From the NCBI GenBank assembly GCA_016866335.1, contig VGMT01000009.1:1-64000 (forward strand): a stretch of 64,000 nt of DNA, read 5' to 3'. Shown one piece after another: positions 1 to 64,000 of the stretch. Position 1 is the stretch's first letter; every line of letters begins with the position of its first letter. The DNA comes from Bacteroidota bacterium. Lineage in GTDB: Bacteria; Bacteroidota; Bacteroidia; CAIKAF01. The translations under genes and the position numbers were made by a program. The notes beneath the pieces were generated by a model. It worked only from the letters and a program-made list of their open reading frames with translations. It had not been told where the DNA came from and did not search any database.

Positions 1-140
1 GAGGGTAAGGCAAGAGGAGGTGGGAAGCAGCAACTTTTTTATGCAGCGTTTATTTCTGGTTGAGGCAGGCTCGCCCTAGGGAGTCCATTCTACTGTTGCA
101 GTTTGCAGTTAGGATGCCACCGTATTGGCCAGAACTCTAC
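1..140 (+). ncRNA. 3' part of a family-2 structured RNA element (cut by window edge)
   Basis: This stretch matches the 3' half of the element at 45550-45925 (minus strand). Both have an AGGAGG segment, then TGCAGCG, then the block GGGAGTCCATTCT (79-91 here) and TAGGATGC (110-117). Between the last two blocks each copy has a small hairpin with different arms: ACTG/CAGT here, GCC/GGC in the other copy. CATTCT and AGGATG can themselves pair. The promoter and 5' half would lie upstream of base 1. The 3' end is not defined. No protein is evident, and nothing else is seen in 141-249. Confidence 0.5.
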
Positions 141-249
141 CACCTAGTCCAGCCCCCAAAAAATCCGCCCCTTAAAATCCATCTCACAATGTTCATTTCC
201 CTGGGAGTTTGAAAGTTGCATCCGCCCTCAAATGAGCCGAATACCCAAG

Positions 250-828
250 CTATCCCAGCAAAAATCCCAGCCAAGCTTCTAAAGCCCGCATCCGATGCGA
301 ACGGCTGTTTTTTTCTTCGGCAGTCAATTCTGCGAAAGTGCGCACCTCGCCTTCCTCAACAAACAATGGATCATAGCCAAATCCCCCAGTGCCTCGGGCC
401 TGCTCCAGCAAAAATCCCGATACAGTTCCTTTAAAGGTATGCACCTGCGTTCCATCAAAATAGGCCAGTACTGTTTTAAACTGCGCTGCCCGATTTGTTT
501 TTCCTTTCATGAGGGATAATACCTTTTGCATATTTTCTGCCGAACCGGCACCCTCCCCGGCAAATCGAGCCGAATAAACCCCTGGAGCTCCATTTAGGGC
601 TTCTATCTCCAGCCCACTGTCGTCGGCCAAAACCGGTATTCCTAGGTGAGCATAGGCCATGGCCTTTAAAACCGCATTTTCCTCCAACGTTTGCCCCGTT
701 TCTTCCACATCATCGGTAAAGCCCAAATCTTCGGGTCCTACCACCTTGAACTGATCTCCCAGAATATCCTGTACCTCTTGCCTTTTATGCCCATTTCGGG
801 TAGCAAAAAACAGCTTGATTGTGTTCAT
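250..828 (-). CDS. rdgB: XTP/dITP diphosphatase (non-canonical purine NTP pyrophosphatase)
   Basis: HAM1/RdgB-family house-cleaning enzyme that hydrolyses XTP, dITP and ITP to the monophosphates in the cytoplasm, keeping deaminated purines out of DNA and RNA. Visible motifs are FATRNGHK at residues 8-15 (substrate loop), ADDSGLEI around 68-75 with the metal-binding acidic pair, GAPGVYSARFAG around 80-91, GGFGYDPLF at 149-157 and SHRMRA near the C-terminus. Its 192 residues match the family length. The start codon overlaps the stop of the upstream epimerase gene (ATGA), so the two are probably translationally coupled. Confidence 0.95.
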   Translation of the reverse strand: MNTIKLFFATRNGHKRQEVQDILGDQFKVVGPEDLGFTDDVEETGQTLEENAVLKAMAYAHLGIPVLADDSGLEIEALNGAPGVYSARFAGEGAGSAENMQKVLSLMKGKTNRAAQFKTVLAYFDGTQVHTFKGTVSGFLLEQARGTGGFGYDPLFVEEGEVRTFAELTAEEKNSRSHRMRALEAWLGFLLG

Positions 829-1814
829 AAGGAGTTTAAATAGGCTTTCGATGTGTCGCTTAGGGTTTCTTTCAGGGACCGAAAACGAAAATCCGGGTGG
901 GCGGCCAAAAATCGTTCTGAAGAATACCTATGATTCAATGAGGAATTCAGAAGCATTTCATAAGGAAGGGGCGAAGGCCAAGAAAACCGCGACATGCTCC
1001 ATTCCAACGCTTTGGCAAATGGCACTAAGGCTGCAGCCGGCAAACGGCGTCGAGGACTTGCCACTCCCAATTCTTTAGCCATGCCCAATAAAACATCTTT
1101 CCAGGCGGAGTTTTCTGCGCATAAAATAAAACGCTGCCCCAGCGAAGGTTGCTCAATTTCATACATCAATGCAGCGGCAACATCTCGTACATCTACAAAA
1201 CCTGTTGTACCTGAAGGATACCAACCCAGCCCCTTGTGCACCTGCCGAAATAAAACGCCGGTACCCGTATTCCAAGGTCCTGGACCAAAAATCACGGCCG
1301 GACTCAGTACGGTTACCTTCAGCCCTTCTTCTGCCGCCCTCCATACCTCTAATTCCGCTTGGTATTTGCTTTGGGCATAAAAAGTATTCGCAGGGTCGTT
1401 TTTCCAAATTTGTGACTCATTGACCTCGGCGGGTTGAAAACTGCGCCCTAGGGCTGCGATGGAACTGATATGAATAAGGCGGGCCTGAGGAGCTTCCTGC
1501 AGCATAGCCTGAACAAGGGTTGCTGTACCCTGAACATTGTCTTTCCAAATACTAGGGCGATCTATCCGCCGGAACGACACCCTACCTCCGGCATGAACAA
1601 CCAGGTCTTTCCCTGCAACTGCATCGCGGGCATCAAAACAATCCGTAAAATCACCATCAACATAGCTCAAATTCGGATGCTGCCAGGGAAGATCCTCTCG
1701 ACGCCTTCGCAGCAAATCCACCCGATGCCCCGCTTGAACCAAGGCCTGCGCTATGTGCTGACCTAAAAAACCTCGACCCCCGGTCAATAAAATGGATAAA
1801 GATGTTGATTGCAT
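825..1814 (-). CDS. NAD(P)-dependent epimerase/dehydratase family protein (extended SDR)
   Basis: Extended short-chain dehydrogenase of 329 residues. The N-terminal Rossmann motif TGGRGFLG sits at 11-18, a serine pair (HISSIA) at 117-118 and the catalytic YxxxK at Tyr146/Lys150. The downstream stretch PAVIFGPG is typical of the NAD-dependent epimerase and dihydroflavonol reductase-like group. The substrate cannot be told from sequence; nucleotide sugar or hydroxysteroid-type substrates are both possible. It is the first gene of a two-gene unit with rdgB. The next gene on the other strand begins 20-65 bp away, so the promoters are divergent and very close. Confidence 0.85.
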   Translation of the reverse strand: MQSTSLSILLTGGRGFLGQHIAQALVQAGHRVDLLRRRREDLPWQHPNLSYVDGDFTDCFDARDAVAGKDLVVHAGGRVSFRRIDRPSIWKDNVQGTATLVQAMLQEAPQARLIHISSIAALGRSFQPAEVNESQIWKNDPANTFYAQSKYQAELEVWRAAEEGLKVTVLSPAVIFGPGPWNTGTGVLFRQVHKGLGWYPSGTTGFVDVRDVAAALMYEIEQPSLGQRFILCAENSAWKDVLLGMAKELGVASPRRRLPAAALVPFAKALEWSMSRFSWPSPLPYEMLLNSSLNHRYSSERFLAAHPDFRFRSLKETLSDTSKAYLNSL

Positions 1815-1879
1815 AGGGATTTGCTGGTCAGTGAATGCAAAGTAACGCAGCGTTTTTCACTTTCGGCTGTCTAACATAC

Positions 1880-3337
1880 GTGAATTCGGTTCAACGGTAC
1901 TTTTTTTTGCTGATTTCAGCACTGTTTTTTCCCCTGTTTGCTACGGCAGGCCGTGCGTTGGAAGGTCGCATGGTCTGCCAAAACGGGGGTGGCCCAGAAC
2001 AGGCTCCTGGTTTGAGCGTTTTTTATGGAGTTACTGGGGGACCCAATGGACCCGTTCGGGCTATGGAGTTCGATAGCGCCTCAGGTATAATTTATGTGGG
2101 CGGCTCCTTCACCTCCTTCCTAGCTGGAACAACCCAAGGAGATGGGCATGTTGCAGGATTCAATCCAAATACAAATCAATGGTTTGAAGTTGCAGGAGGT
2201 TTGCCCGGAACGGTCAACGATTTAATCTTCTGGAATGGAACACTGTATGCCGGCGGTTTATTCACAAACACCAACGGAGATGAATATGGGGTAGCTCGTT
2301 TGGCCGGCAACGGGTGGGAGGAGGCAGGAAATCTCGGCGGAGAAGTACATTGCCTACAGCTATATCAGAATGAATTGTATGCGGGTGGGAATTTTGCCCT
2401 GAACGGGCAAGGAGGGCAATCTGCATACATTGCAAAATTGCTAAATGGCACTTGGAGCAGCCCCGGCTTTACCTTCAATGGAGTGGTAAAAACCATGTTG
2501 GAATGGCAAGGTATGTTGGTGATGGGCGGAGAATTCAACCACAGTGGATTAATGCCCAGCTTGCATGTTTTTGGCTGGAACGGAACTTCAGGCTGGGCCC
2601 CCGGAAGCCCAGGAGCCCCCGTGTATTCCCTTGAAATTTTCCAAGGCGAATTGTATGCCGCAGGCCCCTTGCTTTCTGGATACGACACCTTTGGGTTGGC
2701 CAAACTTCAAAACAATCAATGGACAAACCTTATTTCCCTCGAATTCTTCAACAACACATCGACCTTCTCGCCTACCCAGCTAGCTTCCATGGGTTTTTGG
2801 AAAATTAAGAGCATTGAAAATCAACACCCAGATTATTTTTCACCCCGGCAGCTATACGCCATTGGCAATTTCTTGTTTCAACCCCAAAACCCCAACTCCC
2901 GACCCGGACAAAACATGTTGAGGCTCGATGCGGGTGTAGGGCTTACCGGCGATAGCTTTGCCGACTCCACCGTTTTCGATGTCATTGAAATCAACGGAAC
3001 CGTTTACGTCGCAGGCCTGTTTAGCAGCATAAATCAAACCCCCGCCTACTATTTTGGCTATAGTCGTCAAGAAGCGACCTCCATTGAAATCCACAATGAA
3101 AAAAGTGGCCTTTTGACGGCAGTTCCAAATCCCAGCGCAGGAAGAACGCTAGAATTACGCGGTTTGCCCGAATCTATGATAGGTCAAAAAGGCAGCCTTT
3201 TTAATGAAAGCGGGCAAGCATTGGGGGAACTCCAGCTGCAACCAAACCACCAAGTAATTTTGGGCAATTTGCCCCCAGGAACTTATTTCGCAACTTGGCC
3301 AAACGGCCAATTTGTACGTTTTAGTCTTATTCCTTAA
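1880..3337 (+). CDS. Secreted T9SS cargo protein with repeated propeller-like motifs
   Basis: Secreted protein of unknown function. A hydrophobic signal segment (YFFLLISALFFPLFA) precedes the mature part. The body carries about five spaced motifs of the form W/F-x-G-x-LYAGG-x-F (WNGTLYAGGLF, YQNELYAGGNF, WQGMLVMGGEF, FQGELYAAG, INGTVYVAGLF), as in repeated-blade or kelch-like propellers. The last ~75 residues, beginning AVPNPSAG and ending in a short basic/hydrophobic strand, form a type A T9SS sorting domain, so surface attachment or secretion is expected. I prefer the GTG at 1880, directly before the signal peptide. An in-frame ATG at 1835 would add 15 residues and lies only 20 bp from the divergent gene. 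Confidence 0.75.
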   Translation: MNSVQRYFFLLISALFFPLFATAGRALEGRMVCQNGGGPEQAPGLSVFYGVTGGPNGPVRAMEFDSASGIIYVGGSFTSFLAGTTQGDGHVAGFNPNTNQWFEVAGGLPGTVNDLIFWNGTLYAGGLFTNTNGDEYGVARLAGNGWEEAGNLGGEVHCLQLYQNELYAGGNFALNGQGGQSAYIAKLLNGTWSSPGFTFNGVVKTMLEWQGMLVMGGEFNHSGLMPSLHVFGWNGTSGWAPGSPGAPVYSLEIFQGELYAAGPLLSGYDTFGLAKLQNNQWTNLISLEFFNNTSTFSPTQLASMGFWKIKSIENQHPDYFSPRQLYAIGNFLFQPQNPNSRPGQNMLRLDAGVGLTGDSFADSTVFDVIEINGTVYVAGLFSSINQTPAYYFGYSRQEATSIEIHNEKSGLLTAVPNPSAGRTLELRGLPESMIGQKGSLFNESGQALGELQLQPNHQVILGNLPPGTYFATWPNGQFVRFSLIP

Positions 3338-3358
3338 TGCTGCTTCGATTATCTTTGA

Positions 3359-3946
3359 ATGATGCGACCGCTTGACCATATCGTTTCAGACTGCCTCAGG
3401 GGAAAACCCACGGCGCAGCGGGAATTGTATGACCGCTATGCATCTTTGCTGCTGGGAATCTGCTTTCGCTATGCCAACGGACGCGACGATGCCGAAGAAA
3501 TTCTCCAACAATCCTTCATTAAGATTTTTACCCGTATGGAATCCTTTAACAACCAAGGTTCCTTTGAAGGCTGGATGAAGCGGGTGACTATAAATACGGC
3601 CCTTAACTTTTTGAGCAGCCAAAAACGCCTGGGATTCACCGAAGAGGTAACTCCACACACCGCATTTCACAATGAAGATCCTGAGGCCGAAATGATACGC
3701 AGCATGGAACATGAAAAGCTGTTTGAGTGCATTGGACGTTTGCCTGATGGCTATAGGGTGGTTCTTAACCTTTTTGCCATTGAAGGCCTTAGCCACAAAG
3801 AAATTGGCGAACGCTTAGGCATTACTGAAAGCACCTCACGTTCCCAATTCGTGCGGGCTAAATCGGCCCTGAAAAAAATATTGGAAGAGAGTTTTAATAC
3901 AGATGCAATTCCCTATGTCGGTAAAGTGGTTCGAACTTCTGCGTAA
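3359..3946 (+). CDS. ECF-type RNA polymerase sigma-70 factor
   Basis: Sigma factor of the extracytoplasmic-function type, 195 residues. Region 2 spans roughly 20-90 with RDDAEEILQQSFIKIF, which contacts the -10 element and core polymerase. Region 4 at about 130-185 carries the helix-turn-helix GLSHKEIGERLGITESTSRSQFVRAKSALKK. It starts 21 bp after the T9SS cargo gene. Its 3' end overlaps the next gene by 44 bp, so sigma factor and partner are probably made together. Its regulon cannot be inferred here. Confidence 0.92.
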   Translation: MMRPLDHIVSDCLRGKPTAQRELYDRYASLLLGICFRYANGRDDAEEILQQSFIKIFTRMESFNNQGSFEGWMKRVTINTALNFLSSQKRLGFTEEVTPHTAFHNEDPEAEMIRSMEHEKLFECIGRLPDGYRVVLNLFAIEGLSHKEIGERLGITESTSRSQFVRAKSALKKILEESFNTDAIPYVGKVVRTSA

Positions 3947-5780
3947 GCGCGCCGGGGAGTTTCGTATGACTCCCCCGGATTGGATTTTCAGGCAGATTCA
4001 AAACGAACTGCCCGGTCAGGCTATTCCCGGTTTAAAGGAGCGGGCCGAAGCATTTGTTGTGCAACCCTCTGCCGGTTTGTTTGATGGCATACAAGCCGGT
4101 TTGACCGACCAGGTTGCGCCCGCATTGCAGGAACAAGCTGAAGACTTCCGCCTTACTCCTTCAGAGCAGTTGTTTGGAAAAATTCAACAGCAACTCCCCG
4201 GGCAGACCCTTCCGGCCTTGACCGAAAAAGCGGCCGACTTCCGTCTACAACCCTCGGCTCAGGTATTTCAGCGCATTCAAAACCGATTGTTGGCCCGTCG
4301 CCGTCGTCGGGTCGCCGCCCTATTGCTCACCCTGCTTATGTTGGGCTCCACGGCTTGGTTCTTACCTACATTCTTTGGTGATTCAGCCCTAGGAACCGAC
4401 AACAATACCGCTTACCAAGGTTCAGAAGCAACTCAAACTTCACTGCCAAATCAAAATTCAGGCAGCCAAGCACCTGAATACCAAAACAAAAACCAAACAG
4501 GAAAAGCAACGTCCCACGAAATGGCATCTGCCGCCACCGGAGCCAATGACCAAGGGATTTCAAACAACGGCATTGTAGGCAAAGCCCAAACAAATCAGGC
4601 CAATTCAAATGCCAGGACATCCGTCCAGCAAAACGAAACCTCAAAAGGCAATTCTAATGCCTCAAATCCCTCCAAAAAAGAACAGGCAAACAGAATGGCA
4701 TCTAAAAACCCCGCCGCACTGCAGTCCAACCAATCTGAAAATAAAACAACTCAACCAACCAAGATTCAGCGTTCGGGAAAAGGAATCGGAAATAGGTCCG
4801 CGGCGGGAGGCAAAGGCCTTGCTGGAGGCCAAAAAGAAACCGCACAGCCAGGTTCAGGCAAGAGGGAAACCTGGGAGCCCCTGGAGCTAAATTGGGAAAA
4901 GTACAAAGCTGAGCGCATCGAACCTGTCTTCAGCTGGAGCTCATTCGACAACCGCTGGAAACGCCCACATATAGAAAAAGTGTACCTGCGCAGCCCACAA
5001 CGCCGTCCCGCACGGTTCTCGGTGCGCGGTCAATTCGAAGCCACAGCCTTGGCTACTCAAATGAACTTTAGCGAAAACCCCGATTATCAAGGCAAAAAAA
5101 GCAGCTTGTTGAATCCCGCTTCGTACCAAGACCTAGAATCACGGTTGCAGACTCCCGATTTTTCCTATCAGGTTCAAGCAGGATTGGAGTTCGGATTCAG
5201 GTCGGTTTACCTACGCACAGGACTTAGTTTGCTGCGCTTGACTTACCAGCAAAACGAACTGCATTTTGAACATAAAGCCTTGATTGTAAACGTGCCGGTT
5301 ACCGACACCCTGACGTTTACCAATAGTGCTGGGAACGACACCACTGTGGTGTACAGCTATACCAAGCCCGAGTTAAAAGATGTGCTTGACACCACACGCA
5401 TCACCTACGCCGCCCTGGCTACCTATGTAAGCGTTCCCTTGGCATTTGGCTACAGGTACGAACGCGGACGCTGGTTTGCCCAGGCAGACCTAGGGCTAGC
5501 GCTGAACCTGTTTGTCGAAGGCCGTGGATTGGCCTACATGGCAGCAGGATCAACCGTTTTGTCGCCCACAAGCCAAGCCGATCAAGCGCTGTGGAACAGT
5601 TTGGGCTTGGACGCCACGGCCCGTCTTAAAGCAGGCTTAAAACTTTCTAGACGCTGGTCCGCAGCCCTGCACCTAGACCTTCGCATGGGCTTACGCCCAG
5701 TATATTCCCGCGACCAGGCCTTGCACCAAACCTATTCGGGTATGGGCCTTGGCTTCTCGTTAAACCACCGTTTATACTAA
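3903..5780 (+). CDS. ECF-linked inner-membrane protein with four 31-residue repeats and a PorT-like outer-membrane domain
   Basis: This 625-residue protein has three parts. Residues 17-130 hold four tandem 31-residue repeats, each starting A-x-(E/D)-F and containing PS/PP-x-x-(I/L/V)-F-x-x-IQ-x-x-L. A poly-Arg stop (ARRRRRV) and one transmembrane helix (about 138-158) follow. Next is a long Gln/Asn/Ser/Lys-rich linker (about 160-350), then a C-terminal region rich in alternating aromatic strands (about 350-625) resembling an outer-membrane beta-barrel of the PorT type. By family knowledge, Bacteroidota ECF genes are often followed by proteins with a cytoplasmic segment, one helix and such a barrel; an anti-sigma role is inferred. 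The start may also be the ATG at 3915. Both lie inside the sigma gene. Confidence 0.75.
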   Translation: MQFPMSVKWFELLRKRAGEFRMTPPDWIFRQIQNELPGQAIPGLKERAEAFVVQPSAGLFDGIQAGLTDQVAPALQEQAEDFRLTPSEQLFGKIQQQLPGQTLPALTEKAADFRLQPSAQVFQRIQNRLLARRRRRVAALLLTLLMLGSTAWFLPTFFGDSALGTDNNTAYQGSEATQTSLPNQNSGSQAPEYQNKNQTGKATSHEMASAATGANDQGISNNGIVGKAQTNQANSNARTSVQQNETSKGNSNASNPSKKEQANRMASKNPAALQSNQSENKTTQPTKIQRSGKGIGNRSAAGGKGLAGGQKETAQPGSGKRETWEPLELNWEKYKAERIEPVFSWSSFDNRWKRPHIEKVYLRSPQRRPARFSVRGQFEATALATQMNFSENPDYQGKKSSLLNPASYQDLESRLQTPDFSYQVQAGLEFGFRSVYLRTGLSLLRLTYQQNELHFEHKALIVNVPVTDTLTFTNSAGNDTTVVYSYTKPELKDVLDTTRITYAALATYVSVPLAFGYRYERGRWFAQADLGLALNLFVEGRGLAYMAAGSTVLSPTSQADQALWNSLGLDATARLKAGLKLSRRWSAALHLDLRMGLRPVYSRDQALHQTYSGMGLGFSLNHRLY

Positions 5781-6079
5781 TAGAGAGGCACTATTTTGTG
5801 TTTCTCCGTCCATTCGTGGCGTTGGCGGATGATGGATAACGACCATTCCATCTTTTTGTTTTTCACCCTACCAAACCAAAAAACTGTATTTCGAGTTTTA
5901 ATGGTAATAAAAGAAGCGGGGCCCCAGCCATAATCCCACAATGAGGCGCTGGTTTCGACAAAGCGGTACTTGCTGCCTTCTTGTTTATTTTGGATTCTTT
6001 CAAACTTAGGTTTAATTAATTGGTAGTCATTATTTTGTGGCTGTTCAATCTGTTGGACTCATTCCGATGTTTCTGGCAT
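5777..6079 (-). pseudogene. Small ORF remnant with an in-frame TGA at codon 7
   Basis: Read on the minus strand, ATG at 6077-6079 opens MPETSE, meets TGA, and then stays open for about 93 codons to a TAG at 5777-5779. The downstream peptide looks protein-like (RYRFVETSASLWDYGWGPAS-type composition, many aromatic and basic residues). No ATG is available after the TGA for a long way. It could be a gene broken by one substitution, a gene using a non-ATG start, or chance. It overlaps the end of the convergent gene by 3 bp. I do not recognise the family. Confidence 0.35.
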
Positions 6080-6096
6080 TTTCACCCAAGTGGCCC

Positions 6097-6237
6097 GCGG
6101 CAGGGATTGACGAGGCTACCCCGCAAGGGTGCCAAAGCCTAGCCCGCTAGGTGCGGAGGCGACTTTAGGAGCCCCCGCAAACCAGCTGGGCTAGGCCTTT
6201 GGCAACCGCGGAGTAGCTCGGAAAGCCCGGTTGCCGC
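6097..6237 (+). repeat. Family-1 structured palindrome, copy A
   Basis: The copy opens GCGGCAGGGATTGA and closes GAAAGCCCGGTTGCCGC, so GCGGCA pairs with TGCCGC. Inside, GCTAC-CCGC pairs with GCGG-GTAGC. TGCCAAAGCCTAGCCC (6130-6145) pairs with GGGCTAGGCCTTTGGCA (6188-6204). GTGCGG pairs with CCCGCA around the constant apical part GGCGACTTTAGGAGCC. It lies between the remnant ORF and gcvH. Copy F has the same layout with A-T pairs replaced by G-C pairs in the long stem. Confidence 0.8.
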
Positions 6238-6254
6238 CCCACTAGAATACCTAG

Positions 6255-6282
6255 GTAAAGACGCAAAATTTTACGTCTCTAC
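6255..6282. repeat. Short imperfect palindrome between copy A and gcvH
   Basis: GTAAAGACG and CGTCTCTAC flank AAAATTTTA and pair at eight of nine positions. It sits 17 bp after structured palindrome A and 45 bp before gcvH. It could be a small hairpin in the gcvH leader or a dispersed short palindrome. No U-tract follows on the plus strand, so a terminator is unlikely. Confidence 0.4.
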
Positions 6283-6326
6283 ACAAAATCCCATGAAATT
6301 GAATAAATTTGAGCAAAATTTCAACC

Positions 6327-6704
6327 ATGAACGCACCAGCAAATTGCAAGTTCTCGAAAGACCATGAATGGATTAAATTAGATGGAGATGTGGCCATCGT
6401 CGGAATTTCGGAATTTGCCCAAGGGGAACTGGGCGACATTGTGTTTATTGAGGTTGAAACGGTAGGGGAAGACCTTGACAAAGACGCTGTTTTTGGCAGC
6501 GTAGAAGCCGTAAAAACCGTTTCTGACCTGTTTATGCCCGTGGCTGGCCAAGTGCTGGAATTCAACGAAAACCTGAACGACAATCCTGAGCTGGTAAACA
6601 GCGATCCCTATGGCGAAGGATGGATTGTGAAGGTAAAGGTGAGCAATCCGGAACAATTGAGCGAGCTTATGGACAGCGAAGCCTATATGGCTTTCATTGG
6701 CTAA
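6327..6704 (+). CDS. gcvH: Glycine cleavage system H protein
   Basis: Lipoyl carrier protein of the glycine cleavage system, shuttling the aminomethyl group from the P protein to the T protein. The lipoyl-lysine is in the motif [11 protein letters not shown] (about residues 58-68 from this start), and the N-terminus [10 protein letters not shown] matches the family. I chose the ATG at 6327 (125 residues, family-like) over an upstream in-frame TTG at 6309. The T protein is encoded separately at 43737. The vanZ-like gene follows after 3 bp and a tonB-type gene after that, a gene order seen in many Bacteroidota. Confidence 0.93.
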
Positions 6705-6707
6705 GCC

Positions 6708-7136
6708 ATGTTCTGGCGGCACAACGGAATCGCTTTTTTTCTAACCGTTTTGGCTGGTTGTCTTTGCTTAACGCCCGGCAAAGATTTGGCCTCGGCCCCT
6801 TTTGTGAGTTTCGATAAATTTGCCCACGTGGTTCTTTTCTCTTTGATTTCGTTGACCTGGATGGTGGGTTTGCGTAAACAAAGCCGCTTTGGATACCTGC
6901 GCGATCATTTTTTTCCCTTGGTTATTACGGCGGGCATATTTTATGGAATAGCCCTTGAACTCATTCAAGGAGCTGTCTTTGCAGACCGTTTTGCCGATTG
7001 GAAAGATGCCCTTGCCAATGCCCTAGGAGTGGTGGTGGGAGCCCTTATTTTTTTATCGGTTTACGGAAAAATCGCCTTCCAAAATGCCTCGCGTCGCAGC
7101 TTACCTGCTCAATTGCTTGAACGTTTTTGGCCTTGA
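6708..7136 (+). CDS. VanZ-like family membrane protein
   Basis: Small integral membrane protein of 142 residues with about four hydrophobic helices. VanZ-like signatures are DKFAHVVLF near 36-44, a central ELIQ, and DWKDALANALGVVVG in the third conserved block. VanZ proteins influence teicoplanin resistance in enterococci; the Bacteroidota role is unknown. It is tightly linked to gcvH and probably co-transcribed with it. Confidence 0.85.
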   Translation: MFWRHNGIAFFLTVLAGCLCLTPGKDLASAPFVSFDKFAHVVLFSLISLTWMVGLRKQSRFGYLRDHFFPLVITAGIFYGIALELIQGAVFADRFADWKDALANALGVVVGALIFLSVYGKIAFQNASRRSLPAQLLERFWP

Positions 7137-7159
7137 AACGTAAAAAGCAATGAAAGTCC

Positions 7160-7190
7160 TTGACAAGTCCAAGGCAAAGTTGTATCTTTA
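7160..7190 (+). promoter_or_regulatory. Bacteroidota-type promoter of the TonB gene
   Basis: TTGACA at 7160-7165 and TATCTTTA at 7183-7190 are separated by 20 bp after the TTG, close to the Bacteroidota housekeeping consensus TTG-N17-23-TAnnTTTG. The start codon is 17 bp downstream of the -7 box. Confidence 0.75.
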
Positions 7191-7206
7191 ATCAATCTTT
7201 GTTGTT

Positions 7207-7923
7207 ATGAAAGACAGGAAAAAACCCGAAGTGGACCTCCGAAAATACGGAACCCTTATGTTTGCTCTAGGCCTTACCATTTCGGTTTCGGCCGTTTTAA
7301 TGGCCACCGAATTCCGGTATTATGAAGAACGGCTTTTGGAAATTTTTATTCCACAGGAAGAGTTTTTGGTGCAGGAACAGGTAATCAATTATATCCCGCC
7401 CCCACCTTCGGCCGCACCTAAGCCCCCCCCACCCTCGGTGGTAGAACAAATACAAATCGTTGAAAACGAAGTGGAACTGGAACAAGAGGTAGAAATTGAT
7501 GTTGAAATTGACTTGGAAACAGAGGTTTCAGATCAACAGGGAGAATTTGGTCAACAGGAAGAGTCGGTTCAAGATGATCAAATCTTTCAAATTGTAGAAG
7601 ACATGCCCCGATTTGCAGGTTGCGAAAAAGCCAAAGACATCGATGCCTGTTTTCAAGAAAAGCTTTATGCTTTTTTGGGTAAAAATCTGAAATATCCTCC
7701 TACTGCCAAAGATATGGGAATTACGGGCAAGGTATATGTTGGTTTTGTTGTAGAAAAAGACGGAAGCATTGGTCAAGTTACTGTATTGCGTGATATTGGT
7801 GGAGGCTGCGGAAACGAGGCCAAGAGGGTCATTTCAAATTTGCCTAAATTCACCCCCGGCAAACAGCGTGGACGGCCTGTGAGGGTACAATACCAACTAC
7901 CTATTAATTTCCAGCTTCGATAA
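7207..7923 (+). CDS. TonB-type energy transducer
   Basis: Inner-membrane-anchored protein that transmits proton-motive force to outer-membrane TonB-dependent receptors. One helix is at about 15-34, then a proline-rich segment (IPPPPSAAPKPPPPS, about 61-75) and a Glu/Gln-rich coiled stretch. The C-terminal TonB domain (about 150-238) has YPPTAKDMGITGKVYVGFVVEKDG and the end GRPVRVQYQLPINFQL. Length (238) is normal for Bacteroidota TonB proteins. It has its own promoter at 7160. Confidence 0.92.
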   Translation: MKDRKKPEVDLRKYGTLMFALGLTISVSAVLMATEFRYYEERLLEIFIPQEEFLVQEQVINYIPPPPSAAPKPPPPSVVEQIQIVENEVELEQEVEIDVEIDLETEVSDQQGEFGQQEESVQDDQIFQIVEDMPRFAGCEKAKDIDACFQEKLYAFLGKNLKYPPTAKDMGITGKVYVGFVVEKDGSIGQVTVLRDIGGGCGNEAKRVISNLPKFTPGKQRGRPVRVQYQLPINFQLR

Positions 7924-8194
7924 GCTGTACAAACCTCGATTTGAGCGGGCGAACAATGCCTGGTGTTTAGACACACCCTGCATGTTTGCCCGTTTTGGTT
8001 TTTGGTAGAGCCCTTTATTTTTCTTAGGTGCAAGCAGGAGGGAAGTCCAGACGAAAAGCCTATTCAGATTATATTCCTCTGCGAATAGCCATATTGAATA
8101 GAATTCAATTCCTATTAAATTGAGAATAGACTTAATGATAAGGCAAATTAATCCCGAGTAGTTGGCTTTTTTGATTTTTGAAGGAGGCATTTAA

Positions 8195-8617
8195 GGGACT
8201 GGAAATCCCTTTTGGGTTTCTGTCGATGTCAATAGTGTTTTCCTGAAGGTTTCGCTTCGGCTAACCCGAAAAAGGTTGCCTCGCGCCCTTCGGGTCGCAA
8301 AATGTTTCCGCCAAATTTTAAGGAATCCTGAAATTTAAATTGAGTTCCTCCATCTTTACCTCTCAAATTCCCTTACAATTTTCCTCATCAAATGGATGAA
8401 TTTGCCAGTTCATCCCGTCTCATTCCCATGCTCCCGCTTTCTGCACCAGCAAAGTTAGCTTTGCATAATCCAGAAAGCTTTTCTGAGACTCCCCAAGGCG
8501 AATTTGCTTCCGCTTTTCAGCTTTATCAAATCCCCGTAGTTCACTCCAAAAAGTTCCCTAACTATTCTTCGCCACCCCAATACGTGACGAAGTTTTTCTT
8601 TTTAACGTTTCATCGAT
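8195..8617 (-). ncRNA. Family-2 structured RNA, copy 1
   Basis: No protein explains this stretch. From the predicted start in TCATCGATGA (8610-8619) the minus strand folds into a series of hairpins: CTTCGTCAC/GTGGCGAAG (8567-8592); GGATTTG/CAAATTC; a three-way nest closed by GTCTCA/TGAGAC (8417-8422 with 8484-8489) holding GCTTTCTG/CAGAAAGC and GCAAAG/CTTTGC; and GATGAA/TTCATC (8395-8414) with a loop containing GCCA. The copy at 45550-45925 has the same hairpins in the same order with different arm sequences. The 3' end is uncertain; similarity to the other copy fades after about 8390. Confidence 0.6.
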
Positions 8618-8623
8618 GAGCTA

Positions 8624-8654
8624 CGAATTTACGCGACGATTTTCAAAGTGTCAA
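8624..8654 (-). promoter_or_regulatory. Promoter of family-2 RNA copy 1
   Basis: On the minus strand TTGACA (8649-8654) and TAAATTCG (8624-8631) have a 20-bp spacer. The -7 box is followed after 4 bp by the perfect palindrome TCATCGATGA, exactly as in copy 2. The -7 box differs from TAnnTTTG at one position. The rest of 8655-8840 is AT-rich and shows nothing else. Confidence 0.6.
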
Positions 8655-8840
8655 GGTGAAATGGCAATTTTATGCCATTTTTAATTTTATTTTAAACACC
8701 ACATAGGGCTTTGACCTTTCAAATGGCCTTCTGTAAATTAACTTAGGGGGATATTAATTTTAAATTGGCTGCCGAAAAATAAAGCCTTATTGTCCTAAAA
8801 TGGCGAGCTCAGCCAAGTAAAAGGTATATTCCTGCAAAAT

Positions 8841-9215
8841 TCAGGAACCTTTGAAGGCAAAATACACAGCCAGCACCAAAAAAACCAAAGCAAGGCCATG
8901 GTTCCATTTTACCGGTTGATCTCGAAAAAACAAGGCCCAGAATAGCAAGAACACCACCAAGGTTGTTACCTCCTGAAGAACTTTAAGCTGCACAAGGCTA
9001 AATGGACCACCGTTTCCCTTAAAGCCCATTTTGTTGGCAGGAACTTGCATTAGGTATTCAAAAAAGGCCAATCCCCAGCTGAGTAAAATCAAGGCCAGCA
9101 GCCCCCCTTTTTGAATGGGCTTCCACTGGCCAAACTTTAAATGCCCATACCAGGCCAAGGTCATAAAAGCATTGCTGCCCAGCAGCAGCAAAACGGTCAA
9201 CCACCCCTTTCCCAT
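8841..9215 (-). CDS. DMT-type small membrane protein (DUF486 family)
   Basis: Four-helix membrane protein of 124 residues. The sequence MGKGWLTVLLLLGSNAFMTLAWYGHL at the start and the FFEYLMQVPANKMG segment fit the DUF486 family of small drug/metabolite-transporter-like proteins. No substrate is known. I chose the ATG at 9213-9215; the frame is open further upstream but that part runs into the adhesin gene, which ends 5 bp away. The close spacing suggests read-through from the adhesin gene. Confidence 0.8.
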   Translation of the reverse strand: MGKGWLTVLLLLGSNAFMTLAWYGHLKFGQWKPIQKGGLLALILLSWGLAFFEYLMQVPANKMGFKGNGGPFSLVQLKVLQEVTTLVVFLLFWALFFRDQPVKWNHGLALVFLVLAVYFAFKGS

Positions 9216-9219
9216 AAAC

Positions 9220-11169
9220 TTAAGGGACTTGTTGTGTGTACGCCGCCGGCAAGGTGGTACCGCTGAGGCTTTGACCATAGTAAATGGCCACACGGCCAAC
9301 GGCGCCGTCGCCAGGCCGCCAAGTTGGATCATAACCGTAATTTCCACCTCGGGGCCCAGCAAATGCTTTCACCTTTTGGCTCCCCAACCACAACTCTGCC
9401 CCTTTTAAAAGTATGCTCCCCCCTGCCCCACCGCCTGTGGCACTATATTGGGTATTAACCCCTGAACCACCACCTGCCCGAACTTCGCCTTGAACCTCAA
9501 TTCTTTTGAAAAAAACGGCAACAATACCACCTCCATTTCCTCCTCGATTAACAACAGTAGAATACGCTTGATAAGTAGACCCCGCTGGCGACCCAAAATA
9601 CCATTTAGACAAGTCGTTTGACCCATATGGATTGCCGGGTTGGCTTTCGGTTGGCCCTGAAGGAATAGCCAAATCACCTACAGCCCCATAACCACCACCA
9701 CACGTTCTATTTCCCCAATTGGCATTGGCAAACTGAACCGTTCCAAATTTATCTTCAGCGTGCCCAGAAATACCGAGTTGAAAAGCTGAATACCCTCGAA
9801 TATCTTCGCTGTTTGTATTAAAAACAGCTGCGCTGCGGTAGCCCTTGGCATTCATATCAATGGCACCATTTACAAAAACCGTATCGTTTGAACGGAAGCA
9901 CAACAGGCCTCCGGTGGTTCCATTCCAAGCCCCTGCAGTTAAAGTGGCCCCAGCACTGATGCTTACTTTTCCGTAATTAGGTACCCTTTGCAGCAATACC
10001 CGTTGATGGGTGGCAGTGGTTCCAATGTTTAGGTCGTTCAATACTCCGTCGCCGTAAAATTGGCTTTTGGAGCTGGTAAACACCACTTGGTTGTTGCTGA
10101 CCGATTTAACCCTTAAAAATTCCTTGTTACCTACATTGGGGTGGTTGGATGGAGTACCTTGCAGGTTAATCAACAGAATTTCATCGCCTTGAGCTAAGCA
10201 ACCCGCGGCAGGTGTAAATTGCAAGGTGGCTGATGTGTCGTTTAGGGCGGTCAGCGCATAGGAAATACCATCGGCGCAAGTACGTCCCCCGGCAATGATA
10301 TCGGTATTTAGATTTTTGTTGCTGCTTACCACAATCGGGCCATCGCTTCCGTTGCCTCCATTTCCCGAGGGAATTAAGACCCTGGCTGTATCGGGAGCCC
10401 CCCAACATCCACTGGAATTTTGCGCCCGAACCAAAATCGGAAGGGTACTGGCATTTAATCCGTTGTTTTGTAGTACCTGTTGAAATGAAAGCCCGGTTTG
10501 AGAAACTGCACCAACAATAGAACTGCCTGACAATGGGGTCCAATGCACAGTGGCGTTCTGCATATTTAGGCTAACCTGAAATGCCGTTGCGCTCCCACTG
10601 ACTATGGTATCTAAAGTCGGACTTAAGCTTAGAACCGGCAGGGTGTCAAAAGCCAAATGGTAAAAAGCCGGATTGGAGGTGCAATTGTTCAGGGTAGTAC
10701 TAACCTGATACCAGCCGGTGTCGGCGGCCGTAATGCCTTGCAATGAAACTGAAGGACTGTTTGCGGTAAATCCATTGGGACCTGTCCATGAATAGCTTGC
10801 TCCTGGCAAAGGACTTGCTGTGAGCTGAAGGGTATCGCCAATGCAAGGATTTCCAGAAACCGAAAGGCTAGGGTCTGGGAATCCGCAATAAAAACAGGCT
10901 TGCCGCCACCCGCCGCCAAAGTACATATTCAAACATCCTGTGGTGGTATTTAAAACGATGAGGCCTTGGGCTGGCGACACAATGGAATCGCGTTGCGCAG
11001 TGGTTAGCCTAGGTAACAAAAAACCCTGATTTAAGCTCTGCAATTCTAAAACCGCACTGGAATCGGGATTTCCGCCTTGGTTCGATATTTTAACGCCTTG
11101 AAGCCTTAAGGTTCCTGTTCCAAACAAAACAAAGCCTGCAAGCAATAAAAAGCGCACTAGTTTTTTCAT
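9220..11169 (-). CDS. Large secreted surface protein with Ig-like and Gly-rich regions
   Basis: Secreted protein of 649 residues, function unknown. The chosen ATG (11167-11169) puts a signal peptide (KKLVRFLLLAGFVLFGTG) at the N-terminus; an upstream extension lacks one. Residues ~30-90 form a module (LEL...QGFLLPRLTTAQRDSI...GLIVLNTTTGCLNMYFGGGWRQAC) that recurs in the gene at 58042. An Ig/PKD-like segment follows (GASYSWTGPNGFTANSPSVSL), then a beta-rich region and a Gly-rich stretch (GGNGGGIVAVFF, ATGGGAGGSI). The composition suggests a cell-surface or matrix adhesin; no classical T9SS domain is obvious at the C-terminus. Confidence 0.75.
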   Translation of the reverse strand: MKKLVRFLLLAGFVLFGTGTLRLQGVKISNQGGNPDSSAVLELQSLNQGFLLPRLTTAQRDSIVSPAQGLIVLNTTTGCLNMYFGGGWRQACFYCGFPDPSLSVSGNPCIGDTLQLTASPLPGASYSWTGPNGFTANSPSVSLQGITAADTGWYQVSTTLNNCTSNPAFYHLAFDTLPVLSLSPTLDTIVSGSATAFQVSLNMQNATVHWTPLSGSSIVGAVSQTGLSFQQVLQNNGLNASTLPILVRAQNSSGCWGAPDTARVLIPSGNGGNGSDGPIVVSSNKNLNTDIIAGGRTCADGISYALTALNDTSATLQFTPAAGCLAQGDEILLINLQGTPSNHPNVGNKEFLRVKSVSNNQVVFTSSKSQFYGDGVLNDLNIGTTATHQRVLLQRVPNYGKVSISAGATLTAGAWNGTTGGLLCFRSNDTVFVNGAIDMNAKGYRSAAVFNTNSEDIRGYSAFQLGISGHAEDKFGTVQFANANWGNRTCGGGYGAVGDLAIPSGPTESQPGNPYGSNDLSKWYFGSPAGSTYQAYSTVVNRGGNGGGIVAVFFKRIEVQGEVRAGGGSGVNTQYSATGGGAGGSILLKGAELWLGSQKVKAFAGPRGGNYGYDPTWRPGDGAVGRVAIYYGQSLSGTTLPAAYTQQVP

Positions 11170-11237
11170 AAATACTTCAATTGATAATTTAAAGTTACCC
11201 TTTAGGTATGAATTGAACGTTAAGCGCTTAAAAATAA

Positions 11238-11275
11238 GCAAAAAAAAAAGGGCGACCAAACGGCCGCCCTTATTC
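11238..11275 (-). terminator. Intrinsic terminator after groEL
   Basis: On the minus strand AAGGGCGGCCG and the arm ending GTCGCCCTT form a GC-rich hairpin around TTT, followed by a run of ten T. It lies 19 bp after the groEL stop codon. Confidence 0.85.
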
Positions 11276-11293
11276 ATGTTGAAATTGCTAGGA

Positions 11294-13230
<1,937 letters not shown>

Positions 13231-13270
13231 AATGGTTAAATTTTGATTTTTGATCTATCGAAATGCATGC

Positions 13271-13300
13271 CAAAGGTAATTTAAATGCCAATCGCGTCAA
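13271..13300 (-). promoter_or_regulatory. groESL promoter
   Basis: TTGAC (13296-13300) and TACCTTTG (13271-13278) on the minus strand are separated by 19 bp, a near-perfect Bacteroidota promoter about 40 bp upstream of the groES start codon. Confidence 0.8.
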
Positions 13301-13346
13301 TTTTTCATTGGAAAGTGGACAAACTGCCTTAAAGCAAAAATTTATA

Positions 13347-13369
13347 CTGACAATATGGCACAGATGTCG
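13347..13369. promoter_or_regulatory. Candidate operator upstream of groESL
   Basis: CTGACA, ATGGCA and ATGTC occur in a row as three spaced copies of a TGnCA-like unit, with GACA...TGTC as outer inverted arms. It lies 47 bp upstream of the groESL -33 box, where a heat-shock or envelope-stress regulator could bind. The rest of 13231-13527 shows no gene. Confidence 0.3.
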
Positions 13370-13527
13370 GAATCTAGGAGGAAAATGAAAGAAGCCATGT
13401 GGCAGAAAAATAGAAAGACCTTCACAAGGCAGCCCGTTTTACCCCAAAACCCCATTTTTAAATCCATCTATTTAAGCGGGCAAACTTATCAGACACAATT
13501 AACCTGCCACAATGCAGGCAACAGGCT

Positions 13528-14610
13528 TCATGGGCTAAACTCCGCTCCGAACCTAAGAAAAACAGACTGCTGCCATTGATGCCCATGAAATTGCGCGGGC
13601 TCATAGCTCCATTGCGCCTGCCATCCTAAGGAGAGCCCTTTGTACAAAGGAAAATTCAGTTCGGCCTTTGCCCTACCCGACCAAAATTGCAGGCCCTCAG
13701 GTGGAGAAAAAAATTGGGCTTGAAGCAAATAAGATTCTCTATGTTTGCCTTTCTTTTCCCAATGAACCTCGGAATTCCAACCCCATTTAATGTGGGGATT
13801 GGCCCCCATGGGTTCAATCCCCCAGACGCCCGCGAAACTGCTGTCGGCTCCCGAAAACCTATTCAACACAAAATTCAATTTCGCTCCTGCTAATCCTGCA
13901 TGCACCCTAAGGTTGGTCCAGAGACGGCAGGTCAATCCAAAGGAGAGAAAAACTATACCCGGATTCAACAAATAGGGTTCTGTTTGGTAATCTGATTCAA
14001 GGGTTTTTCCTTTTGAGTAAGACCTTAGTTTTTGCAACCAAGGTTTTGGAAGCCAGCGAGTTTCAAGCCTTTTTCCAAACTCAAGGTGCAAAGAATGGGG
14101 CAGGCTGTCATGCCCTGCTAATCTCCAGCCTACCTTGCTGCCAACAATTAGGCGGTCATTGCCCACCGAGTATAGGGAATCTGGAATCCAAACCGCTTGA
14201 CCTTCAAGCAAAATTGGAATTTGGAATGACCAACGGCCCGAGCGCCAAACCAGGGTGGGCTCAATTTGAGCGTTCAGCACCCAAATGTTTTGAGCCTGCA
14301 ATTCCCCCTGCCAGTTTTTTGAAAAGGAACCTTGCCCAGAAACAGCGAACCTAAAAGTATGCTCGCCAAGTCGAGCTTTGTGCAGGCTGTCTTGGGCTTT
14401 CAAGGGCGTACTAACTTCCAACAGCAAAAGAATTGACCAAGCAAGGGTAGTCAAGCCTTTGATTGGCGTCAATGAGCGAAAGGAAGGCCAAACACCAACA
14501 TGAAACGCAGTGTAGATTTTCTTAGGTCTTTTATTGCGGGCAAAATGGCCCTCGAAAACAATCAGGGTTTCCAGCCCACCCAATCCGCACTCAAAATCCA
14601 ATGCTCCCAT
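13528..14610 (-). CDS. Putative outer-membrane beta-barrel protein
   Basis: Unrecognised protein, 360 residues in the longest frame. A hydrophobic stretch ending in TPLKAQDS (about 54-74) looks like a signal peptide preceded by an unusually long N-terminus, so the true start may lie further in, though no ATG is available near it. The mature part alternates hydrophobic and polar residues in strands rich in Trp and Tyr and ends in a strand with a late Phe (SVFLRFGAEFSP), as in outer-membrane barrels. It overlaps the upstream gene by 49 bp and probably belongs to one transcript with the next two genes. Confidence 0.6.
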   Translation of the reverse strand: MGALDFECGLGGLETLIVFEGHFARNKRPKKIYTAFHVGVWPSFRSLTPIKGLTTLAWSILLLLEVSTPLKAQDSLHKARLGEHTFRFAVSGQGSFSKNWQGELQAQNIWVLNAQIEPTLVWRSGRWSFQIPILLEGQAVWIPDSLYSVGNDRLIVGSKVGWRLAGHDSLPHSLHLEFGKRLETRWLPKPWLQKLRSYSKGKTLESDYQTEPYLLNPGIVFLSFGLTCRLWTNLRVHAGLAGAKLNFVLNRFSGADSSFAGVWGIEPMGANPHIKWGWNSEVHWEKKGKHRESYLLQAQFFSPPEGLQFWSGRAKAELNFPLYKGLSLGWQAQWSYEPAQFHGHQWQQSVFLRFGAEFSP

Positions 14611-15104
14611 TCTTCTTCCTTTCTTGATTTAAGGCGGTTTTCAACCGAATCTACCCAGCGGTGTAATCTGGGGGTATAGCAGGTCCACAAGGAAACGACC
14701 CGTGGTTTTCCCTTGGGCAATGGCAATGGTTTGCCGTTGAGTAGCTTCCAGCCAAAGGCCCGTTCTTCCCAAGGTATTGAATCCAAAGGCAATCGGCGGG
14801 TCAAATCTCCAACCTCTAAAAAATGTAGAAAGGTCTTGTCGCAATCGTTGTTGCTTCGACGGTACATTAACAATCCCTGCCCATTGAATACCCAAACCGA
14901 AGGAAGCCGAGGCAAATGGTAAAATGTGTTGTACCAAGCCAAGGAATCCAAATAGCCAAGGTGGTGTGCCGGCCAATTCCGCTTGCTTCCCCAGTGAGCA
15001 AGTTCAGCAGTTTGCACCTTTTTAGGCTTGGTAACCCCCAGCAAAAAGGGGAGGCATGACAGCGGCAAAGCCGCCATCACACCAATCCAGAATGCGCGTT
15101 TCAA
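14562..15104 (-). CDS. Hypothetical exported protein
   Basis: 180-residue protein with an N-terminal hydrophobic segment (FWIGVMAALPLSCLPFLLGV) that is a signal peptide or anchor. The remainder contains a possible thioredoxin-like pattern (PSVWVFNGQGLLMYRRS, then PRVVSLWTCYTPRLHRWVDS), reminiscent of a periplasmic redoxin fold but without a CxxC pair. I do not assign a family. Its start overlaps the stop of the upstream gene (ATGA). Confidence 0.6.
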   Translation of the reverse strand: MKRAFWIGVMAALPLSCLPFLLGVTKPKKVQTAELAHWGSKRNWPAHHLGYLDSLAWYNTFYHLPRLPSVWVFNGQGLLMYRRSNNDCDKTFLHFLEVGDLTRRLPLDSIPWEERAFGWKLLNGKPLPLPKGKPRVVSLWTCYTPRLHRWVDSVENRLKSRKEEEWEHWILSADWVGWKP

Positions 15105-15583
15105 AGGACCAAGGTTAAGGATGATCCGCTCCGTTCGATCGGATAATTTCCAGGTCGAATTCTATACCCATCTGGTAAACCGAGTTTTCGGCAAACCGCA
15201 GCAGGAACCACCGTTTCAACCTCAATCAGAAAATGTTCTTTTGAAAAAAAAGAATCGTAAGCAGTCCTGCTCATGCCCGTATTCCGATTAAACACCAACT
15301 TTAACTTTTTGTTGGCAGTTTGACTGGCCGAAGCAAAACCTGTCCGATCATTTTGCGCCGAAATTCCTCCTTTGATGATTAAAACAAAGTCGCAAATTCC
15401 AAAACCCCGACATTCGCCCTCTGGCCTTTGCCGGCCAAACACAATATGAATGTCGATAATTATGCCTTCGGGGTTCGCCGTATTAAGGCGGGGATAGACG
15501 AAGGCATTTTTACTTGGCACTGCCGATTTCAATCCAGAAACCAAGGCGAAAAAAAAGAAAAAAAGAAAACCAAAACGCACCAT
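15101..15583 (-). CDS. Hypothetical exported protein
   Basis: 160 residues with a Phe-rich signal peptide (VRFGFLFFFFFALVSGLKSA). The mature part has several cysteines and a beta-rich look (IIIDIHIVFGRQRPEGECRGFGICDFVLIIKGG). No family recognised. First gene of a three-gene minus-strand unit (15583 to 13528) with a clear promoter at 15665 and a leader of about 75 nt containing the hairpin CCGACA/TGTCGG. Confidence 0.65.
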   Translation of the reverse strand: MVRFGFLFFFFFALVSGLKSAVPSKNAFVYPRLNTANPEGIIIDIHIVFGRQRPEGECRGFGICDFVLIIKGGISAQNDRTGFASASQTANKKLKLVFNRNTGMSRTAYDSFFSKEHFLIEVETVVPAAVCRKLGLPDGYRIRPGNYPIERSGSSLTLVL

Positions 15584-15664
15584 AAGTACATGATTTACAT
15601 GAATGTGTCCGACAACGTGTCGGTTTCACTTATGGCCTTGGGGAGTAGAATCAGAACGACACTT

Positions 15665-15695
15665 CAAAGATACAGAAGTGTTATTAAAGTGTCAA
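15665..15695 (-). promoter_or_regulatory. Promoter of the 15583-13528 unit
   Basis: TTGACA (15690-15695) and TATCTTTG (15665-15672) on the minus strand, spacer 20 bp after TTG: a consensus Bacteroidota promoter. It lies immediately beyond the 3' end of the FAD oxidoreductase gene. Confidence 0.8.
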
Positions 15696-15709
15696 GTGCA
15701 AGGTGGATA

Positions 15710-17152
15710 TTATTTTAGGCAACGTTGTGCAGCGATCCATCCTGAGAGGGCCGCTCCGGGTATTCCTTGGCCGGGATAAACCGTATCGCCAGCCAGCCAC
15801 AAACCAGAAATTCCCGAAAAGGCATTGTTCATTTTCCATGGCAATAGCCCTTTGGTTTGTGGGTATCCGCCCACAGCTCCAAAGGCTCTTCCGGTCCACT
15901 TTTTCCAGCTTCCAACGGCGGCGGAGTGTACGTAATCGGGTTCAGCCGTTAAGAAACCTCGCTCCTTAAGCACCTTCAAAATTTCTGATTCAATTTCAGC
16001 CTTTTTATCTGACTCCCAAGGATCTTGCAGTCCTAGGTGGGAGCTGACGGAAACCACCAGGTTTCCATCGGGCGATCGCTCCCTGTCGTCGGGATGTGAA
16101 AAACTGACGAAGAGGGTTTTTCCGGGCAGCTTTGGAATGGGGTTTTCCAAATGAATTTGATGGTGCAGTGCCGAGAAAGGCAACTTTTGATTCACCGAAA
16201 AACTGGTTTGGAATGCCGACCAAAGTTGAGATTCGGTTCGAACATCGCGAATTCCTTTGGGTTTTTCACCCAACAAATCAATCAGGTTATTGATTGGAAT
16301 GGCAGAAACCACTTGGCTGGCTTGAAGGGTTAAATCTCCAGCCTGAATAAGAAAGCCCTTTGGACTTTTAGAAATTTGCTGCACGGGCGTCCTAAGATGA
16401 AAACGCACCCCGCGTTCGGTGGCCAAATCTACCATGGCCTCGCTCAATTTACCCAGACCGCCGGGCAAATAATAATTGGGGAACAGAGGGTAAGCTAAGG
16501 CGGCAGCACCAAAAGCGGCATTGGTATTTTCGGCATCGCTTTGAGCGGTAATCAACAGCTGAGCATTCACAAAATCCATAAAGAGGCCCTGGGTAGGCAG
16601 ATGTGATTTTTGCATCCAGCGGCGGGTTGATTCAAAGGCCTTGAGCAGGACCTGCCACTCGGCCGGTCTAAATTTCAACGCGGCAGAACAGGCTTCTTGA
16701 AGGTTTGCCGGCGGAAAATCCAAGTATTTGGTACTGGCCCTCCAAACGGTGTCGGCTAGGCCATACGCCTGCCTCCAAAACCCAGCTTGCTTAACCTTAA
16801 AAAAAGATTCAGCCTCGTCAATCCATTGATCTAGGGATTCGTGCCTGTTCAAAACTTCTCGGCCAGGAAAATGAATTTGCATAGGAACCTCTAGGCATAT
16901 AGGGTTCAGCTTTAGCCCCGTTTCTCGCATTACCATTCCTAATGGCATATAATCTTCGAGTCCAACCAAGGTAGTGGCACCCGATTCGTATTTGTGGTGC
17001 TTTCTTAGGTAGGTTCCTGCACAGCCACCTACCATCCAATTTTGTTCAATCACATGCACCTGGTGGTTGGATTTGCTTAACCTCAGCGCAGCCGTTAGAC
17101 CTGCTATTCCGGCTCCAACAACAACAATGGTGCTTTTATCTTGCTGTTTCAT
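15710..17152 (-). CDS. FAD-dependent oxidoreductase (phytoene desaturase/retinol saturase-like)
   Basis: 480-residue flavoprotein of the CrtI/amine-oxidase superfamily. The dinucleotide-binding motif VVVGAGIAGLTAALRL is at 10-25, followed by the second FAD motif VIEQNWMVGGCAGTY. The C-terminal FAD-binding signature is GLWLAGDTVYPGQGIPGAALSGW. Such enzymes desaturate, saturate or isomerise carotenoids and related polyenes; the substrate is not clear. It is divergent from the SDR/flavin reductase pair, separated by 50 bp. Confidence 0.88.
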   Translation of the reverse strand: MKQQDKSTIVVVGAGIAGLTAALRLSKSNHQVHVIEQNWMVGGCAGTYLRKHHKYESGATTLVGLEDYMPLGMVMRETGLKLNPICLEVPMQIHFPGREVLNRHESLDQWIDEAESFFKVKQAGFWRQAYGLADTVWRASTKYLDFPPANLQEACSAALKFRPAEWQVLLKAFESTRRWMQKSHLPTQGLFMDFVNAQLLITAQSDAENTNAAFGAAALAYPLFPNYYLPGGLGKLSEAMVDLATERGVRFHLRTPVQQISKSPKGFLIQAGDLTLQASQVVSAIPINNLIDLLGEKPKGIRDVRTESQLWSAFQTSFSVNQKLPFSALHHQIHLENPIPKLPGKTLFVSFSHPDDRERSPDGNLVVSVSSHLGLQDPWESDKKAEIESEILKVLKERGFLTAEPDYVHSAAVGSWKKWTGRAFGAVGGYPQTKGLLPWKMNNAFSGISGLWLAGDTVYPGQGIPGAALSGWIAAQRCLK

Positions 17153-17202
17153 GCTTTAAACAAACAAAAATCAAAGCCAGGTGTTTTAACCAAAAAGAAA
17201 AA

Positions 17203-17886
17203 ATGAGCAGAACCATTTTAATAGTTGGGGGCAGTTCCGGTATATCGGCAGCCTTGGTGCAGCGTTTGCTTTATTCTGGACATCGGGTTTTGACTCGTTG
17301 CAGAACTGAAGCGTTGGGCGATTGGGAAATGTACGATGCGGCTGATGAGCAACAGGAACTAACCATCCCAGAACGGCTGGACGGATTGGTGTATGCCCCG
17401 GGTTCCATTAATTTAAAGCCGTTTCGTGGATTGCGTGCCTTGGATTGGCAAAACGATTGGTCAATCAATGTAATGGGGGCGGTTCGGGTGCTGCAGCGCT
17501 GTGAAAAGGCCTTGATGGCCTCGGGGAATGCCTCGGTGGTTTTGTTTAGCACAGTGGCAGTAGGCACAGGAATGCCATACCACGCTTCAATAGCCGCAAG
17601 CAAAGGAGCCATAGAAGGTCTGTGCAGATCGTTGGCAGCCGAATGGGCGCCTAAAGTTAGGGTAAACGCCATTGCCCCATCTATAACCGACACTCCTATG
17701 GCTGATCGGCTGCTAGGAAGTCCTGAAAAGCGAGAAAACAGCCAAAAACGTCATCCTTTGAATCGAATCAGTGGCCCCGAAGAGCTGGCTGGCCTGGCTG
17801 CTTTTCTTTTAGGTTCAGATGCGGCTGGCTTAAGCGGTCAAATTCTGCATCCAGACAACGGAATGGGAAATTTAAGGTTGCTGTAA
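17203..17886 (+). CDS. Short-chain dehydrogenase/reductase with altered active-site Tyr position
   Basis: Classical-SDR-like protein of 227 residues. The cofactor motif GGSSGIS is at 9-15, NVMGA at 89-93, the catalytic serine in FST (Ser116), and Lys134 in AASKGAIEG. The residue four before Lys134 is Ile130, not Tyr; the nearest Tyr (126) is eight residues before it, so the canonical YxxxK is absent. The C-terminal IAPSITDTPMADRLL is typical SDR. By family knowledge, similar SDR genes in Bacteroidota sit with flavin reductases and photolyase/cryptochrome genes; only the reductase is seen here, immediately downstream. Confidence 0.85.
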   Translation: MSRTILIVGGSSGISAALVQRLLYSGHRVLTRCRTEALGDWEMYDAADEQQELTIPERLDGLVYAPGSINLKPFRGLRALDWQNDWSINVMGAVRVLQRCEKALMASGNASVVLFSTVAVGTGMPYHASIAASKGAIEGLCRSLAAEWAPKVRVNAIAPSITDTPMADRLLGSPEKRENSQKRHPLNRISGPEELAGLAAFLLGSDAAGLSGQILHPDNGMGNLRLL

Positions 17887-18525
17887 ATGGAAGTTTTTTC
17901 AATTGAAGAGATAGAAGGTTGGGATTCTGTTTATCGGCGCACGTTGATGAACGCCGTATCGGGACCTAGGTCCCTGTTTTTAATGGGCACCAGCCATTCA
18001 AATGGAATCCCGAATCTAGGTTTGTTTTTCAATATCCTTCATGTGGGGGCCCATCCCCCATTATTGGGTGTATTGTTTAGGCCGCTGACAGTTCCAAGGC
18101 ATTCGTATTCCAATTTAATGCAAAATTCAGAATGCACGTTGAATTTGGTAACCGAGAACCTGATTCCCAAAGCGCATCAAGCCTCGGCCAACTTTGCGGA
18201 AGATGTTTCAGAATTTGAAGCTGTCGGTTTGGCAACCGAATACCACCAAGGGTATAGAAGCCCCGCCGTGGCTGAGTCGCCTCTGCAAATGGGCTTACGA
18301 CCCATTGAAGAGCATCAGATAAAAACGAACGGTACCGTTTTGGTGGTTTTAAAGCTTGAGTGGATGCGTTTGGATTCGGGTTTTGTTTCAGCAGAGGGCT
18401 TTTTAAGGTTAGAAAAAATGCAGGCTGCTGTTTCAAATGGATTAGATGGGTACGCTGGTTTGGCGCGTTCGCAACGGTATGCATATGCCAAGGTGGGAGA
18501 ACCACTTCGAAAAAAGGAAATGTAA
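17887..18525 (+). CDS. Flavin reductase-like, FMN-binding split-barrel protein
   Basis: 212-residue protein of the flavin reductase (DIM6/NTAB) family. The N-terminal core (SLFLMGTSHSNGIPNLGLFFNILHVGAHPPLLGVLFRP) is the FMN-binding split barrel, and ECTLNLVTENL is the second conserved strand. It begins directly after the stop codon of the SDR gene, so the two are co-transcribed. A role in reducing or binding FMN is inferred. Confidence 0.88.
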   Translation: MEVFSIEEIEGWDSVYRRTLMNAVSGPRSLFLMGTSHSNGIPNLGLFFNILHVGAHPPLLGVLFRPLTVPRHSYSNLMQNSECTLNLVTENLIPKAHQASANFAEDVSEFEAVGLATEYHQGYRSPAVAESPLQMGLRPIEEHQIKTNGTVLVVLKLEWMRLDSGFVSAEGFLRLEKMQAAVSNGLDGYAGLARSQRYAYAKVGEPLRKKEM

Positions 18526-18574
18526 TTGAAGTTGAACCGGCTGGGCATCTCAGCGATTCTTCGTAATATTGGGC

Positions 18575-19837
18575 ATGAAAAGGACTATAGCCTTAGGCCT
18601 AACTTTGATTTTGATTGCCGGACCCGTGTTTGGGCAAAGCCGGGTTATCATCGAAAAACTAGAAAAAGAAAAACAAAGCCTGATTCGTCAAGAACTGGCC
18701 ATTGATGATTCTCTGCAGATTCTAAAATTAACCGACATCCGTGAGCGATTGCATGACATGGGTTGGCCAACCTCCGATCCCGAATTAATTTCACATCCTG
18801 GATTTGTATTGGCCTACGATGAAGAACACGAACAGGCCAAATGGGTTGCCCACATTATTTTAAAAGACATTCAATCGGGTAGCGAGGGGCGAACGAATAA
18901 ATTTATGGTTGACCCGCTTATAAAAACTGGGAGCTCTGAAGACGCGGATTATTTCACAAAAACACCCAAACCTGAGGGGGGCTTTTCGTACAAAGGATAT
19001 GGTTTTGACCGAGGACATCTTGCGCCTTCGGCCGATTTCAAATGGTCGAGGTCGGCTTTGGCTGCTTCATATTACTATTCAAATATGTCGCCACAGCGCC
19101 CGGTTTTGAACCGCGGAAAATGGGCAAGACTAGAAGGATTTTTACGGGATATCGTTCAGCAGCAAAACACCGATATTTTTGTGGTTACTGGTCCCTTTCT
19201 ATACCCCGGAATGCCGAAGGTTCCACAAAGCGTTAACCAAATGAGTTTGCCCGACAGGTATTGGAAGGTGGCATATAATCCCAAAAGTAGGTCGGCCATC
19301 GGGTTTATAATGCCAAATGCCGAATGCCCAGAACCGGTTGAGTGGTATGCCGTTCCGGTTGATTCCATTGAAAAAGTTACCGGATTTGATTTTTTTAAAA
19401 ACTTAGCAGACACCCTAGAAAACCGGATCGAGAAAAAAGTAATTCTTGCGCCTTGGCTTCCTGACACCAAAATTGGGGAAACCCTGCCCCTAGACAAAAG
19501 TGAACTTCCTAAAAAGGCAGTGAACACCCAAATGTTAAAGGACTATTATTTGGAAGAACAGCCCAAGTTGACCGTTTGCGGAACGGTGGTGAGTGCCCAT
19601 AAAAGCGGCAAAGGCCATGTTTTCATCAACTTAGATAAGAAATTTCCTGAAATAGTTTTTAGTGCAACGGTTTGGGCCAATGACCTGAAGAATTTTTCGT
19701 ACGACCTAACCTCCGAATTGATGTTTAAACAAGTCTGCATTACCGGAGCGATTACCACGTACAAGGGAACTCCAACCACCTATATCAATGGGCCTGAATC
19801 CTTGTTTATTCTTGGTGAACCAGAAGATGAAAATTAA
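18575..19837 (+). CDS. Secreted DNA/RNA non-specific endonuclease
   Basis: Exported nuclease of the NUC1 (beta-beta-alpha metal) family, 420 residues. An N-terminal signal peptide (RTIALGLTLILIAGPVFGQS) is followed by a coiled segment. The catalytic motif FDRGHLAPSADF around 147-158 contains the general-base His, and YYYSNMSPQ...LNRGKWARLE carries the Mg-binding Asn. A C-terminal OB-like domain (VCGTVVSAHKSGKGHVFINLD onward, last ~95 residues) is a frequent Bacteroidota add-on. I chose the ATG at 18575 over an in-frame TTG at 18569. Confidence 0.9.
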   Translation: MKRTIALGLTLILIAGPVFGQSRVIIEKLEKEKQSLIRQELAIDDSLQILKLTDIRERLHDMGWPTSDPELISHPGFVLAYDEEHEQAKWVAHIILKDIQSGSEGRTNKFMVDPLIKTGSSEDADYFTKTPKPEGGFSYKGYGFDRGHLAPSADFKWSRSALAASYYYSNMSPQRPVLNRGKWARLEGFLRDIVQQQNTDIFVVTGPFLYPGMPKVPQSVNQMSLPDRYWKVAYNPKSRSAIGFIMPNAECPEPVEWYAVPVDSIEKVTGFDFFKNLADTLENRIEKKVILAPWLPDTKIGETLPLDKSELPKKAVNTQMLKDYYLEEQPKLTVCGTVVSAHKSGKGHVFINLDKKFPEIVFSATVWANDLKNFSYDLTSELMFKQVCITGAITTYKGTPTTYINGPESLFILGEPEDEN

Positions 19838-20597
19838 TTTAAATAGCCTTAATTTAAATCCAAATTTGGTTTGGGCGGTTTTGACCGGCTTTGTTTTTGC
19901 CGGATTCTATTCCTGCACAAATGAAACTGAATCGGGTAGCCCAGAGGCTGGATTATGGTACCCTGTTCAAGAAGGAAGTACCTGGATTTATGCTGTTGAT
20001 TCTATTTGGATAGATTGTGTTGCTGGCCGGAACGACACCTTTCGGTTTCAGGTTCGAGAAATCATGGACGGTTGGGTTAAGGGAGCTTCGGGCGACTCCT
20101 TAATGAAAATAAGCAGGCAGGTTCGAACGGATTCCACTCAAAATTGGGGGGGGGGTCCGCGAATTTGGCATACGCGAATGGAACCAGGGAAAGCAATCAA
20201 GACCGAGGAAAACCGATCCATCATTAAATTGGTTTTTCCTATGAAATTGGGTTTAAAATGGAATGGTTGGGGGTATTTGCCCGAACCTGCAGCCCAAGAT
20301 TTTGAATACGTCGAAGTAAATGCGCCGTACGCAGGATACGATTCTACTGCCCTAATTGTTCAATGGGCCAACGAAAATCTGTTGGAAAAACAATTTTTTT
20401 GTGAACGCTATGCTCGAAATACCGGACTTATTTATGCCTACCGGTGCGAGGTAACCGGGATTGTTACCAATCCCAATGACCCCAACGATTGCTCAAGCCT
20501 TTTACCACCCGATCAACCTTGGAGCGTAATTCCATTATTGGGTCGGGTTAAATTTGGTTACCAATATGAACAACGCCTACTGGAATATATTCCTTAG
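19827..20597 (+). CDS. Hypothetical lipoprotein
   Basis: 256-residue protein with a lipoprotein signal (TGFVFAGFYSC, lipobox Cys), so membrane anchoring is expected. The mature part begins WYPVQEGSTWIYAVDSIW, a pattern common in Bacteroidota lipoproteins of unknown function. The chosen ATG overlaps the end of the endonuclease gene by 11 bp. The 3' end overlaps the subtilase gene by 32 bp. Confidence 0.75.
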   Translation: MKINLNSLNLNPNLVWAVLTGFVFAGFYSCTNETESGSPEAGLWYPVQEGSTWIYAVDSIWIDCVAGRNDTFRFQVREIMDGWVKGASGDSLMKISRQVRTDSTQNWGGGPRIWHTRMEPGKAIKTEENRSIIKLVFPMKLGLKWNGWGYLPEPAAQDFEYVEVNAPYAGYDSTALIVQWANENLLEKQFFCERYARNTGLIYAYRCEVTGIVTNPNDPNDCSSLLPPDQPWSVIPLLGRVKFGYQYEQRLLEYIP

Positions 20598-22254
20598 CCT
20601 TTTTTGGGGCAGCCTTTCTTTGTTAGGCAATGCCCAGTCCACTGAATATCGCTTTGCTGTTTCTTTTTTTGACAAAGGAGGGGAAGCCTGTGCGTTTAGC
20701 AATGAGGCTCCATTGACTTTTTTATCTCTGCGCTCTATTGACAGAAAATTTGGGCAGGGAATAACCATAGACAGTGTGGATTTTCCGGTTCACGGCGTGT
20801 ACAGAAATCAAGTATTGGCCCTTAATACCCAACTTAAAGAAGCGGGGCTAAGCCGTTGGTTAAATTGCCAGGTGGTAAGTTGCACCGATAGTTCCTTGGC
20901 CGCCTCGATAGCCGCTTTGCCTTTTGTAAAATCGGTTGCCTGCATTTACCGAGGCAATTCTATTCTTAAAAAAAGTGGGCAGCCTAGTTTTTCGCCCTTG
21001 CCAAGCGTTTCAACCAACACCTTTGATTTGGCCTTTGCCGGTTCCGAAAATGCCTATGGGCAGGCCAGCGTTCAAAATCAAATGTTGGCTGCCGATTTCG
21101 TTCACGGATCAGGTTTTTGGGGTCAGGGAATGCTTGTTGCAGTTATGGACGGTGGATTTACGGGTGTTGCCGAAATGCCGGCTTTTTCACAGGCCTATTC
21201 GAATGGTCAAATGTTGGGAAACTGGGATTTTGTGGAACAAGATGCCAATGTATATGAAGATTCTCAACATGGAACATTTGTTCTTAGTTGTATGGCAGCC
21301 TGGCAGCCTGGGGCAATGGTTGGAACAGCTCCTGCAGCCTCGTTTGTACTTTTTAAAACAGAACATGTTGCCGCAGAAACCCCAATGGAGGAATATTACT
21401 GGGTTATGGGTGCCGAAATGGCCGATAGTTTGGGCGCCAATATCATAAACGCCTCTTTGGGCTATACAGAATACGATGCTCCGTTTGTTTCGCACACCTA
21501 TTCCACCTTAAACGGAACAACGGCTGTGGGTAGCCGTGGAGCAAAGATTGCGGCGGCAAAAGGACTATGGGTGGTAAACAGTGCGGGGAATTCTGGCAAC
21601 AAACCTTGGAAATATGTTGGAGTTCCGGCCGATGCCGAACATATTTTTGCGGTAGGAGCAGTACAAGCCGATCGGAGTCATGCCGCTTTTAGCAGCCTAG
21701 GGCCCACTTTTGATGGAAGGGTGAAGCCTGATGTTTGTGCCATGGGCAGGAATTCAACCGTTATGAATGCCGCAGGAATCAGCACAGCAAATGGCACTTC
21801 GTTTTCGGGGCCAATTTTTGCCGGTGCATTGGCTTCTTTTTGCTCTATGCACCCTGAGGCAGGCCAAGCAGAGCTTCGGCAAGCCGTGTTGTTGTCGTGC
21901 CATGCCTATAAACAGCCCGACGAAAAATTTGGATACGGAATCCCTCATTTTGGAAAGGCTTCGTTTCTTTTGAATAGCAAGGTTATAAAAGGCGGAATTC
22001 AGGTAGTTCCAAACCCCGTTCAAAATGGAGTATTAAGGCTGATTGTAGATGCTCCACAGGCAGATACGGTTGCCTTACGCATTCGAAACTCCTCGGGAAT
22101 GGAGGTTTACCGTACTCAACGCAACGTAAGTCAAAAAGGGCCCATTGCCCTTAGTATAAACTTAAGAATCGGAGATTTAAGCGCAGGCGTGTATTGGGTA
22201 CAGGTTGAAGGCAGCTCAGGGATTTGGGGAGAGGCAAAATGGGTGAATCCTTGA
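20566..22254 (+). CDS. Subtilisin-like serine protease with T9SS sorting domain
   Basis: Secreted S8-family protease of 562 residues. An N-terminal signal peptide (LSLFWGSLSLLGNAQ) and a propeptide-like region precede the catalytic triad: Asp in VAVMDGGF, His in DSQHGTFV, Ser in NGTSFSGP, with the oxyanion Asn in NSAGNSG. The last ~80 residues, starting VVPNPVQNG, form a type A T9SS C-terminal domain. I prefer the ATG at 20566 to a TTG at 20554. Probably co-expressed with the two upstream genes. Confidence 0.92.
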   Translation: MNNAYWNIFLSLFWGSLSLLGNAQSTEYRFAVSFFDKGGEACAFSNEAPLTFLSLRSIDRKFGQGITIDSVDFPVHGVYRNQVLALNTQLKEAGLSRWLNCQVVSCTDSSLAASIAALPFVKSVACIYRGNSILKKSGQPSFSPLPSVSTNTFDLAFAGSENAYGQASVQNQMLAADFVHGSGFWGQGMLVAVMDGGFTGVAEMPAFSQAYSNGQMLGNWDFVEQDANVYEDSQHGTFVLSCMAAWQPGAMVGTAPAASFVLFKTEHVAAETPMEEYYWVMGAEMADSLGANIINASLGYTEYDAPFVSHTYSTLNGTTAVGSRGAKIAAAKGLWVVNSAGNSGNKPWKYVGVPADAEHIFAVGAVQADRSHAAFSSLGPTFDGRVKPDVCAMGRNSTVMNAAGISTANGTSFSGPIFAGALASFCSMHPEAGQAELRQAVLLSCHAYKQPDEKFGYGIPHFGKASFLLNSKVIKGGIQVVPNPVQNGVLRLIVDAPQADTVALRIRNSSGMEVYRTQRNVSQKGPIALSINLRIGDLSAGVYWVQVEGSSGIWGEAKWVNP

Positions 22255-22311
22255 ATTTAGGAAAGATTGCATTCGGGGTTAGAACCAAAGGGGCTTATTA
22301 ATTAAGAGGCC

Positions 22312-22454
22312 GCGGGCGGGATTGAAGAAGCTAGCGCGCACGAACGGCTGGGCAGCAGGTGTTCGCGGTAGCGGGCGACTTTAGGAGCCACGCTAGCGCG
22401 TACACCTGCCCCAGCCGGGCGGCGTACTAGCTCTGAAAGCCCGAAAACCCGCCC
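22312..22454 (+). repeat. Family-1 structured palindrome, copy B
   Basis: Constant ends GCGGGCGGGATTGAA and GAAAGCCCG...CCCGC frame a long palindrome. GCTAG pairs with CTAGC; CGGCTGGGCAGCAGGTGT with ACACCTGCCCCAGCCG; CGCGGTAGCG with CGCTAGCGCG. The apical part GGCGACTTTAGGAGCC is identical to that of A and F although the stems are entirely different. It ends 7 bp before the stop codon of the convergent DUF2079 gene. Confidence 0.8.
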
Positions 22455-22461
22455 AAAAAAA

Positions 22462-23973
22462 TCAATTAAAACGACGTCGAAAAATAAAAAGGGAATCTTG
22501 TTTATAAAGGCATTCCCAAGTAGGGGAATTCAGAAGCTGGGAAATACTGTCGTTGAGTAACCTCGGGCTAAGTGGATAGGGCTTTTCCGAATCTTTGATC
22601 AAGGCTAAATACTGCGTAGGCTGCGCACTTGGATAACAGAAAATTTGGGAACGCATGGCCAAACGTGGAACCAGAATACTTGAAGCGGCCACCGATGCCG
22701 TTTCTGGAATATGCTGATTCAAAGCTAATTTCACATTGGATACTGGGAATTCGCGATGCCAATGAGCGGGGCGAAAAATCTGAATGGCTTCGGGCATGTA
22801 AGCCTGAGGCCGATACATAAAAAGGCTATGATAACCTGAGGCACAACTGCCCAGGGCGAACAAAAAAACCGCAGATGCACCAAGCCCAAAACGAGGAAAC
22901 CGGCGGGCGAATTCAATGCAGGCTAATGCAATAACCGGCAACAGTTCAATGCTGTACTGAAAAAACGGACTCCATTTGTTGGGGTCATCGCTAAACATTT
23001 TTTGTCCCCAAATTGGCAAAAGCATAAGAACAAAGGCTGGCCGGGTAAAGGTGAGCCAGCCGCCGGCAACCAAAAACAAAGCCCAGGTGGACCATTTAAG
23101 CCCATCGCGGTACATTGAAGGCCCTGGAAGGTGGTTTTCGAACAGAAGCCGCAACGCCTCAATAGGATGCCAGATTACAAAAGCCAAAGCAGAGCCCATA
23201 TCGGGGCCCAGGGCCGTATATTTAAAATGCAGATATTCAAGCTGCCCATTTGCGAAACCAGGCATAAACACCTTCATTATGAGCAAAAAAGACAAAGCAG
23301 ACAATCCCGCGAGTTGCAGGGCTTTATTTCGAAGTTGACTTTCCTTAAAATGGTTCAAGGCCAAACCTAGGGTAAGAAAAACAAGCCAAAGAGCCATATT
23401 TTCTTTAGAAAATGCGGTAAGCAGGCCAAGGGCAAAAAACGCGAAATGCTGTTTTCGGTAAAAGGCCAAGAACAACCAAGGAACAAACATGGCCGCCAGC
23501 ACATTGGAGTGGAAATCGAAGGCAAAGGCACTAAAAATGCCGAAAAAAGAGTAAAAGCCGATTAAGCCTAGCAAAGCCAGGGTGTTTTTACCGGGCAGGC
23601 GTTCCTTAAACAGAAGCCAAACAGCACGGCCGCCCAATAAAACGGCAGCCCATTGCACCACCAACAGGGTGTAATGTCCAAAAATCCAATACAAAGGCGA
23701 AAACAAAGCAATGACGGGTTCAAAATGGTTGGCCAACACATTGATTTCCCCATTCAATTCGGCCATGATGGTGTTGTAATTCCAACGAAAATGAGCATAA
23801 TCCCAAATGGCTTGGTTTTTAATGCCCAAATCATAGGCAAAGGTTCGAATCAGGTGGTGATTAATAAAGGAAATGCTGGCATACCATAGCGAAAAAAGGC
23901 CAGCCACACCCAAGGCTAGGCCTTCAAACCATGAAGAAGGAAGAACCTTTCGAATAGTAAAAAACAGCCGCAC
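22462..23973 (-). CDS. DUF2079 multi-spanning membrane protein
   Basis: 503-residue integral membrane protein with about ten hydrophobic helices. The features TFAYDLGIKNQAIWDYAHF near the N-terminus, LANHFEPVIALFSPLYWI and FDFHSNVLAAMFVPWLF fit the DUF2079 family, thought to be related to membrane glycosyltransferases (GT-C-like); function is not established. The GTG start lies directly after the scoB stop codon, so it is translationally linked to scoAB. Confidence 0.85.
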   Translation of the reverse strand: MRLFFTIRKVLPSSWFEGLALGVAGLFSLWYASISFINHHLIRTFAYDLGIKNQAIWDYAHFRWNYNTIMAELNGEINVLANHFEPVIALFSPLYWIFGHYTLLVVQWAAVLLGGRAVWLLFKERLPGKNTLALLGLIGFYSFFGIFSAFAFDFHSNVLAAMFVPWLFLAFYRKQHFAFFALGLLTAFSKENMALWLVFLTLGLALNHFKESQLRNKALQLAGLSALSFLLIMKVFMPGFANGQLEYLHFKYTALGPDMGSALAFVIWHPIEALRLLFENHLPGPSMYRDGLKWSTWALFLVAGGWLTFTRPAFVLMLLPIWGQKMFSDDPNKWSPFFQYSIELLPVIALACIEFARRFPRFGLGASAVFLFALGSCASGYHSLFMYRPQAYMPEAIQIFRPAHWHREFPVSNVKLALNQHIPETASVAASSILVPRLAMRSQIFCYPSAQPTQYLALIKDSEKPYPLSPRLLNDSISQLLNSPTWECLYKQDSLFIFRRRFN

Positions 23974-24627
23974 CTAAAAAGTCATTTCAGGGACCTGGTC
24001 TGGCACATGAAGCCGGCCTTCGGTAGCATTCACAATGGTTTCAACCGAAATTCCTGGGGCGCGCTCCAACAAAACAAAGCCACGGTGGTCAATATCAAAA
24101 ACGCCAAGGTCAGAAACCACCTTTTTTACACAAGCCAAGCCGGTAATTGGCAGGCTGCAAGAGCTCAGCAGTTTTGATTTGCCGTCGCGGCTGCAGTGTT
24201 GCATGGCCACGATTATGTTTTTTGCCGAGGCTACCAAATCCATAGCACCGCCCATGCCCTTCACCATTTTACCTGGAATTTTCCAATTGGCAATATCGCC
24301 GTTGTCGGCTACTTCCATGGCTCCAAGAACGGTTAAATCGACCTTGCCGGCACGGATCATTCCAAAACTCATGGCCGAATCAAAAAACACCGAACCGGGA
24401 ATGGTTGTAATGGTTTGTTTTCCGGCGTTGATTAAATCGGGGTCTTCTTCCCCATCGAAGGGAAACGGCCCCATACCCAACAGTCCATTTTCAGATTGAA
24501 GCACAATGGTCATGCCTTCAGGTACATAATTGGCAACCAGGGTTGGAATGCCTATTCCCAGGTTAACATACATTCCGTTGCGAAGCTCATGGGCAATGCG
24601 CTGGGCAATTTGTTCTTTGTTTAACAT
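23974..24627 (-). CDS. scoB: 3-oxoacid CoA-transferase subunit B
   Basis: Beta subunit of succinyl-CoA:3-ketoacid CoA transferase, which moves CoA between succinyl-CoA and acetoacetate. At 217 residues it has the SENGLLGMGPFP motif with the catalytic glutamate, and NLGIGIPTLVANYVPEG at the N-terminus. It lies 4 bp after scoA. Confidence 0.95.
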   Translation of the reverse strand: MLNKEQIAQRIAHELRNGMYVNLGIGIPTLVANYVPEGMTIVLQSENGLLGMGPFPFDGEEDPDLINAGKQTITTIPGSVFFDSAMSFGMIRAGKVDLTVLGAMEVADNGDIANWKIPGKMVKGMGGAMDLVASAKNIIVAMQHCSRDGKSKLLSSCSLPITGLACVKKVVSDLGVFDIDHRGFVLLERAPGISVETIVNATEGRLHVPDQVPEMTF

Positions 24628-24631
24628 AAGG

Positions 24632-25333
24632 TTAATCCTGACGGGGTTTAACGGTGCGTTGTTCGATTCGTTTTTCGTAATTCAGGCCCTGAAAAATTCG
24701 GTGTACGTAAATGCCTGGGGTATGAATTTGGTCGGGATCCAATTCGCCAGCGGGCAAAAGTTCTTCAACTTCGACGATGGTAATTTTACCTGCCATGGCC
24801 ATCAAAGGATTAAAGTTACGAGCGGTGGCCCGAAAAATCAGGTTGCCTTGGGTATCGCCTTTCCAGGCTTTTACCAGGGCAAAATCAGAATCAAAGGCAT
24901 GTTCCATCAAGTACGTTTTCCCGTTAAAAACTCGGGTTTCTTTTCCATGAGCCACCTCGGTACCCACCCCAGCAGGAGTAAAAACAGCGGGCATTCCGTA
25001 TCCTGCGGCCATGCATCGGGTGGCCAGCGTTCCCTGAGGAATCAACTCCACCTCAAGTTCGCCCGAAAGCAATTGGCGTTCAAATTCAGCGTTTTCGCCA
25101 ACGTAGGAAGAAATCATTTTCTTTACCTGTTTGCCTTGAAGCATCAAACCGATACCAAAGTCATCAACTCCGGCGTTGTTTGAAATGCAGGTTAGGTTTT
25201 TCAAGCCTTTATTCACCAAAGCCTCGATTAGATTTTCGGGTATGCCGCACAGGCCGAACCCACCCAGCATCAATGTCATGCCATCTTGAATGTCAAAAAT
25301 GGCCTCTTGGGCATTTTGCACAACTTTATTCAT
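24632..25333 (-). CDS. scoA: 3-oxoacid CoA-transferase subunit A
   Basis: Alpha subunit of the same CoA transferase, 233 residues. [16 protein letters not shown] near residues 23-38 is the CoA-binding glycine-rich motif, and [15 protein letters not shown] follows. It begins two bases after the end of the penicillin-binding protein gene, so scoAB may be read through from the upstream ricT-gldH-pbp1A transcript. Confidence 0.95.
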
Positions 25334-25335
25334 GG

Positions 25336-27651
25336 TTAATCAAAATCAATTTCGGTATTTCCTTCGCGCATTTCTTGCAGTTGGTCCTGAATTTCTTCCG
25401 AGCAATCAAAATTCCAATCGGCTAGGGATTCAGGCCGTTTGAAATCACCCCTATTTATTAAAATGGATTTATCGTCGTACACCTTACGCATGTACAGAGC
25501 CCAAACGGGCAGAGCCATATTGGCACCTTGGCCTTGGGCGGTACTGTAAAAATGAACCGAGCGGTCTTCGGCACCTGTCCACACTCCTGTTACCAAATCG
25601 GGCGTTCCAGCAATAAACCAACCGTCGGAGTTGTTTTGGGTGGTACCTGTTTTGCCTGCGATGGGTTCATTGAACTTATAGCGGTACCGAAGTCGCTGTG
25701 CGGTGCCTTGCAACACCACGCCTCTGAGCAATTGAACGGTTAAAAATGCGGTTTCAGCGCTTAAGGCCTCGCGGCGTTCTGGGCTAAAAACAGCAAGGGT
25801 ATTGCCGTTTTTATCTTCAATTCGGGTCAACATAAAAGGCTTGGAGTAAACACCGTCGTTAAAAAAGGTACTGAAAGCGCCCACCATTTCAAAAACAGAA
25901 ATATCGGCAGTGCCAAGGCAAATGGAAGGAGAATTGGGAATGTTGGCTGTGATTCCAAGTTTGCGTGCCAAATCAATGGTTGCCTGTGGCCCGTATTCTT
26001 TCATGAGCATAGCCGAGACATAATTGACAGAATTGGCTAGGGCTTCGCGCAGGGTAATCATTCGGTTCACCTTGTAATCGCCGCTGTTGTCTGGGCACCA
26101 AGGTCGGCTCAATCCTTCTTCAATGCAAACGCGGGTATTGGGTACCAAATCGCAAGGGGAACGTCTTTCTTCCATGGCCAAGGCATACACCAAAGGCTTA
26201 AAGGTTGAACCTACTTGCCGGCCACCGTTGGGGACGATTTGCTTTCCGTCATCGCTTTCGGTTCCAGCCCGAACGTGGTCGTATTTAAAATGTTGAATAT
26301 CAATTCCACCCACCCAAGCTTTCACGTGGCCGGTATGGGGATCCATGCTCATTAGGCCGTTTTGCAGAAAGTACTTATAATAGATAACGGAGTCGCGTGG
26401 GCTCATCACCGTATCGATAGGCCCTTGCCAACTAAAAACAGTCATTTCGACTGGAGTGTTAAATGCCTTCGAAATTTCAGAATCCGAGGCCCCATCTTCC
26501 TTCATTTCGCGGTACCTATCGCTGCGTTTAATGCCTTGCAATACAATGGAATTGACTTGCTGATCGGTTAACCGGAGCGAGAAGGGGGCGTTCTTTTTGC
26601 CCTTTTTATGGCGAAAGAAATCGCGTTGCAGTTCGGTTAAATGTTGCTTTACGGCTTGCTCGGCATAGCGTTGCATTCGGCTATCGATGGTGGTATACAC
26701 CTTTAATCCATCTCGGTAAACGTTGTAGGGATTTCCCGTTGCTGGGTTAATGTGGTTTGAACACCAAAGGCTAAGGTCTTTTTTTAGTTCATTCAAAAAG
26801 TACCCTGCCAAGTCGCCTTGGCCAAACACAGATTTTCGGACCCGTTCTTTTAATCGGGTCAAATCGGCAACCACAGGTAATTTGGACAGGGAATCGGCCT
26901 TTTCTGAGCTAAGTGCCTTGTTTTTCACCATTTGACCAAACACCACATTGCGGCGTTTTTGGTTGGCTTCGGGCTTTCGAACCGGATCGTAATTGCCGGG
27001 GGCCTTCAACATTCCCACCAATGCGGCAGCCTCTTCTATGGTTAATTCCTGAACCCGTTTATCAAAGTAAATTTTAGAGGCCGATTGAATCCCAAAAGCC
27101 TGTCGGCCAAAGTCGGCACGATTCAAGTACAAGGTCAGTATTTCTTGCTTGGTATAGCTGCGTTCAAGTTTAATGGCAATTACCCATTCCTTGAATTTTT
27201 GGAGCACCCGTTTAATTTTGCCGCCGCGCTCGTTGTGAAAAAGAAGCTTTGCCAACTGCTGTGTTATGGTTGAACCTCCGCCTTTTGACTGACCTGTAGC
27301 AATTCCTTTCATCACGCGGGCTAGGGCTTCAACATCAATTCCGGAATGCGAATAAAACCGTTCGTCTTCGGTCGAAACCAAAGCCTGAACCAAATGTGGT
27401 GGGAAGTCTTCAAAATTCACATTGGTTCTATTTTCAACATAGTATTTACCTAAAACCTCTCCATCCGATGAATAGATGATGCTAGCCAGATTAAATCTAG
27501 GGTCCTCCAATTCATCAAAACTGGGCAGGGCGCCAAATAGCCCCACAGAGGCTAAACCCAATATCAAATAGAAAGCTGCCAGGGGGCTCAAGACCAACCA
27601 CCAAACCCATTTAACCCAAATAAAACCGGAGAAAATAGATTTATTTTTCAT
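25336..27651 (-). CDS. Class A penicillin-binding protein (transglycosylase/transpeptidase)
   Basis: Bifunctional peptidoglycan synthase of about 771 residues. After an N-terminal transmembrane helix, the GT51 domain shows [12 protein letters not shown] and [14 protein letters not shown]. The transpeptidase domain has the SxxK motif in [14 protein letters not shown] in [11 protein letters not shown], and KTGTT. The start at 27651 gives the usual short cytoplasmic tail; an upstream extension overlaps gldH more. It overlaps gldH by 11 bp, and the order holB-ricT-gldH-pbp1A is recurrent in Bacteroidota. Confidence 0.95.
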
Positions 27652-28129
27652 GAAGGTTCGATTTTTCAAGACGCAATCCGGCATCAAAAATCAACGGAAG
27701 AGCAGCATTGGGAGTACGCATGCGTTGTTCCATCCGAAAACGGTACTGCCCCTTTTCGGGAAATTTGATGTTTTTCCGGTATAAAAATTCCACATCGCAT
27801 AGGTCGCCCATGCAAGAGCCTAAAGGCTTTCCTGTGGCATCAAACAAAAACAAGGTCAGGGTATCGGTAATGGTCTTTTTGCTCGGAAAATCAGTGTGCA
27901 TCAACACATACAGGTTTTGAAATGGGTATTCAGGGGCATGCCGAAACATAACCTGAACATTAAAGACCTGACTGGTATCTTCAATTTCAACTTGAAATTC
28001 TGGTTGGAAGGAATTTGACCAGCCCGATTCAGGCAGACTTTGGTATTCGGAAAAATAGCGGCCTGGGTCGCAGGACCAAAGCCCCATGAACAACGACAAG
28101 ACGACAAAAAGATTAGTTCTCTGAGGCAT
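27641..28129 (-). CDS. gldH: Gliding motility lipoprotein GldH
   Basis: GldH-type lipoprotein of 162 residues, required for gliding in Flavobacterium. The signal LFVVLSLFMGLWSC ends in a lipobox Cys followed by DPGRYFSEYQSLP, and the core includes NLYVLMHTDFPSKKTITDTLTLFLFDATG, both typical of the family. I used the ATG at 28127-28129, overlapping ricT by 17 bp. Position between ricT and pbp1A supports the call. Confidence 0.88.
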   Translation of the reverse strand: MPQRTNLFVVLSLFMGLWSCDPGRYFSEYQSLPESGWSNSFQPEFQVEIEDTSQVFNVQVMFRHAPEYPFQNLYVLMHTDFPSKKTITDTLTLFLFDATGKPLGSCMGDLCDVEFLYRKNIKFPEKGQYRFRMEQRMRTPNAALPLIFDAGLRLEKSNLHEK

Positions 28130-29291
28130 GTTGACCTGATTTTTGATTTTGGGCTGGCCTTCGGCGCCCCGACTTACGACCCGATTTGCGTTTTTTTCGC
28201 TGACCATCAAATCGATCCAAAGCACCCTCTTCAATAACATTTGAAAAGGTGTGGCTTGCATCCTCTTCTTTGGGTTTCATCAAGACCCAATCCTCTAAAT
28301 TATCGGGCAATTCGCCCTTTTTATTCATTTCTAAAATTTCTTGAACCCTATCCACGGCAAGAGCCAAGAAAACATCGGGGCGTTCTGAGTAAGAATAGTA
28401 AATGGTCTTTCTAAAAATATCGGTCTTTTGATGAAAGGCAATCCCCTGTTTTGTTTTTAGTTTGATGTTGTTGGCTGGGAACCCCTTCAAGGCATCCATG
28501 TAGCTATCCAATTCATAATTCAGGCAGCATTTCAGCTTTCCACATTGGCCAGCAAGTTTTTGGGGGTTAATAGACAATTGTTGGTACCGAGCGGCGGCGG
28601 TTGAAACGGTTCTAAAGTCACGCAGCCAAGAGGAGCAACATAGTTCCCGGCCGCACACTCCAATTCCACCAAGCCTGGCAGCTTCTTGCCTTAAACCGAT
28701 TTGCCGCATTTCTATTTTAACCCTTAAATCGCGGGCAAGAATCTTTATCAACTCCCGAAAATCAATGCGGTCATCGGCAGTATAGTAAATAATAGATTTG
28801 CTTCCGTCGCCTTGGCATTCCACATCCGAGATTTTCATTTTCAGCTTAAGTAAGCTGGCCGCCTCCCTTGCTTTTAACCGGAACTCATCTTCCTTGTCCA
28901 TGGCTTCTTTCCAGCGCTCCACATCGGTAGTACTTGCCTTTCGAAACACCTTTTTCAAGCCTTGACCGCTGTGTTTTAAGCGCTGAAGCTGCATTTTAAC
29001 CAAGGGCCCACTAAGTGAAACCACACCCACATCGTGGCCGGGCGAGCCTTCCACAGCCACAACATCGCCTTGAACCAGTTGAATGCCCTCTGCATTAAGA
29101 AAAAACTCCTTTCGGGTATGTTTAAATCGAACTTCGACCACCGAAGATTGTTCGCCGGCTAAATGTTCCATGTTCGCCAGCCAATCAAACACATTTAATT
29201 TGTGGCAGCCCCCTGTACTACAGGCTCCATTGTTCCTACACCCCTTGGGCAATTGCCCCTTTTCTGCCGTACCGCAACTCGAACAACCCAT
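28113..29291 (-). CDS. RicT/PSP1-domain protein
   Basis: 392-residue cytoplasmic protein of the PSP1 (Bacillus RicT/YaaT) family. The N-terminus is Cys-rich (GCSSCGTAEKGQLPKGCRNNGACSTGGCHK). The PSP1 core has VEVRFKHTRKEFF, IIYYTADDRIDFRELIKILARDL and GGIGVCGRELCCSSWL with conserved cysteines, and GKLKCCLNYELDSY follows. In Bacillus RicT acts in a Y-complex with RicA and RicF affecting RNA processing. The C-terminus is basic and disordered here. Confidence 0.9.
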   Translation of the reverse strand: MGCSSCGTAEKGQLPKGCRNNGACSTGGCHKLNVFDWLANMEHLAGEQSSVVEVRFKHTRKEFFLNAEGIQLVQGDVVAVEGSPGHDVGVVSLSGPLVKMQLQRLKHSGQGLKKVFRKASTTDVERWKEAMDKEDEFRLKAREAASLLKLKMKISDVECQGDGSKSIIYYTADDRIDFRELIKILARDLRVKIEMRQIGLRQEAARLGGIGVCGRELCCSSWLRDFRTVSTAAARYQQLSINPQKLAGQCGKLKCCLNYELDSYMDALKGFPANNIKLKTKQGIAFHQKTDIFRKTIYYSYSERPDVFLALAVDRVQEILEMNKKGELPDNLEDWVLMKPKEEDASHTFSNVIEEGALDRFDGQRKKRKSGRKSGRRRPAQNQKSGQHASEN

Positions 29292-29314
29292 TGTTTACAG
29301 TTTGATTTTCAAAA

Positions 29315-30439
29315 TTAATGTTTTGAAAGTTTAAAGGAACGATAAATATCTATGGTAACCCCGATAAATTCCGTTTTTTGATGCGCATTTCCAGCGATTC
29401 CTTGCAGCCCGTTTTCCAAAGCCTGCATTATAGATTCAGCTACGGCTGTATTTACGCTTCCCGAAAACTTTTCTAGCCAAGTACGCTCCATTTCGGTAAT
29501 CCTAGAAAGGCTGTTGGAGGTCCTAAAAACCAAGGCTTCTCGAATTAGGTACAATCCATATTGAAAAAATGAAATTTGCTGGGTGCGGCCCCACTTTTGA
29601 AAGACCTCGGCCAATTCCACGCTTTCATGGAAGGCCGCCATGTAAGCGCCCCGCATCCAATCTCGAAAAAACGGAAAAAATAAGGCCAGTTGTTCCTGGG
29701 TATTCCCCAAACCCAAGGCATGGTCCACATCGCCATCGGCCATGTTCACAAGCTCCCTGGCTTGGTCTAGGTCAAGCCCCATTTGGTTCCCCAAATAATC
29801 AGCCAAATCAAAGTCTTTCACCTTCGGAAAGGCAATAGATTGAAGCCGTGAAAGAAGGGTCGGCATCAATTTACCCTCTTCTTCGCTAACCAAAATAAAA
29901 ACGGTACTTGGGGGCGGTTCTTCAATCGATTTCAGCAGGCGGTTTGCCATTCCATGGGTAATCATTTCCGGATACCACAGCAGCATAAACTGAAGTTTTC
30001 CTTCGTAAGGCATTTGACTCATTTCGGTCAAAATCGCTTTTGTTGTGGCCGAGTTTATGGTGGGTCTTTTGCTTTCGCCCGAACAGAATTCCTGCCAACT
30101 TTCCACCGAACCATAAGGGGTTTTCAATAAAAATTCTCTGAACTCCTCAAGGTGATTTTGAGCCACATCTTTGTCGTCTTTGGCGGCAAAAGGAAAAGCA
30201 AAATGCAAATCAGGGTGGCTCAATTTAGCGACCTTTTTGCAGGCAGCGCATGTTCCACAGGAATCCTGTTCACCAGGTTGTTCGCACAGCAAATACTGAA
30301 TGTAGGCAAGTGCCATAGGCAATGTTCCATACCCATGTTTACCCAGGAACAATTGTGCGTGCGGAATTCTTCCTTGCTTGGCCGATCGAACCAAGAGCTG
30401 TTTGATTTGAGGTTGCCCGGCTACGTCCTGAAATTGCAT
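29315..30439 (-). CDS. holB: DNA polymerase III subunit delta'
   Basis: Clamp-loader subunit, 374 residues. The N-terminus has the AAA+ layout with a degenerate P-loop (GKHGYGTLPMALAY), a four-cysteine zinc module (LCEQPGEQDSCGTCAACKK) and the LLKSIEEPPPSTVFIL motif with the sensor-1 region. Loss of the P-loop lysine agrees with the non-hydrolysing delta' role. I chose the ATG at 30437-30439; a TACCTTTG box lies only 3 bp upstream, so the mRNA may be leaderless. Confidence 0.9.
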   Translation of the reverse strand: MQFQDVAGQPQIKQLLVRSAKQGRIPHAQLFLGKHGYGTLPMALAYIQYLLCEQPGEQDSCGTCAACKKVAKLSHPDLHFAFPFAAKDDKDVAQNHLEEFREFLLKTPYGSVESWQEFCSGESKRPTINSATTKAILTEMSQMPYEGKLQFMLLWYPEMITHGMANRLLKSIEEPPPSTVFILVSEEEGKLMPTLLSRLQSIAFPKVKDFDLADYLGNQMGLDLDQARELVNMADGDVDHALGLGNTQEQLALFFPFFRDWMRGAYMAAFHESVELAEVFQKWGRTQQISFFQYGLYLIREALVFRTSNSLSRITEMERTWLEKFSGSVNTAVAESIMQALENGLQGIAGNAHQKTEFIGVTIDIYRSFKLSKH

Positions 30440-30472
30440 GCTCAAAGGTAATGGATTCGATTGAGGTTTGGG

Positions 30473-30611
30473 TGCCTTTTCGGGTCTTCACCTGTACCTC
30501 ATTTGTACAACCAAGCAACGGTTTGCCGGTGCGTGGGGCTCCCCCTGGTCGCCTCCGCCTGGCACCGTAGCTTGGCTGTACTGCAATCGGTGCCGGTTCA
30601 GCCCCGGGCGC
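30473..30611 (-). repeat. Family-1 structured palindrome, copy G (divergent)
   Basis: On the minus strand, the diverged constant 5' part GGGGCTGAAC and 3' part GTGAAGACCCG frame GTACAGCCAAGCTACGG-TGCC, which pairs with GGCAAACCG-TTGCTTGGTTGTAC. The apical part GGCGGAGGCGACCAGGGGGAGCC is the family signature with a changed loop. The element starts at the last base of the rng stop codon and fills the rng-holB gap. Confidence 0.65.
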
Positions 30612-32173
30612 TAGGCCTCTTCAAGTTCAACACCCTGTGCATCTACAAAACGGTATTCCAACATGCCCAAGGTTGTTCTGGGTTCCAATCGATGCCGACG
30701 GCCATGGATTTTCTTCCATTTTTTCCAAACCGAAGTAAAAAACCCTCTTGTAAGGTAAGCCTCAACATAAGGGTGAACCAAAAGGGTAAAGGTGGCGTTG
30801 GGATTTTTTTCCATTTTCCGTGCAAAAGCGTTGGCAATTTCATCGGTCAGGTTAACGCTAGCAGTGACCTTTCCTGTTCCTTGGCAAGAAGGACAGGCTT
30901 CGGCGGTTTCAATGTTGATTTGAGGCCGAACCCGTTCCCTTGTTATTTGAATCAAACCAATTTTGGACGGAGGCAAAATGTTGTGCTTGGCCTTATCGTC
31001 CTTCATGGCATCGCGCATCCGTTGGAACAGAATTTTGCGGTTTTCGGCTTTGTACAAATCAATAAAATCAACCACAATAATTCCGCCCATATCTCTTAGG
31101 CGCAATTGCCGGGCTATTTCATCGGCGGCCTCAAGATTTACGGCAAGGGCTGAATCTTCTTGGGTTGTTCCCGAACGAACCGAATTTCCGGAATTCACAT
31201 CAATTACATGAAGCGCTTCGGTATGTTCAATAATAAGGTAGGCCCCCGATTTCATGGGTACATTCCGACCAAACAAGGTTCGAATCTGCCTATTTATGCC
31301 ATAATGTTCAAAAATAGGCAACCGACCCTTAAAAAACCGAACGGCCTTTTCGCGGTCGGGAAAATTGCTCCGCATGTACTCCCGAATCTGATTCACGTAC
31401 GACTCATCGTTAACTACAATAGAATCGAAGGTGAAATTTTTGTTTTCCAGATCCCGCAATAGGGTGGTTGCTCGACTTAACTCCCCAAGCACCTTGGCCG
31501 GTGTTTTCCCGGGTTTGATTTTTTCAAAGGCCTCTTCCCAGCGAGCCATCAAATCTTTCAGGTCTTTTTCCAAATCTTCGGCCGACTGATTTTCGGCTGC
31601 TGTTCGAATAATTATCCCAAAATTAGAAGGCTGTAGAGCCTCCATCAGTGATTTAAGGCGGTCGCGCTCCTTATTTTCTCGAATTTTACTTGAAATCGAA
31701 ATTTTTTCGGCGAAAGGCACCAAAACCATGTATCGGCCTGGCAAGGACAATTCACAACTGAGCCTTGGGCCCTTTTGAGAAATGGGTTCCTTGATAACCT
31801 TCACCAAAATGGTTTGACCGGCTTTGAGCACATCGCCCATTTTCCCTTCTTTACGAATGGGAGGGGCAAATTTAAAGTACCTTAAGCTGGCTGTTTTTAA
31901 GCGCCCGCTAACGGTTTCTTTTACAAACTTATTAAGCGACTGTATTTCAGGGCCTAAATCTAAGTAATGAAGAAAGGCATCTTTCTCGTAACCTAAATCG
32001 ACAAATGCAGCATTTAAATTGGGTTGAATACGACTGACCCTAGCCAGATAGTAATCACCCACATTAAAAGCATAGTCGCTCTTTTCTTTCGTTAGTTCGG
32101 TTAACTCACGACTTTTAAGCAGAGCAATAGAAACTTCTTCGGGCGCAACGTTTATAATTAAATCGTTGCTCAT
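30611..32173 (-). CDS. rng: Ribonuclease E/G family protein
   Basis: Endoribonuclease of 520 residues acting on single-stranded RNA (rRNA maturation, mRNA decay). The S1-like N-terminal region has YYLARVSRIQPNLNAAFVDLGYEKDAFLH. The catalytic domain contains LHVIDVNSGNSV and GGIIVVDFIDLY with the metal-binding aspartates. The Zn-link motif CPSCQGTG is present. It lacks the long C-terminal scaffold of RNase E. The stop codon abuts a structured repeat. Confidence 0.95.
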   Translation of the reverse strand: MSNDLIINVAPEEVSIALLKSRELTELTKEKSDYAFNVGDYYLARVSRIQPNLNAAFVDLGYEKDAFLHYLDLGPEIQSLNKFVKETVSGRLKTASLRYFKFAPPIRKEGKMGDVLKAGQTILVKVIKEPISQKGPRLSCELSLPGRYMVLVPFAEKISISSKIRENKERDRLKSLMEALQPSNFGIIIRTAAENQSAEDLEKDLKDLMARWEEAFEKIKPGKTPAKVLGELSRATTLLRDLENKNFTFDSIVVNDESYVNQIREYMRSNFPDREKAVRFFKGRLPIFEHYGINRQIRTLFGRNVPMKSGAYLIIEHTEALHVIDVNSGNSVRSGTTQEDSALAVNLEAADEIARQLRLRDMGGIIVVDFIDLYKAENRKILFQRMRDAMKDDKAKHNILPPSKIGLIQITRERVRPQINIETAEACPSCQGTGKVTASVNLTDEIANAFARKMEKNPNATFTLLVHPYVEAYLTRGFFTSVWKKWKKIHGRRHRLEPRTTLGMLEYRFVDAQGVELEEA

Positions 32174-32224
32174 ATTTCTACGTTTAAAGGAGACCGGAAG
32201 CAGAGCTACCGGCTCTATCCCGAA

Positions 32225-32317
32225 TTATTTTTTCTTTTTGTGGCGGTTCTTTCTAAGACGCTTTTTACGCTTGTGCGTATTCATCTTATGTCTTTTGCGT
32301 TTTTTTCCACTAGGCAT
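32225..32317 (-). CDS. 30-residue basic ribosomal-type protein (AURKAIP1/COX24 domain)
   Basis: ATG at 32315-32317 to TAA at 32225-32227 encodes 30 residues, MPSGKKRKRHK followed by MNTHKRKKRLRKNRHKKKK. By family knowledge such tiny Lys/Arg-rich proteins in Bacteroidota carry the AURKAIP1/COX24 domain, which is related to mitochondrial mS38 and small bacterial ribosomal proteins. It lies between the TPR gene and rng, a position I recall as conserved. Binding to the ribosome is inferred, not shown. Confidence 0.85.
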   Translation of the reverse strand: MPSGKKRKRHKMNTHKRKKRLRKNRHKKKK

Positions 32318-32331
32318 GATTCCTAAAGTAT

Positions 32332-33174
32332 TTAATTTGTTTTTGAAATTGTTTCGGCAAGCCAGGCATCAAAGCTGGTTTTGGCCATTCCCGAGGGCAA
32401 ACGCTCTCTGTAAAGCCCAAAGTACTTCTTTGCACTGTCTTGGTTTCCTGCTTTTAGCCAGGTATCTCCCAAAAGAAAATACACCTCGCTTCGGCTGCTG
32501 TCAATGCTTATTGCTTGATGAAAGCGTTCAACAGCTTTTGAAAACTGGGACGAAAGTACAGAAAAATGACCTAAACGTAAAATGGTTTCAACATCGTTGG
32601 GGTATTCTTTCAGAATTTCGGTCAACATTCCAATTCCTTCCATGGGGGCGCCGGCACCTTCAACCATTGCGGTTCCTAAGCCCCGCTTGGCTTCCAGTGA
32701 TTTTGGATCTGTTTTTAATACCTGCCGAAACAAACCCGCGGCTTCCACGGCAGCCCAACTTTTATCTTCTTCCGTCATAACCGATACCACGGTTAAAAAA
32801 CGCTGCGCTGCATCCAACACATCGGCATCGTCGTTGGTATCTTCTGCCTTTTTTTTCGCAAAAATGGCCGCAACGGCAGGGTTAATCTGCCCCCAGAATC
32901 GAATAAGCGTATCGGAAGCCCCCCTTCGATTTGCTGGGTCGGCTTGACGCCAGGCCAACTCAAGACGTTGCGCTTCTACCTGCTGTTCAGGGCTTAACCC
33001 AGATTTAACCTCTTCTATTTGGGCCTCTAAATCTGTATTTAACTCCTTGACTTGCGCCGCTTGAAGGTAAGCTTCTGGGTGCCGGGTAGGCAAGAGCCAT
33101 AGGCCAAGGCCCAAGAACAAGAAAAGCAGTGCTAAGAGCACTGCTTTTGTTTTTTCTGAAAGCGCAGAAAACAT
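32332..33174 (-). CDS. Tetratricopeptide-repeat membrane-anchored protein
   Basis: 280 residues: one N-terminal transmembrane helix (AVLLALLFLFLGLGLWLL), then helical repeats. TPR-like units include LFRQVLKTDPKSLEAKRGLG, NDVETILRLGHFSVLSSQFSKAVERFHQAISIDSSRSEVYFLLGDTWLKAGNQDSAKKYF. Probably a scaffold facing the periplasm. It is followed by the ribosomal-type gene, and upstream lie HU and mutY. Confidence 0.85.
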   Translation of the reverse strand: MFSALSEKTKAVLLALLFLFLGLGLWLLPTRHPEAYLQAAQVKELNTDLEAQIEEVKSGLSPEQQVEAQRLELAWRQADPANRRGASDTLIRFWGQINPAVAAIFAKKKAEDTNDDADVLDAAQRFLTVVSVMTEEDKSWAAVEAAGLFRQVLKTDPKSLEAKRGLGTAMVEGAGAPMEGIGMLTEILKEYPNDVETILRLGHFSVLSSQFSKAVERFHQAISIDSSRSEVYFLLGDTWLKAGNQDSAKKYFGLYRERLPSGMAKTSFDAWLAETISKTN

Positions 33175-33179
33175 CTAAA

Positions 33180-33464
33180 TTATTTCTGCGACTTTTTTAC
33201 AAGTCCATGAAAAGATTTCGCCGGCTTGAAGGCAGGAATGTTGTGCGCAGGAATAACAATCGTGGCGTTTTTGGAGATGTTGCGGCCTTTTTTCTCGGCG
33301 CGCTTCTTAATGATAAAACTACCGAAACCCCTCAAATAAACAGGGTCTCCAGCAATCAAAGAATCTTTAACCGACTTCATAAAGGCCTCAACCGTTACCT
33401 GAACGGCCGCTTTTTCTACACCGGTACTCTCTGAGATCTGATTCACAATTTCAGCTTTGGTCAT
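33180..33464 (-). CDS. HU/IHF-family DNA-binding protein
   Basis: Nucleoid-associated protein of 94 residues. The dimerisation helices (TKAEIVNQISESTGVEKAAVQVTVEAFMKSVKDSL) and the beta-arm signature (VYLRGFGSFIIKKRAEKKGRNISKNATIVIPAHNIPAFKPAKSF) are complete. It is divergent from mutY and probably shares the promoter region at 33465-33578. Confidence 0.95.
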   Translation of the reverse strand: MTKAEIVNQISESTGVEKAAVQVTVEAFMKSVKDSLIAGDPVYLRGFGSFIIKKRAEKKGRNISKNATIVIPAHNIPAFKPAKSFHGLVKKSQK

Positions 33465-33578
33465 TTTGCTATGTTTTGGTTAGAGATAATAACTTTGGCA
33501 AAGTTAATCATAATTCTAACCTTAAAAGTCTTAGCCACATCAAATCCGGTACGTTTCGACATAAAAGTTCTTAAAAAA

Positions 33579-34604
33579 ATGGAAATTCATCAGAAATTAA
33601 AGTTCTGGTTCCAACTTGAAGGCCGAGACCTTCCCTGGAGGCACACCAAAGACCCTTACCTAATTTGGCTTTCTGAAGTTATTCTTCAGCAAACAAGGGT
33701 TGAACAGGGCCTGCCCTATTATTGGAAATTTAGCGAGCGTTTTCCAACCGTCCAAGATTTGGCCAAAGCCAACGACGACGAGGTTTTTAGGCTTTGGCAA
33801 GGACTAGGTTATTATTCTAGGGCCAAATCGCTGTTAAAAACAGCCCGAGAAATTGAACGCAGCCACCAAGGAATTTTTCCTGCCAATTACGATGCATTGA
33901 TTTCCTTACCAGGTATTGGCCCATATACGGCTGCCGCCGTGGCATCCTTTGCCTTCAACAAAGCTCATCCGGTACTTGATGGCAATGTAAAAAGGGTGGT
34001 ATCGCGCTGCATTAAATTGGCAGAGGGTATTGAAAGCAAAAAAGCCAATTCGGTCATGCATGAATGGCTAAATCAAAACATGGACCATAACAATCCGGCC
34101 GACTTCAACCAATCGATTATGGAATTAGGGGCTTTGATTTGCACTCCCCGAAAACCAATGTGCATGCGTTGCCCTATTCAGGTTCATTGTTTAGCGAACC
34201 AAGAGGGTGAAGAAGAAAAGTACCCCATAAAAAAAGCCAAAACATCAAAGCAGGTTCTTCACTTGGCTTTTGCCTTTGCCCAAAATGAAAACCAGCTGTT
34301 AATTCAAAAAAGGAAACCCCATGGCATTTGGGCTAATTTATGGGAATTGCCCTCAAGAATAACCCAAGAATTCCCTGTAATTTCTGATTTAGAGATGGAT
34401 TTTCCAGGTGTTTCCAATAAAGATTATACAGCGGTCAAACTGCCTTCCCACCTTTTGTCGCACCGCGAAATTCGTGCCCAGGTTTTTGTTTTTCATTATT
34501 CGGGACCCGCTTCTGAGGGCCAAAAATGGATTGCCAAATCAGAAATAGAAAACCACGGATTCCCAAGAATTTTGACCCGCTACTTTGAAACAAGTTTGCC
34601 CTAA
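33579..34604 (+). CDS. mutY: A/G-specific adenine DNA glycosylase
   Basis: Base-excision repair enzyme removing adenine paired with 8-oxoguanine, 341 residues from the chosen ATG. The helix-hairpin-helix LPGIGPYTAAAVASFAF with catalytic Asp in VLDGNVKRVVSR, the iron-sulfur cluster cysteines in CTPRKPMCMRCPIQVHC (C-x6-C-x2-C-x5-C), and a C-terminal NUDIX-like 8-oxoG-recognition domain are present. An in-frame extension to 33471 lacks family similarity. Confidence 0.96.
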   Translation: MEIHQKLKFWFQLEGRDLPWRHTKDPYLIWLSEVILQQTRVEQGLPYYWKFSERFPTVQDLAKANDDEVFRLWQGLGYYSRAKSLLKTAREIERSHQGIFPANYDALISLPGIGPYTAAAVASFAFNKAHPVLDGNVKRVVSRCIKLAEGIESKKANSVMHEWLNQNMDHNNPADFNQSIMELGALICTPRKPMCMRCPIQVHCLANQEGEEEKYPIKKAKTSKQVLHLAFAFAQNENQLLIQKRKPHGIWANLWELPSRITQEFPVISDLEMDFPGVSNKDYTAVKLPSHLLSHREIRAQVFVFHYSGPASEGQKWIAKSEIENHGFPRILTRYFETSLP

Positions 34605-34605
34605 A

Positions 34606-36519
34606 TTATGGATTGGCTTTCTGCCTTGACTTCAAAACCCGATACCTGACCCGTGCCGTTTGATTGTGCAAACTTCCTGGATGCTCAATCAACAGAGTCC
34701 TATACGCCTCCATTGCCTTTTCGGGTTGTTGAAGTTGATTTTCATACAAACGCCCAATGGCTAAATAAGCATCGTCAACCAACAAACCAGAAGGCTCGTT
34801 TTTTATTAAAATCCTAAGGGCGTTTATGGCGGCATCTGTGTGCCCCCCACGCTCCAATATTTGGAATCGAATCCATAGAGAAGCGGATAATATGGGGCCA
34901 TATTTTATTTCAGCCTCTAGCGAATCCAGAATCATGGTTGCAAGGCTATCGTTTCTGGAATAAAAAGCCCAATCGGCTCTGGCATACTGGGCTAGGCTGG
35001 TGATGTTTGAATCTTCGCCCAACAAATCACTAATTAACAAAGACAAGCCTAGGGCATCGTTGGCAATGTGTTTGGTGGTGCTGGCCTTTAGCACTTTGGC
35101 TTGGGTTTGGGCCCAAGAAAATTCAGCGCGAAAAAAAGAAAGCCGTGTATTTCCCCATTTGGCTTCATGGCCTTCTGGCGTATTGGGCAAGGATTTTTCA
35201 ACTTGGCCGTACAAAAGACTTGGTTCCCAAAAATCACCGGTAGCAATGAGAATGTCGGCCAAGGTAATTTTGACTAATCCTTCCTCAATGGTTCCGCTTC
35301 GTATGGTAGGCATATTGTTTGACAAAAAGCCTATTGCCTGCTGTTTTTTTCGTAAATCAAAGGCAAGTAAGCGGGCATAGCGCAATGTAGTTTGTATAAA
35401 ATTCTGACTAGGGGGCATTGCCGTTAAAACCGTTTCATAGGCCTTTTCCAATTGCAAAAGCTGGGAACCGGCCAAGCGGCCCTCCCACCTAAGCCAATCT
35501 TCCATGTTTTGAACTTCGGCCATTTTAGCATCCAAAAAATAGGGAGAATTCTCGCCTAGACTACCGATGTACAAAAAGCAACGGTTAGCCATTTCAAAGG
35601 CTTGTTGTTCCCTGCATACCAAGCCCAAATCAAGAACAATACTACCTTCGGCCTTTGAGCGTTGGTCAATGGACTTTGCATGAACAAATGCCTGAGAAAA
35701 ATTGGTTTCTTGAATAAACACCCACATTAACAAGGATGCCAGTTCCAACTCATCGGGATTTTTTTGAATTTCAGAAATAAATGCCTGCTTAATCGAGAGA
35801 TTCATGGGCGCTTCGGGATCTTCCGACAACAGATTTACCAGCCTAGATTTAATTCCTTCGTAGTACCCGGGCGACAGATAAAGGAGTTGAATGAGTTTGT
35901 TGGCAGCTAAATTTGGCTTGTTGTCTGAAACATACAAATCGACCAATTTGTATAGGGCTTCTGCTTGATTTCCGAACCGCTTATTCCAATCTTCTAAGGC
36001 CTGAATAGCCATGGCCGCATGTCCGTAAGCAGCTAGGGAATTGGCTAGGTTTTCGGCAGGCCGGAAATCAGAGGGTGGATTTTTCGACCATGCCTTTAGA
36101 GCCTTTTCGGCCAATTTGGGCTCAGCGAAACGCAGTTGAAAATCGACGAAAGCGGCTAAGACTTCGGGCGATTCAGGCCATTTCCGGAATTGTTTTTCAA
36201 CCAAGGACTTTGCCATGCTGGGTTGATCCATGGCATAATGCAGCTTAAGGAGGGTTAAAAAGTGCAATTGCTCTTCGGGGCGTTGCTGAAAAAAACGCTC
36301 ATAAAAAGGAAGGGCTTTAGCAAATTCGCCTTGGTCTAAGTATTGCCGAGCCAATTGAAGTTCTTGTTCTGTTTGCCCATTCAATTGAGGGAACGAAAAC
36401 AAGAAAAAAAAGAGCGTTAAGAAAATCTGAGTTATAAAATACCCCAAGAGAGATGCAGAAAGAGCGGCAAATTTTGGTTGAAGAAGAGAAATCCCTTTGA
36501 ACATTGTAAAGAAACGCAT
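34606..36519 (-). CDS. Exported tetratricopeptide-repeat protein
   Basis: 637 residues. A hydrophobic N-terminal segment (FITQIFLTLFFFLFSFPQLNGQ) is a signal peptide or anchor. The rest is helical repeats, with recognisable TPR units at the start (LARQYLDQGEFAKALPFYERFFQQRP) and at the end (AYLAIGRLYENQLQQPEKAMEAYRTLLIEHP). Function unknown. It directly follows serS (11 bp). Confidence 0.82.
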   Translation of the reverse strand: MRFFTMFKGISLLQPKFAALSASLLGYFITQIFLTLFFFLFSFPQLNGQTEQELQLARQYLDQGEFAKALPFYERFFQQRPEEQLHFLTLLKLHYAMDQPSMAKSLVEKQFRKWPESPEVLAAFVDFQLRFAEPKLAEKALKAWSKNPPSDFRPAENLANSLAAYGHAAMAIQALEDWNKRFGNQAEALYKLVDLYVSDNKPNLAANKLIQLLYLSPGYYEGIKSRLVNLLSEDPEAPMNLSIKQAFISEIQKNPDELELASLLMWVFIQETNFSQAFVHAKSIDQRSKAEGSIVLDLGLVCREQQAFEMANRCFLYIGSLGENSPYFLDAKMAEVQNMEDWLRWEGRLAGSQLLQLEKAYETVLTAMPPSQNFIQTTLRYARLLAFDLRKKQQAIGFLSNNMPTIRSGTIEEGLVKITLADILIATGDFWEPSLLYGQVEKSLPNTPEGHEAKWGNTRLSFFRAEFSWAQTQAKVLKASTTKHIANDALGLSLLISDLLGEDSNITSLAQYARADWAFYSRNDSLATMILDSLEAEIKYGPILSASLWIRFQILERGGHTDAAINALRILIKNEPSGLLVDDAYLAIGRLYENQLQQPEKAMEAYRTLLIEHPGSLHNQTARVRYRVLKSRQKANP

Positions 36520-36530
36520 ATTGGGCTTCT

Positions 36531-37799
36531 TTATTTTAAAAGATCAAACCCGGTATACTTTTGCAGCGCTTCAGGAATGTGCACCCCTTCGGGGGTTTGG
36601 TGGTGTTCAAGAATGGCGGCAAGAATACGGGGCAGGGCGAGAGAACTTCCGTTAAGGGTGTGGAGCAACTGCGGTTTGCCGTTTGTTCGAAACCTAAGTT
36701 TGAGGCGGTTTGATTGAAATGCTTCGAAATTAGAAACACTGCTGACTTCTAACCAGCGCTGTTGAGCTCCTGAAAACACTTCAAAATCGTAGGTTAGGGC
36801 CGAGGCAAAACCCATATCGCCTCCGCATAGCCGAAGAAGCCGATAGGGCAAATCAAGGGATTGAATAAGTTCCTCGACGTGATTGACCATTTGGTCTAAA
36901 ACCTGGTAGGAGAATTCGGGCTGGCAAATGTGAACAATTTCCACCTTATCGAACTGGTGGAGGCGGTTTAGGCCCCGCACATCTTTGCCGTACGAACCGG
37001 CTTCGCGTCGAAAGCAAGGAGAATAGGCAGTACATTTAATTGGAAGGGCGGTCTCATCTAGAATGGTGTCGCGGAACAAATTTGTAACCGGCACCTCGGC
37101 TGTGGGAATCAAATAAAAGTCATCGGCAGTGGCATGGTACATTTGCCCCTCTTTATCGGGAAGTTGACCCGTACCGAAACCCGAATCCTGATTTACCATA
37201 AAAGGCACCTGAACTTCTGTATACCCGCGTTGGGTGTTAAAGTCTAGGAAATATTGGATTAACGCTCGTTGCAACCGGGCAGCCTTTCCCCAATAAACGG
37301 GGAAACCGGCCCCAGTAACCTTAACGCCTGCCTCAAAATCAATCCAATTCTTTCTGGCCACCAAATCCCAATGGGCTTCTGCACCGTTCCATAATTCACG
37401 GCTTGAATTCCCGCTGCGCACCACCACATTAGATGAAGCATCGTTTCCATCGGGAACGGAGGAGTGTGGGGCGTTCGGAAGAGACAACAAAATGGATTTT
37501 ATTTCGGCATCCAAAGCCAACTCTTGTTCCGTTAGAGCAGGAATTTCGGCTTTAAGGCTGCCGGTTTTTTGTTTGGCTTCCTCAGCCTGTTGGGTAGAAC
37601 CCTCGCGAATAAACTGACCAACAGCCTTAGATAAGGCATTGAGTTCGGCTTGTTTCTGCTCCTTCAACTGCAGAATGTCTCTATGCTTCCTGTCAAGATC
37701 AAGAATAGAATCAACCAGCTCTTTGGCAGGAATGCCTCGTTTATTAAGCCTTTGAATCCAATGGTCGGGTGCCTCCCGCAAGTCAGCCAAACGTAACAT
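36531..37799 (-). CDS. serS: Seryl-tRNA synthetase
   Basis: Class II aminoacyl-tRNA synthetase of 422 residues. The N-terminal coiled-coil arm (LDLDRKHRDILQLKEQKQAELNALSKAVGQ) binds tRNA-Ser. Motif 2 is FRREAGSYGKDVRGLNRLHQFDKVE, and motif 3 lies in LNGSSLALPRILAAILE. Complete. Confidence 0.98.
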   Translation of the reverse strand: MLRLADLREAPDHWIQRLNKRGIPAKELVDSILDLDRKHRDILQLKEQKQAELNALSKAVGQFIREGSTQQAEEAKQKTGSLKAEIPALTEQELALDAEIKSILLSLPNAPHSSVPDGNDASSNVVVRSGNSSRELWNGAEAHWDLVARKNWIDFEAGVKVTGAGFPVYWGKAARLQRALIQYFLDFNTQRGYTEVQVPFMVNQDSGFGTGQLPDKEGQMYHATADDFYLIPTAEVPVTNLFRDTILDETALPIKCTAYSPCFRREAGSYGKDVRGLNRLHQFDKVEIVHICQPEFSYQVLDQMVNHVEELIQSLDLPYRLLRLCGGDMGFASALTYDFEVFSGAQQRWLEVSSVSNFEAFQSNRLKLRFRTNGKPQLLHTLNGSSLALPRILAAILEHHQTPEGVHIPEALQKYTGFDLLK

Positions 37800-37841
37800 A
37801 GGTTTAATTTTTACAAAAGTAGTGAAGCAAGGCCATTAAAT

Positions 37842-37872
37842 GTTAAAAAAAACAGCTTCCCGAGGGAAGCTG
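37842..37872 (-). terminator. Intrinsic terminator after rplU-rpmA
   Basis: On the minus strand GCAGCTTCCC and GGGAAGCTG form a perfect stem with a short TC loop, followed by eight T. It lies 25 bp beyond the rpmA stop and 43 bp before serS. Confidence 0.9.
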
Positions 37873-37896
37873 CAAGAACATTACCAACCTTCGGGA

Positions 37897-38154
37897 TTAT
37901 TCATTGGGAATAACCGACACGTACGATTTATTGTCTCGGCGTTTGCGGAAGGCAACCGTTCCATCTACAAGGGCAAATAAAGTATGATCTTTACCAATAC
38001 CCACATTTAAACCCGCATTGTGGCGTGTACCACGCTGACGAACCAGGATATTTCCGGCAACGGCAGCCTGACCGCCGAATATTTTCACGCCCAAGCGTTT
38101 GCTTTCAGATTCCCGACCGTTTTTGGAACTACCTACACCTTTCTTGTGTGCCAT
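37897..38154 (-). CDS. rpmA: 50S ribosomal protein L27
   Basis: 85-residue ribosomal protein bL27. It begins [23 protein letters not shown], where the N-terminal tail reaches the peptidyl-transferase centre, and contains [28 protein letters not shown]. It follows rplU by 18 bp, the universal order. Confidence 0.98.
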
Positions 38155-38172
38155 AATTGATACCTATTACGA

Positions 38173-38484
38173 TTAAAAACGAATTCCGGCAACTTTTACT
38201 TTGGTGAAGGCCTGCCGATGGCCATTCATTTTTTGATACCCCTTGCGGCGCTTTTTCTTGAAAACAAGTACTTTATCGCCTTTAACATGTGAGACAACTT
38301 GCAAAGAAACGGAAGCACCTTCAATTCGGGGCGACCCGATTTGTACAGATCCATTTTTATCGACCAACAACACATCGTTTACCTCAACCGTAGCGCCTTC
38401 TTCCGCCGCCAAACGGTGAACGAAGATTTCTTGATTTTCTTCAACTTTGAATTGCTGACCAGCTATTTTAACAATCGCGTACAT
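38173..38484 (-). CDS. rplU: 50S ribosomal protein L21
   Basis: 103-residue bL21. It starts [16 protein letters not shown] and ends with the conserved [25 protein letters not shown]. First gene of the rplU-rpmA operon. Confidence 0.98.
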
Positions 38485-38507
38485 ACGTTTTCAAATATAA
38501 GGGGACG

Positions 38508-38538
38508 CAAAGGTATTTTTTTTCAATGGTAAAACCAA
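38508..38538 (-). promoter_or_regulatory. rplU-rpmA promoter
   Basis: On the minus strand TTG (38536-38538) and TACCTTTG (38508-38515) are separated by 20 bp. The start codon follows 24 bp after the -7 box. Confidence 0.75.
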
Positions 38539-38551
38539 ACAAATGCAACAC

Positions 38552-39079
38552 CTAATTCAAGTTTGCCGTAATTTCAAAATCTACGCGGTTATTTAAAGCT
38601 CTAAAATACGACTGAAGTTCAGCAGATTGCAGTTCCCGCACTAGGCTTTCTGGATACAAAGGATTTGCAATGCCCCCCACAGCCCCTTTCAGTCGCTTTG
38701 GGTTTATTCTACGAGCAGCGAGGTATTTAACAATGGTCTGGGATTGAATCTTTGATTGCATGAGGGTTGAGGCGGGGATATCTTCAGAAAAATGAACAGA
38801 AATTTTGAGTCGAATGCTTGGGTTAAGCCTAAGGAAATCTGCCAAAGAATCTAAAACTGGAACCGTTTCAGATGCAAAAGCCTTGGCGTTTTCGGAAAAG
38901 GATAGACCCCGAACCCTAAAAACCAAGCCTTTGCTAAGCAGCACTCCCGCCAAATTCCAAGAAGATGAAGAAATTTCGTTTGAAATAGAGTCAAGCCGCT
39001 CGATGGGCGTTCGATTGGATTGCGCCGGAAGGGCAAACCTAAAAATTAGGCTACAAAGCAATAAAAGTAACAGTTTCAT
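38552..39079 (-). CDS. OmpA-like domain protein
   Basis: 175 residues with a signal peptide (KLLLLLLCSLIFRFALPAQS). The second half resembles the OmpA peptidoglycan-binding fold: VLDSLADFLRLNPSIRLKISVHFSED, then SQTIVKYLAARRINPKRLKGAVGG and a C-terminal RALNNRVDFEI, which ends like the NRRVDFEI of OmpA domains. An envelope structural role is inferred. The ATG at 39079 is chosen over a TTG at 39088. Confidence 0.78.
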   Translation of the reverse strand: MKLLLLLLCSLIFRFALPAQSNRTPIERLDSISNEISSSSWNLAGVLLSKGLVFRVRGLSFSENAKAFASETVPVLDSLADFLRLNPSIRLKISVHFSEDIPASTLMQSKIQSQTIVKYLAARRINPKRLKGAVGGIANPLYPESLVRELQSAELQSYFRALNNRVDFEITANLN

Positions 39080-39101
39080 AAGAAACAATGGATGGGCTAC
39101 G

Positions 39102-39176
39102 TGAGCTGTACTGGATTCGAACCAGTGACCTCTACCCTGTCAAGGTAGCGCTCTAAACCAACTGAGCTAACAGCCC
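39102..39176 (-). tRNA. tRNA-Val (anticodon GAC)
   Basis: The minus strand folds into a standard cloverleaf of 75 nt. The acceptor stem GGGCTGT/ACAGCTC has one G-U pair. The D-loop is GTTAGCTCAGTTGGTTTAGAGC, the anticodon arm CTACC-TTGACAG-GGTAG, and the T arm CTGG-TTCGAAT-CCAG. CCA is not encoded. The anticodon GAC reads valine GUC/GUU codons. Confidence 0.95.
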
Positions 39177-39415
39177 ATTTTTGTTTTTTAAGGGTACTAA
39201 ATTGGGTAAAAGTACCCAAATATTTCTTTTTTATTAAAACAAGGCCACCAACAACGTTTCGGAAATTGAGCGTAGCCATTCTATTGGTCAACTGTTAAAC
39301 AGAAAATCCGGAAAAAGACATCGCAAAAGTCAATAAAACTCAAAACTATTTGCCTCTGGGTGGAATTCAACCCGTTCTTTTTTATGTCTCGAAGATGTTA
39401 ACAGATTAAAATTGT

Positions 39416-39446
39416 TTGGACAATCAATGGAAATGGTGTATTTTTA
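39416..39446 (+). promoter_or_regulatory. Putative promoter of the PKD-protein gene
   Basis: TTGGACA at 39416-39422 and TATTTTTA at 39439-39446 with a 20-bp spacer. The start codon is 60 bp downstream. The rest of the 330-bp gap after tRNA-Val is AT-rich, with a small GGGTA/TACCC-type inverted repeat at about 39192-39220 and no gene. Confidence 0.5.
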
Positions 39447-39506
39447 ACCCAAAAAAGGTTGCTGTTGTAACCCGCAAATAATTTGATGTAAACGAATTTT
39501 CGGAAT

Positions 39507-42506
39507 ATGTTTAAAAGAATATTCTTGCCCTTCGCCTTTTTGATTTTTTTTGTTCACCTAAATGCGCAACTAAATCAGGACTGCCCAAATGCGAACTTTG
39601 CGATGGGAGACTTCACCAACTGGGGAGGATATACCGGAACCTGTTGCCCAATTAACCTACCGAACGTGGGGATAGTTGCTGGCCAGCATACGATAATGAA
39701 CCCTGGAACAGACCCGATTGTACCCGCTTTGCAAACGGTTCCTACAGGATTTAACCGGTCGACAAGGTTAGGCAACTCAGGTACGGGAGCCCAAGCTGAG
39801 GCATTGGAATATAGTTTGATGGTAACGGCCCAAAATTCGTTGTTTATCTATGAGTTTGCTGTGGTAATGGAAGACCCTGGCCATTCTGCCTCTCAGCAGC
39901 CTAGGTTTGAATTGCAGGTCGTTGACCCATTTGGGCAGGTGATACCTTGCACTTATTACCAGGTAGCTGCGGGCAATGGAATCCCTGGATTTCAGTCGTA
40001 TTCTGGCGGAGTTTGGAGGAATTGGGCCCGCGTGGGTGTTAGTCTGACAAATTTTATTGGTCAAACCGTGACAATTCAAGCGAAAACCGGCGACTGCTCT
40101 TTAAGTGGCCACTATGGCTATGGATATTTGGTAGCGGATTGCGCTCCCTTGCAAATTGACATTCGCTATTGCCTGGGCGACACAAACGCGGTATTGGTGG
40201 CTCCTCCAGGATTCTCATCGTACCAATGGAGCAATGGTGTTAGTGGGCCAACGGTGGTGATCAACAACCCTCAATCTGGTCAAAGTTTGAACTGTGTAAT
40301 CACATCGGCTTCGGGTTGTACAGCCACCCTAACCGCTATAGTGAACCCAATTACTGCCCATGCGGGATTTGACGATATTTATCTATGCGAAAACACGGCC
40401 ATGATGAGCGACACTTCGTATGCGGTGAACGGTACGATTTCAAAATGGGCGTGGGATTATGGAGATGGCAGCCCGTCTTTTCAAGATAGCGCTCAAAATC
40501 CTATGCATATTTTCCCGGGGCCAGGCACCTACAATGTAACCCAAATAGCCATTACCAGTGCGGGGTGTCGAGATACCATAACTTTTCCTGTTACAATTTA
40601 CCCTCAGCCCCTGTCAAATCTAACTCTTCCCGGCCCCTGTGGTTTAACTCAAAATTTTACCAGTCTTGCTACCATTGATAGTTTAGGGTCGAATGGAACC
40701 TGGGCAGGCAATACCATTATTTCGCATGCTTGGAATTTTTTAGATACCACCGGTGTTCAAGTTGGGGCTTCGGTCGATACGAATCCTGTGTTCACCTTTC
40801 CACAACCTGGATACTATGATATTCAGCTTGTGGTAACCGACTCGCTGGGTTGCGTCGATACGGTAACCATTCCTTACCTAACGGTTGGAACTCCGGTAGC
40901 CGATTTTAATCATTTGGAATTTTGTGAAGGTTTGGTAACCCCCTTTGCAGACACTTCGTTCGCAGATGGGGATACGATTACATCCCGCTTATGGAATTTA
41001 GGAGATGGTACGCTTTTAACAGATTCGTTGGCTTTTGACCATATGTATACCAACCCTGGCACCTACAACGCTCAACTTATCATCTTAACGGCAAACAACT
41101 GTCCAGACACCGTGACGATTCCGGTTACGGTCTTTCCTAATCCGGTTGCCAATTTCGCGGTTGATTCAGCCTGTTCGGGAGATGCAAACAATTTCATAAA
41201 CTTAAGTATGGTTTTAAACCCGGACTCGGTTACGGGAAGCGCTTGGGTTTTTAATACAGGAATTGGAAACAGCAGCCAAACCAATCCAAGTCAGATTTTT
41301 CCTGTTTGGGGAGACTATTCGGCCACCCTTGCTGTTGTAACCAACCACGGGTGTGTAGACACCGTTACTCTTCCAGTACGTGTTAACCCTAGACCCGTCA
41401 TTGCTTTCTCGGCCGACCCCTTAGCCGGTTGTCAACCCCTAACGGTAGATATGCTCAACACAACCTATGTTCCTGGACCAGATACCGTTTCGGTTTGGAA
41501 TTGGGCTATGGGAGACGGAGGAACAACCACCGGGGTTTTACCCACCTATACTTATATGCAAGATGGAACGTTTTCGGTAACCCTAACTGCCATTACAAAT
41601 CGGGGTTGCGACACCACTGTTACCATAAATAATTTGATTACAGTTCATCCCAAGCCAAACGCCAGCTACGCATGGGCTAACACCTCAGACTTTTGCTTTA
41701 AAGAAACATTGTTCACCAATAACCAGTCAACCGTAAATGCCCCATCAAGTATTACAGATTACAATTGGATAGTTACCTATCCTTCGGGCACAGGTTTGTT
41801 TAACGACACAAATGAGAACTTCAACAATGTATTTCCTGAAGTAGGTTCATATCAGGTGGTGTTGTACATTGCTACAGATCAAGGTTGTCTTGATACGACC
41901 ACCGGGACATTTAATGTACTGGAACTGCCCGTCGCTGATTTCGATTCAGAACCTTACTGCTACTGGATTAACCTATTTACAGATCAAACTACCAAGGGCG
42001 AGCAACCCTACAACTACCAATGGAACGTTGATCAAACTCCTGGAGCCGATTATTTTGTTGCCAATTTTGAGCACTTCTACGCCGATAGCACCGAAGGAAA
42101 TATTCCTATTGTACTTAGCATAACCGATGCCTTTGGATGCCGCCACGATACGCTAAAGGTGATTGAAGTTAAAGGTGCTCCCGATGATTTTACTTTCCCC
42201 AACGTTTTAGTATTGAATCCTGAAACCGCTGGCAATGACCAAGTGCAGATTGAAGATCTTTCGGTTGAATTCAACATTTGCGTTGATTACGAGTTGTTTG
42301 TTTACAACCGCTGGGGTACCTTGGTTTTTAAAACGCAAAACACAACCGTTCAAGAAGGTGGAATTCCAGATGTTGATTGCGCAGCGTGCTTCCGTGGCTT
42401 ACACCAAGATGGTACAGAACTTACCAATGGGGTGTATTATTATCTTCTAAGGAGCGAAAAACGCGATATCACCAAACAAGGCTATATCACTGTTTTCAAG
42501 AGGTAA
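39507..42506 (+). CDS. PKD-domain surface protein with CHU_C (type B) sorting domain
   Basis: Secreted 999-residue protein. Signal peptide (FLPFAFLIFFVHLNAQ), an N-terminal domain (about 20-220) of unknown fold, then about seven PKD/Ig-like repeats from ~270 to 880, each with WxxGDG/WDYGDGS-type turns and a Y/F-x-V-x-L strand. The C-terminal ~95 residues (VLVLNPETAGNDQVQIEDL... VYNRWGTLVFK ... GVYYYLLRS) are the CHU_C/gliding-motility-associated type B domain handled by T9SS. Likely a surface adhesin. Confidence 0.9.
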   Translation: MFKRIFLPFAFLIFFVHLNAQLNQDCPNANFAMGDFTNWGGYTGTCCPINLPNVGIVAGQHTIMNPGTDPIVPALQTVPTGFNRSTRLGNSGTGAQAEALEYSLMVTAQNSLFIYEFAVVMEDPGHSASQQPRFELQVVDPFGQVIPCTYYQVAAGNGIPGFQSYSGGVWRNWARVGVSLTNFIGQTVTIQAKTGDCSLSGHYGYGYLVADCAPLQIDIRYCLGDTNAVLVAPPGFSSYQWSNGVSGPTVVINNPQSGQSLNCVITSASGCTATLTAIVNPITAHAGFDDIYLCENTAMMSDTSYAVNGTISKWAWDYGDGSPSFQDSAQNPMHIFPGPGTYNVTQIAITSAGCRDTITFPVTIYPQPLSNLTLPGPCGLTQNFTSLATIDSLGSNGTWAGNTIISHAWNFLDTTGVQVGASVDTNPVFTFPQPGYYDIQLVVTDSLGCVDTVTIPYLTVGTPVADFNHLEFCEGLVTPFADTSFADGDTITSRLWNLGDGTLLTDSLAFDHMYTNPGTYNAQLIILTANNCPDTVTIPVTVFPNPVANFAVDSACSGDANNFINLSMVLNPDSVTGSAWVFNTGIGNSSQTNPSQIFPVWGDYSATLAVVTNHGCVDTVTLPVRVNPRPVIAFSADPLAGCQPLTVDMLNTTYVPGPDTVSVWNWAMGDGGTTTGVLPTYTYMQDGTFSVTLTAITNRGCDTTVTINNLITVHPKPNASYAWANTSDFCFKETLFTNNQSTVNAPSSITDYNWIVTYPSGTGLFNDTNENFNNVFPEVGSYQVVLYIATDQGCLDTTTGTFNVLELPVADFDSEPYCYWINLFTDQTTKGEQPYNYQWNVDQTPGADYFVANFEHFYADSTEGNIPIVLSITDAFGCRHDTLKVIEVKGAPDDFTFPNVLVLNPETAGNDQVQIEDLSVEFNICVDYELFVYNRWGTLVFKTQNTTVQEGGIPDVDCAACFRGLHQDGTELTNGVYYYLLRSEKRDITKQGYITVFKR

Positions 42507-42521
42507 TTGAAAATTCTGCAG

Positions 42522-42570
42522 GCCTAAGGATAGAAGGTGAACAGCATGTTAGAACCTTCTGCCCTTAGGC
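42522..42570 (+). terminator. Hairpin after the PKD gene
   Basis: GCCTAAGG-AT-AGAAGGT (from 42522) pairs with ACCTTCT-G-CCTTAGGC (to 42570). A weak T-rich stretch (TTGTTCAATTGTTG) follows. It lies 15 bp after the stop codon and probably acts as a terminator or mRNA 3'-end stabiliser. Confidence 0.5.
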
Positions 42571-42585
42571 TTGTTCAATTGTTGT

Positions 42586-43056
42586 ATGGAAAGCCCTCAA
42601 GATTCGAATCCAAAAGAGTTCGTCAATCCAATTGACCCAGATGCGGTTGCCGAAAATCCAGCCTTTTTGCCCTATGCCCACATGGTAGGTGGAGCCGTTA
42701 TTCGGCCCGAAGATAAAGGAAAACTTCAGGGACGATCTATCACGGCCATGGAGCAACAGACACAAAGGCAGATGCATCAAATTTATGAGCAGATGGATTT
42801 GCTTGCTAAACAAGCCAAAGCGCTTCAAGCCCGGGTCGATGTTTCCTATAAAATATACTTGGCTGGACTTTCCTTTGAGCCGGTTATTGGTCAGGTCTAT
42901 TACTTTTATCAGCGTGCTAACGGGAGCCACCTAGTGTCGATGATATCGCCCGAGGAATGGGGGCGCAGCCTGCAAAAGCCAGAATGCTTGGCAAAAATAC
43001 AGCTGCTCGGAGATTACACATGGGATGTACTAGAAACCTATTCTGAGAAGCTCTAA
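42586..43056 (+). CDS. DUF2452 domain protein
   Basis: 156-residue cytoplasmic protein. The features FVNPIDPDAVAENPAFLPYAHMVGGAVIRPEDKG and GLSFEPVIGQVYYFYQRANGSHLVSMISPEEWG match the DUF2452 family, whose function is unknown. The ATG at 42586 is chosen; an in-frame TTG 15 bp upstream lies inside the preceding hairpin. Confidence 0.82.
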   Translation: MESPQDSNPKEFVNPIDPDAVAENPAFLPYAHMVGGAVIRPEDKGKLQGRSITAMEQQTQRQMHQIYEQMDLLAKQAKALQARVDVSYKIYLAGLSFEPVIGQVYYFYQRANGSHLVSMISPEEWGRSLQKPECLAKIQLLGDYTWDVLETYSEKL

Positions 43057-43103
43057 ACGGTTTCATTCGTATTAAAATTTAGCCTTTAGCCTTGTGTAGG
43101 CCT

Positions 43104-43242
43104 GCGGCAGGGATTGAACCAGGTTGCCCGCAAGGCTGCAGCCACCGGGCCCGCGCGGTGCGGAGGCGACAGCAGGAGCCCCCGCAAACCCGCTGGGCCC
43201 GTTGGCTGTAGCCGCGGACTACCGGTGAAAGCCCGCAGCCGC
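43104..43242 (+). repeat. Family-1 structured palindrome, copy C
   Basis: Ends GCGGCAGGGATTGAACC and GAAAGCCCGCAGCCGC pair through GCGGC/GCCGC. GGCTGCAGCCA pairs with TGGCTGTAGCC and CGGGCCC with GGGCCCG. The apical segment GTGCGGAGGCGACAGCAGGAGCCCCCGCA differs from the usual loop by TTT to AGC. It lies between the DUF2452 and DUF3467 genes. Confidence 0.8.
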
Positions 43243-43319
43243 CCCAAAAATCATAAAAATTGAATGCATAGTTGGAAAAATCATGTATAAGTTCCCACGA
43301 CATGCAGTACCTTTGAGGT

Positions 43320-43652
43320 ATGCAAAATCAACCCACCGATTCTGAGAATCAACTCAATATTGAACTGCCTGAAGAAATAGCCGGCGGAATTTATGCCAAC
43401 TTGGCCATTATTGCCCACTCCCCTAGCGAATTTGTGCTGGACTTTGTGAATGTGATGCCCGGCATGCCCAAAGGGAAAGTGCGCTCGCGCATTATTATGA
43501 CTCCTGAACATAGCAAACGTTTGCTGATTGCGCTTCGAGACAATATTGCCCGCTATGAGCAGTCGTTTGGGGAAATTAAAAATGCTCCTTCGGAATCCGG
43601 AGATGGCAACGCTTTCCCATTTCCTTTTGGAGGCCCACAAGGCATGGCCTAA
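43320..43652 (+). CDS. DUF3467 domain protein
   Basis: 110 residues, small cytoplasmic protein. The conserved block is GGIYANLAIIAHSPSEFVLDFVNVMPGMPKGKVRSRIIMTPEHSKRLLIALRDNIARYE, which defines DUF3467. Function unknown; family members look like small beta-rich regulators. A TACCTTTG box (43308-43315) lies only 4 bp before the start codon. Confidence 0.88.
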   Translation: MQNQPTDSENQLNIELPEEIAGGIYANLAIIAHSPSEFVLDFVNVMPGMPKGKVRSRIIMTPEHSKRLLIALRDNIARYEQSFGEIKNAPSESGDGNAFPFPFGGPQGMA

Positions 43653-43736
43653 GCCAATATAAAGCCCCCTGAAAATTAATTTCTAAGCTGAAGATGGGAA
43701 TGGAATGTATGTATCTTTGACCAGAAAAATGCGAAA

Positions 43737-44816
43737 ATGAAGAGCACTGCCATAAAACAAAAACACCTAAATCTAGGTGCGAAAATGGTTCCCTTTGCCG
43801 GCTATGAAATGCCCCTGCAATACGCTGGATTGCTTGCAGAACACCATGCGGTGAGAAAACAGGCGGGAATGTTTGATGTTTCGCACATGGGCGAATTCTA
43901 CATATCTGGTCCTCAGGCTTTTGACTTAATTCAATATGCTACCTCGAACGATGTAAGCAAATTAAGCCCGGGAAAAATCCAATATTCATGTCTGCCGAAC
44001 GATGAAGGCGGCATAGTAGATGATTTGCTGGTGTATCAAATCAGCGAAGAACGCTTTATGTTGGTGGTGAATGCCTCGAACATTGAAAAGGATTGGGCAC
44101 GGCTTAGCACTTTGAACGCCGATTTTGGAGCTCACATGGAAAACAGATCGGATTCCATTTCCTTGCTCGCCGTTCAAGGGCCAAAAGCGACGGAGCTCCT
44201 GCAAACACTTACAGATGTTAATCTAAGCGACATTCCCTACTACCACTTTAAAATGGGTAGTATGGCTGGTATTTCGGATGTTATTTTATCGAACACCGGC
44301 TATACCGGGGCTGGGGGCTTCGAGCTGTATGTGGCAAATGAAGACGCAGAATCGCTGTGGGATGCCGTTATGCAGGCCGGACAACCCTTTGGATTGCTAC
44401 CGGCAGGCCTAGGCGCCCGCGATACACTTCGGATGGAAATGGGGTTTTGTCTTTATGGCAACGATATAGACGACACAACCAGCCCGCTAGAAGCAGGATT
44501 GGGTTGGATTACCAAGCTGGATACCAACTTTGTGAATTCAGCGTATTTGAAAGAACAAAAAAACCAAGGTCTAAGCAGAAAACTTGTTGGGTTTAGTATG
44601 CTTGACCGTGGCATTCCTAGGCATGGCTATGCTATATTGGACTCGGCCGGCAAGGTCATAGGAGAAGTGCGCAGCGGCACCCAAAGCCCCAGCCTAGAAA
44701 AGGCGATAGGAATGGGATACGTAAGCATGCCAAACACTGAGCCTGGAACCCGAATTTTCATAGAAATTAGAGGTAAGGCGATAGAAGCCGAGGTGGTAAA
44801 AGTTCCGTTTAATTGA
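43737..44816 (+). CDS. gcvT: Aminomethyltransferase (glycine cleavage T protein)
   Basis: T protein of the glycine cleavage system, 359 residues; transfers the methylene group from the lipoyl arm of GcvH to tetrahydrofolate. [14 protein letters not shown] and the folate-binding region with [14 protein letters not shown] and [21 protein letters not shown] are present. gcvH lies about 37 kb away in this window. The stop overlaps the start of comB. Confidence 0.96.
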
Positions 44817-45553
44817 GTTGTTTGTCGGCACCCAAAGTAAATATTTGCTTAAGCCCGGACCTGTACCCGCGGTACGCCGACCGCCATGGAATCGTAGTGG
44901 TTGTTGATGTTTTTAGGGCAACCAGTGCGATAGCTGCTGGATTGTACCATGGGTTATCGTCGATAAGACCCATTGCAGGTCTAGCCGCCTTTGAACTTTA
45001 CCCCAAGAACGAAAATAGAATATGGGCAGCAGAAAGGGGGGGGCAGATAGTAGACGGATTTGATTTGGGGAATTCGCCCCTAGACATGATAAAAAGAGCC
45101 GAACTGCTAAAAGGGAAAGAGTTGGTTTTATCGACCACCAATGGAACCCAAGCAATAGAAGCGGCACAAAAGAACCAAGGATTAATTACCGGAAGCTATG
45201 TAAATATATCGGCTACGGTAAACCACCTGATAAAAGAAAACAAGTCGGTTTTGTTTATTTGTGCAGGCTGGAAAGGAAGGGTAAACCTAGAAGACAGTCT
45301 TTTTTGCGGAGATGCCTCGCGACGGTTGATGGAAAGTGGCTTTGAATTGGATGAAGATGCAGATGCCGTATTGATGTGTATGGAGATATCTGCAAGGGCC
45401 CAGGGAGATCGAATGGGATATTTAGCGAACAGTTCACACCGAAATCGGTTAAAGAACTTAGAGTTGGAAGAGGATGTTGCGTATTGTTTGAGTGAGGACG
45501 TTGCGCCGGTGGTTGCGGAGTACCGGGCGGAGGGGGTTTTGGTTAAGGGTTAG
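44813..45553 (+). CDS. comB: 2-phosphosulfolactate phosphatase family protein
   Basis: 246-residue enzyme of the ComB family, which dephosphorylates 2-phosphosulfolactate. Family motifs: VVVDVFRATSAIAAGL near the N-terminus, ERGGQIVDGFDLGNSP, STTNGTQAI and CAGWKGRVNLEDSLFCGD. In Bacteroidota the product may feed sulfonate or sulfonolipid metabolism; that is inference. A TTG start (44813) overlapping the gcvT stop is assumed; another TTG lies three codons in. Confidence 0.88.
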   Translation: MSCLSAPKVNICLSPDLYPRYADRHGIVVVVDVFRATSAIAAGLYHGLSSIRPIAGLAAFELYPKNENRIWAAERGGQIVDGFDLGNSPLDMIKRAELLKGKELVLSTTNGTQAIEAAQKNQGLITGSYVNISATVNHLIKENKSVLFICAGWKGRVNLEDSLFCGDASRRLMESGFELDEDADAVLMCMEISARAQGDRMGYLANSSHRNRLKNLELEEDVAYCLSEDVAPVVAEYRAEGVLVKG

Positions 45554-45925
45554 GGCACGACCAAAAGAGACGCATCCTAGCCAAAATGGCAGAATGGACT
45601 CCCATGGGTAAGGCCGACCGAACTTGTTCAAGAATTCTTGAGTTTATTTTCACGCTGCACACATACCATCGCCTCCTAAACCTTCCAATCCTAAAAACAG
45701 TGCGCGGCCAACGCACCCGTCTCAAACCCGAAATTCCCGCTTCCCACCTCAACAAAGTTGCCTCTGTTTCAATGTAGAAGCTCCCTTGAGACCCCCGAGC
45801 GAATAAAAATCACCTTTCGGCATCTTTTTATTCACTATCTGACTTCACGCTTTAAAAACCCGAAGTGTTCTTCGCCACCCCTGTACGTGGCGAAGCAAAG
45901 AACGAATTATTTTCTCCTCATCGAT
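45550..45925 (-). ncRNA. Family-2 structured RNA, copy 2
   Basis: No convincing protein is encoded. From a predicted start within TCATCGATGA (45918-45927) the minus strand contains: CTTCGCCAC/GTGGCGAAG (45870-45895, perfect 9-bp stem, 8-nt loop); GTGAATAAAAA/TTTTTATTCGC (45799-45835); a nested unit closed by GTCTCA/TGAGAC (45719-45724 with 45787-45792) containing GCTTC/GAAGC and CAAC/GTTG; GTGCG/CGCAC (45700-45716, loop with GCCA); and near the 3' end CATTCT/AGGATG around GCC/GGC. Copy 1 and the window-start copy share the order with different arms. Confidence 0.65.
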
Positions 45926-45931
45926 GAAATA

Positions 45932-45962
45932 CAAAGATAGGCCTCTTATTTCAACTTGTCAA
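45932..45962 (-). promoter_or_regulatory. Promoter of family-2 RNA copy 2
   Basis: TTGACA (45957-45962) and TATCTTTG (45932-45939) on the minus strand with a 20-bp spacer form a consensus Bacteroidota promoter. TCATCGATGA follows after 4 bp, the same spacing as in copy 1. The promoter points away from the DUF4920 gene and towards comB's 3' end. Confidence 0.75.
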
Positions 45963-45994
45963 GGGTAAATGATTGGTTTTTTTTTGTGCGGCCT

Positions 45995-46133
45995 GCGGTA
46001 GGGATTGAACAAGGTAGCCCGCAAGGTGGGCGGCCTTGGGCCCGCGAGCGGCGGAGGCGACTTCAGGAGCCCACGCAACGCCGCTGGGCCCACAGCTGCC
46101 CAGCGAGGACTACCTGTGAAAGCCCGGAACCGC
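45995..46133 (+). repeat. Family-1 structured palindrome, copy D
   Basis: Ends GCGGTAGGGATTGAAC and GTGAAAGCCCGGAACCGC. GGTAG pairs with CTACC, and GGTGGGCGGCCTTGGGCCC with GGGCCCACAGCTGCCCAGC with a few mismatches. The apical segment is GGCGGAGGCGACTTCAGGAGCC. It lies 33 bp from the family-2 promoter. On the minus strand it begins TTTTTGGGCGG directly after the TAG stop of the DUF4920 gene. Confidence 0.8.
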
Positions 46134-46140
46134 CCAAAAA

Positions 46141-46614
46141 CTACTGCTGAATTGCCACCCCAGTAGCCATAAAATCGTACCCGATGGTGGGTTCAGTGAT
46201 TTTATCGATGGAGTCTTGGCTTGCACCAGCGTCTTGTGCCTTATGTTTAAGCCACTCCACGGAGCTGGTGGTTTTCTTGGCCCAGCCCTTCATTATCACG
46301 GTTTTTCCTGCGGCATCTTTGGGTACAAAGAATCCATAATCCCAAAATTTAACCATCATAAGTTGGTCGCCGAGTTGAACGTCCATCCAGCATCCTTTGG
46401 TCTGACAAACTTCGGTAATGGTAGAAGAAAAGGTAAGCTCCACAGAGTCGCGCACACTAAGGCTATCTAAAACAGCCTGAGGGCTTAATGGGTTTTCTAC
46501 CGAAATGCTATCTCCAAAATACGTATATGCTAGCGCCTCAACAATTTGTTCGTTCTTCTTTTGGCAGGAGAACAAAAGCGTAGCCAACAGGGAAAGAGTC
46601 AAAAAAATACGCAT
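46141..46614 (-). CDS. DUF4920 lipoprotein
   Basis: 157-residue lipoprotein (signal LTLSLLATLLFSC). The mature part carries YFGDSISVENPLSPQAVLDSL, VCQTKGCWMDVQLGDQLMMVKFWDYGFFVPKDAAGK and VEWLKHKAQDAGA, matching DUF4920; it includes a CxxxxC-type cysteine pair. Function unknown. It follows the FKBP gene by 9 bp. Confidence 0.85.
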   Translation of the reverse strand: MRIFLTLSLLATLLFSCQKKNEQIVEALAYTYFGDSISVENPLSPQAVLDSLSVRDSVELTFSSTITEVCQTKGCWMDVQLGDQLMMVKFWDYGFFVPKDAAGKTVIMKGWAKKTTSSVEWLKHKAQDAGASQDSIDKITEPTIGYDFMATGVAIQQ

Positions 46615-46623
46615 AAGAACAAC

Positions 46624-47337
46624 TTATTTTTTTTCGATTTTCAAGAGTTCTACTTTAAAAACCAAGGTAGATCCAGGTTGAATGTTTGAGCCGGGAGGAG
46701 GGTTGTTGCCGTAAGCAAGATCAGCGGGGATAACAAAACGGAAAGTTGAGCCTAGGGGCATAAGTTGTAAGCCTTCGGTCCAGCCGCGAATAACTCCGTT
46801 TAGGGGGAAGGTGGCCGGTTGACCGCGCTCGTAGCTGCTGTCGAAAACAGTGCCGTCAATTAGGGTTCCTTCGTAGTTTACTGAAACCGTGCTTTCGGCA
46901 GTGGGTTTAGGTCCTTTTCCCATGACCAGAACTTCGTACATCAGGCCTGATGCTGTTTTGTTCATGCCTGGCTTTTTGCTTTCGGCGGCCATAAAAGCTG
47001 CGCCGGCTTCCACGTTTGATGCGGCTTTTGATTCAGCCGCTTTTTGTTCCTTAGCCTGAATTTGCATTTGAATCTCTTTGAAGGCCGCTTGCATGTCTTC
47101 TTCAGAAAGTAAGGGGGTTCTTGAAGTATCAAGTCCATCAATAATTCCTTGAATAAGAGCCGCCTTATCTACTCCGAAATCGGCTTTCCTAAGTTCAGCA
47201 GCGGTATTCAGACCGACTCCATACGAAACTTTTTGTTCTACGCTGCTAAGTTCTTTAACCTCAGCTTCGTTCGAAGTTGATGATGAACAGGCGAAAAAAA
47301 CGAGGGCCAAGCCCGAAATAAACATCAACTTCTTCAT
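46624..47337 (-). CDS. FKBP-type peptidyl-prolyl isomerase lipoprotein
   Basis: 237-residue isomerase of the FkpA/Mip type. A lipoprotein signal (LMFISGLALVFFAC) is followed by an FKBP_N helical dimerisation domain (VSYGVGLNTAAELRKADFGVD... AAFKEIQMQIQAKEQKAAE) and an FKBP_C domain with [42 protein letters not shown] and AYGNNPPPGSNIQPGSTLVFKVELL. Periplasmic folding role is inferred. It is closely similar to the C-terminal 220 residues of the upstream pyrophosphatase fusion. Confidence 0.95.
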   Translation of the reverse strand: MKKLMFISGLALVFFACSSSTSNEAEVKELSSVEQKVSYGVGLNTAAELRKADFGVDKAALIQGIIDGLDTSRTPLLSEEDMQAAFKEIQMQIQAKEQKAAESKAASNVEAGAAFMAAESKKPGMNKTASGLMYEVLVMGKGPKPTAESTVSVNYEGTLIDGTVFDSSYERGQPATFPLNGVIRGWTEGLQLMPLGSTFRFVIPADLAYGNNPPPGSNIQPGSTLVFKVELLKIEKK

Positions 47338-47367
47338 AGGTTTAGGATTAATTGTTGGGGGTAAAAT

Positions 47368-50130
47368 TTAATTGTTTATTGACAGCAATTCGACCTCAAA
47401 TACCAAAACCGAACCGGGTTTTATGGGCGAGCCTGGAGGAGGATTTGAGCCATAGGCTAAATTGGCTGGAATAATAAATCGGAATGTAGATCCCTGAGGC
47501 ATAAGTTGAAGACCTTCTGTCCAACCTGGAATAACTTCGTTTACATTAAAAGAGGCTGGCTCAGCGCCCTCGTTGCTGTCGAATGCGGTGCCATCAATAA
47601 GGGACCCTGTGTAATTAACGCTAACCTTATCGTTCGCTGTGGGCTTTGGCCCTTTACCCATAACCTTTACTTCGTAAAGCATACCTGAAGCGGTTTTGTT
47701 CATGCCGGGCTTTTTGCTTTCGGCGGCCATGAATTCCTGCCCTTCGGCAATATTCTCTGCCGCTCCGGCTTCAGCCTCCTTAGCTTGCTTTTCCATCATT
47801 TGAGCTTGGAATTCCTCAAATGCGGCCTCCATTTCCTCTTGGGTCAGCAATTTTTCAGAATCCGTAGATTTCCCGTCTTCAAGACCACGGGTCATGGCTT
47901 TAACATCAAGGTCCAGTCCAGCTCCTACCACATTTTGGGCAATATCTAAACCAATGGAATAGCTGATTTTTTGGTCTAGGGTAGCAAGACTAGGAGCAGG
48001 TGATCCTGTTGACCCGCCCCCTACACCTTTGATATGAGGAGCGATAATAAGGGCTACGATAGACATCAACTTAATCAGAATGTTCATAGATGGACCGGAG
48101 GTATCTTTGAAGGGATCGCCCACGGTATCGCCGGTAACGGCGGCTTTGTGTGGATCGGAACCTTTGAAGTAGGTTTCCCCGTTGATTTCCACTCCCTTTT
48201 CAAAGCTTTTCTTGGCATTATCCCAAGCGCCACCGGCGTTGTTTTGGAACATACCCATTAGGACTCCAGAAACGGTAACTCCGGCCAACAGACCGCCCAA
48301 TACTTCAGGTCCAAAAATAAAACCAACCACAATGGGAACGAGCAGGGCGATGGCTCCCGGAGCCATCATTTCACGCAGACTGGCTCGGGTTGAAATTTCA
48401 ACGCATTTCTCGTATTCGGGTTCGGCTTTGTATTCCATAATTCCTGGAATTTCGCGGAACTGCCGACGCACCTCATTTACCATGTCCATGGCTGCCCGTC
48501 CCACGGCCGAAATGGCCAGGGCTGAGAAAATAAAAGGAACCATAGCACCAATAAAAAGTCCTGCAAGTACGTTTGCCTTGTAAATGTCAATCGCATCAAT
48601 ACCTGCAATTCCGACAAAGGCAGCAAAAAGGGCCAAAGAGGTCAATGCCGCTGAAGCGATGGCAAACCCTTTACCGGAAGCGGCAGTGGTGTTGCCAACG
48701 GCATCTAAGTTGTCGGTGCGTTCACGTACTTCGGCGGGCAAACCGCTCATTTCAGCTATGCCACCGGCGTTGTCGGCAATGGGGCCAAAGGCATCGATGG
48801 CAAGTTGCATCGCTGTGGTGGCCATCATACCGGCCGCAGCAATTGCAACTCCGTAAAGTCCTGCCAATTCAAAGGCGCCAAAAATGCCTGCCGCCAAAAT
48901 CAAAATGGGCAAAACGGTCGATTCCATTCCTACGGCCAAACCGCCGATGATGTTGGTTGCATGTCCCGTTGAAGATTGACGTACAATCGACATAACGGGG
49001 CGTTTTCCCATGGCGGTATAGAATTCGGTAACCAAACTCATAAGGGCTCCCACAATCAAACCCAACAAAACAGCGCCAAAGATGCCACCGCGGTCAAATT
49101 CAGTTCCGCGAAGAACAAGGGTGTCGTCGGGCACCAACCAATTGATTAAGAAGTAAGAACCAATCAATGTGAAAATCATCGAAGCCCAGTTGCCCATATT
49201 AAGGGCTTTTTGAACCGAGCTGTTTTCCCCTGAAATGCGAACAAATAGGGTACCGACGATGGAGAAAATCAATCCCATACCAGCAATAATCATGGGAAGG
49301 AGAATCAAGGACAACCCGCCCACTTGGTCAGCGACTAGAACCTCGCGCCCCAAAACCATGGTTGCCAAAATAGTAGCGACGTACGACCCAAAAAGGTCGG
49401 CTCCCATGCCCGCTACATCACCTACATTATCGCCAACATTGTCGGCAATGGTTGCTGGGTTGCGCACATCGTCTTCGGGAATACCGGCCTCTACTTTTCC
49501 AACCAAATCTGCACCTACATCGGCAGCTTTGGTGTAAATACCTCCGCCAACGCGGGCAAACAGGGCAATCGATTCTGCGCCCAATGAAAATCCAGCCAAA
49601 ACTTCAAGGGCAATTTCCATTTGGTGAGCATCAAAGGCAGCCCCTGTGCCTACATTGAACATCTGATAAAACACAATGAATAAGCTACCAAGCCCCAGTA
49701 CAGCTAAACCAGCTACTCCAAGCCCCATAACGGCGCCCCCTGTAAAAGAAACATTCAGAGCCTTAGCCAAAGAGGTCCGTGCGGCCTGGGTGGTCCGAAC
49801 ATTGGCTAGCGTAGCTACTTTCATTCCAATGTATCCGGCCAAGGCGCTAAATATGGCACCGATTAGGAACGAAACGGCAATTATCCAGTGGGAGCTTTCC
49901 GTAAGGGTTCCAGACCAAGCCAAAACAACAGCTGCAATAACGGCGAAATAACCCAGCAATTTCCATTCGGCCCTTAAAAAGGCTAAAGCGCCTTTGGCAA
50001 TATAGCCAGCCAGCTTTTGCATATTATCATCGCCCGCATCTTGTTTCGAAACCCAAGAATATTTTACGGCCATCACCAAAATACCCACCAAACCTAAGGC
50101 GGGAATCATGTACATCATCAAATCCTTCAT
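47368..50130 (-). CDS. hppA: Membrane-bound ion-translocating pyrophosphatase fused to an FKBP prolyl isomerase
   Basis: 920 residues in one unbroken frame. Residues 1-700 are a full membrane pyrophosphatase with about 16 helices, coupling PPi hydrolysis to ion pumping: [11 protein letters not shown] at 204-214, DNVGDNVGD at 230-238, and [10 protein letters not shown] with the Ala typical of K+-dependent enzymes. The position that is Glu in many Na+-pumps (DLFESY) is Gly here (DLFGSY), so the pumped ion is unclear. After a [10 protein letters not shown] linker, residues 715-920 form an FKBP_N helical region and a complete FKBP_C domain. The known topology of the family places the C-terminus outside the cytoplasm, so the isomerase should be periplasmic. 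Confidence 0.93.
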
Positions 50131-50166
50131 GTGTATAATGAATCAGTTATAGTAAACAATAGGGGG

Positions 50167-50196
50167 CAAAAGTAACCCATTGGGTTGAATTAACAA
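50167..50196 (-). promoter_or_regulatory. hppA promoter
   Basis: TTG (50194-50196) and TACTTTTG (50167-50174) on the minus strand, spacer 19 bp. The start codon lies 36 bp beyond the -7 box. It probably drives hppA-FKBP, FKBP and DUF4920 as one unit. Confidence 0.65.
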
Positions 50197-50261
50197 AGAG
50201 AAGATGTACTTGGCAGAGAGGTTTTCAAAAAGAACGATGCAATTCCTCTTAATCCAGCTTT

Positions 50262-51224
50262 TTATTGTTTTATCCAGCTCCCCGTCCAAATAGGCATTCC
50301 TTTTTCTAAAACTACGGTTATGTATTTCCCGAGGGCCAATGCAGCTGCATCGATATGGATTTGATTTGTCAACGATTCAGAAGCCTTGAACTCAAGTGCG
50401 ATGCGTCCGCTTTGGTCAAGCAGCAGGCAACCAGCTTGCTGAATTGGTCGAGGCAAATCCAAATGAAGCCTTTCATATCCTGGATTTGGGTAAAGGCGAA
50501 GCCCTTGGTTCCCCTGCTCATTTAAACCTGCAAACCGGTCAATTAATGCCAACACACTAAAACGCACATCAATACCCCAGTTGTAGTACATTGGTGTCCA
50601 GGCGTTTAAATAGAACTCCCAGGTGCGTTTTCCATAGCTTCCTGCATAAGATGACCAAAGAGCCAAGGTATCTTGACTGTGCATTAAATTAAAAATAAGG
50701 CCAGCGGCAAAGTTTCGGATGGCCAAAGCCGACCCTGGCTGCCAGAGGTAGACGGAGCCATCAAACAACGAAGAAGTATCGATATCTGCTAAAAAAACGG
50801 TGTCGGTTTTCAAACGCGTCTTTGGCATTAAACGTCCACTATCGGGAACGGTTGTAACCGAATCCATATCGTACCAAACCAACACAATTCTTGAGCTGTC
50901 GGCGGGCAGGCTGTTTAAGGCCTTGCGGGCGAACCAAAAAACAAAGCCCTCGACTCCGCAGGCCGAATCTATGTCAAACTCCTGCACCTTTGCGTACTCG
51001 CCATAACCGCTATTCCCCGACATAAATCCACCGTTGGGCGATCCATATAGGGTCAGGCTGTCCAACAGAACCTCTGCATTCAAGGTATCGGCGGTGGTTT
51101 TCAATACAGGGAAATGGGTGCCTGCATGGGTATGTGCAGCCGTTGGAATCGGGGTTTTTTGCCCATGGGTTTGGGCGGTCAGCAACAATCCAAGTATAAA
51201 AAAGCCAGAGGTTAATACACGCAT
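50262..51224 (-). CDS. Secreted T9SS cargo protein of unknown function
   Basis: 320 residues from the chosen ATG (51222-51224). Signal peptide (VLTSGFFILGLLLTAQTHGQ), a mature domain with paired strands (VEGFVFWFARKALNSL, VYLWQPGSALAIRNFAAGLIF), and a C-terminal sorting domain beginning LRLYPNPGYERLHLDL. No catalytic motif recognised. It overlaps the next cargo gene by 13 bp, so the two are co-transcribed. Confidence 0.8.
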   Translation of the reverse strand: MRVLTSGFFILGLLLTAQTHGQKTPIPTAAHTHAGTHFPVLKTTADTLNAEVLLDSLTLYGSPNGGFMSGNSGYGEYAKVQEFDIDSACGVEGFVFWFARKALNSLPADSSRIVLVWYDMDSVTTVPDSGRLMPKTRLKTDTVFLADIDTSSLFDGSVYLWQPGSALAIRNFAAGLIFNLMHSQDTLALWSSYAGSYGKRTWEFYLNAWTPMYYNWGIDVRFSVLALIDRFAGLNEQGNQGLRLYPNPGYERLHLDLPRPIQQAGCLLLDQSGRIALEFKASESLTNQIHIDAAALALGKYITVVLEKGMPIWTGSWIKQ

Positions 51225-52243
51225 AATTTTTCTTTCCAAGAGGTAAGTCCTTGTTGAATATGTACAGTATAGCAACCCGCAGGTAAATCGTTGCAGGGCA
51301 AATAGGTTTGACCGAATCCTGCAGCCCGTTTTTGGCCGAAGGCATCCCACACTTCCCAGCCACAATCTTTTAGGCCAACACGGGTGGTTTCTGTACAAGG
51401 ATTGGGATAAACCAAAACGGGCGGTTTTGTTGAAAGCATAGGAAAAGAAAGGCCTGTAGCCCTAACCGCCAAAGCCATATCCCAGGTTTGAATTGGATTG
51501 GCCCCGTCGCTGCTGTCGCGCAGACCATTTCCATTGCAATCGGTGTAAAAATCTCCGCCGGCTTGGCTGGGCAACATTAGGTTGTACCCTTGCCAAAACG
51601 CAAAGGAATTCGGATAAAATACCGAGGTGTCGGCCTGAATCAAACTTCCACAGGTGTCCTTTACCGGATGTCGGGCGGCAAGCAGAAGGGTGTCGCCCTG
51701 TCCCAATTCAAGCAATTTAAACCGAACTGCCCAAGCTTGGCCAGAGGGAGGAATTGCCTGAACCGGCACCCAAACCCGCTTGGCTTCAGGAGCAACCGAT
51801 ACGGCCCAGCTAAGTGTATCGCTGTACCAAGCCTGCGCTATAGGAAAACCTTCTGCGCTCAATGAAAGAAACTCCAAAACACAACGGGTTGGAGTTGAGC
51901 TGGTTTTAGCATGGTACAAAAGAAGACCTACAGAATCTATTTCTACATCCATTAAGGCTTTTGCCGAAGTGCCAGCCGTTGAAGGTCCAATTAGGGTATC
52001 AAATGAAACTACAGCATACAAAATTGAGGTGTCGCCTACCTGACTGCTAAGTTTCAGCGGCCAATACCGAAGCAGGCCGCCTTCAAATTCAGAGGCATTT
52101 ATATAGGCCGGGGTTGAGGCTAGGCTTAAACCAGTTCCAACTTGCTGTTTGGGGATATCCACTGCTAAAGGCCAGGGAATAGTTTGGGCCTTAAGCAGCG
52201 AAAAGGCTAAAAAAGAGGCAAACAGGGCTCCCCAAATTTTCAT
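51212..52243 (-). CDS. Secreted T9SS cargo protein of unknown function
   Basis: 343 residues with signal peptide (IWGALFASFLAFSLLKAQ). The mature part is beta-rich. The tail VLVYPNPCTETTRVGLKD...LPAGCYTVHIQQGLTSWKEKLCVY is a type A T9SS sorting domain. An EF-hand-like turn DCNGNGLRDSSDGA near residue 245 could bind calcium. It overlaps the epimerase gene by 4 bp. Confidence 0.82.
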   Translation of the reverse strand: MKIWGALFASFLAFSLLKAQTIPWPLAVDIPKQQVGTGLSLASTPAYINASEFEGGLLRYWPLKLSSQVGDTSILYAVVSFDTLIGPSTAGTSAKALMDVEIDSVGLLLYHAKTSSTPTRCVLEFLSLSAEGFPIAQAWYSDTLSWAVSVAPEAKRVWVPVQAIPPSGQAWAVRFKLLELGQGDTLLLAARHPVKDTCGSLIQADTSVFYPNSFAFWQGYNLMLPSQAGGDFYTDCNGNGLRDSSDGANPIQTWDMALAVRATGLSFPMLSTKPPVLVYPNPCTETTRVGLKDCGWEVWDAFGQKRAAGFGQTYLPCNDLPAGCYTVHIQQGLTSWKEKLCVY

Positions 52244-53187
52244 AAGTTTAAGAAGCGGGGGGTTTCCAATACGCGCCGAATGCCTTCTTCCAGCGAAAGC
52301 CTTTGGCGATTTAACAGGGAATCCATTTTGGTGGTGTCGGGCAAGCGGCGGGTCATATCGCCCTCCTCCAAGGGTGGCAAATGCCGAATCTCGCTGCTCG
52401 AACCAGTAATAGATAAGATGGTTTTTGCCAATTCCAAAATCGTAATCTCGGTATTTCCACCCACGTTCACCACATCGTTAATGTAGGAATTGCTAATAAA
52501 AGCCTGGTAACAAGCATCGATGTTGTCTTGAATAAAGCAAAAGGTTCTGGTTTGGTCGCCCTCTCCGTAAATGGTAATCGGTTCGTTTTTTAATGCCTGC
52601 CGCAAGAATCGACTCATAACAAAATCAGGACTTTGCTTTGGACCATAGGTATTGAAAAAACGAAAAATGGTATAATTCAAACCGTATTCCTGTTGATAGG
52701 AACGCAAGAAGGATTCTCCAATGTTTTTTACTACGGCATAAGGCAGTCTGGAGTTTAGCGGGGTGGTTTTTTCGTTTTGGGGAAATTCGACCGGCTCGCC
52801 ATAGACCTCAGATGATGAGCTAAAAAACACACGAGCTACCCCTGTATTTCTAGAAAGTTCTAAGATGTTCTCAATGCCTCGAATGTCGCGCAAAACCGAA
52901 ACTGGATTGTTCAAGGTTCGTTTCACCCCAACCAATGCCGCATAATGAAAAACGTAATCAAAATGATAGGCGTAAAAAACACCTGAAATATCTCTAAACT
53001 CATTTACATCGGCCTTAATAAACCGAACATTGGGGTATTTTTCGGGCGAGGGTAGCTTATCGGGACTTCCCGTCCGAAAGTTATCTACCACAACAATTTG
53101 ATTGTTGGGGTCTTGAGCCAATCTCTCGGCCATATTGCTTCCAACAAACCCGGCACCTCCGGTCAATAATATGGTTGTTTTGCTCAT
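52240..53187 (-). CDS. NAD-dependent nucleotide-sugar epimerase/dehydratase
   Basis: Extended SDR of 315 residues. [15 protein letters not shown] at 9-23 binds [13 protein letters not shown] and PYAVVKN supply the catalytic serine and Yxxx[10 protein letters not shown] and [19 protein letters not shown] are typical of UDP-glucose epimerase and UDP-glucuronate decarboxylase families. The exact sugar is not resolved. It is overlapped by rmlA (4 bp). Confidence 0.88.
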
Positions 53188-54041
53188 AAAAGGCGTTTTA
53201 AATAACTTCCATAGCCGCTTTTTTCAAGTGGTGCGGCAAGCTCCATCAATTGAGCATGGCTAATAAATCCCATGCGCCAGGCTATTTCTTCAATGCAACC
53301 AATCTTCAAACCTTGGCGCTCTTCAATTACCTGTACATATTGCGAGGCCTGCATCATAGATGCAAAGGTGCCGGTATCCAACCAGGCTGTCCCTCGTTCA
53401 AGCTTTTGCACGCTTAACTTTCCACGGCGCAAATACTCAAGGTTCACGTCGGTAATTTCATACTCTCCCCTAGCACTTGGCTTTAGGTTTTTGGCAATTT
53501 CCACCACCTGATTGTCGTAAAAATACAAGCCGGGTACGGCATAACTGCTTTTAGGTTGGGCAGGTTTTTCTTCAATTGACAACACCTTACCTGCCGAATC
53601 AAACTCAACCACTCCATAGCGCTGCGGGTCGGTAACATGATAGGCGAAAACCAGCCCACCATCGCCGGGCGACAAGGTTTTAAGTTGAGACCACAATCCG
53701 CTGCCATGAAAAATATTGTCGCCTAAAACCAATGCCACAGAATCGTCTCCAATAAAATCTGCCCCAATCACAAAAGCTTGAGCCAAGCCATTGGGAACTT
53801 CTTGAATCGCATAGGTGAACCGACAACCAATGCGCGATCCATCTCCCAACAACCGCTGAAATGCAGGTTGGTCCTCGGGAGTTGAAATAATTAAAACGTC
53901 TTTAATCCCTGCCATTAGCAGAACCGACATGGGATAATAAATCATGGGTTTATCGTACACCGGCATCAACTGCTTGCTAATGCCTAAGGTAATCGGATAC
54001 AATCGGGTACCACTGCCGCCTGCTAAAATAATACCTTTCAT
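53184..54041 (-). CDS. rmlA: Glucose-1-phosphate thymidylyltransferase
   Basis: 285 residues, making dTDP-glucose from dTTP and glucose-1-phosphate. The N-terminal [30 protein letters not shown] is the nucleotide-binding signature. LGDNIFHG with a metal-binding Asp, EEKPAQPKS and [10 protein letters not shown] complete the pattern. No rmlB, rmlC or rmlD is adjacent, only the epimerase gene downstream. It starts in an ATGA overlap with the exporter gene. Confidence 0.95.
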
Positions 54042-56365
54042 AAATGTGTTTCTTCTGTTTCTACTTCGTCGGGTTCTTCAATAAACGGCAACTCGCGGGC
54101 TTCTTTGTGCAAGCCGATAAGCAAGGCTGGCAGTAAGGTCAAATTGGTAAACATGGCTACCAACAGGGTTAAACTGACCAACATGCCCAAGGCCACCGTT
54201 CCTCCGAACTCCGATGCCATAAAGATAGAGAATCCAAAAAACAGTATTATCGAAGTATAGGCCATGCTCAACCCTGTCTCTTTCAAGGTCATTAAAACGG
54301 CTTCACGAATTTTGCCCCCTGTTGATGTAAGCAATTGCCGGTATCGAGACAAAAAATGAATGGTATCATCCACCGAAATCCCAAAGGCCACACCAAAAAT
54401 CAAACAATTTGAAGCTTTCAGCGGAATTCCCGCCCAACCCATTACTCCCGCAGTAAAAAACAAGGGCAACAAATTGGGCAACATCGAAATCAACACCATT
54501 TTGTACGACCTAAAAAGCAACGCCATCAATAAGGCAATAATAAAAATGGCCGTAAACAAACTTAACAGAAGGTTCTTAATTAGGTAATCGGCCGATTTCA
54601 TCAAAACGACCGATGCCCCTGTAAAAAATACCCGGACCTCAGAATCGTCAAAAATAGACCTTGAAATGCCTTCGACCCGTGTTGTTAATGCCGACAACTC
54701 CGGGGTTCCCATATCGGCCATTCTGGCTCGAATTCGAATCACCGACCTTCTAGAATCCAAATAGTCTCGAAGTAAATTCCCTGAACCCAACTGCGAGGTT
54801 GCCAAAGAAGACCTCAACCTTGATGCATCAAATGAATTGGGCAATTCATAAAACTCAGGGGAGCCTTGATACATGCTTTGATTGGCATATTTTATTAACT
54901 CTATAACCGACACCGACCGCGATAAACCCTTCAACCCCGACAAGCTATCTTGCAGTTGATCGATTTTCTTCCACAATCCCCTGCTTCTTAAAATGGCTCC
55001 CTCATCGCTTGTTCTTACCATTACCTCAAAGGGCATCACCCCCTCAAAATGCTTTTCAAAAAACCGCAAATCCTGAAAAGCTTTTGATTTGATCGGCATA
55101 TCGTCCGAAATCCGACCACTTGGAACAATCCGCACCATTCCCAATATGCCGAAAATCAAAATCACGACCGCTACTCCATAAATCCATTTTCGGTGATGCT
55201 CTGTAGCCGATTGCAAAAATGAACTTAAAAAGGAGGCTCCTTTTCGATCCAAATGCCTTAAATGCCTTTTCTTGGGTTCTGGTAAAAAACTAAATATTAT
55301 AGGAATCAACAAAATTGACAATACAAATAAGCCCATGATGCTAATAAAAGCCACCAGACCAAACTGAATAAGCAGTTCCGATTTGGTTATGGCCAAGGTG
55401 CCGAAACCTACCGCTGTTGTTAGGTTGGTCAACACGATGGCTTTACCCGTTTTAAATACCATCCGAGTTAATGCCTTCATTTGGTTACCATGACGGGCAA
55501 ATTCCATATGGTACTTGGTTATCATGTACACCGCATTGGGCACGCCAATTACAATGAGTAAGGGTGGAATCAATCCAATCAATGAGGTGATTTTAAATCC
55601 TAAAATGTTGAGTGTTGCACCAGATAGTACAACCCCAAATGCCACCACAATTAAGGGAACCGCTATGGCCCGAATTGACCTGAAAAAAAACAAAAGGACT
55701 AGGGCAGTTACCAAAGCTGCCAATCCCACAAACAGTTTGATTTCGGCCGCCGAAGCTCGAATGGTCTCGGTCCGAATATAGGGCAATCCGCTTACATGTA
55801 CCACTCTTTTTTGCTCTTGCTCATAAGCCTCAACCAACCCTTGTATCTGCCCAACCACTTTTTCCCTTTGTGCCGTATGGATCACTTTTTCATCTAAACC
55901 CACAAACATCACGTAAATGGATGCATCTGAATTCCACAATACCTCACGATAAAAGGGAAGGCTATCTAATTCAGCCTTCAATCCAGGAACTGTACCCACA
56001 GTATCTATCGAAAACCGCTGATCTGAATACGCTAATTCCCATAGCGTTCGTGGAGACAAGGTCCAATCTACCTTTTCTATCCTATTCAATTTTGACTCAA
56101 GGCTGTCCCATGACTGCAATGCAGAAGCAGAGAAAAAATCAGGGTGCTCAACCCCCAAAACAACCACATTTGCCTGTTCTCCAAACAGACCCAAAAATTC
56201 CTGATACTGAGCCATGGCCGAATCGCTCGAAGGCAAAACCTTCGCCGGCTCATAGCTCATTTGTACTCCCCGGGCCTGCCAGGCCGCTAAGGCCACCAAA
56301 AGCAAGGTTCCGACCAGTACCGGCAAGCGATTTCGCATTAAAAAAGAAGCAAAACGTATCCACAT
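54038..56365 (-). CDS. RND/MMPL-family exporter (HAE3-like, SSD-containing)
   Basis: 775-residue transporter with two halves, each a helix, a large extracytoplasmic loop and five helices. The second helix of each half is preceded by [13 protein letters not shown] and [16 protein letters not shown], typical of MMPL/SSD proteins. Hopanoid, lipid or drug substrates are possible. It is first in a run of five tightly overlapping genes with rmlA, an epimerase and two T9SS cargo genes, which suggests an envelope or surface-polymer function. Confidence 0.85.
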
Positions 56366-56420
56366 TGCGGTGCGAAGGTAAGAGTTACGAACTATTTAGG
56401 CAAAATAGCATCTTTGTACT

Positions 56421-57644
56421 GTGGCTCGACTCCTTTTTTCTTTTCGCATTGCTTGGCGCTACCTCTGGTCCAAACAAAACAAAAATGTGGTTCATCTAAT
56501 CACCTGGATTTGTATTTCGGCCATCGCTGTAGTTACTGCTGCCCTAGTTATTCTTCTCTCTGCCTTTAATGGACTTGAAGGCAAAATCACCAATGTCTTT
56601 GCAACCCTAAGCCCGCCCATCATTGCGGAGCCGGCAAAAGGCAAGCGCCTTGAACTAAATTCCTTGGCATTCCAAATGCTGCAAAAATCTTCTGGAACCG
56701 CCCAGGCCATTCGCGTTTGCGAAGAAAGTGCGTTGGCAACCTACGGAAAACAACAACGGGTTTGCCGTGTCCGTGGTGTTGATTCAACCTATTTTATTGC
56801 ATCGGGCATGCTAAGCTTAAATTGGCAAGGCCAAGTCCCACAATTGGGTCTGGAACCCGGCCAGGTTGTTATGGCCGAAGGACTCGCTTACCTACTTGAA
56901 TTTGAATCGGGACATTCCTTTAAATCCCTTCAATTGCATTGCCCAAAATCGGGTGGCATCGATTTGCTAAATCCATTCCGCGAAATGCAAGCCTTTGTCC
57001 CCGCCTTTTTTTACTTGCAAGACGAATTGAACTCGGCTTTGGTTATTGGCCGATTGGACGAGGTGCAAGAGCTCTCAGGGGCCAACAACCGCATTACAGC
57101 CATTTACCTATATCCAAACCACAGCGTTCCTTTTGATGCATGGAAGCTGAACGTTCAAGCAACCTTGGGTGCAACATGGAAATTAAAAACCCGGGAACAA
57201 CAGCACGCCGCCGTTTACCAAATTCTAAAATCCGAAAAAATGGCCGTTCTCATTATCATCGGCTTCATTCTGCTCATTGCCAGTTTCAATTTGGCTTCGG
57301 TCCAAACCTTGCTCGCCGTCGAAAAACGCAAGGACGTTACCCTGCTTTGGGCCCTGGGCATTCATTTTGGACAAGCGCGGCAATTGTTCGCTTGGGTGGG
57401 CGCCTGGATTACGTTGATTGGCTCGGGCATTGGTCTTTTGCTTGGTTTAGCGGTGGTTTACGCTCAAAAAATCTGGGGCTTCTTTCCCATGAACGCGCTG
57501 GGCGAACCTTTCCCGGTTCAGGTACTTTGGACCGATATAGCGTTGATTATCTGCCTTGTAATCGCCATTGGCATGCTGGTTAGCAGCTGGCGCGCCGCCA
57601 CACTCCGCTTTTCGTCCAGCTCGGCAATCCGGTATTTAAAGTAG
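56421..57644 (+). CDS. FtsX-like ABC transporter permease (LolC/LolE type)
   Basis: 407-residue membrane protein. One N-terminal helix (LITWICISAIAVVTAALVILLSAFNG), a periplasmic domain, and three C-terminal helices starting VLIIIGFILLIASFNLASVQ with AVEKRKDVTLLWALG, as in lipoprotein-releasing permeases. No ATPase gene is adjacent. A GTG start is used; a CATCTTTG box lies 4 bp upstream of it. It is divergent from the RND gene (55 bp). Confidence 0.88.
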   Translation: MARLLFSFRIAWRYLWSKQNKNVVHLITWICISAIAVVTAALVILLSAFNGLEGKITNVFATLSPPIIAEPAKGKRLELNSLAFQMLQKSSGTAQAIRVCEESALATYGKQQRVCRVRGVDSTYFIASGMLSLNWQGQVPQLGLEPGQVVMAEGLAYLLEFESGHSFKSLQLHCPKSGGIDLLNPFREMQAFVPAFFYLQDELNSALVIGRLDEVQELSGANNRITAIYLYPNHSVPFDAWKLNVQATLGATWKLKTREQQHAAVYQILKSEKMAVLIIIGFILLIASFNLASVQTLLAVEKRKDVTLLWALGIHFGQARQLFAWVGAWITLIGSGIGLLLGLAVVYAQKIWGFFPMNALGEPFPVQVLWTDIALIICLVIAIGMLVSSWRAATLRFSSSSAIRYLK

Positions 57645-57659
57645 TTTTTTTTTGGGGGG

Positions 57660-57799
57660 GCGGTTGCGGGCTTTCACAGGTAGTCCGCCGTCCTGGGGCA
57701 TGCGTGCAGCGGCCCGGCAGGGGCTCCCAAGGTCGCCCTGCCTGTCGAGCGTACGCAGGCCCCAGTGCCGTACGTGCTACCTAGTTCAATCCCTACCGC
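57660..57799 (-). repeat. Family-1 structured palindrome, copy E
   Basis: Read on the minus strand it begins GCGGTAGGGATTGAAC and ends GTGAAAGCCCGCAACCGC. GGTAG pairs with CTACC, CTGGGGC with GCCCCAG, and GGCAGG with CCTGCC around the apical GGCGACCTTGGGAGCC. On the plus strand a TAG stop codon, nine T and a run of G precede it. Copy F follows head-to-head after 80 bp. Confidence 0.8.
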
Positions 57800-57879
57800 A
57801 AAGGCATTGTCGTGGCCCATAAGCCATCGATAGTTAGGGCCGGCCTTGCGGCTGCTCCCAGACCTTAAAGCCATGAGCC

Positions 57880-58019
57880 GCGGCAGGGATTGACGCAACT
57901 ACCCCGCAAAGGTGCCAAAGCCTGGCCCGCTAGGTGCGGAGGCGACTTTAGGAGCCACCGCAAACCAGCTGGGCCAGCCTTTGGCAACTGCGGAGTAGTG
58001 CGGAAAGCCCGGCTGCCGC
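57880..58019 (+). repeat. Family-1 structured palindrome, copy F
   Basis: Nearly the same stems as copy A: TGCCAAAGCCTGGCCC pairs with GGGCCAGCCTTTGGCA, and ACTACCCCGC with GCGGAGTAGT. GCCTAGCCC/GGGCTAGGC of copy A has become GCCTGGCCC/GGGCCAGC here, changing both partners together. Apical GGCGACTTTAGGAGCC is identical to A and B. The 80 bp between E and F hold no recognisable feature. Confidence 0.8.
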
Positions 58020-58041
58020 CCAAAATCCAAGTCCCAAAAAA

Positions 58042-59412
58042 TCAATAGGCAATAATCACCCGCCCGGTGGCCCCAGGCGCCCCCGTAGAGCTAGGGGCCC
58101 CTTGCCCGCCCGCGCCGGCATCGTTTCCGTAATTAAAGTCGGCCGCCACGGGAACCACCACCGGCGAGGCTCCAAACCCTCCGTTCCCGTCAATTCCACC
58201 TGCATTTCCTGTCCATTGGCTGCCCGTAATTCCATTGGCCAAAAAATTTTCGCCTCCACTGGCCGAGCCATTGTTGTTTAAATTGGTCTGCCCATTGCCG
58301 CCCCAATACCCACCACCACCACCGCCGCCGCCGCCGCCGTCTCCGCTATAATTCGCTCCCGCCCCTCCATTGTTGCCGCCCGTATTTCCATTCGGCTGAC
58401 TTCCACCGCCCGGAGCCGCTACATTGTTTGCAGTCCCTTCGTTGCTACCACCGCCTCCAGCTCCGCCACCGGCCAGCAGCAAAAAGGTGTTCCCTGAAAA
58501 TATGCCCGACCAACCGCCACCACCACCACCGCCGCCACTGCAGGGTTGGGTTCCAGCATTTCCTCCATTTCCGCCCCCATTGGTTCCTCCAGCTCCTCCA
58601 TTTCCGTTGGGCCCGGCGCAAGATGAATTGCCTCCCTGACCACCGCCTCCAACTCCAATACTATAAACTTGGCCGGGAGTCAACACCAAAGATGCGCTGA
58701 CCGCAGCACCGCTGCCGCCGCCACCGCCAACCGGACCATCGTTGCCTCCGCCGCCACCGCCGCCGCCAATGGCCAAAACCTTAACAAAAGCGGCTGCCGC
58801 TGTCCAGGTGCTTTGGCCCGCTACCGAAAAAGAAACCAAGGTGGGTTGCGGCGTTACAACCGTATCGACCAGTCCGTACGATGCACCCATGATGTTGCTG
58901 GCAAAGGCTCGCACATAATAGGTCGTATTGCTTTGCAGATTTAAAATGGGACTGGGCCCCATTACCCCTACTCCCCCAGTCAACAAAACGACAGAGTCCT
59001 GCAAGGTCGGGGGTGAAACCGTTCCGTAGCAAAAACCCCGTTGGGTTATCACCGAGCCACCATTGGAAACCACCGAACCATTGGCGTAAAATCCAAAGGC
59101 ACTTAACCCGGTTTCTCCTTGGGTTGTTACCGTTGGGGATTTAATGCAAGGAGCTTGCCAGCCTAAATTCTGAGTAAAAAACTCTAGGCAATCCAAATCG
59201 GTATTGAAAATGGTTAATCCAACCACTGGATTTAAAATGGAATCCCTTTGAGCCGAAGTCAACCGAGGAGGCAAAAATCCTTGATACTGAGCCCGCACCT
59301 CTAAGGCTGCCGAGGCAGCGGGCTGGCTTGGCTGCCCGGAGCCAATCAATACCCCTTGAGAATGCGCCGAAAAAACAATCCCAAAAACGAACAATAAAAC
59401 CTTGATTTTCAT
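58042..59412 (-). CDS. Glycine-rich secreted surface protein
   Basis: 456 residues. Signal peptide (IKVLLFVFGIVFSAHSQ), then a module (LEV...QGFLPPRLTSAQRDSI...GLTIFNTDLDCLEFFTQNLGWQAPC) also found in the protein at 9220. A fibronectin-like segment (STVVSNGGSVITQRGFCYG...NTTYYVRAFASN) follows. The C-terminal half is extremely Gly-rich (many GGGGGG runs, low sequence complexity). A matrix or adhesin role is inferred from composition. No T9SS domain is clear. Confidence 0.75.
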   Translation of the reverse strand: MKIKVLLFVFGIVFSAHSQGVLIGSGQPSQPAASAALEVRAQYQGFLPPRLTSAQRDSILNPVVGLTIFNTDLDCLEFFTQNLGWQAPCIKSPTVTTQGETGLSAFGFYANGSVVSNGGSVITQRGFCYGTVSPPTLQDSVVLLTGGVGVMGPSPILNLQSNTTYYVRAFASNIMGASYGLVDTVVTPQPTLVSFSVAGQSTWTAAAAFVKVLAIGGGGGGGGNDGPVGGGGGSGAAVSASLVLTPGQVYSIGVGGGGQGGNSSCAGPNGNGGAGGTNGGGNGGNAGTQPCSGGGGGGGGWSGIFSGNTFLLLAGGGAGGGGSNEGTANNVAAPGGGSQPNGNTGGNNGGAGANYSGDGGGGGGGGGGYWGGNGQTNLNNNGSASGGENFLANGITGSQWTGNAGGIDGNGGFGASPVVVPVAADFNYGNDAGAGGQGAPSSTGAPGATGRVIIAY

Positions 59413-59483
59413 TGTATAAATGTAAAAAACAATTCAAAATTCAACCAAATAGAGCCCTCTTTTTCACGATAGCTTAATGGAAA

Positions 59484-60164
59484 CTAAAGCTCTTTGGCTA
59501 AATATCGGTCAATTACAGCATGGCCAAGGTAGAGTAAGGGGGTTATGCTGAGTGCAATTCCCAGTTTAAAAACGTAGGAATTCAGGGCAATGCTCATCCA
59601 TTCTTCAAAGCTAATCTGGCCGGGCAAATAAAAGGCGATGCCCTGCACCAAAAAGGTGTCAATGCCCTGCGAAACTACGGTTGAACCGGTGGCGCGCAAC
59701 CAAATGTACCGCTTTCCTGTCAGGGCGCGTATGCGGGTAAAAATCCAAACGTCCAAAAACTGTGAAACCAAAAAAGCCACTAAGCTTCCGGCCATAATCC
59801 ATTGAGATTGCAGGAAAACCCGTTGGTAGGTTGCATCGTCTACGGGCGAAAAATCCACCGCAGGCATACCTCCCGTTAAAAACAAAATCAAAAAGGCATA
59901 CAGCACCAATCCCGCGGTCAAAAATGAAATTTGCCGCACGCCCTTTTGCCCATAATATTCATTGATTAAATCGGTGGTTAAAAACACCACAGGCCAAGGC
60001 AATATGCCCACACTTAAGGGCCAGGGGCCCAATTCAAAAGAGCCCAAGGTGATTCCCGCCACCTGAATTAGCTTTCCCCCAATTAATTCGGCTACTAGGG
60101 CATTGGTCAGAAAAAAACCTCCCAATACAAAAAACAGCTTTTCCCGCCTTCCTAAATTACGCAT
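59484..60164 (-). CDS. VUT-family (queuosine precursor) transporter
   Basis: 226-residue membrane protein of the YhhQ/QPTR family with about six helices. The motifs TDLINEYYGQKGVRQISFLTAG, SQFLDVWIFTRIRALTGKRYIWLRATGSTVVSQGIDTFL are distinctive. The family imports queuine precursors such as preQ1 in other bacteria. The ATG at 60164 overlaps folA by 8 bp. Confidence 0.88.
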   Translation of the reverse strand: MRNLGRREKLFFVLGGFFLTNALVAELIGGKLIQVAGITLGSFELGPWPLSVGILPWPVVFLTTDLINEYYGQKGVRQISFLTAGLVLYAFLILFLTGGMPAVDFSPVDDATYQRVFLQSQWIMAGSLVAFLVSQFLDVWIFTRIRALTGKRYIWLRATGSTVVSQGIDTFLVQGIAFYLPGQISFEEWMSIALNSYVFKLGIALSITPLLYLGHAVIDRYLAKEL

Positions 60165-60678
60165 GGCTTGCTGTTTCTGGTTTCGTCTGCACCCACCATT
60201 CAAAATCAAAGGCCAAAGCATGCCGCTCATCCATTCCATGAGCTTCGGTCTCTTTTAAAATCCAGTTTTTTGAATCTAGGTTGATGGGAAAGAACGTGTC
60301 GGCAACACTTACTTTTGCCTGCACACGGGTCATGCGCACATCGGTCAAAATGGGTTCAGCCAAGGCATAAATTCCCGCCCCACCGGCAACAATCAATTCT
60401 GCTTCCCCCTGACTATGCTGCAGCGCCTGATCCAGCGTTTTAACCCAAATGACTCCCTCAACTTCAATGGCCCGAGAGCTCAACACCAAGTTCAATCGGT
60501 TTTTAAGCGGCTTTGACCCTATGCTTTCAAAGGTTTTTCGGCCCATTAAAACAGGCTTACCAAGGGTGTAACGCATAAAAAAGCGCAGGTCGTCGGGCAA
60601 ATGCCAGGGCAAGCCGCCCTGCTTCCCAATGGCCCCAGCTAAATCGGCTGCAACCACAGCGGTAACCCGTTGACTCAT
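60157..60678 (-). CDS. folA: Dihydrofolate reductase
   Basis: 173-residue enzyme reducing dihydrofolate to tetrahydrofolate with [30 protein letters not shown] contains the W and D of the active site, GRKTFESIG binds NADPH, and [15 protein letters not shown] is the third conserved motif. It overlaps thyA by 4 bp, so folate recycling after thymidylate synthesis is co-expressed. Confidence 0.97.
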
Positions 60679-61469
60679 ACCGCTACCTGGGCTTTAATGG
60701 CAGGATGGTGCTGGTAATTTAGAATTTCAACATCTGAATACTTAAAATCCCGAATGTCGTGAATCTCTGGATTCAACTTCAAGGTAGGCAGGGGGAAGCA
60801 GGAACGGGTTAACTGCAACTCTACCTGTTCTAGGTGATTTAAGTATAGGTGGGCATCGCCTAAAGTGTGAACAAAATCGCCTACCCCCAACCCGCACACC
60901 TGAGCCAGCATATGCGCCAGCAAAGCATACGAAGCAATATTGAAAGGAACACCAAGAAACACATCTGCGCTGCGCTGGTACAGCTGGCACGATAATTTTC
61001 CCTGTGCCACATAAAACTGAAAAAAAGCATGGCAAGGCGGCAACTTCATGTTGGGCAGCTCGGCTACATTCCAAGCACTTACAATTATTCGGCGGGAATC
61101 GGGCTGGTTTTTCAATTGATTTACCACCTGCATCAACTGATCATGGGTACTTCCATCGGCCCCGAGCCAACTGCGCCATTGAGCCCCATACACCGGCCCT
61201 AAATCCCCGTTTTCATCGGCCCATTCGTCCCAAATGCGAACCCCATTCTGCTTTAAACAGGCAATGTTGGTGCTGCCGCTAATAAACCAAAGCAATTCAT
61301 GAACAACGGAAGGAATATGAATTTTTTTGGTGGTTACCAAGGGGAAACCTTCCGACAAGGTATAGCGGGTTTGATGGCCAAATACACTAATGGTTCCGGT
61401 TCCGGTTCGGTCTTCTTTTCGAACCCCGTTGGCCAAAATGGTTTTTAATAGTTCATGATAGGCTTCCAT
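60675..61469 (-). CDS. thyA: Thymidylate synthase
   Basis: 264 residues, the canonical ThyA length; methylates dUMP using methylene-tetrahydrofolate. [15 protein letters not shown] is near the N-terminus. The catalytic Cys lies in [18 protein letters not shown], and [20 protein letters not shown] follows. I chose the ATG at 61469; the longer frame adds 31 residues without family similarity. Confidence 0.97.
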
Positions 61470-61606
61470 GCAGGTGAACTTGCTTGGGTAAAGATAGCCA
61501 TTTACCAACCTAAAGAAAATAAAAAAAGGCCGACACCTTTCGCTTTTAGATGGGGCAGGCATACCAAGTTGATTCGGTTTTTCGTTTTAAAAATAAACCC
61601 ACGATT

Positions 61607-62431
61607 ATGCGCCTTCTATTTGGTTTCGTTTTATTCGCTGCTCTGGGGCTAAAGGCCCAGCAACTAAGTTATACCGGCGATCATGCCTGGAGTTCTGATT
61701 CTGCGGTTTCAAGACCTGAGGGGCGACAGCATTTAAGGCAGGCTGATGTAATGTGGGCCGGGCGATTTTGGCGCTTCATCGATGTGCGGCAAAAAATCAA
61801 TCTACCCTTATCAACCACCTTGCAAGGAAACAGCAACCAGGCTCCGCTCTGGAAGGTACTGCAAACCGCCATTCAAAATCACCACATACCCGCCTACCGC
61901 GACGATGCTCTTTCTGAGCAGTTAAGTCAACGGGAGGCGAATTTAGTCTGGGAACGGGTTGACACCCTTTTGTTGGCATCGGCGGAACCGCCGTATGCAG
62001 AAACGCCGACACCTATTGTAAGCCCTTTTGACCCCTCTGGCATTCGATTTTTTCAAATCAAAGAGGAATGGTTTTTTGACCGGCACCGAAGTCAGTTGGA
62101 CGTTCGAATTTTGGCCCTTGGGCTGGTGGTCAATCAAACGGACCCCCGCAGCGGCGAATCGCAAGGCTTGGCTAATTTGTTTTGGATTCGGTACAGCGAC
62201 ATTGAACCCCTTTTGAATTCCTACACCTGCTATAATCCAGGGAACCTAGCTATACCTATGTCCTACCAAGACCTCTTCCGCAACCGGTATTTTCACTCCA
62301 TGATTTACAAACGCGACAATGTATTTGACCGCGAGCTGGCCGATTATGCTCAAGGGCTAGATATTCTTCTGGAAGGGGAAGAAATGAAGAAAGAACTTCG
62401 AAACTTCGAAGAAGACCTGTGGGAGCGCTAG
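61607..62431 (+). CDS. gldN: GldN-family T9SS/gliding motility protein
   Basis: 274-residue GldN/PorN family protein, a component of the type IX secretion ring complex in the periplasm. Signal peptide LLFGFVLFAALGLKAQ, then VMWAGRFWRFIDVRQKINLPL, QIKEEWFFDRHRSQLDVRILAL and RDLFRNRYFHSMIYKRDNVFDRELADY-like motifs. gldK, gldL and gldM are not adjacent, so this is probably an isolated copy (GldO-like) or the family's only copy relocated. Confidence 0.88.
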   Translation: MRLLFGFVLFAALGLKAQQLSYTGDHAWSSDSAVSRPEGRQHLRQADVMWAGRFWRFIDVRQKINLPLSTTLQGNSNQAPLWKVLQTAIQNHHIPAYRDDALSEQLSQREANLVWERVDTLLLASAEPPYAETPTPIVSPFDPSGIRFFQIKEEWFFDRHRSQLDVRILALGLVVNQTDPRSGESQGLANLFWIRYSDIEPLLNSYTCYNPGNLAIPMSYQDLFRNRYFHSMIYKRDNVFDRELADYAQGLDILLEGEEMKKELRNFEEDLWER

Positions 62432-62436
62432 GCCAT

Positions 62437-63006
62437 TCAATCCAACGACAAGTTGGTCGGACGCTCTAAGGGCAAAAAATAGTTGTTGCCCCTACCGGTG
62501 GTAGGTGTTGCCCTATCAACCACTTCAACGGCAAAGTCATCTAACCACAAAATTCCCGTTCCATTTAAAATGCCTCCAATTAGAATAACCTTGGCCTCCC
62601 AAGGAACATCAACCACCAATTCATACAACTTCCAATCGGTATCGCCCGAAATAGGACGGTCTGCCATATTGTCAAAACACAAGGGTTTTTCATCGGTCTC
62701 TTTGGCCACTTGAACCCAAATCCCCGCCCATTGTTCTACGCCTTTTGTTTTGGCCCATGCACTTATCCGAATTCGTTTGCCTAAAAACTCCCCGGGCAAA
62801 AAATCCTGCATCAATGAGCCGTACCCGTTCGCCGTATCTTTCAAACATTCTAGCCTTACACCCGTACCGCCACTTCGCCCCTGCTTCGACTTCAATTCTA
62901 TGCTGTAGTTTTTCCAATTGCTCCCTGCTGGATACCAGCCTGTGGGCAGCTGTGCCTGAAGCAACAGAGGCGAGCCAAACAAACATAAAAACAGAATTCG
63001 GAACAT
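62437..63006 (-). CDS. Exported protein with a carbohydrate-binding-like beta domain
   Basis: 189 residues from the ATG at 63006: signal peptide (FRILFLCLFGSPLLLQAQ), then one domain beginning LPTGWYPAGSNWKNYSIELK and containing WAGIWVQVAKETDEKPLCFDNMADRPI, DWKLYELVVDVPWEAKVILIGGILNGTGILWLDDFAVEVVD. This pattern recurs as a C-terminal appendage in Bacteroidota AraC-type regulators; here it stands alone and is secreted. Function unknown. It is convergent with gldN (5 bp apart). Confidence 0.75.
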   Translation of the reverse strand: MFRILFLCLFGSPLLLQAQLPTGWYPAGSNWKNYSIELKSKQGRSGGTGVRLECLKDTANGYGSLMQDFLPGEFLGKRIRISAWAKTKGVEQWAGIWVQVAKETDEKPLCFDNMADRPISGDTDWKLYELVVDVPWEAKVILIGGILNGTGILWLDDFAVEVVDRATPTTGRGNNYFLPLERPTNLSLD

Positions 63007-63119
63007 AAACTTAGATTTTTTTCGGAAGCCAAGGTAAGCCCAATTGTGGCGTAAACCTAATTCCCCCTTTTGTTCCGTGGTTTTAGCTTCATAAGGCAAT
63101 TACCCCAAATGAATTTGTT

Positions 63120-63134
63120 TGCAACATAGTTGCA
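63120..63134. promoter_or_regulatory. Perfect palindromic operator candidate
   Basis: TGCAAC-ATA-GTTGCA is a perfect 15-bp inverted repeat that overlaps the TTG of the promoter for the downstream lipoprotein gene. Position and symmetry suggest a dimeric repressor; a Fur/Zur-type regulator is a guess based on the His-rich product. Confidence 0.5.
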
Positions 63135-63157
63135 TATTTAAATTTTTGCTACCTTTG
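63130..63157 (+). promoter_or_regulatory. Promoter of the DUF4625 lipoprotein gene
   Basis: TTG at 63130-63132 and TACCTTTG at 63150-63157, spacer 17 bp. The start codon lies 23 bp downstream of the -7 box. Confidence 0.75.
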
Positions 63158-63180
63158 CCAAAACCATTAAAACAAACATT

Positions 63181-63561
63181 ATGAAACGTTCTTTCGCTTT
63201 TGCCGCTGCTCTATTGTTGGCCGCAGGAATTTCTTCCTGCACAGAAAACCATGAACTGCATGTAGATTTGATTGCCCCGACGAACGGACAGGCCTTTTCA
63301 ATAGGCGACGATGTTCATTTTGATATGCATGCGCATTCGAACAACGAATTGTCAAAGTACAGAATTGAAATCCACCCAGAAGGATCATCTAGCTGGGAGT
63401 TTGAACAAGAATGGCCATTGACAGGAAAAGATGTTGACGTTCACCACCACGAAATAGTAGTACCTGCAACGGCCTCGGCTGGCGACTACCATTTTGAGGT
63501 AATGGTGTTTACCCAAGCTGGAGATTCAGCCAGCAAGCACGTTGACATCAAGGTGAACTAA
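63181..63561 (+). CDS. DUF4625 His-rich lipoprotein
   Basis: 126 residues. The signal FAFAAALLLAAGISSC ends in a lipobox Cys. The mature domain (ELHVDLIAPTNGQAFSIGDDVHFDMHAHSNNELSKYRIEIHPEG...DVHHHEIVVPATASAGDYHFEVMVFTQAGD) is a single Ig-like DUF4625 unit with ten histidines, which suggests metal binding. Promoter and operator candidates lie directly upstream, a strong hairpin directly downstream. Confidence 0.85.
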   Translation: MKRSFAFAAALLLAAGISSCTENHELHVDLIAPTNGQAFSIGDDVHFDMHAHSNNELSKYRIEIHPEGSSSWEFEQEWPLTGKDVDVHHHEIVVPATASAGDYHFEVMVFTQAGDSASKHVDIKVN

Positions 63562-63568
63562 TATACAC

Positions 63569-63610
63569 AACTGATTTAGGGTGGTTTTGGCAGATCACCC
63601 TAAATCAGTT
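63569..63610. terminator. Bidirectional hairpin between DUF4625 and dnaJ
   Basis: AACTGATTTAGGGTG and CACCCTAAATCAGTT form a perfect 15-bp stem with a 12-nt loop between two convergent genes. Only a short T-stretch follows, so it may terminate or stabilise both mRNAs. Confidence 0.65.
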
Positions 63611-63645
63611 TGCTGAACTAAATACGTTAACCTGTTATTAGGGGA

Positions 63646-64000
63646 TTATCTAAAGAACTCCCTCATTCGGTCAAAGAAACCTTTGTCCTTTTTATCGGGA
63701 TTGGGTTCAAAATTTGATTTTCCACGTAGGCCTTCCATCATCTTACGTTCGTCTTGACTCAGGTTTTGGGGTGTCCAAACGTTGATGGTTGCGAACATAT
63801 CTCCACGTTGGCCTCCGTTAACCGAAGGTAATCCTTTGCCCCTTAGCCTCAATGTTTTTCCCGATTGCGTACCCTCATCGATTTTAACCCTAGCCTTTCC
63901 GTTTAGGGTTGGGATTTCGACGGTAGTTCCTAAAGCCGCATCGGCTATGTTCAAATACAGGTCATAAAAAACATGTTGACCATCGCGCTTAAACAGGGCG
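63646..64000 (-). CDS. dnaJ: DnaJ chaperone, C-terminal part (cut by window edge)
   Basis: The frame is open to the window end. Visible are the last ~117 residues of the Hsp40 co-chaperone: LFKRDGQHVFYDLYLNIADAALGTTVEIPTLNGKARVKIDEGTQSGKTLRLRGKGLPSVNGGQRGDMFATINVWTP, the substrate-binding CTD, and a tail ending KGFFDRMREFFR. The J domain and zinc-finger region would be upstream of this window. Convergent with the DUF4625 gene. Confidence 0.93.
   Translation of the reverse strand, partial: ALFKRDGQHVFYDLYLNIADAALGTTVEIPTLNGKARVKIDEGTQSGKTLRLRGKGLPSVNGGQRGDMFATINVWTPQNLSQDERKMMEGLRGKSNFEPNPDKKDKGFFDRMREFFR

Follow-up and report, generated by a model that had tools for sequence, protein, structure and literature searches.

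Four tandem copies of a presumed sigma-docking unit in a candidate Dma-type anti-sigma factor of a Bacteroidota bacterium

Introduction

What purpose might four tandem copies of a short N-terminal segment serve in a membrane protein encoded beside an ECF sigma factor? The question is raised by a 64,000-nucleotide stretch of Bacteroidota DNA (contig VGMT01000009.1, positions 1 to 64,000; here called the window), in which an earlier note had described such a protein and proposed that it is a direct sensor reaching from an outer membrane barrel to the sigma factor, with several sigma-binding units. A comparable design is known from the Dma proteins, which have an N-terminal anti-sigma domain, a transmembrane helix, a disordered tether, and a C-terminal barrel, and are encoded adjacent to an ECF21 sigma factor (PMC13088901, available portion). 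Here we describe the gene pair and the repeat array, survey the N-terminal unit among related loci, and weigh the explanations for its multiplication.

Results

An ECF sigma factor and a candidate envelope-spanning partner

Three genes of the window form the setting of the array:

1835..3337, + strand: secreted beta-propeller protein with a T9SS-like C-terminus (by eye); Pfam Rax2, 2.9e-11
3359..3946, + strand: ECF sigma factor of 195 aa, presumed partner; Pfam Sigma70_r2 2.9e-14, Sigma70_r4_2 3.5e-14
3903..5780, + strand: candidate Dma-type anti-sigma factor with four units, 625 aa, alternative start at 3915; orthologues L002 to L006

The proposal that an ECF gene lies beside the repeat protein is borne out, as both Sigma70_r2 and Sigma70_r4_2 are recognised and the pair is kept in all six genomes of the genus searched. 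The 3' end of the ECF gene overlaps the start of the repeat-protein gene by 44 nt. In Pfam and NCBIfam, libraries without ECF-group models, the sigma factor matches general sigma models only. The beta-propeller gene ends 21 nt before the ECF gene, and partial sequence from the six genus genomes shows, by eye, a comparable upstream gene; the gene product could be either regulated by the system or a ligand of the barrel.

The open reading frame at 3903–5780 on the forward strand translates into 625 residues. M5 rather than M1 is invariant among the six orthologues and the single-unit orthologues begin there, so that a start at M5 (nt 3915) is just as good and may be the true one. Downstream of the repeats, the protein is divided as follows:

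4296..4367, + strand: RRRRR (residues 132–136) and transmembrane helix (residues ~137–155); hydropathy peak at ~137, helix at 119–150 in a low-confidence model
4377..4877, + strand: low-complexity periplasmic linker, residues 159–325, rich in A/N/G/S/Q/T/K and presumably disordered; from composition, with pLDDT 21–26 in a model that is poor throughout
5016..5777, + strand: predicted C-terminal outer membrane beta-barrel domain, residues ~372–625; from hhalign to relatives and Pfam matches of orthologues

The positive-inside rule gives the orientation of membrane helices, and the run of five arginines followed by a hydrophobic helix points to an inner membrane anchor with the N-terminus inside. 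A polypeptide at full extension covers 0.34 nm per residue, and the linker of ~165 residues would thus reach ~55 nm, which is ample to cross the periplasm. In comparison with L002, the linker has 45% identity and a dN/dS of 0.57, against 91% and 0.05 for residues 326–625.

The C-terminal barrel proposed in the earlier note is supported at the level of profiles. An alignment of the barrel region of the six orthologues matches the C-termini of 17 ECF-linked relatives (hhalign 97.7%, E 1.3e-12, 202 columns), and two of the six orthologues match OMP_b-brl_2 (PF13568; best 5.7e-9). The same model is found at E ≤ 0.01 in 20 of a set of 28 proteins comprising the window protein, the 17 relatives, and others, as a total over that set. 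The window protein itself has no Pfam match; among its Pfam and NCBIfam matches at E ≤ 1 there is no anti-sigma model, and a class I anti-sigma domain (ASDI) was not recognised in it. A single chain predicted to pass through both membranes is likewise supported, and corresponds to the published Dma architecture as given in the available portions of PMC13088901 and PMC9308784.

The NCBIfam model NF052375 ('anti-sigma factor') was considered as a marker for Dma proteins and rejected, being a widespread ordinary anti-sigma model. It matched one of 28 members at 1.2e-4 (the matched member is not among the ten scanned singly), gives a weak match inside the L022 protein, and responds in seven of 14 control genomes, exceeding its cut-off in one.

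Window positions 6085–6250 (and also 57878–58021) hold a GC-rich palindromic element of ~150 bp with a DNA fold z-score of -7.4. The 6085–6250 element has at least 42 matches in the window's genome (40 of 206 candidates scored), 39 of the other 41 at 87–95% identity, and is a member of a REP/MITE-like repeat family. The matching intergenic region of L002 contains an ORF that by eye resembles a REP-associated transposase and has internal protein repeats.

Four 31-residue repeats at the N-terminus

The N-terminal part of the protein contains four units (AGEFRMTPPDWIFRQIQNEL.., AEAFVVQPSAGLFDGIQAGL.., AEDFRLTPSEQLFGKIQQQL.., and AADFRLQPSAQVFQRIQNRL..) that start, in the phase first noted, at residues 17, 48, 79, and 110, a period of exactly 31. 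The four 31-residue repeats that had been noticed are confirmed by self-comparison of residues 1–137 (BLOSUM62), with maxima of 153, 119, and 44 at offsets of 31, 62, and 93, respectively, against a best of 33 at any offset from 15 to 99 in shuffled sequences (0 of 10,000 shuffles as good). The units are 33–48% identical in protein and 46–60% in DNA, and Tandem Repeats Finder detects no DNA tandem array in the window array. Similarity at the protein level in combination with the lack of a DNA array indicates that the repeat is old and has been maintained at the protein level. The four-unit array is also present in three congeneric genomes (L002, L003, and L004), which rules out an assembly artefact.

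Comparison with relatives shows that the family-wide unit begins about eight residues before the phase given above, and is presumably a helix-turn-helix hairpin of 28 residues:

3927..4010, + strand: presumed docking unit 1, residues 9–36; motif score 31.3, dN/dS 0.26 vs L002; two helices in both low-confidence models
4020..4103, + strand: presumed docking unit 2, residues 40–67; motif score 17.0, dN/dS 0.04 vs L002
4113..4196, + strand: presumed docking unit 3, residues 71–98; motif score 26.9, dN/dS 0.07 vs L002
4206..4289, + strand: presumed docking unit 4, residues 102–129, adjoining the membrane; motif score 23.9, dN/dS 0.43 vs L002

AlphaFold models of the full-length protein (from a three-row alignment) and of residues 1–152 alone have mean pLDDT values of 34.2 and 49.5, respectively, and were taken as a weak hint only, for the regular pattern of helices: about two per unit, with the last helix continuing into the membrane. 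Comparison of the family profile with solved structures returned nothing convincing (eight matches, best E 0.27).

The unit is nearly restricted to partners of ECF factors

An alignment of 13 ECFs was used to search 395 genomes of the class, 344 of which have a match at E ≤ 1e-38. Survey loci were taken from the top of this one ranked search, with 150 places among the matches listed: 30 loci were taken automatically and 80 of the other 120 were added, leaving out four places near contig starts (G098, G312, G387, and G085) and 36 places after G170:C5. Dropped before counting were L007 (without an ECF), L008 and L009 (on the same contigs as L002 and L003), L136–L141 (further, weaker ECFs from the genome of the window), and 17 loci with an ECF identical to one already kept. 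The final survey, with earlier loci included, holds 115 distinct ECF genes, and since these come from the top of a ranked search, the frequencies given below apply to relatives of these ECFs rather than to all Bacteroidota.

For the N-terminal motif, 58 W-containing seeds, none of them from the window protein, were compiled into a position-specific matrix, in which column 0 was softened so that F is accepted. The motif is approximately x[FI][ED]xx[LF][RK]xx[L]xx[HFY]xxxP[PS]xx[VL]Wxx[I]xxxL. Shuffled N-termini (5,550) give a best score of 7.5 and a 99.9% point of 1.4. At 7.5 or above, the motif is found at 107 of the 115 ECF loci, of which the 58 positives that supplied seeds are not independent, as opposed to one of 313 other ORFs of at least 150 aa in the survey loci, a control set that includes antisense frames and some ORFs counted twice through overlapping loci. 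None of the 53 other ORFs of at least 150 aa in the window reaches this score. The loci without the motif are L013, L015, L017, L021, L024, L071 (which scores 5.4), L099, and L135, the last two having no readable partner. Near-restriction of the motif to ECF partners is the basis on which docking of sigma by the units is proposed. In this survey the cytoplasmic part of such proteins reduces to one motif of ~28 residues. The window units carry F where the family has W and score 17–31, below most single units, such that some of them may be degenerate.

Two individual loci merit mention. The sole exception in the control set, an ORF of 245 aa on the minus strand of L084 (score 10.4), has by eye a unit and a membrane helix, and shares its locus with an ECF/type-B partner pair. 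In the window's genome, the only other ECF near this group is L135 (G000:C47:12044–12571; E 4e-65, the next being 8e-21); the contig ends within its partner gene, and a match to the unit motif is missing from the readable N-terminus.

Two C-terminal architectures share the unit

Among the 113 readable partners, Pfam OMP_b-brl_2 is matched at E ≤ 0.001 by 49 (5/37 plus 44/76), CHU_C, a type IX secretion signal domain, at the same cut-off by 30 (29/37 plus 1/76), and PKD_4 by 17. With our own profiles the 115 loci divide into 77 with a barrel, 30 with a T9SS type-B domain, and eight unassigned, the window protein being one of the eight. The type-B partners (e.g. L105, L111, L122, L079, L082, L087, L094, L096, L064, and L125) have an N-terminal unit and transmembrane helix as in the barrel partners, with a type IX type-B sorting domain replacing the barrel; L105, L111, and L122 have two units. 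That the unit and the helix are common to both classes is the best comparative argument that the unit meets the sigma factor. From their sequences, the type-B partners may possibly represent a second class of envelope-anchored anti-sigma factors. Our searches of open-licence papers found no description of anti-sigma factors with type IX sorting domains; the PorA-PorXY-SigP system is arranged differently.

Copy number, conservation, and the alternatives

The number of units per locus (n = 115) is one at 85 loci, two at 18, four at five, and none at five, and two loci are without a readable partner. Units were counted at a score of at least 1.4, such that L071 (under 7.5) counts as one unit; for L055, a second unit was added by eye, and a weak match in the L074 linker was left uncounted. 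All of the zero-unit loci (L013, L015, L017, L021, and L024) come from a protein search, and four of the five group apart on long branches of the ECF tree. By eye there is an apparent diverged unit in L024. The view that many ECF partners carry a single unit was to be checked by counting homologues, a check set beforehand, and it agrees with these numbers.

Four-unit forms are the window protein, L002, L003, L004, and L124, which belongs to a different family. L124 has anchors at 25/56/87/121 with spacings of 31, 31, and 34, its third unit scores only 9.5, and its ECF is 37% identical to that of the window. The congeners L005 and L006 have a single unit and a similar beta-propeller gene upstream, and the ECF of L006 is 63% identical to the window ECF. 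Of the claimed fourfold multiplication, its presence in the window protein stands; it is not unique, given the 18 two-unit loci and the unrelated L124.

We infer sigma binding by each unit, the topology, the release trigger, and the effect of four copies, and favour the reading that the protein is a Dma-type anti-sigma factor in which four docking hairpins on one tether probably raise capacity and/or avidity. The N-terminus would be cytoplasmic, one helix would cross the inner membrane, and the flexible tether would span the periplasm to a barrel in the outer membrane. In the resting state, the sigma factor from the neighbouring ECF gene would be held at the inner membrane by the cytoplasmic part, and a disturbance at the outer membrane end would release it. 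The docking element would be a 28-residue helical hairpin that is single in most surveyed relatives; multiplied to four with its hydrophobic core retained, it would offer four equivalent docking sites per tether, which could hold several sigma molecules and/or, by engaging both domains of one sigma, bind it with avidity.

Against L002, the nearest orthologue, every unit has a dN/dS below 1 and is more conserved than the linker, as judged from 28 codons each and without a significance test; six codons at the start of unit 1 lie within the overlap with the ECF gene, and several comparisons with L003 and L004 are saturated for synonymous change. Conservation is uneven, with identities to L002 of 86–96% for units 1–3 and 71% for unit 4, the least conserved of the four. 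This unevenness, together with the single unit at most loci, would suit a model in which sigma is bound by a single unit, either the first or the one nearest the membrane, and the others form a helical spacer or stalk for reach or protease access. We consider this unlikely, as a spacer would not need the motif, and all four units of the four four-unit orthologues keep the core (F/L at -9, P at -5, an aliphatic residue at -1, F at 0, and I/V at +3).

A second alternative is that the units multiplied by neutral or ratchet-like recombination, leaving regulation unchanged. Unit number does vary elsewhere in the family: L077 and L089, from another genus, have ECFs that are 87% identical and differ cleanly by one 33-residue unit whose flanks are conserved, and L080 and L128 likewise differ by a one-unit indel. 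The ECF tree, made by a quick method and with support below 80 for 47 of its 112 inner branches, needs at least six changes between single and multiple states. However, four genomes of the genus retain all four units, even where protein identity falls to 59%, and no unit is as relaxed as the linker, which makes a purely neutral expansion improbable. Copy number is thus labile across the family and constant in the four-unit clade of the window, as represented by four genomes.

It is very doubtful that the units bind something other than sigma (another cytoplasmic protein, or each other for oligomerisation), since, even though we only infer sigma docking and solved structures give the unit profile a single match (E 1, to an unrelated innexin), in the loci examined hardly any ORFs other than ECF partners have the motif, and the available portion of PMC13088901 places the anti-sigma domain of Dma at its N-terminus.

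Discussion

We prefer the reading of the window protein as an anti-sigma factor with multiplied docking sites, and a wider proposal can be attached to it, in which our confidence is somewhat less than even: Bacteroidota might assemble anti-sigma factors from a swappable 28-residue docking hairpin, in arrays of one, two, or four, tethered either to a barrel or to a type-B anchor, with the copy number setting the sigma capacity or the release threshold and the anchor setting what is sensed. If true, the cell could follow type IX secretion directly through a type-B anchor. Occurrence of the motif in proteins that end in type IX sorting domains suggests a second class of anti-sigma factors reporting on the envelope. 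The natural versions with one, two, and four units constitute a dose series with which to ask whether docking sites set the sigma stoichiometry or the release threshold.

In FecI/FecR-type signalling an outer membrane event is also relayed to an ECF factor, through a separate TonB-dependent receptor and anti-sigma protein. The window protein differs in having both ends on one chain.

Class I anti-sigma domains (as in RseA, RskA, RsiW, and ChrR) resemble the window protein in pairing a short helical cytoplasmic element with an ECF factor. They are described as four-helix domains that touch sigma4 through helix 1 and sigma2 through helix 4 (PMC7406223, available portion), whereas the window protein has presumed two-helix hairpins with another motif. 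A class I partner is reported near only 6% of Bacteroidetes ECFs in the available portion of the same source, a figure that fits the use of another docking element in the phylum.

The closest likeness is to the Dma proteins. In the accessible text of PMC13088901, Dma1 is introduced as the first member of a group of anti-sigma factors whose domains reach from the outer membrane to the cytosol, the phenotype of dma2 in B. thetaiotaomicron needs das2, what Dma2 senses remains a hypothesis, and Dma3 has a sigma domain fused to it. For Phocaeicola vulgatus, the 15 genes changed by a transposon in an anti-sigma gene of this kind shift in the same way under the toxin BcpT (PMC9308784, available portion). 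The proposal of a direct outer-membrane-to-sigma sensor agrees with this architecture, but the window protein is not a new type of sensor, as outer-membrane-to-cytosol anti-sigma factors have already been described as Dma (PMC13088901, available portion). Those parts of the two Dma accounts (PMC13088901, PMC9308784) that are accessible make no mention of a repeated anti-sigma element. The window protein and Dma are alike in the adjacent ECF gene and, as predicted for the window protein, in the N-terminal cytoplasmic domain, the single transmembrane helix, the long tether, and the C-terminal outer membrane barrel; they differ in the four tandem units of the window protein. On sequence grounds, the window protein would thus be a form of the already known Dma kind in which the docking unit has been multiplied.
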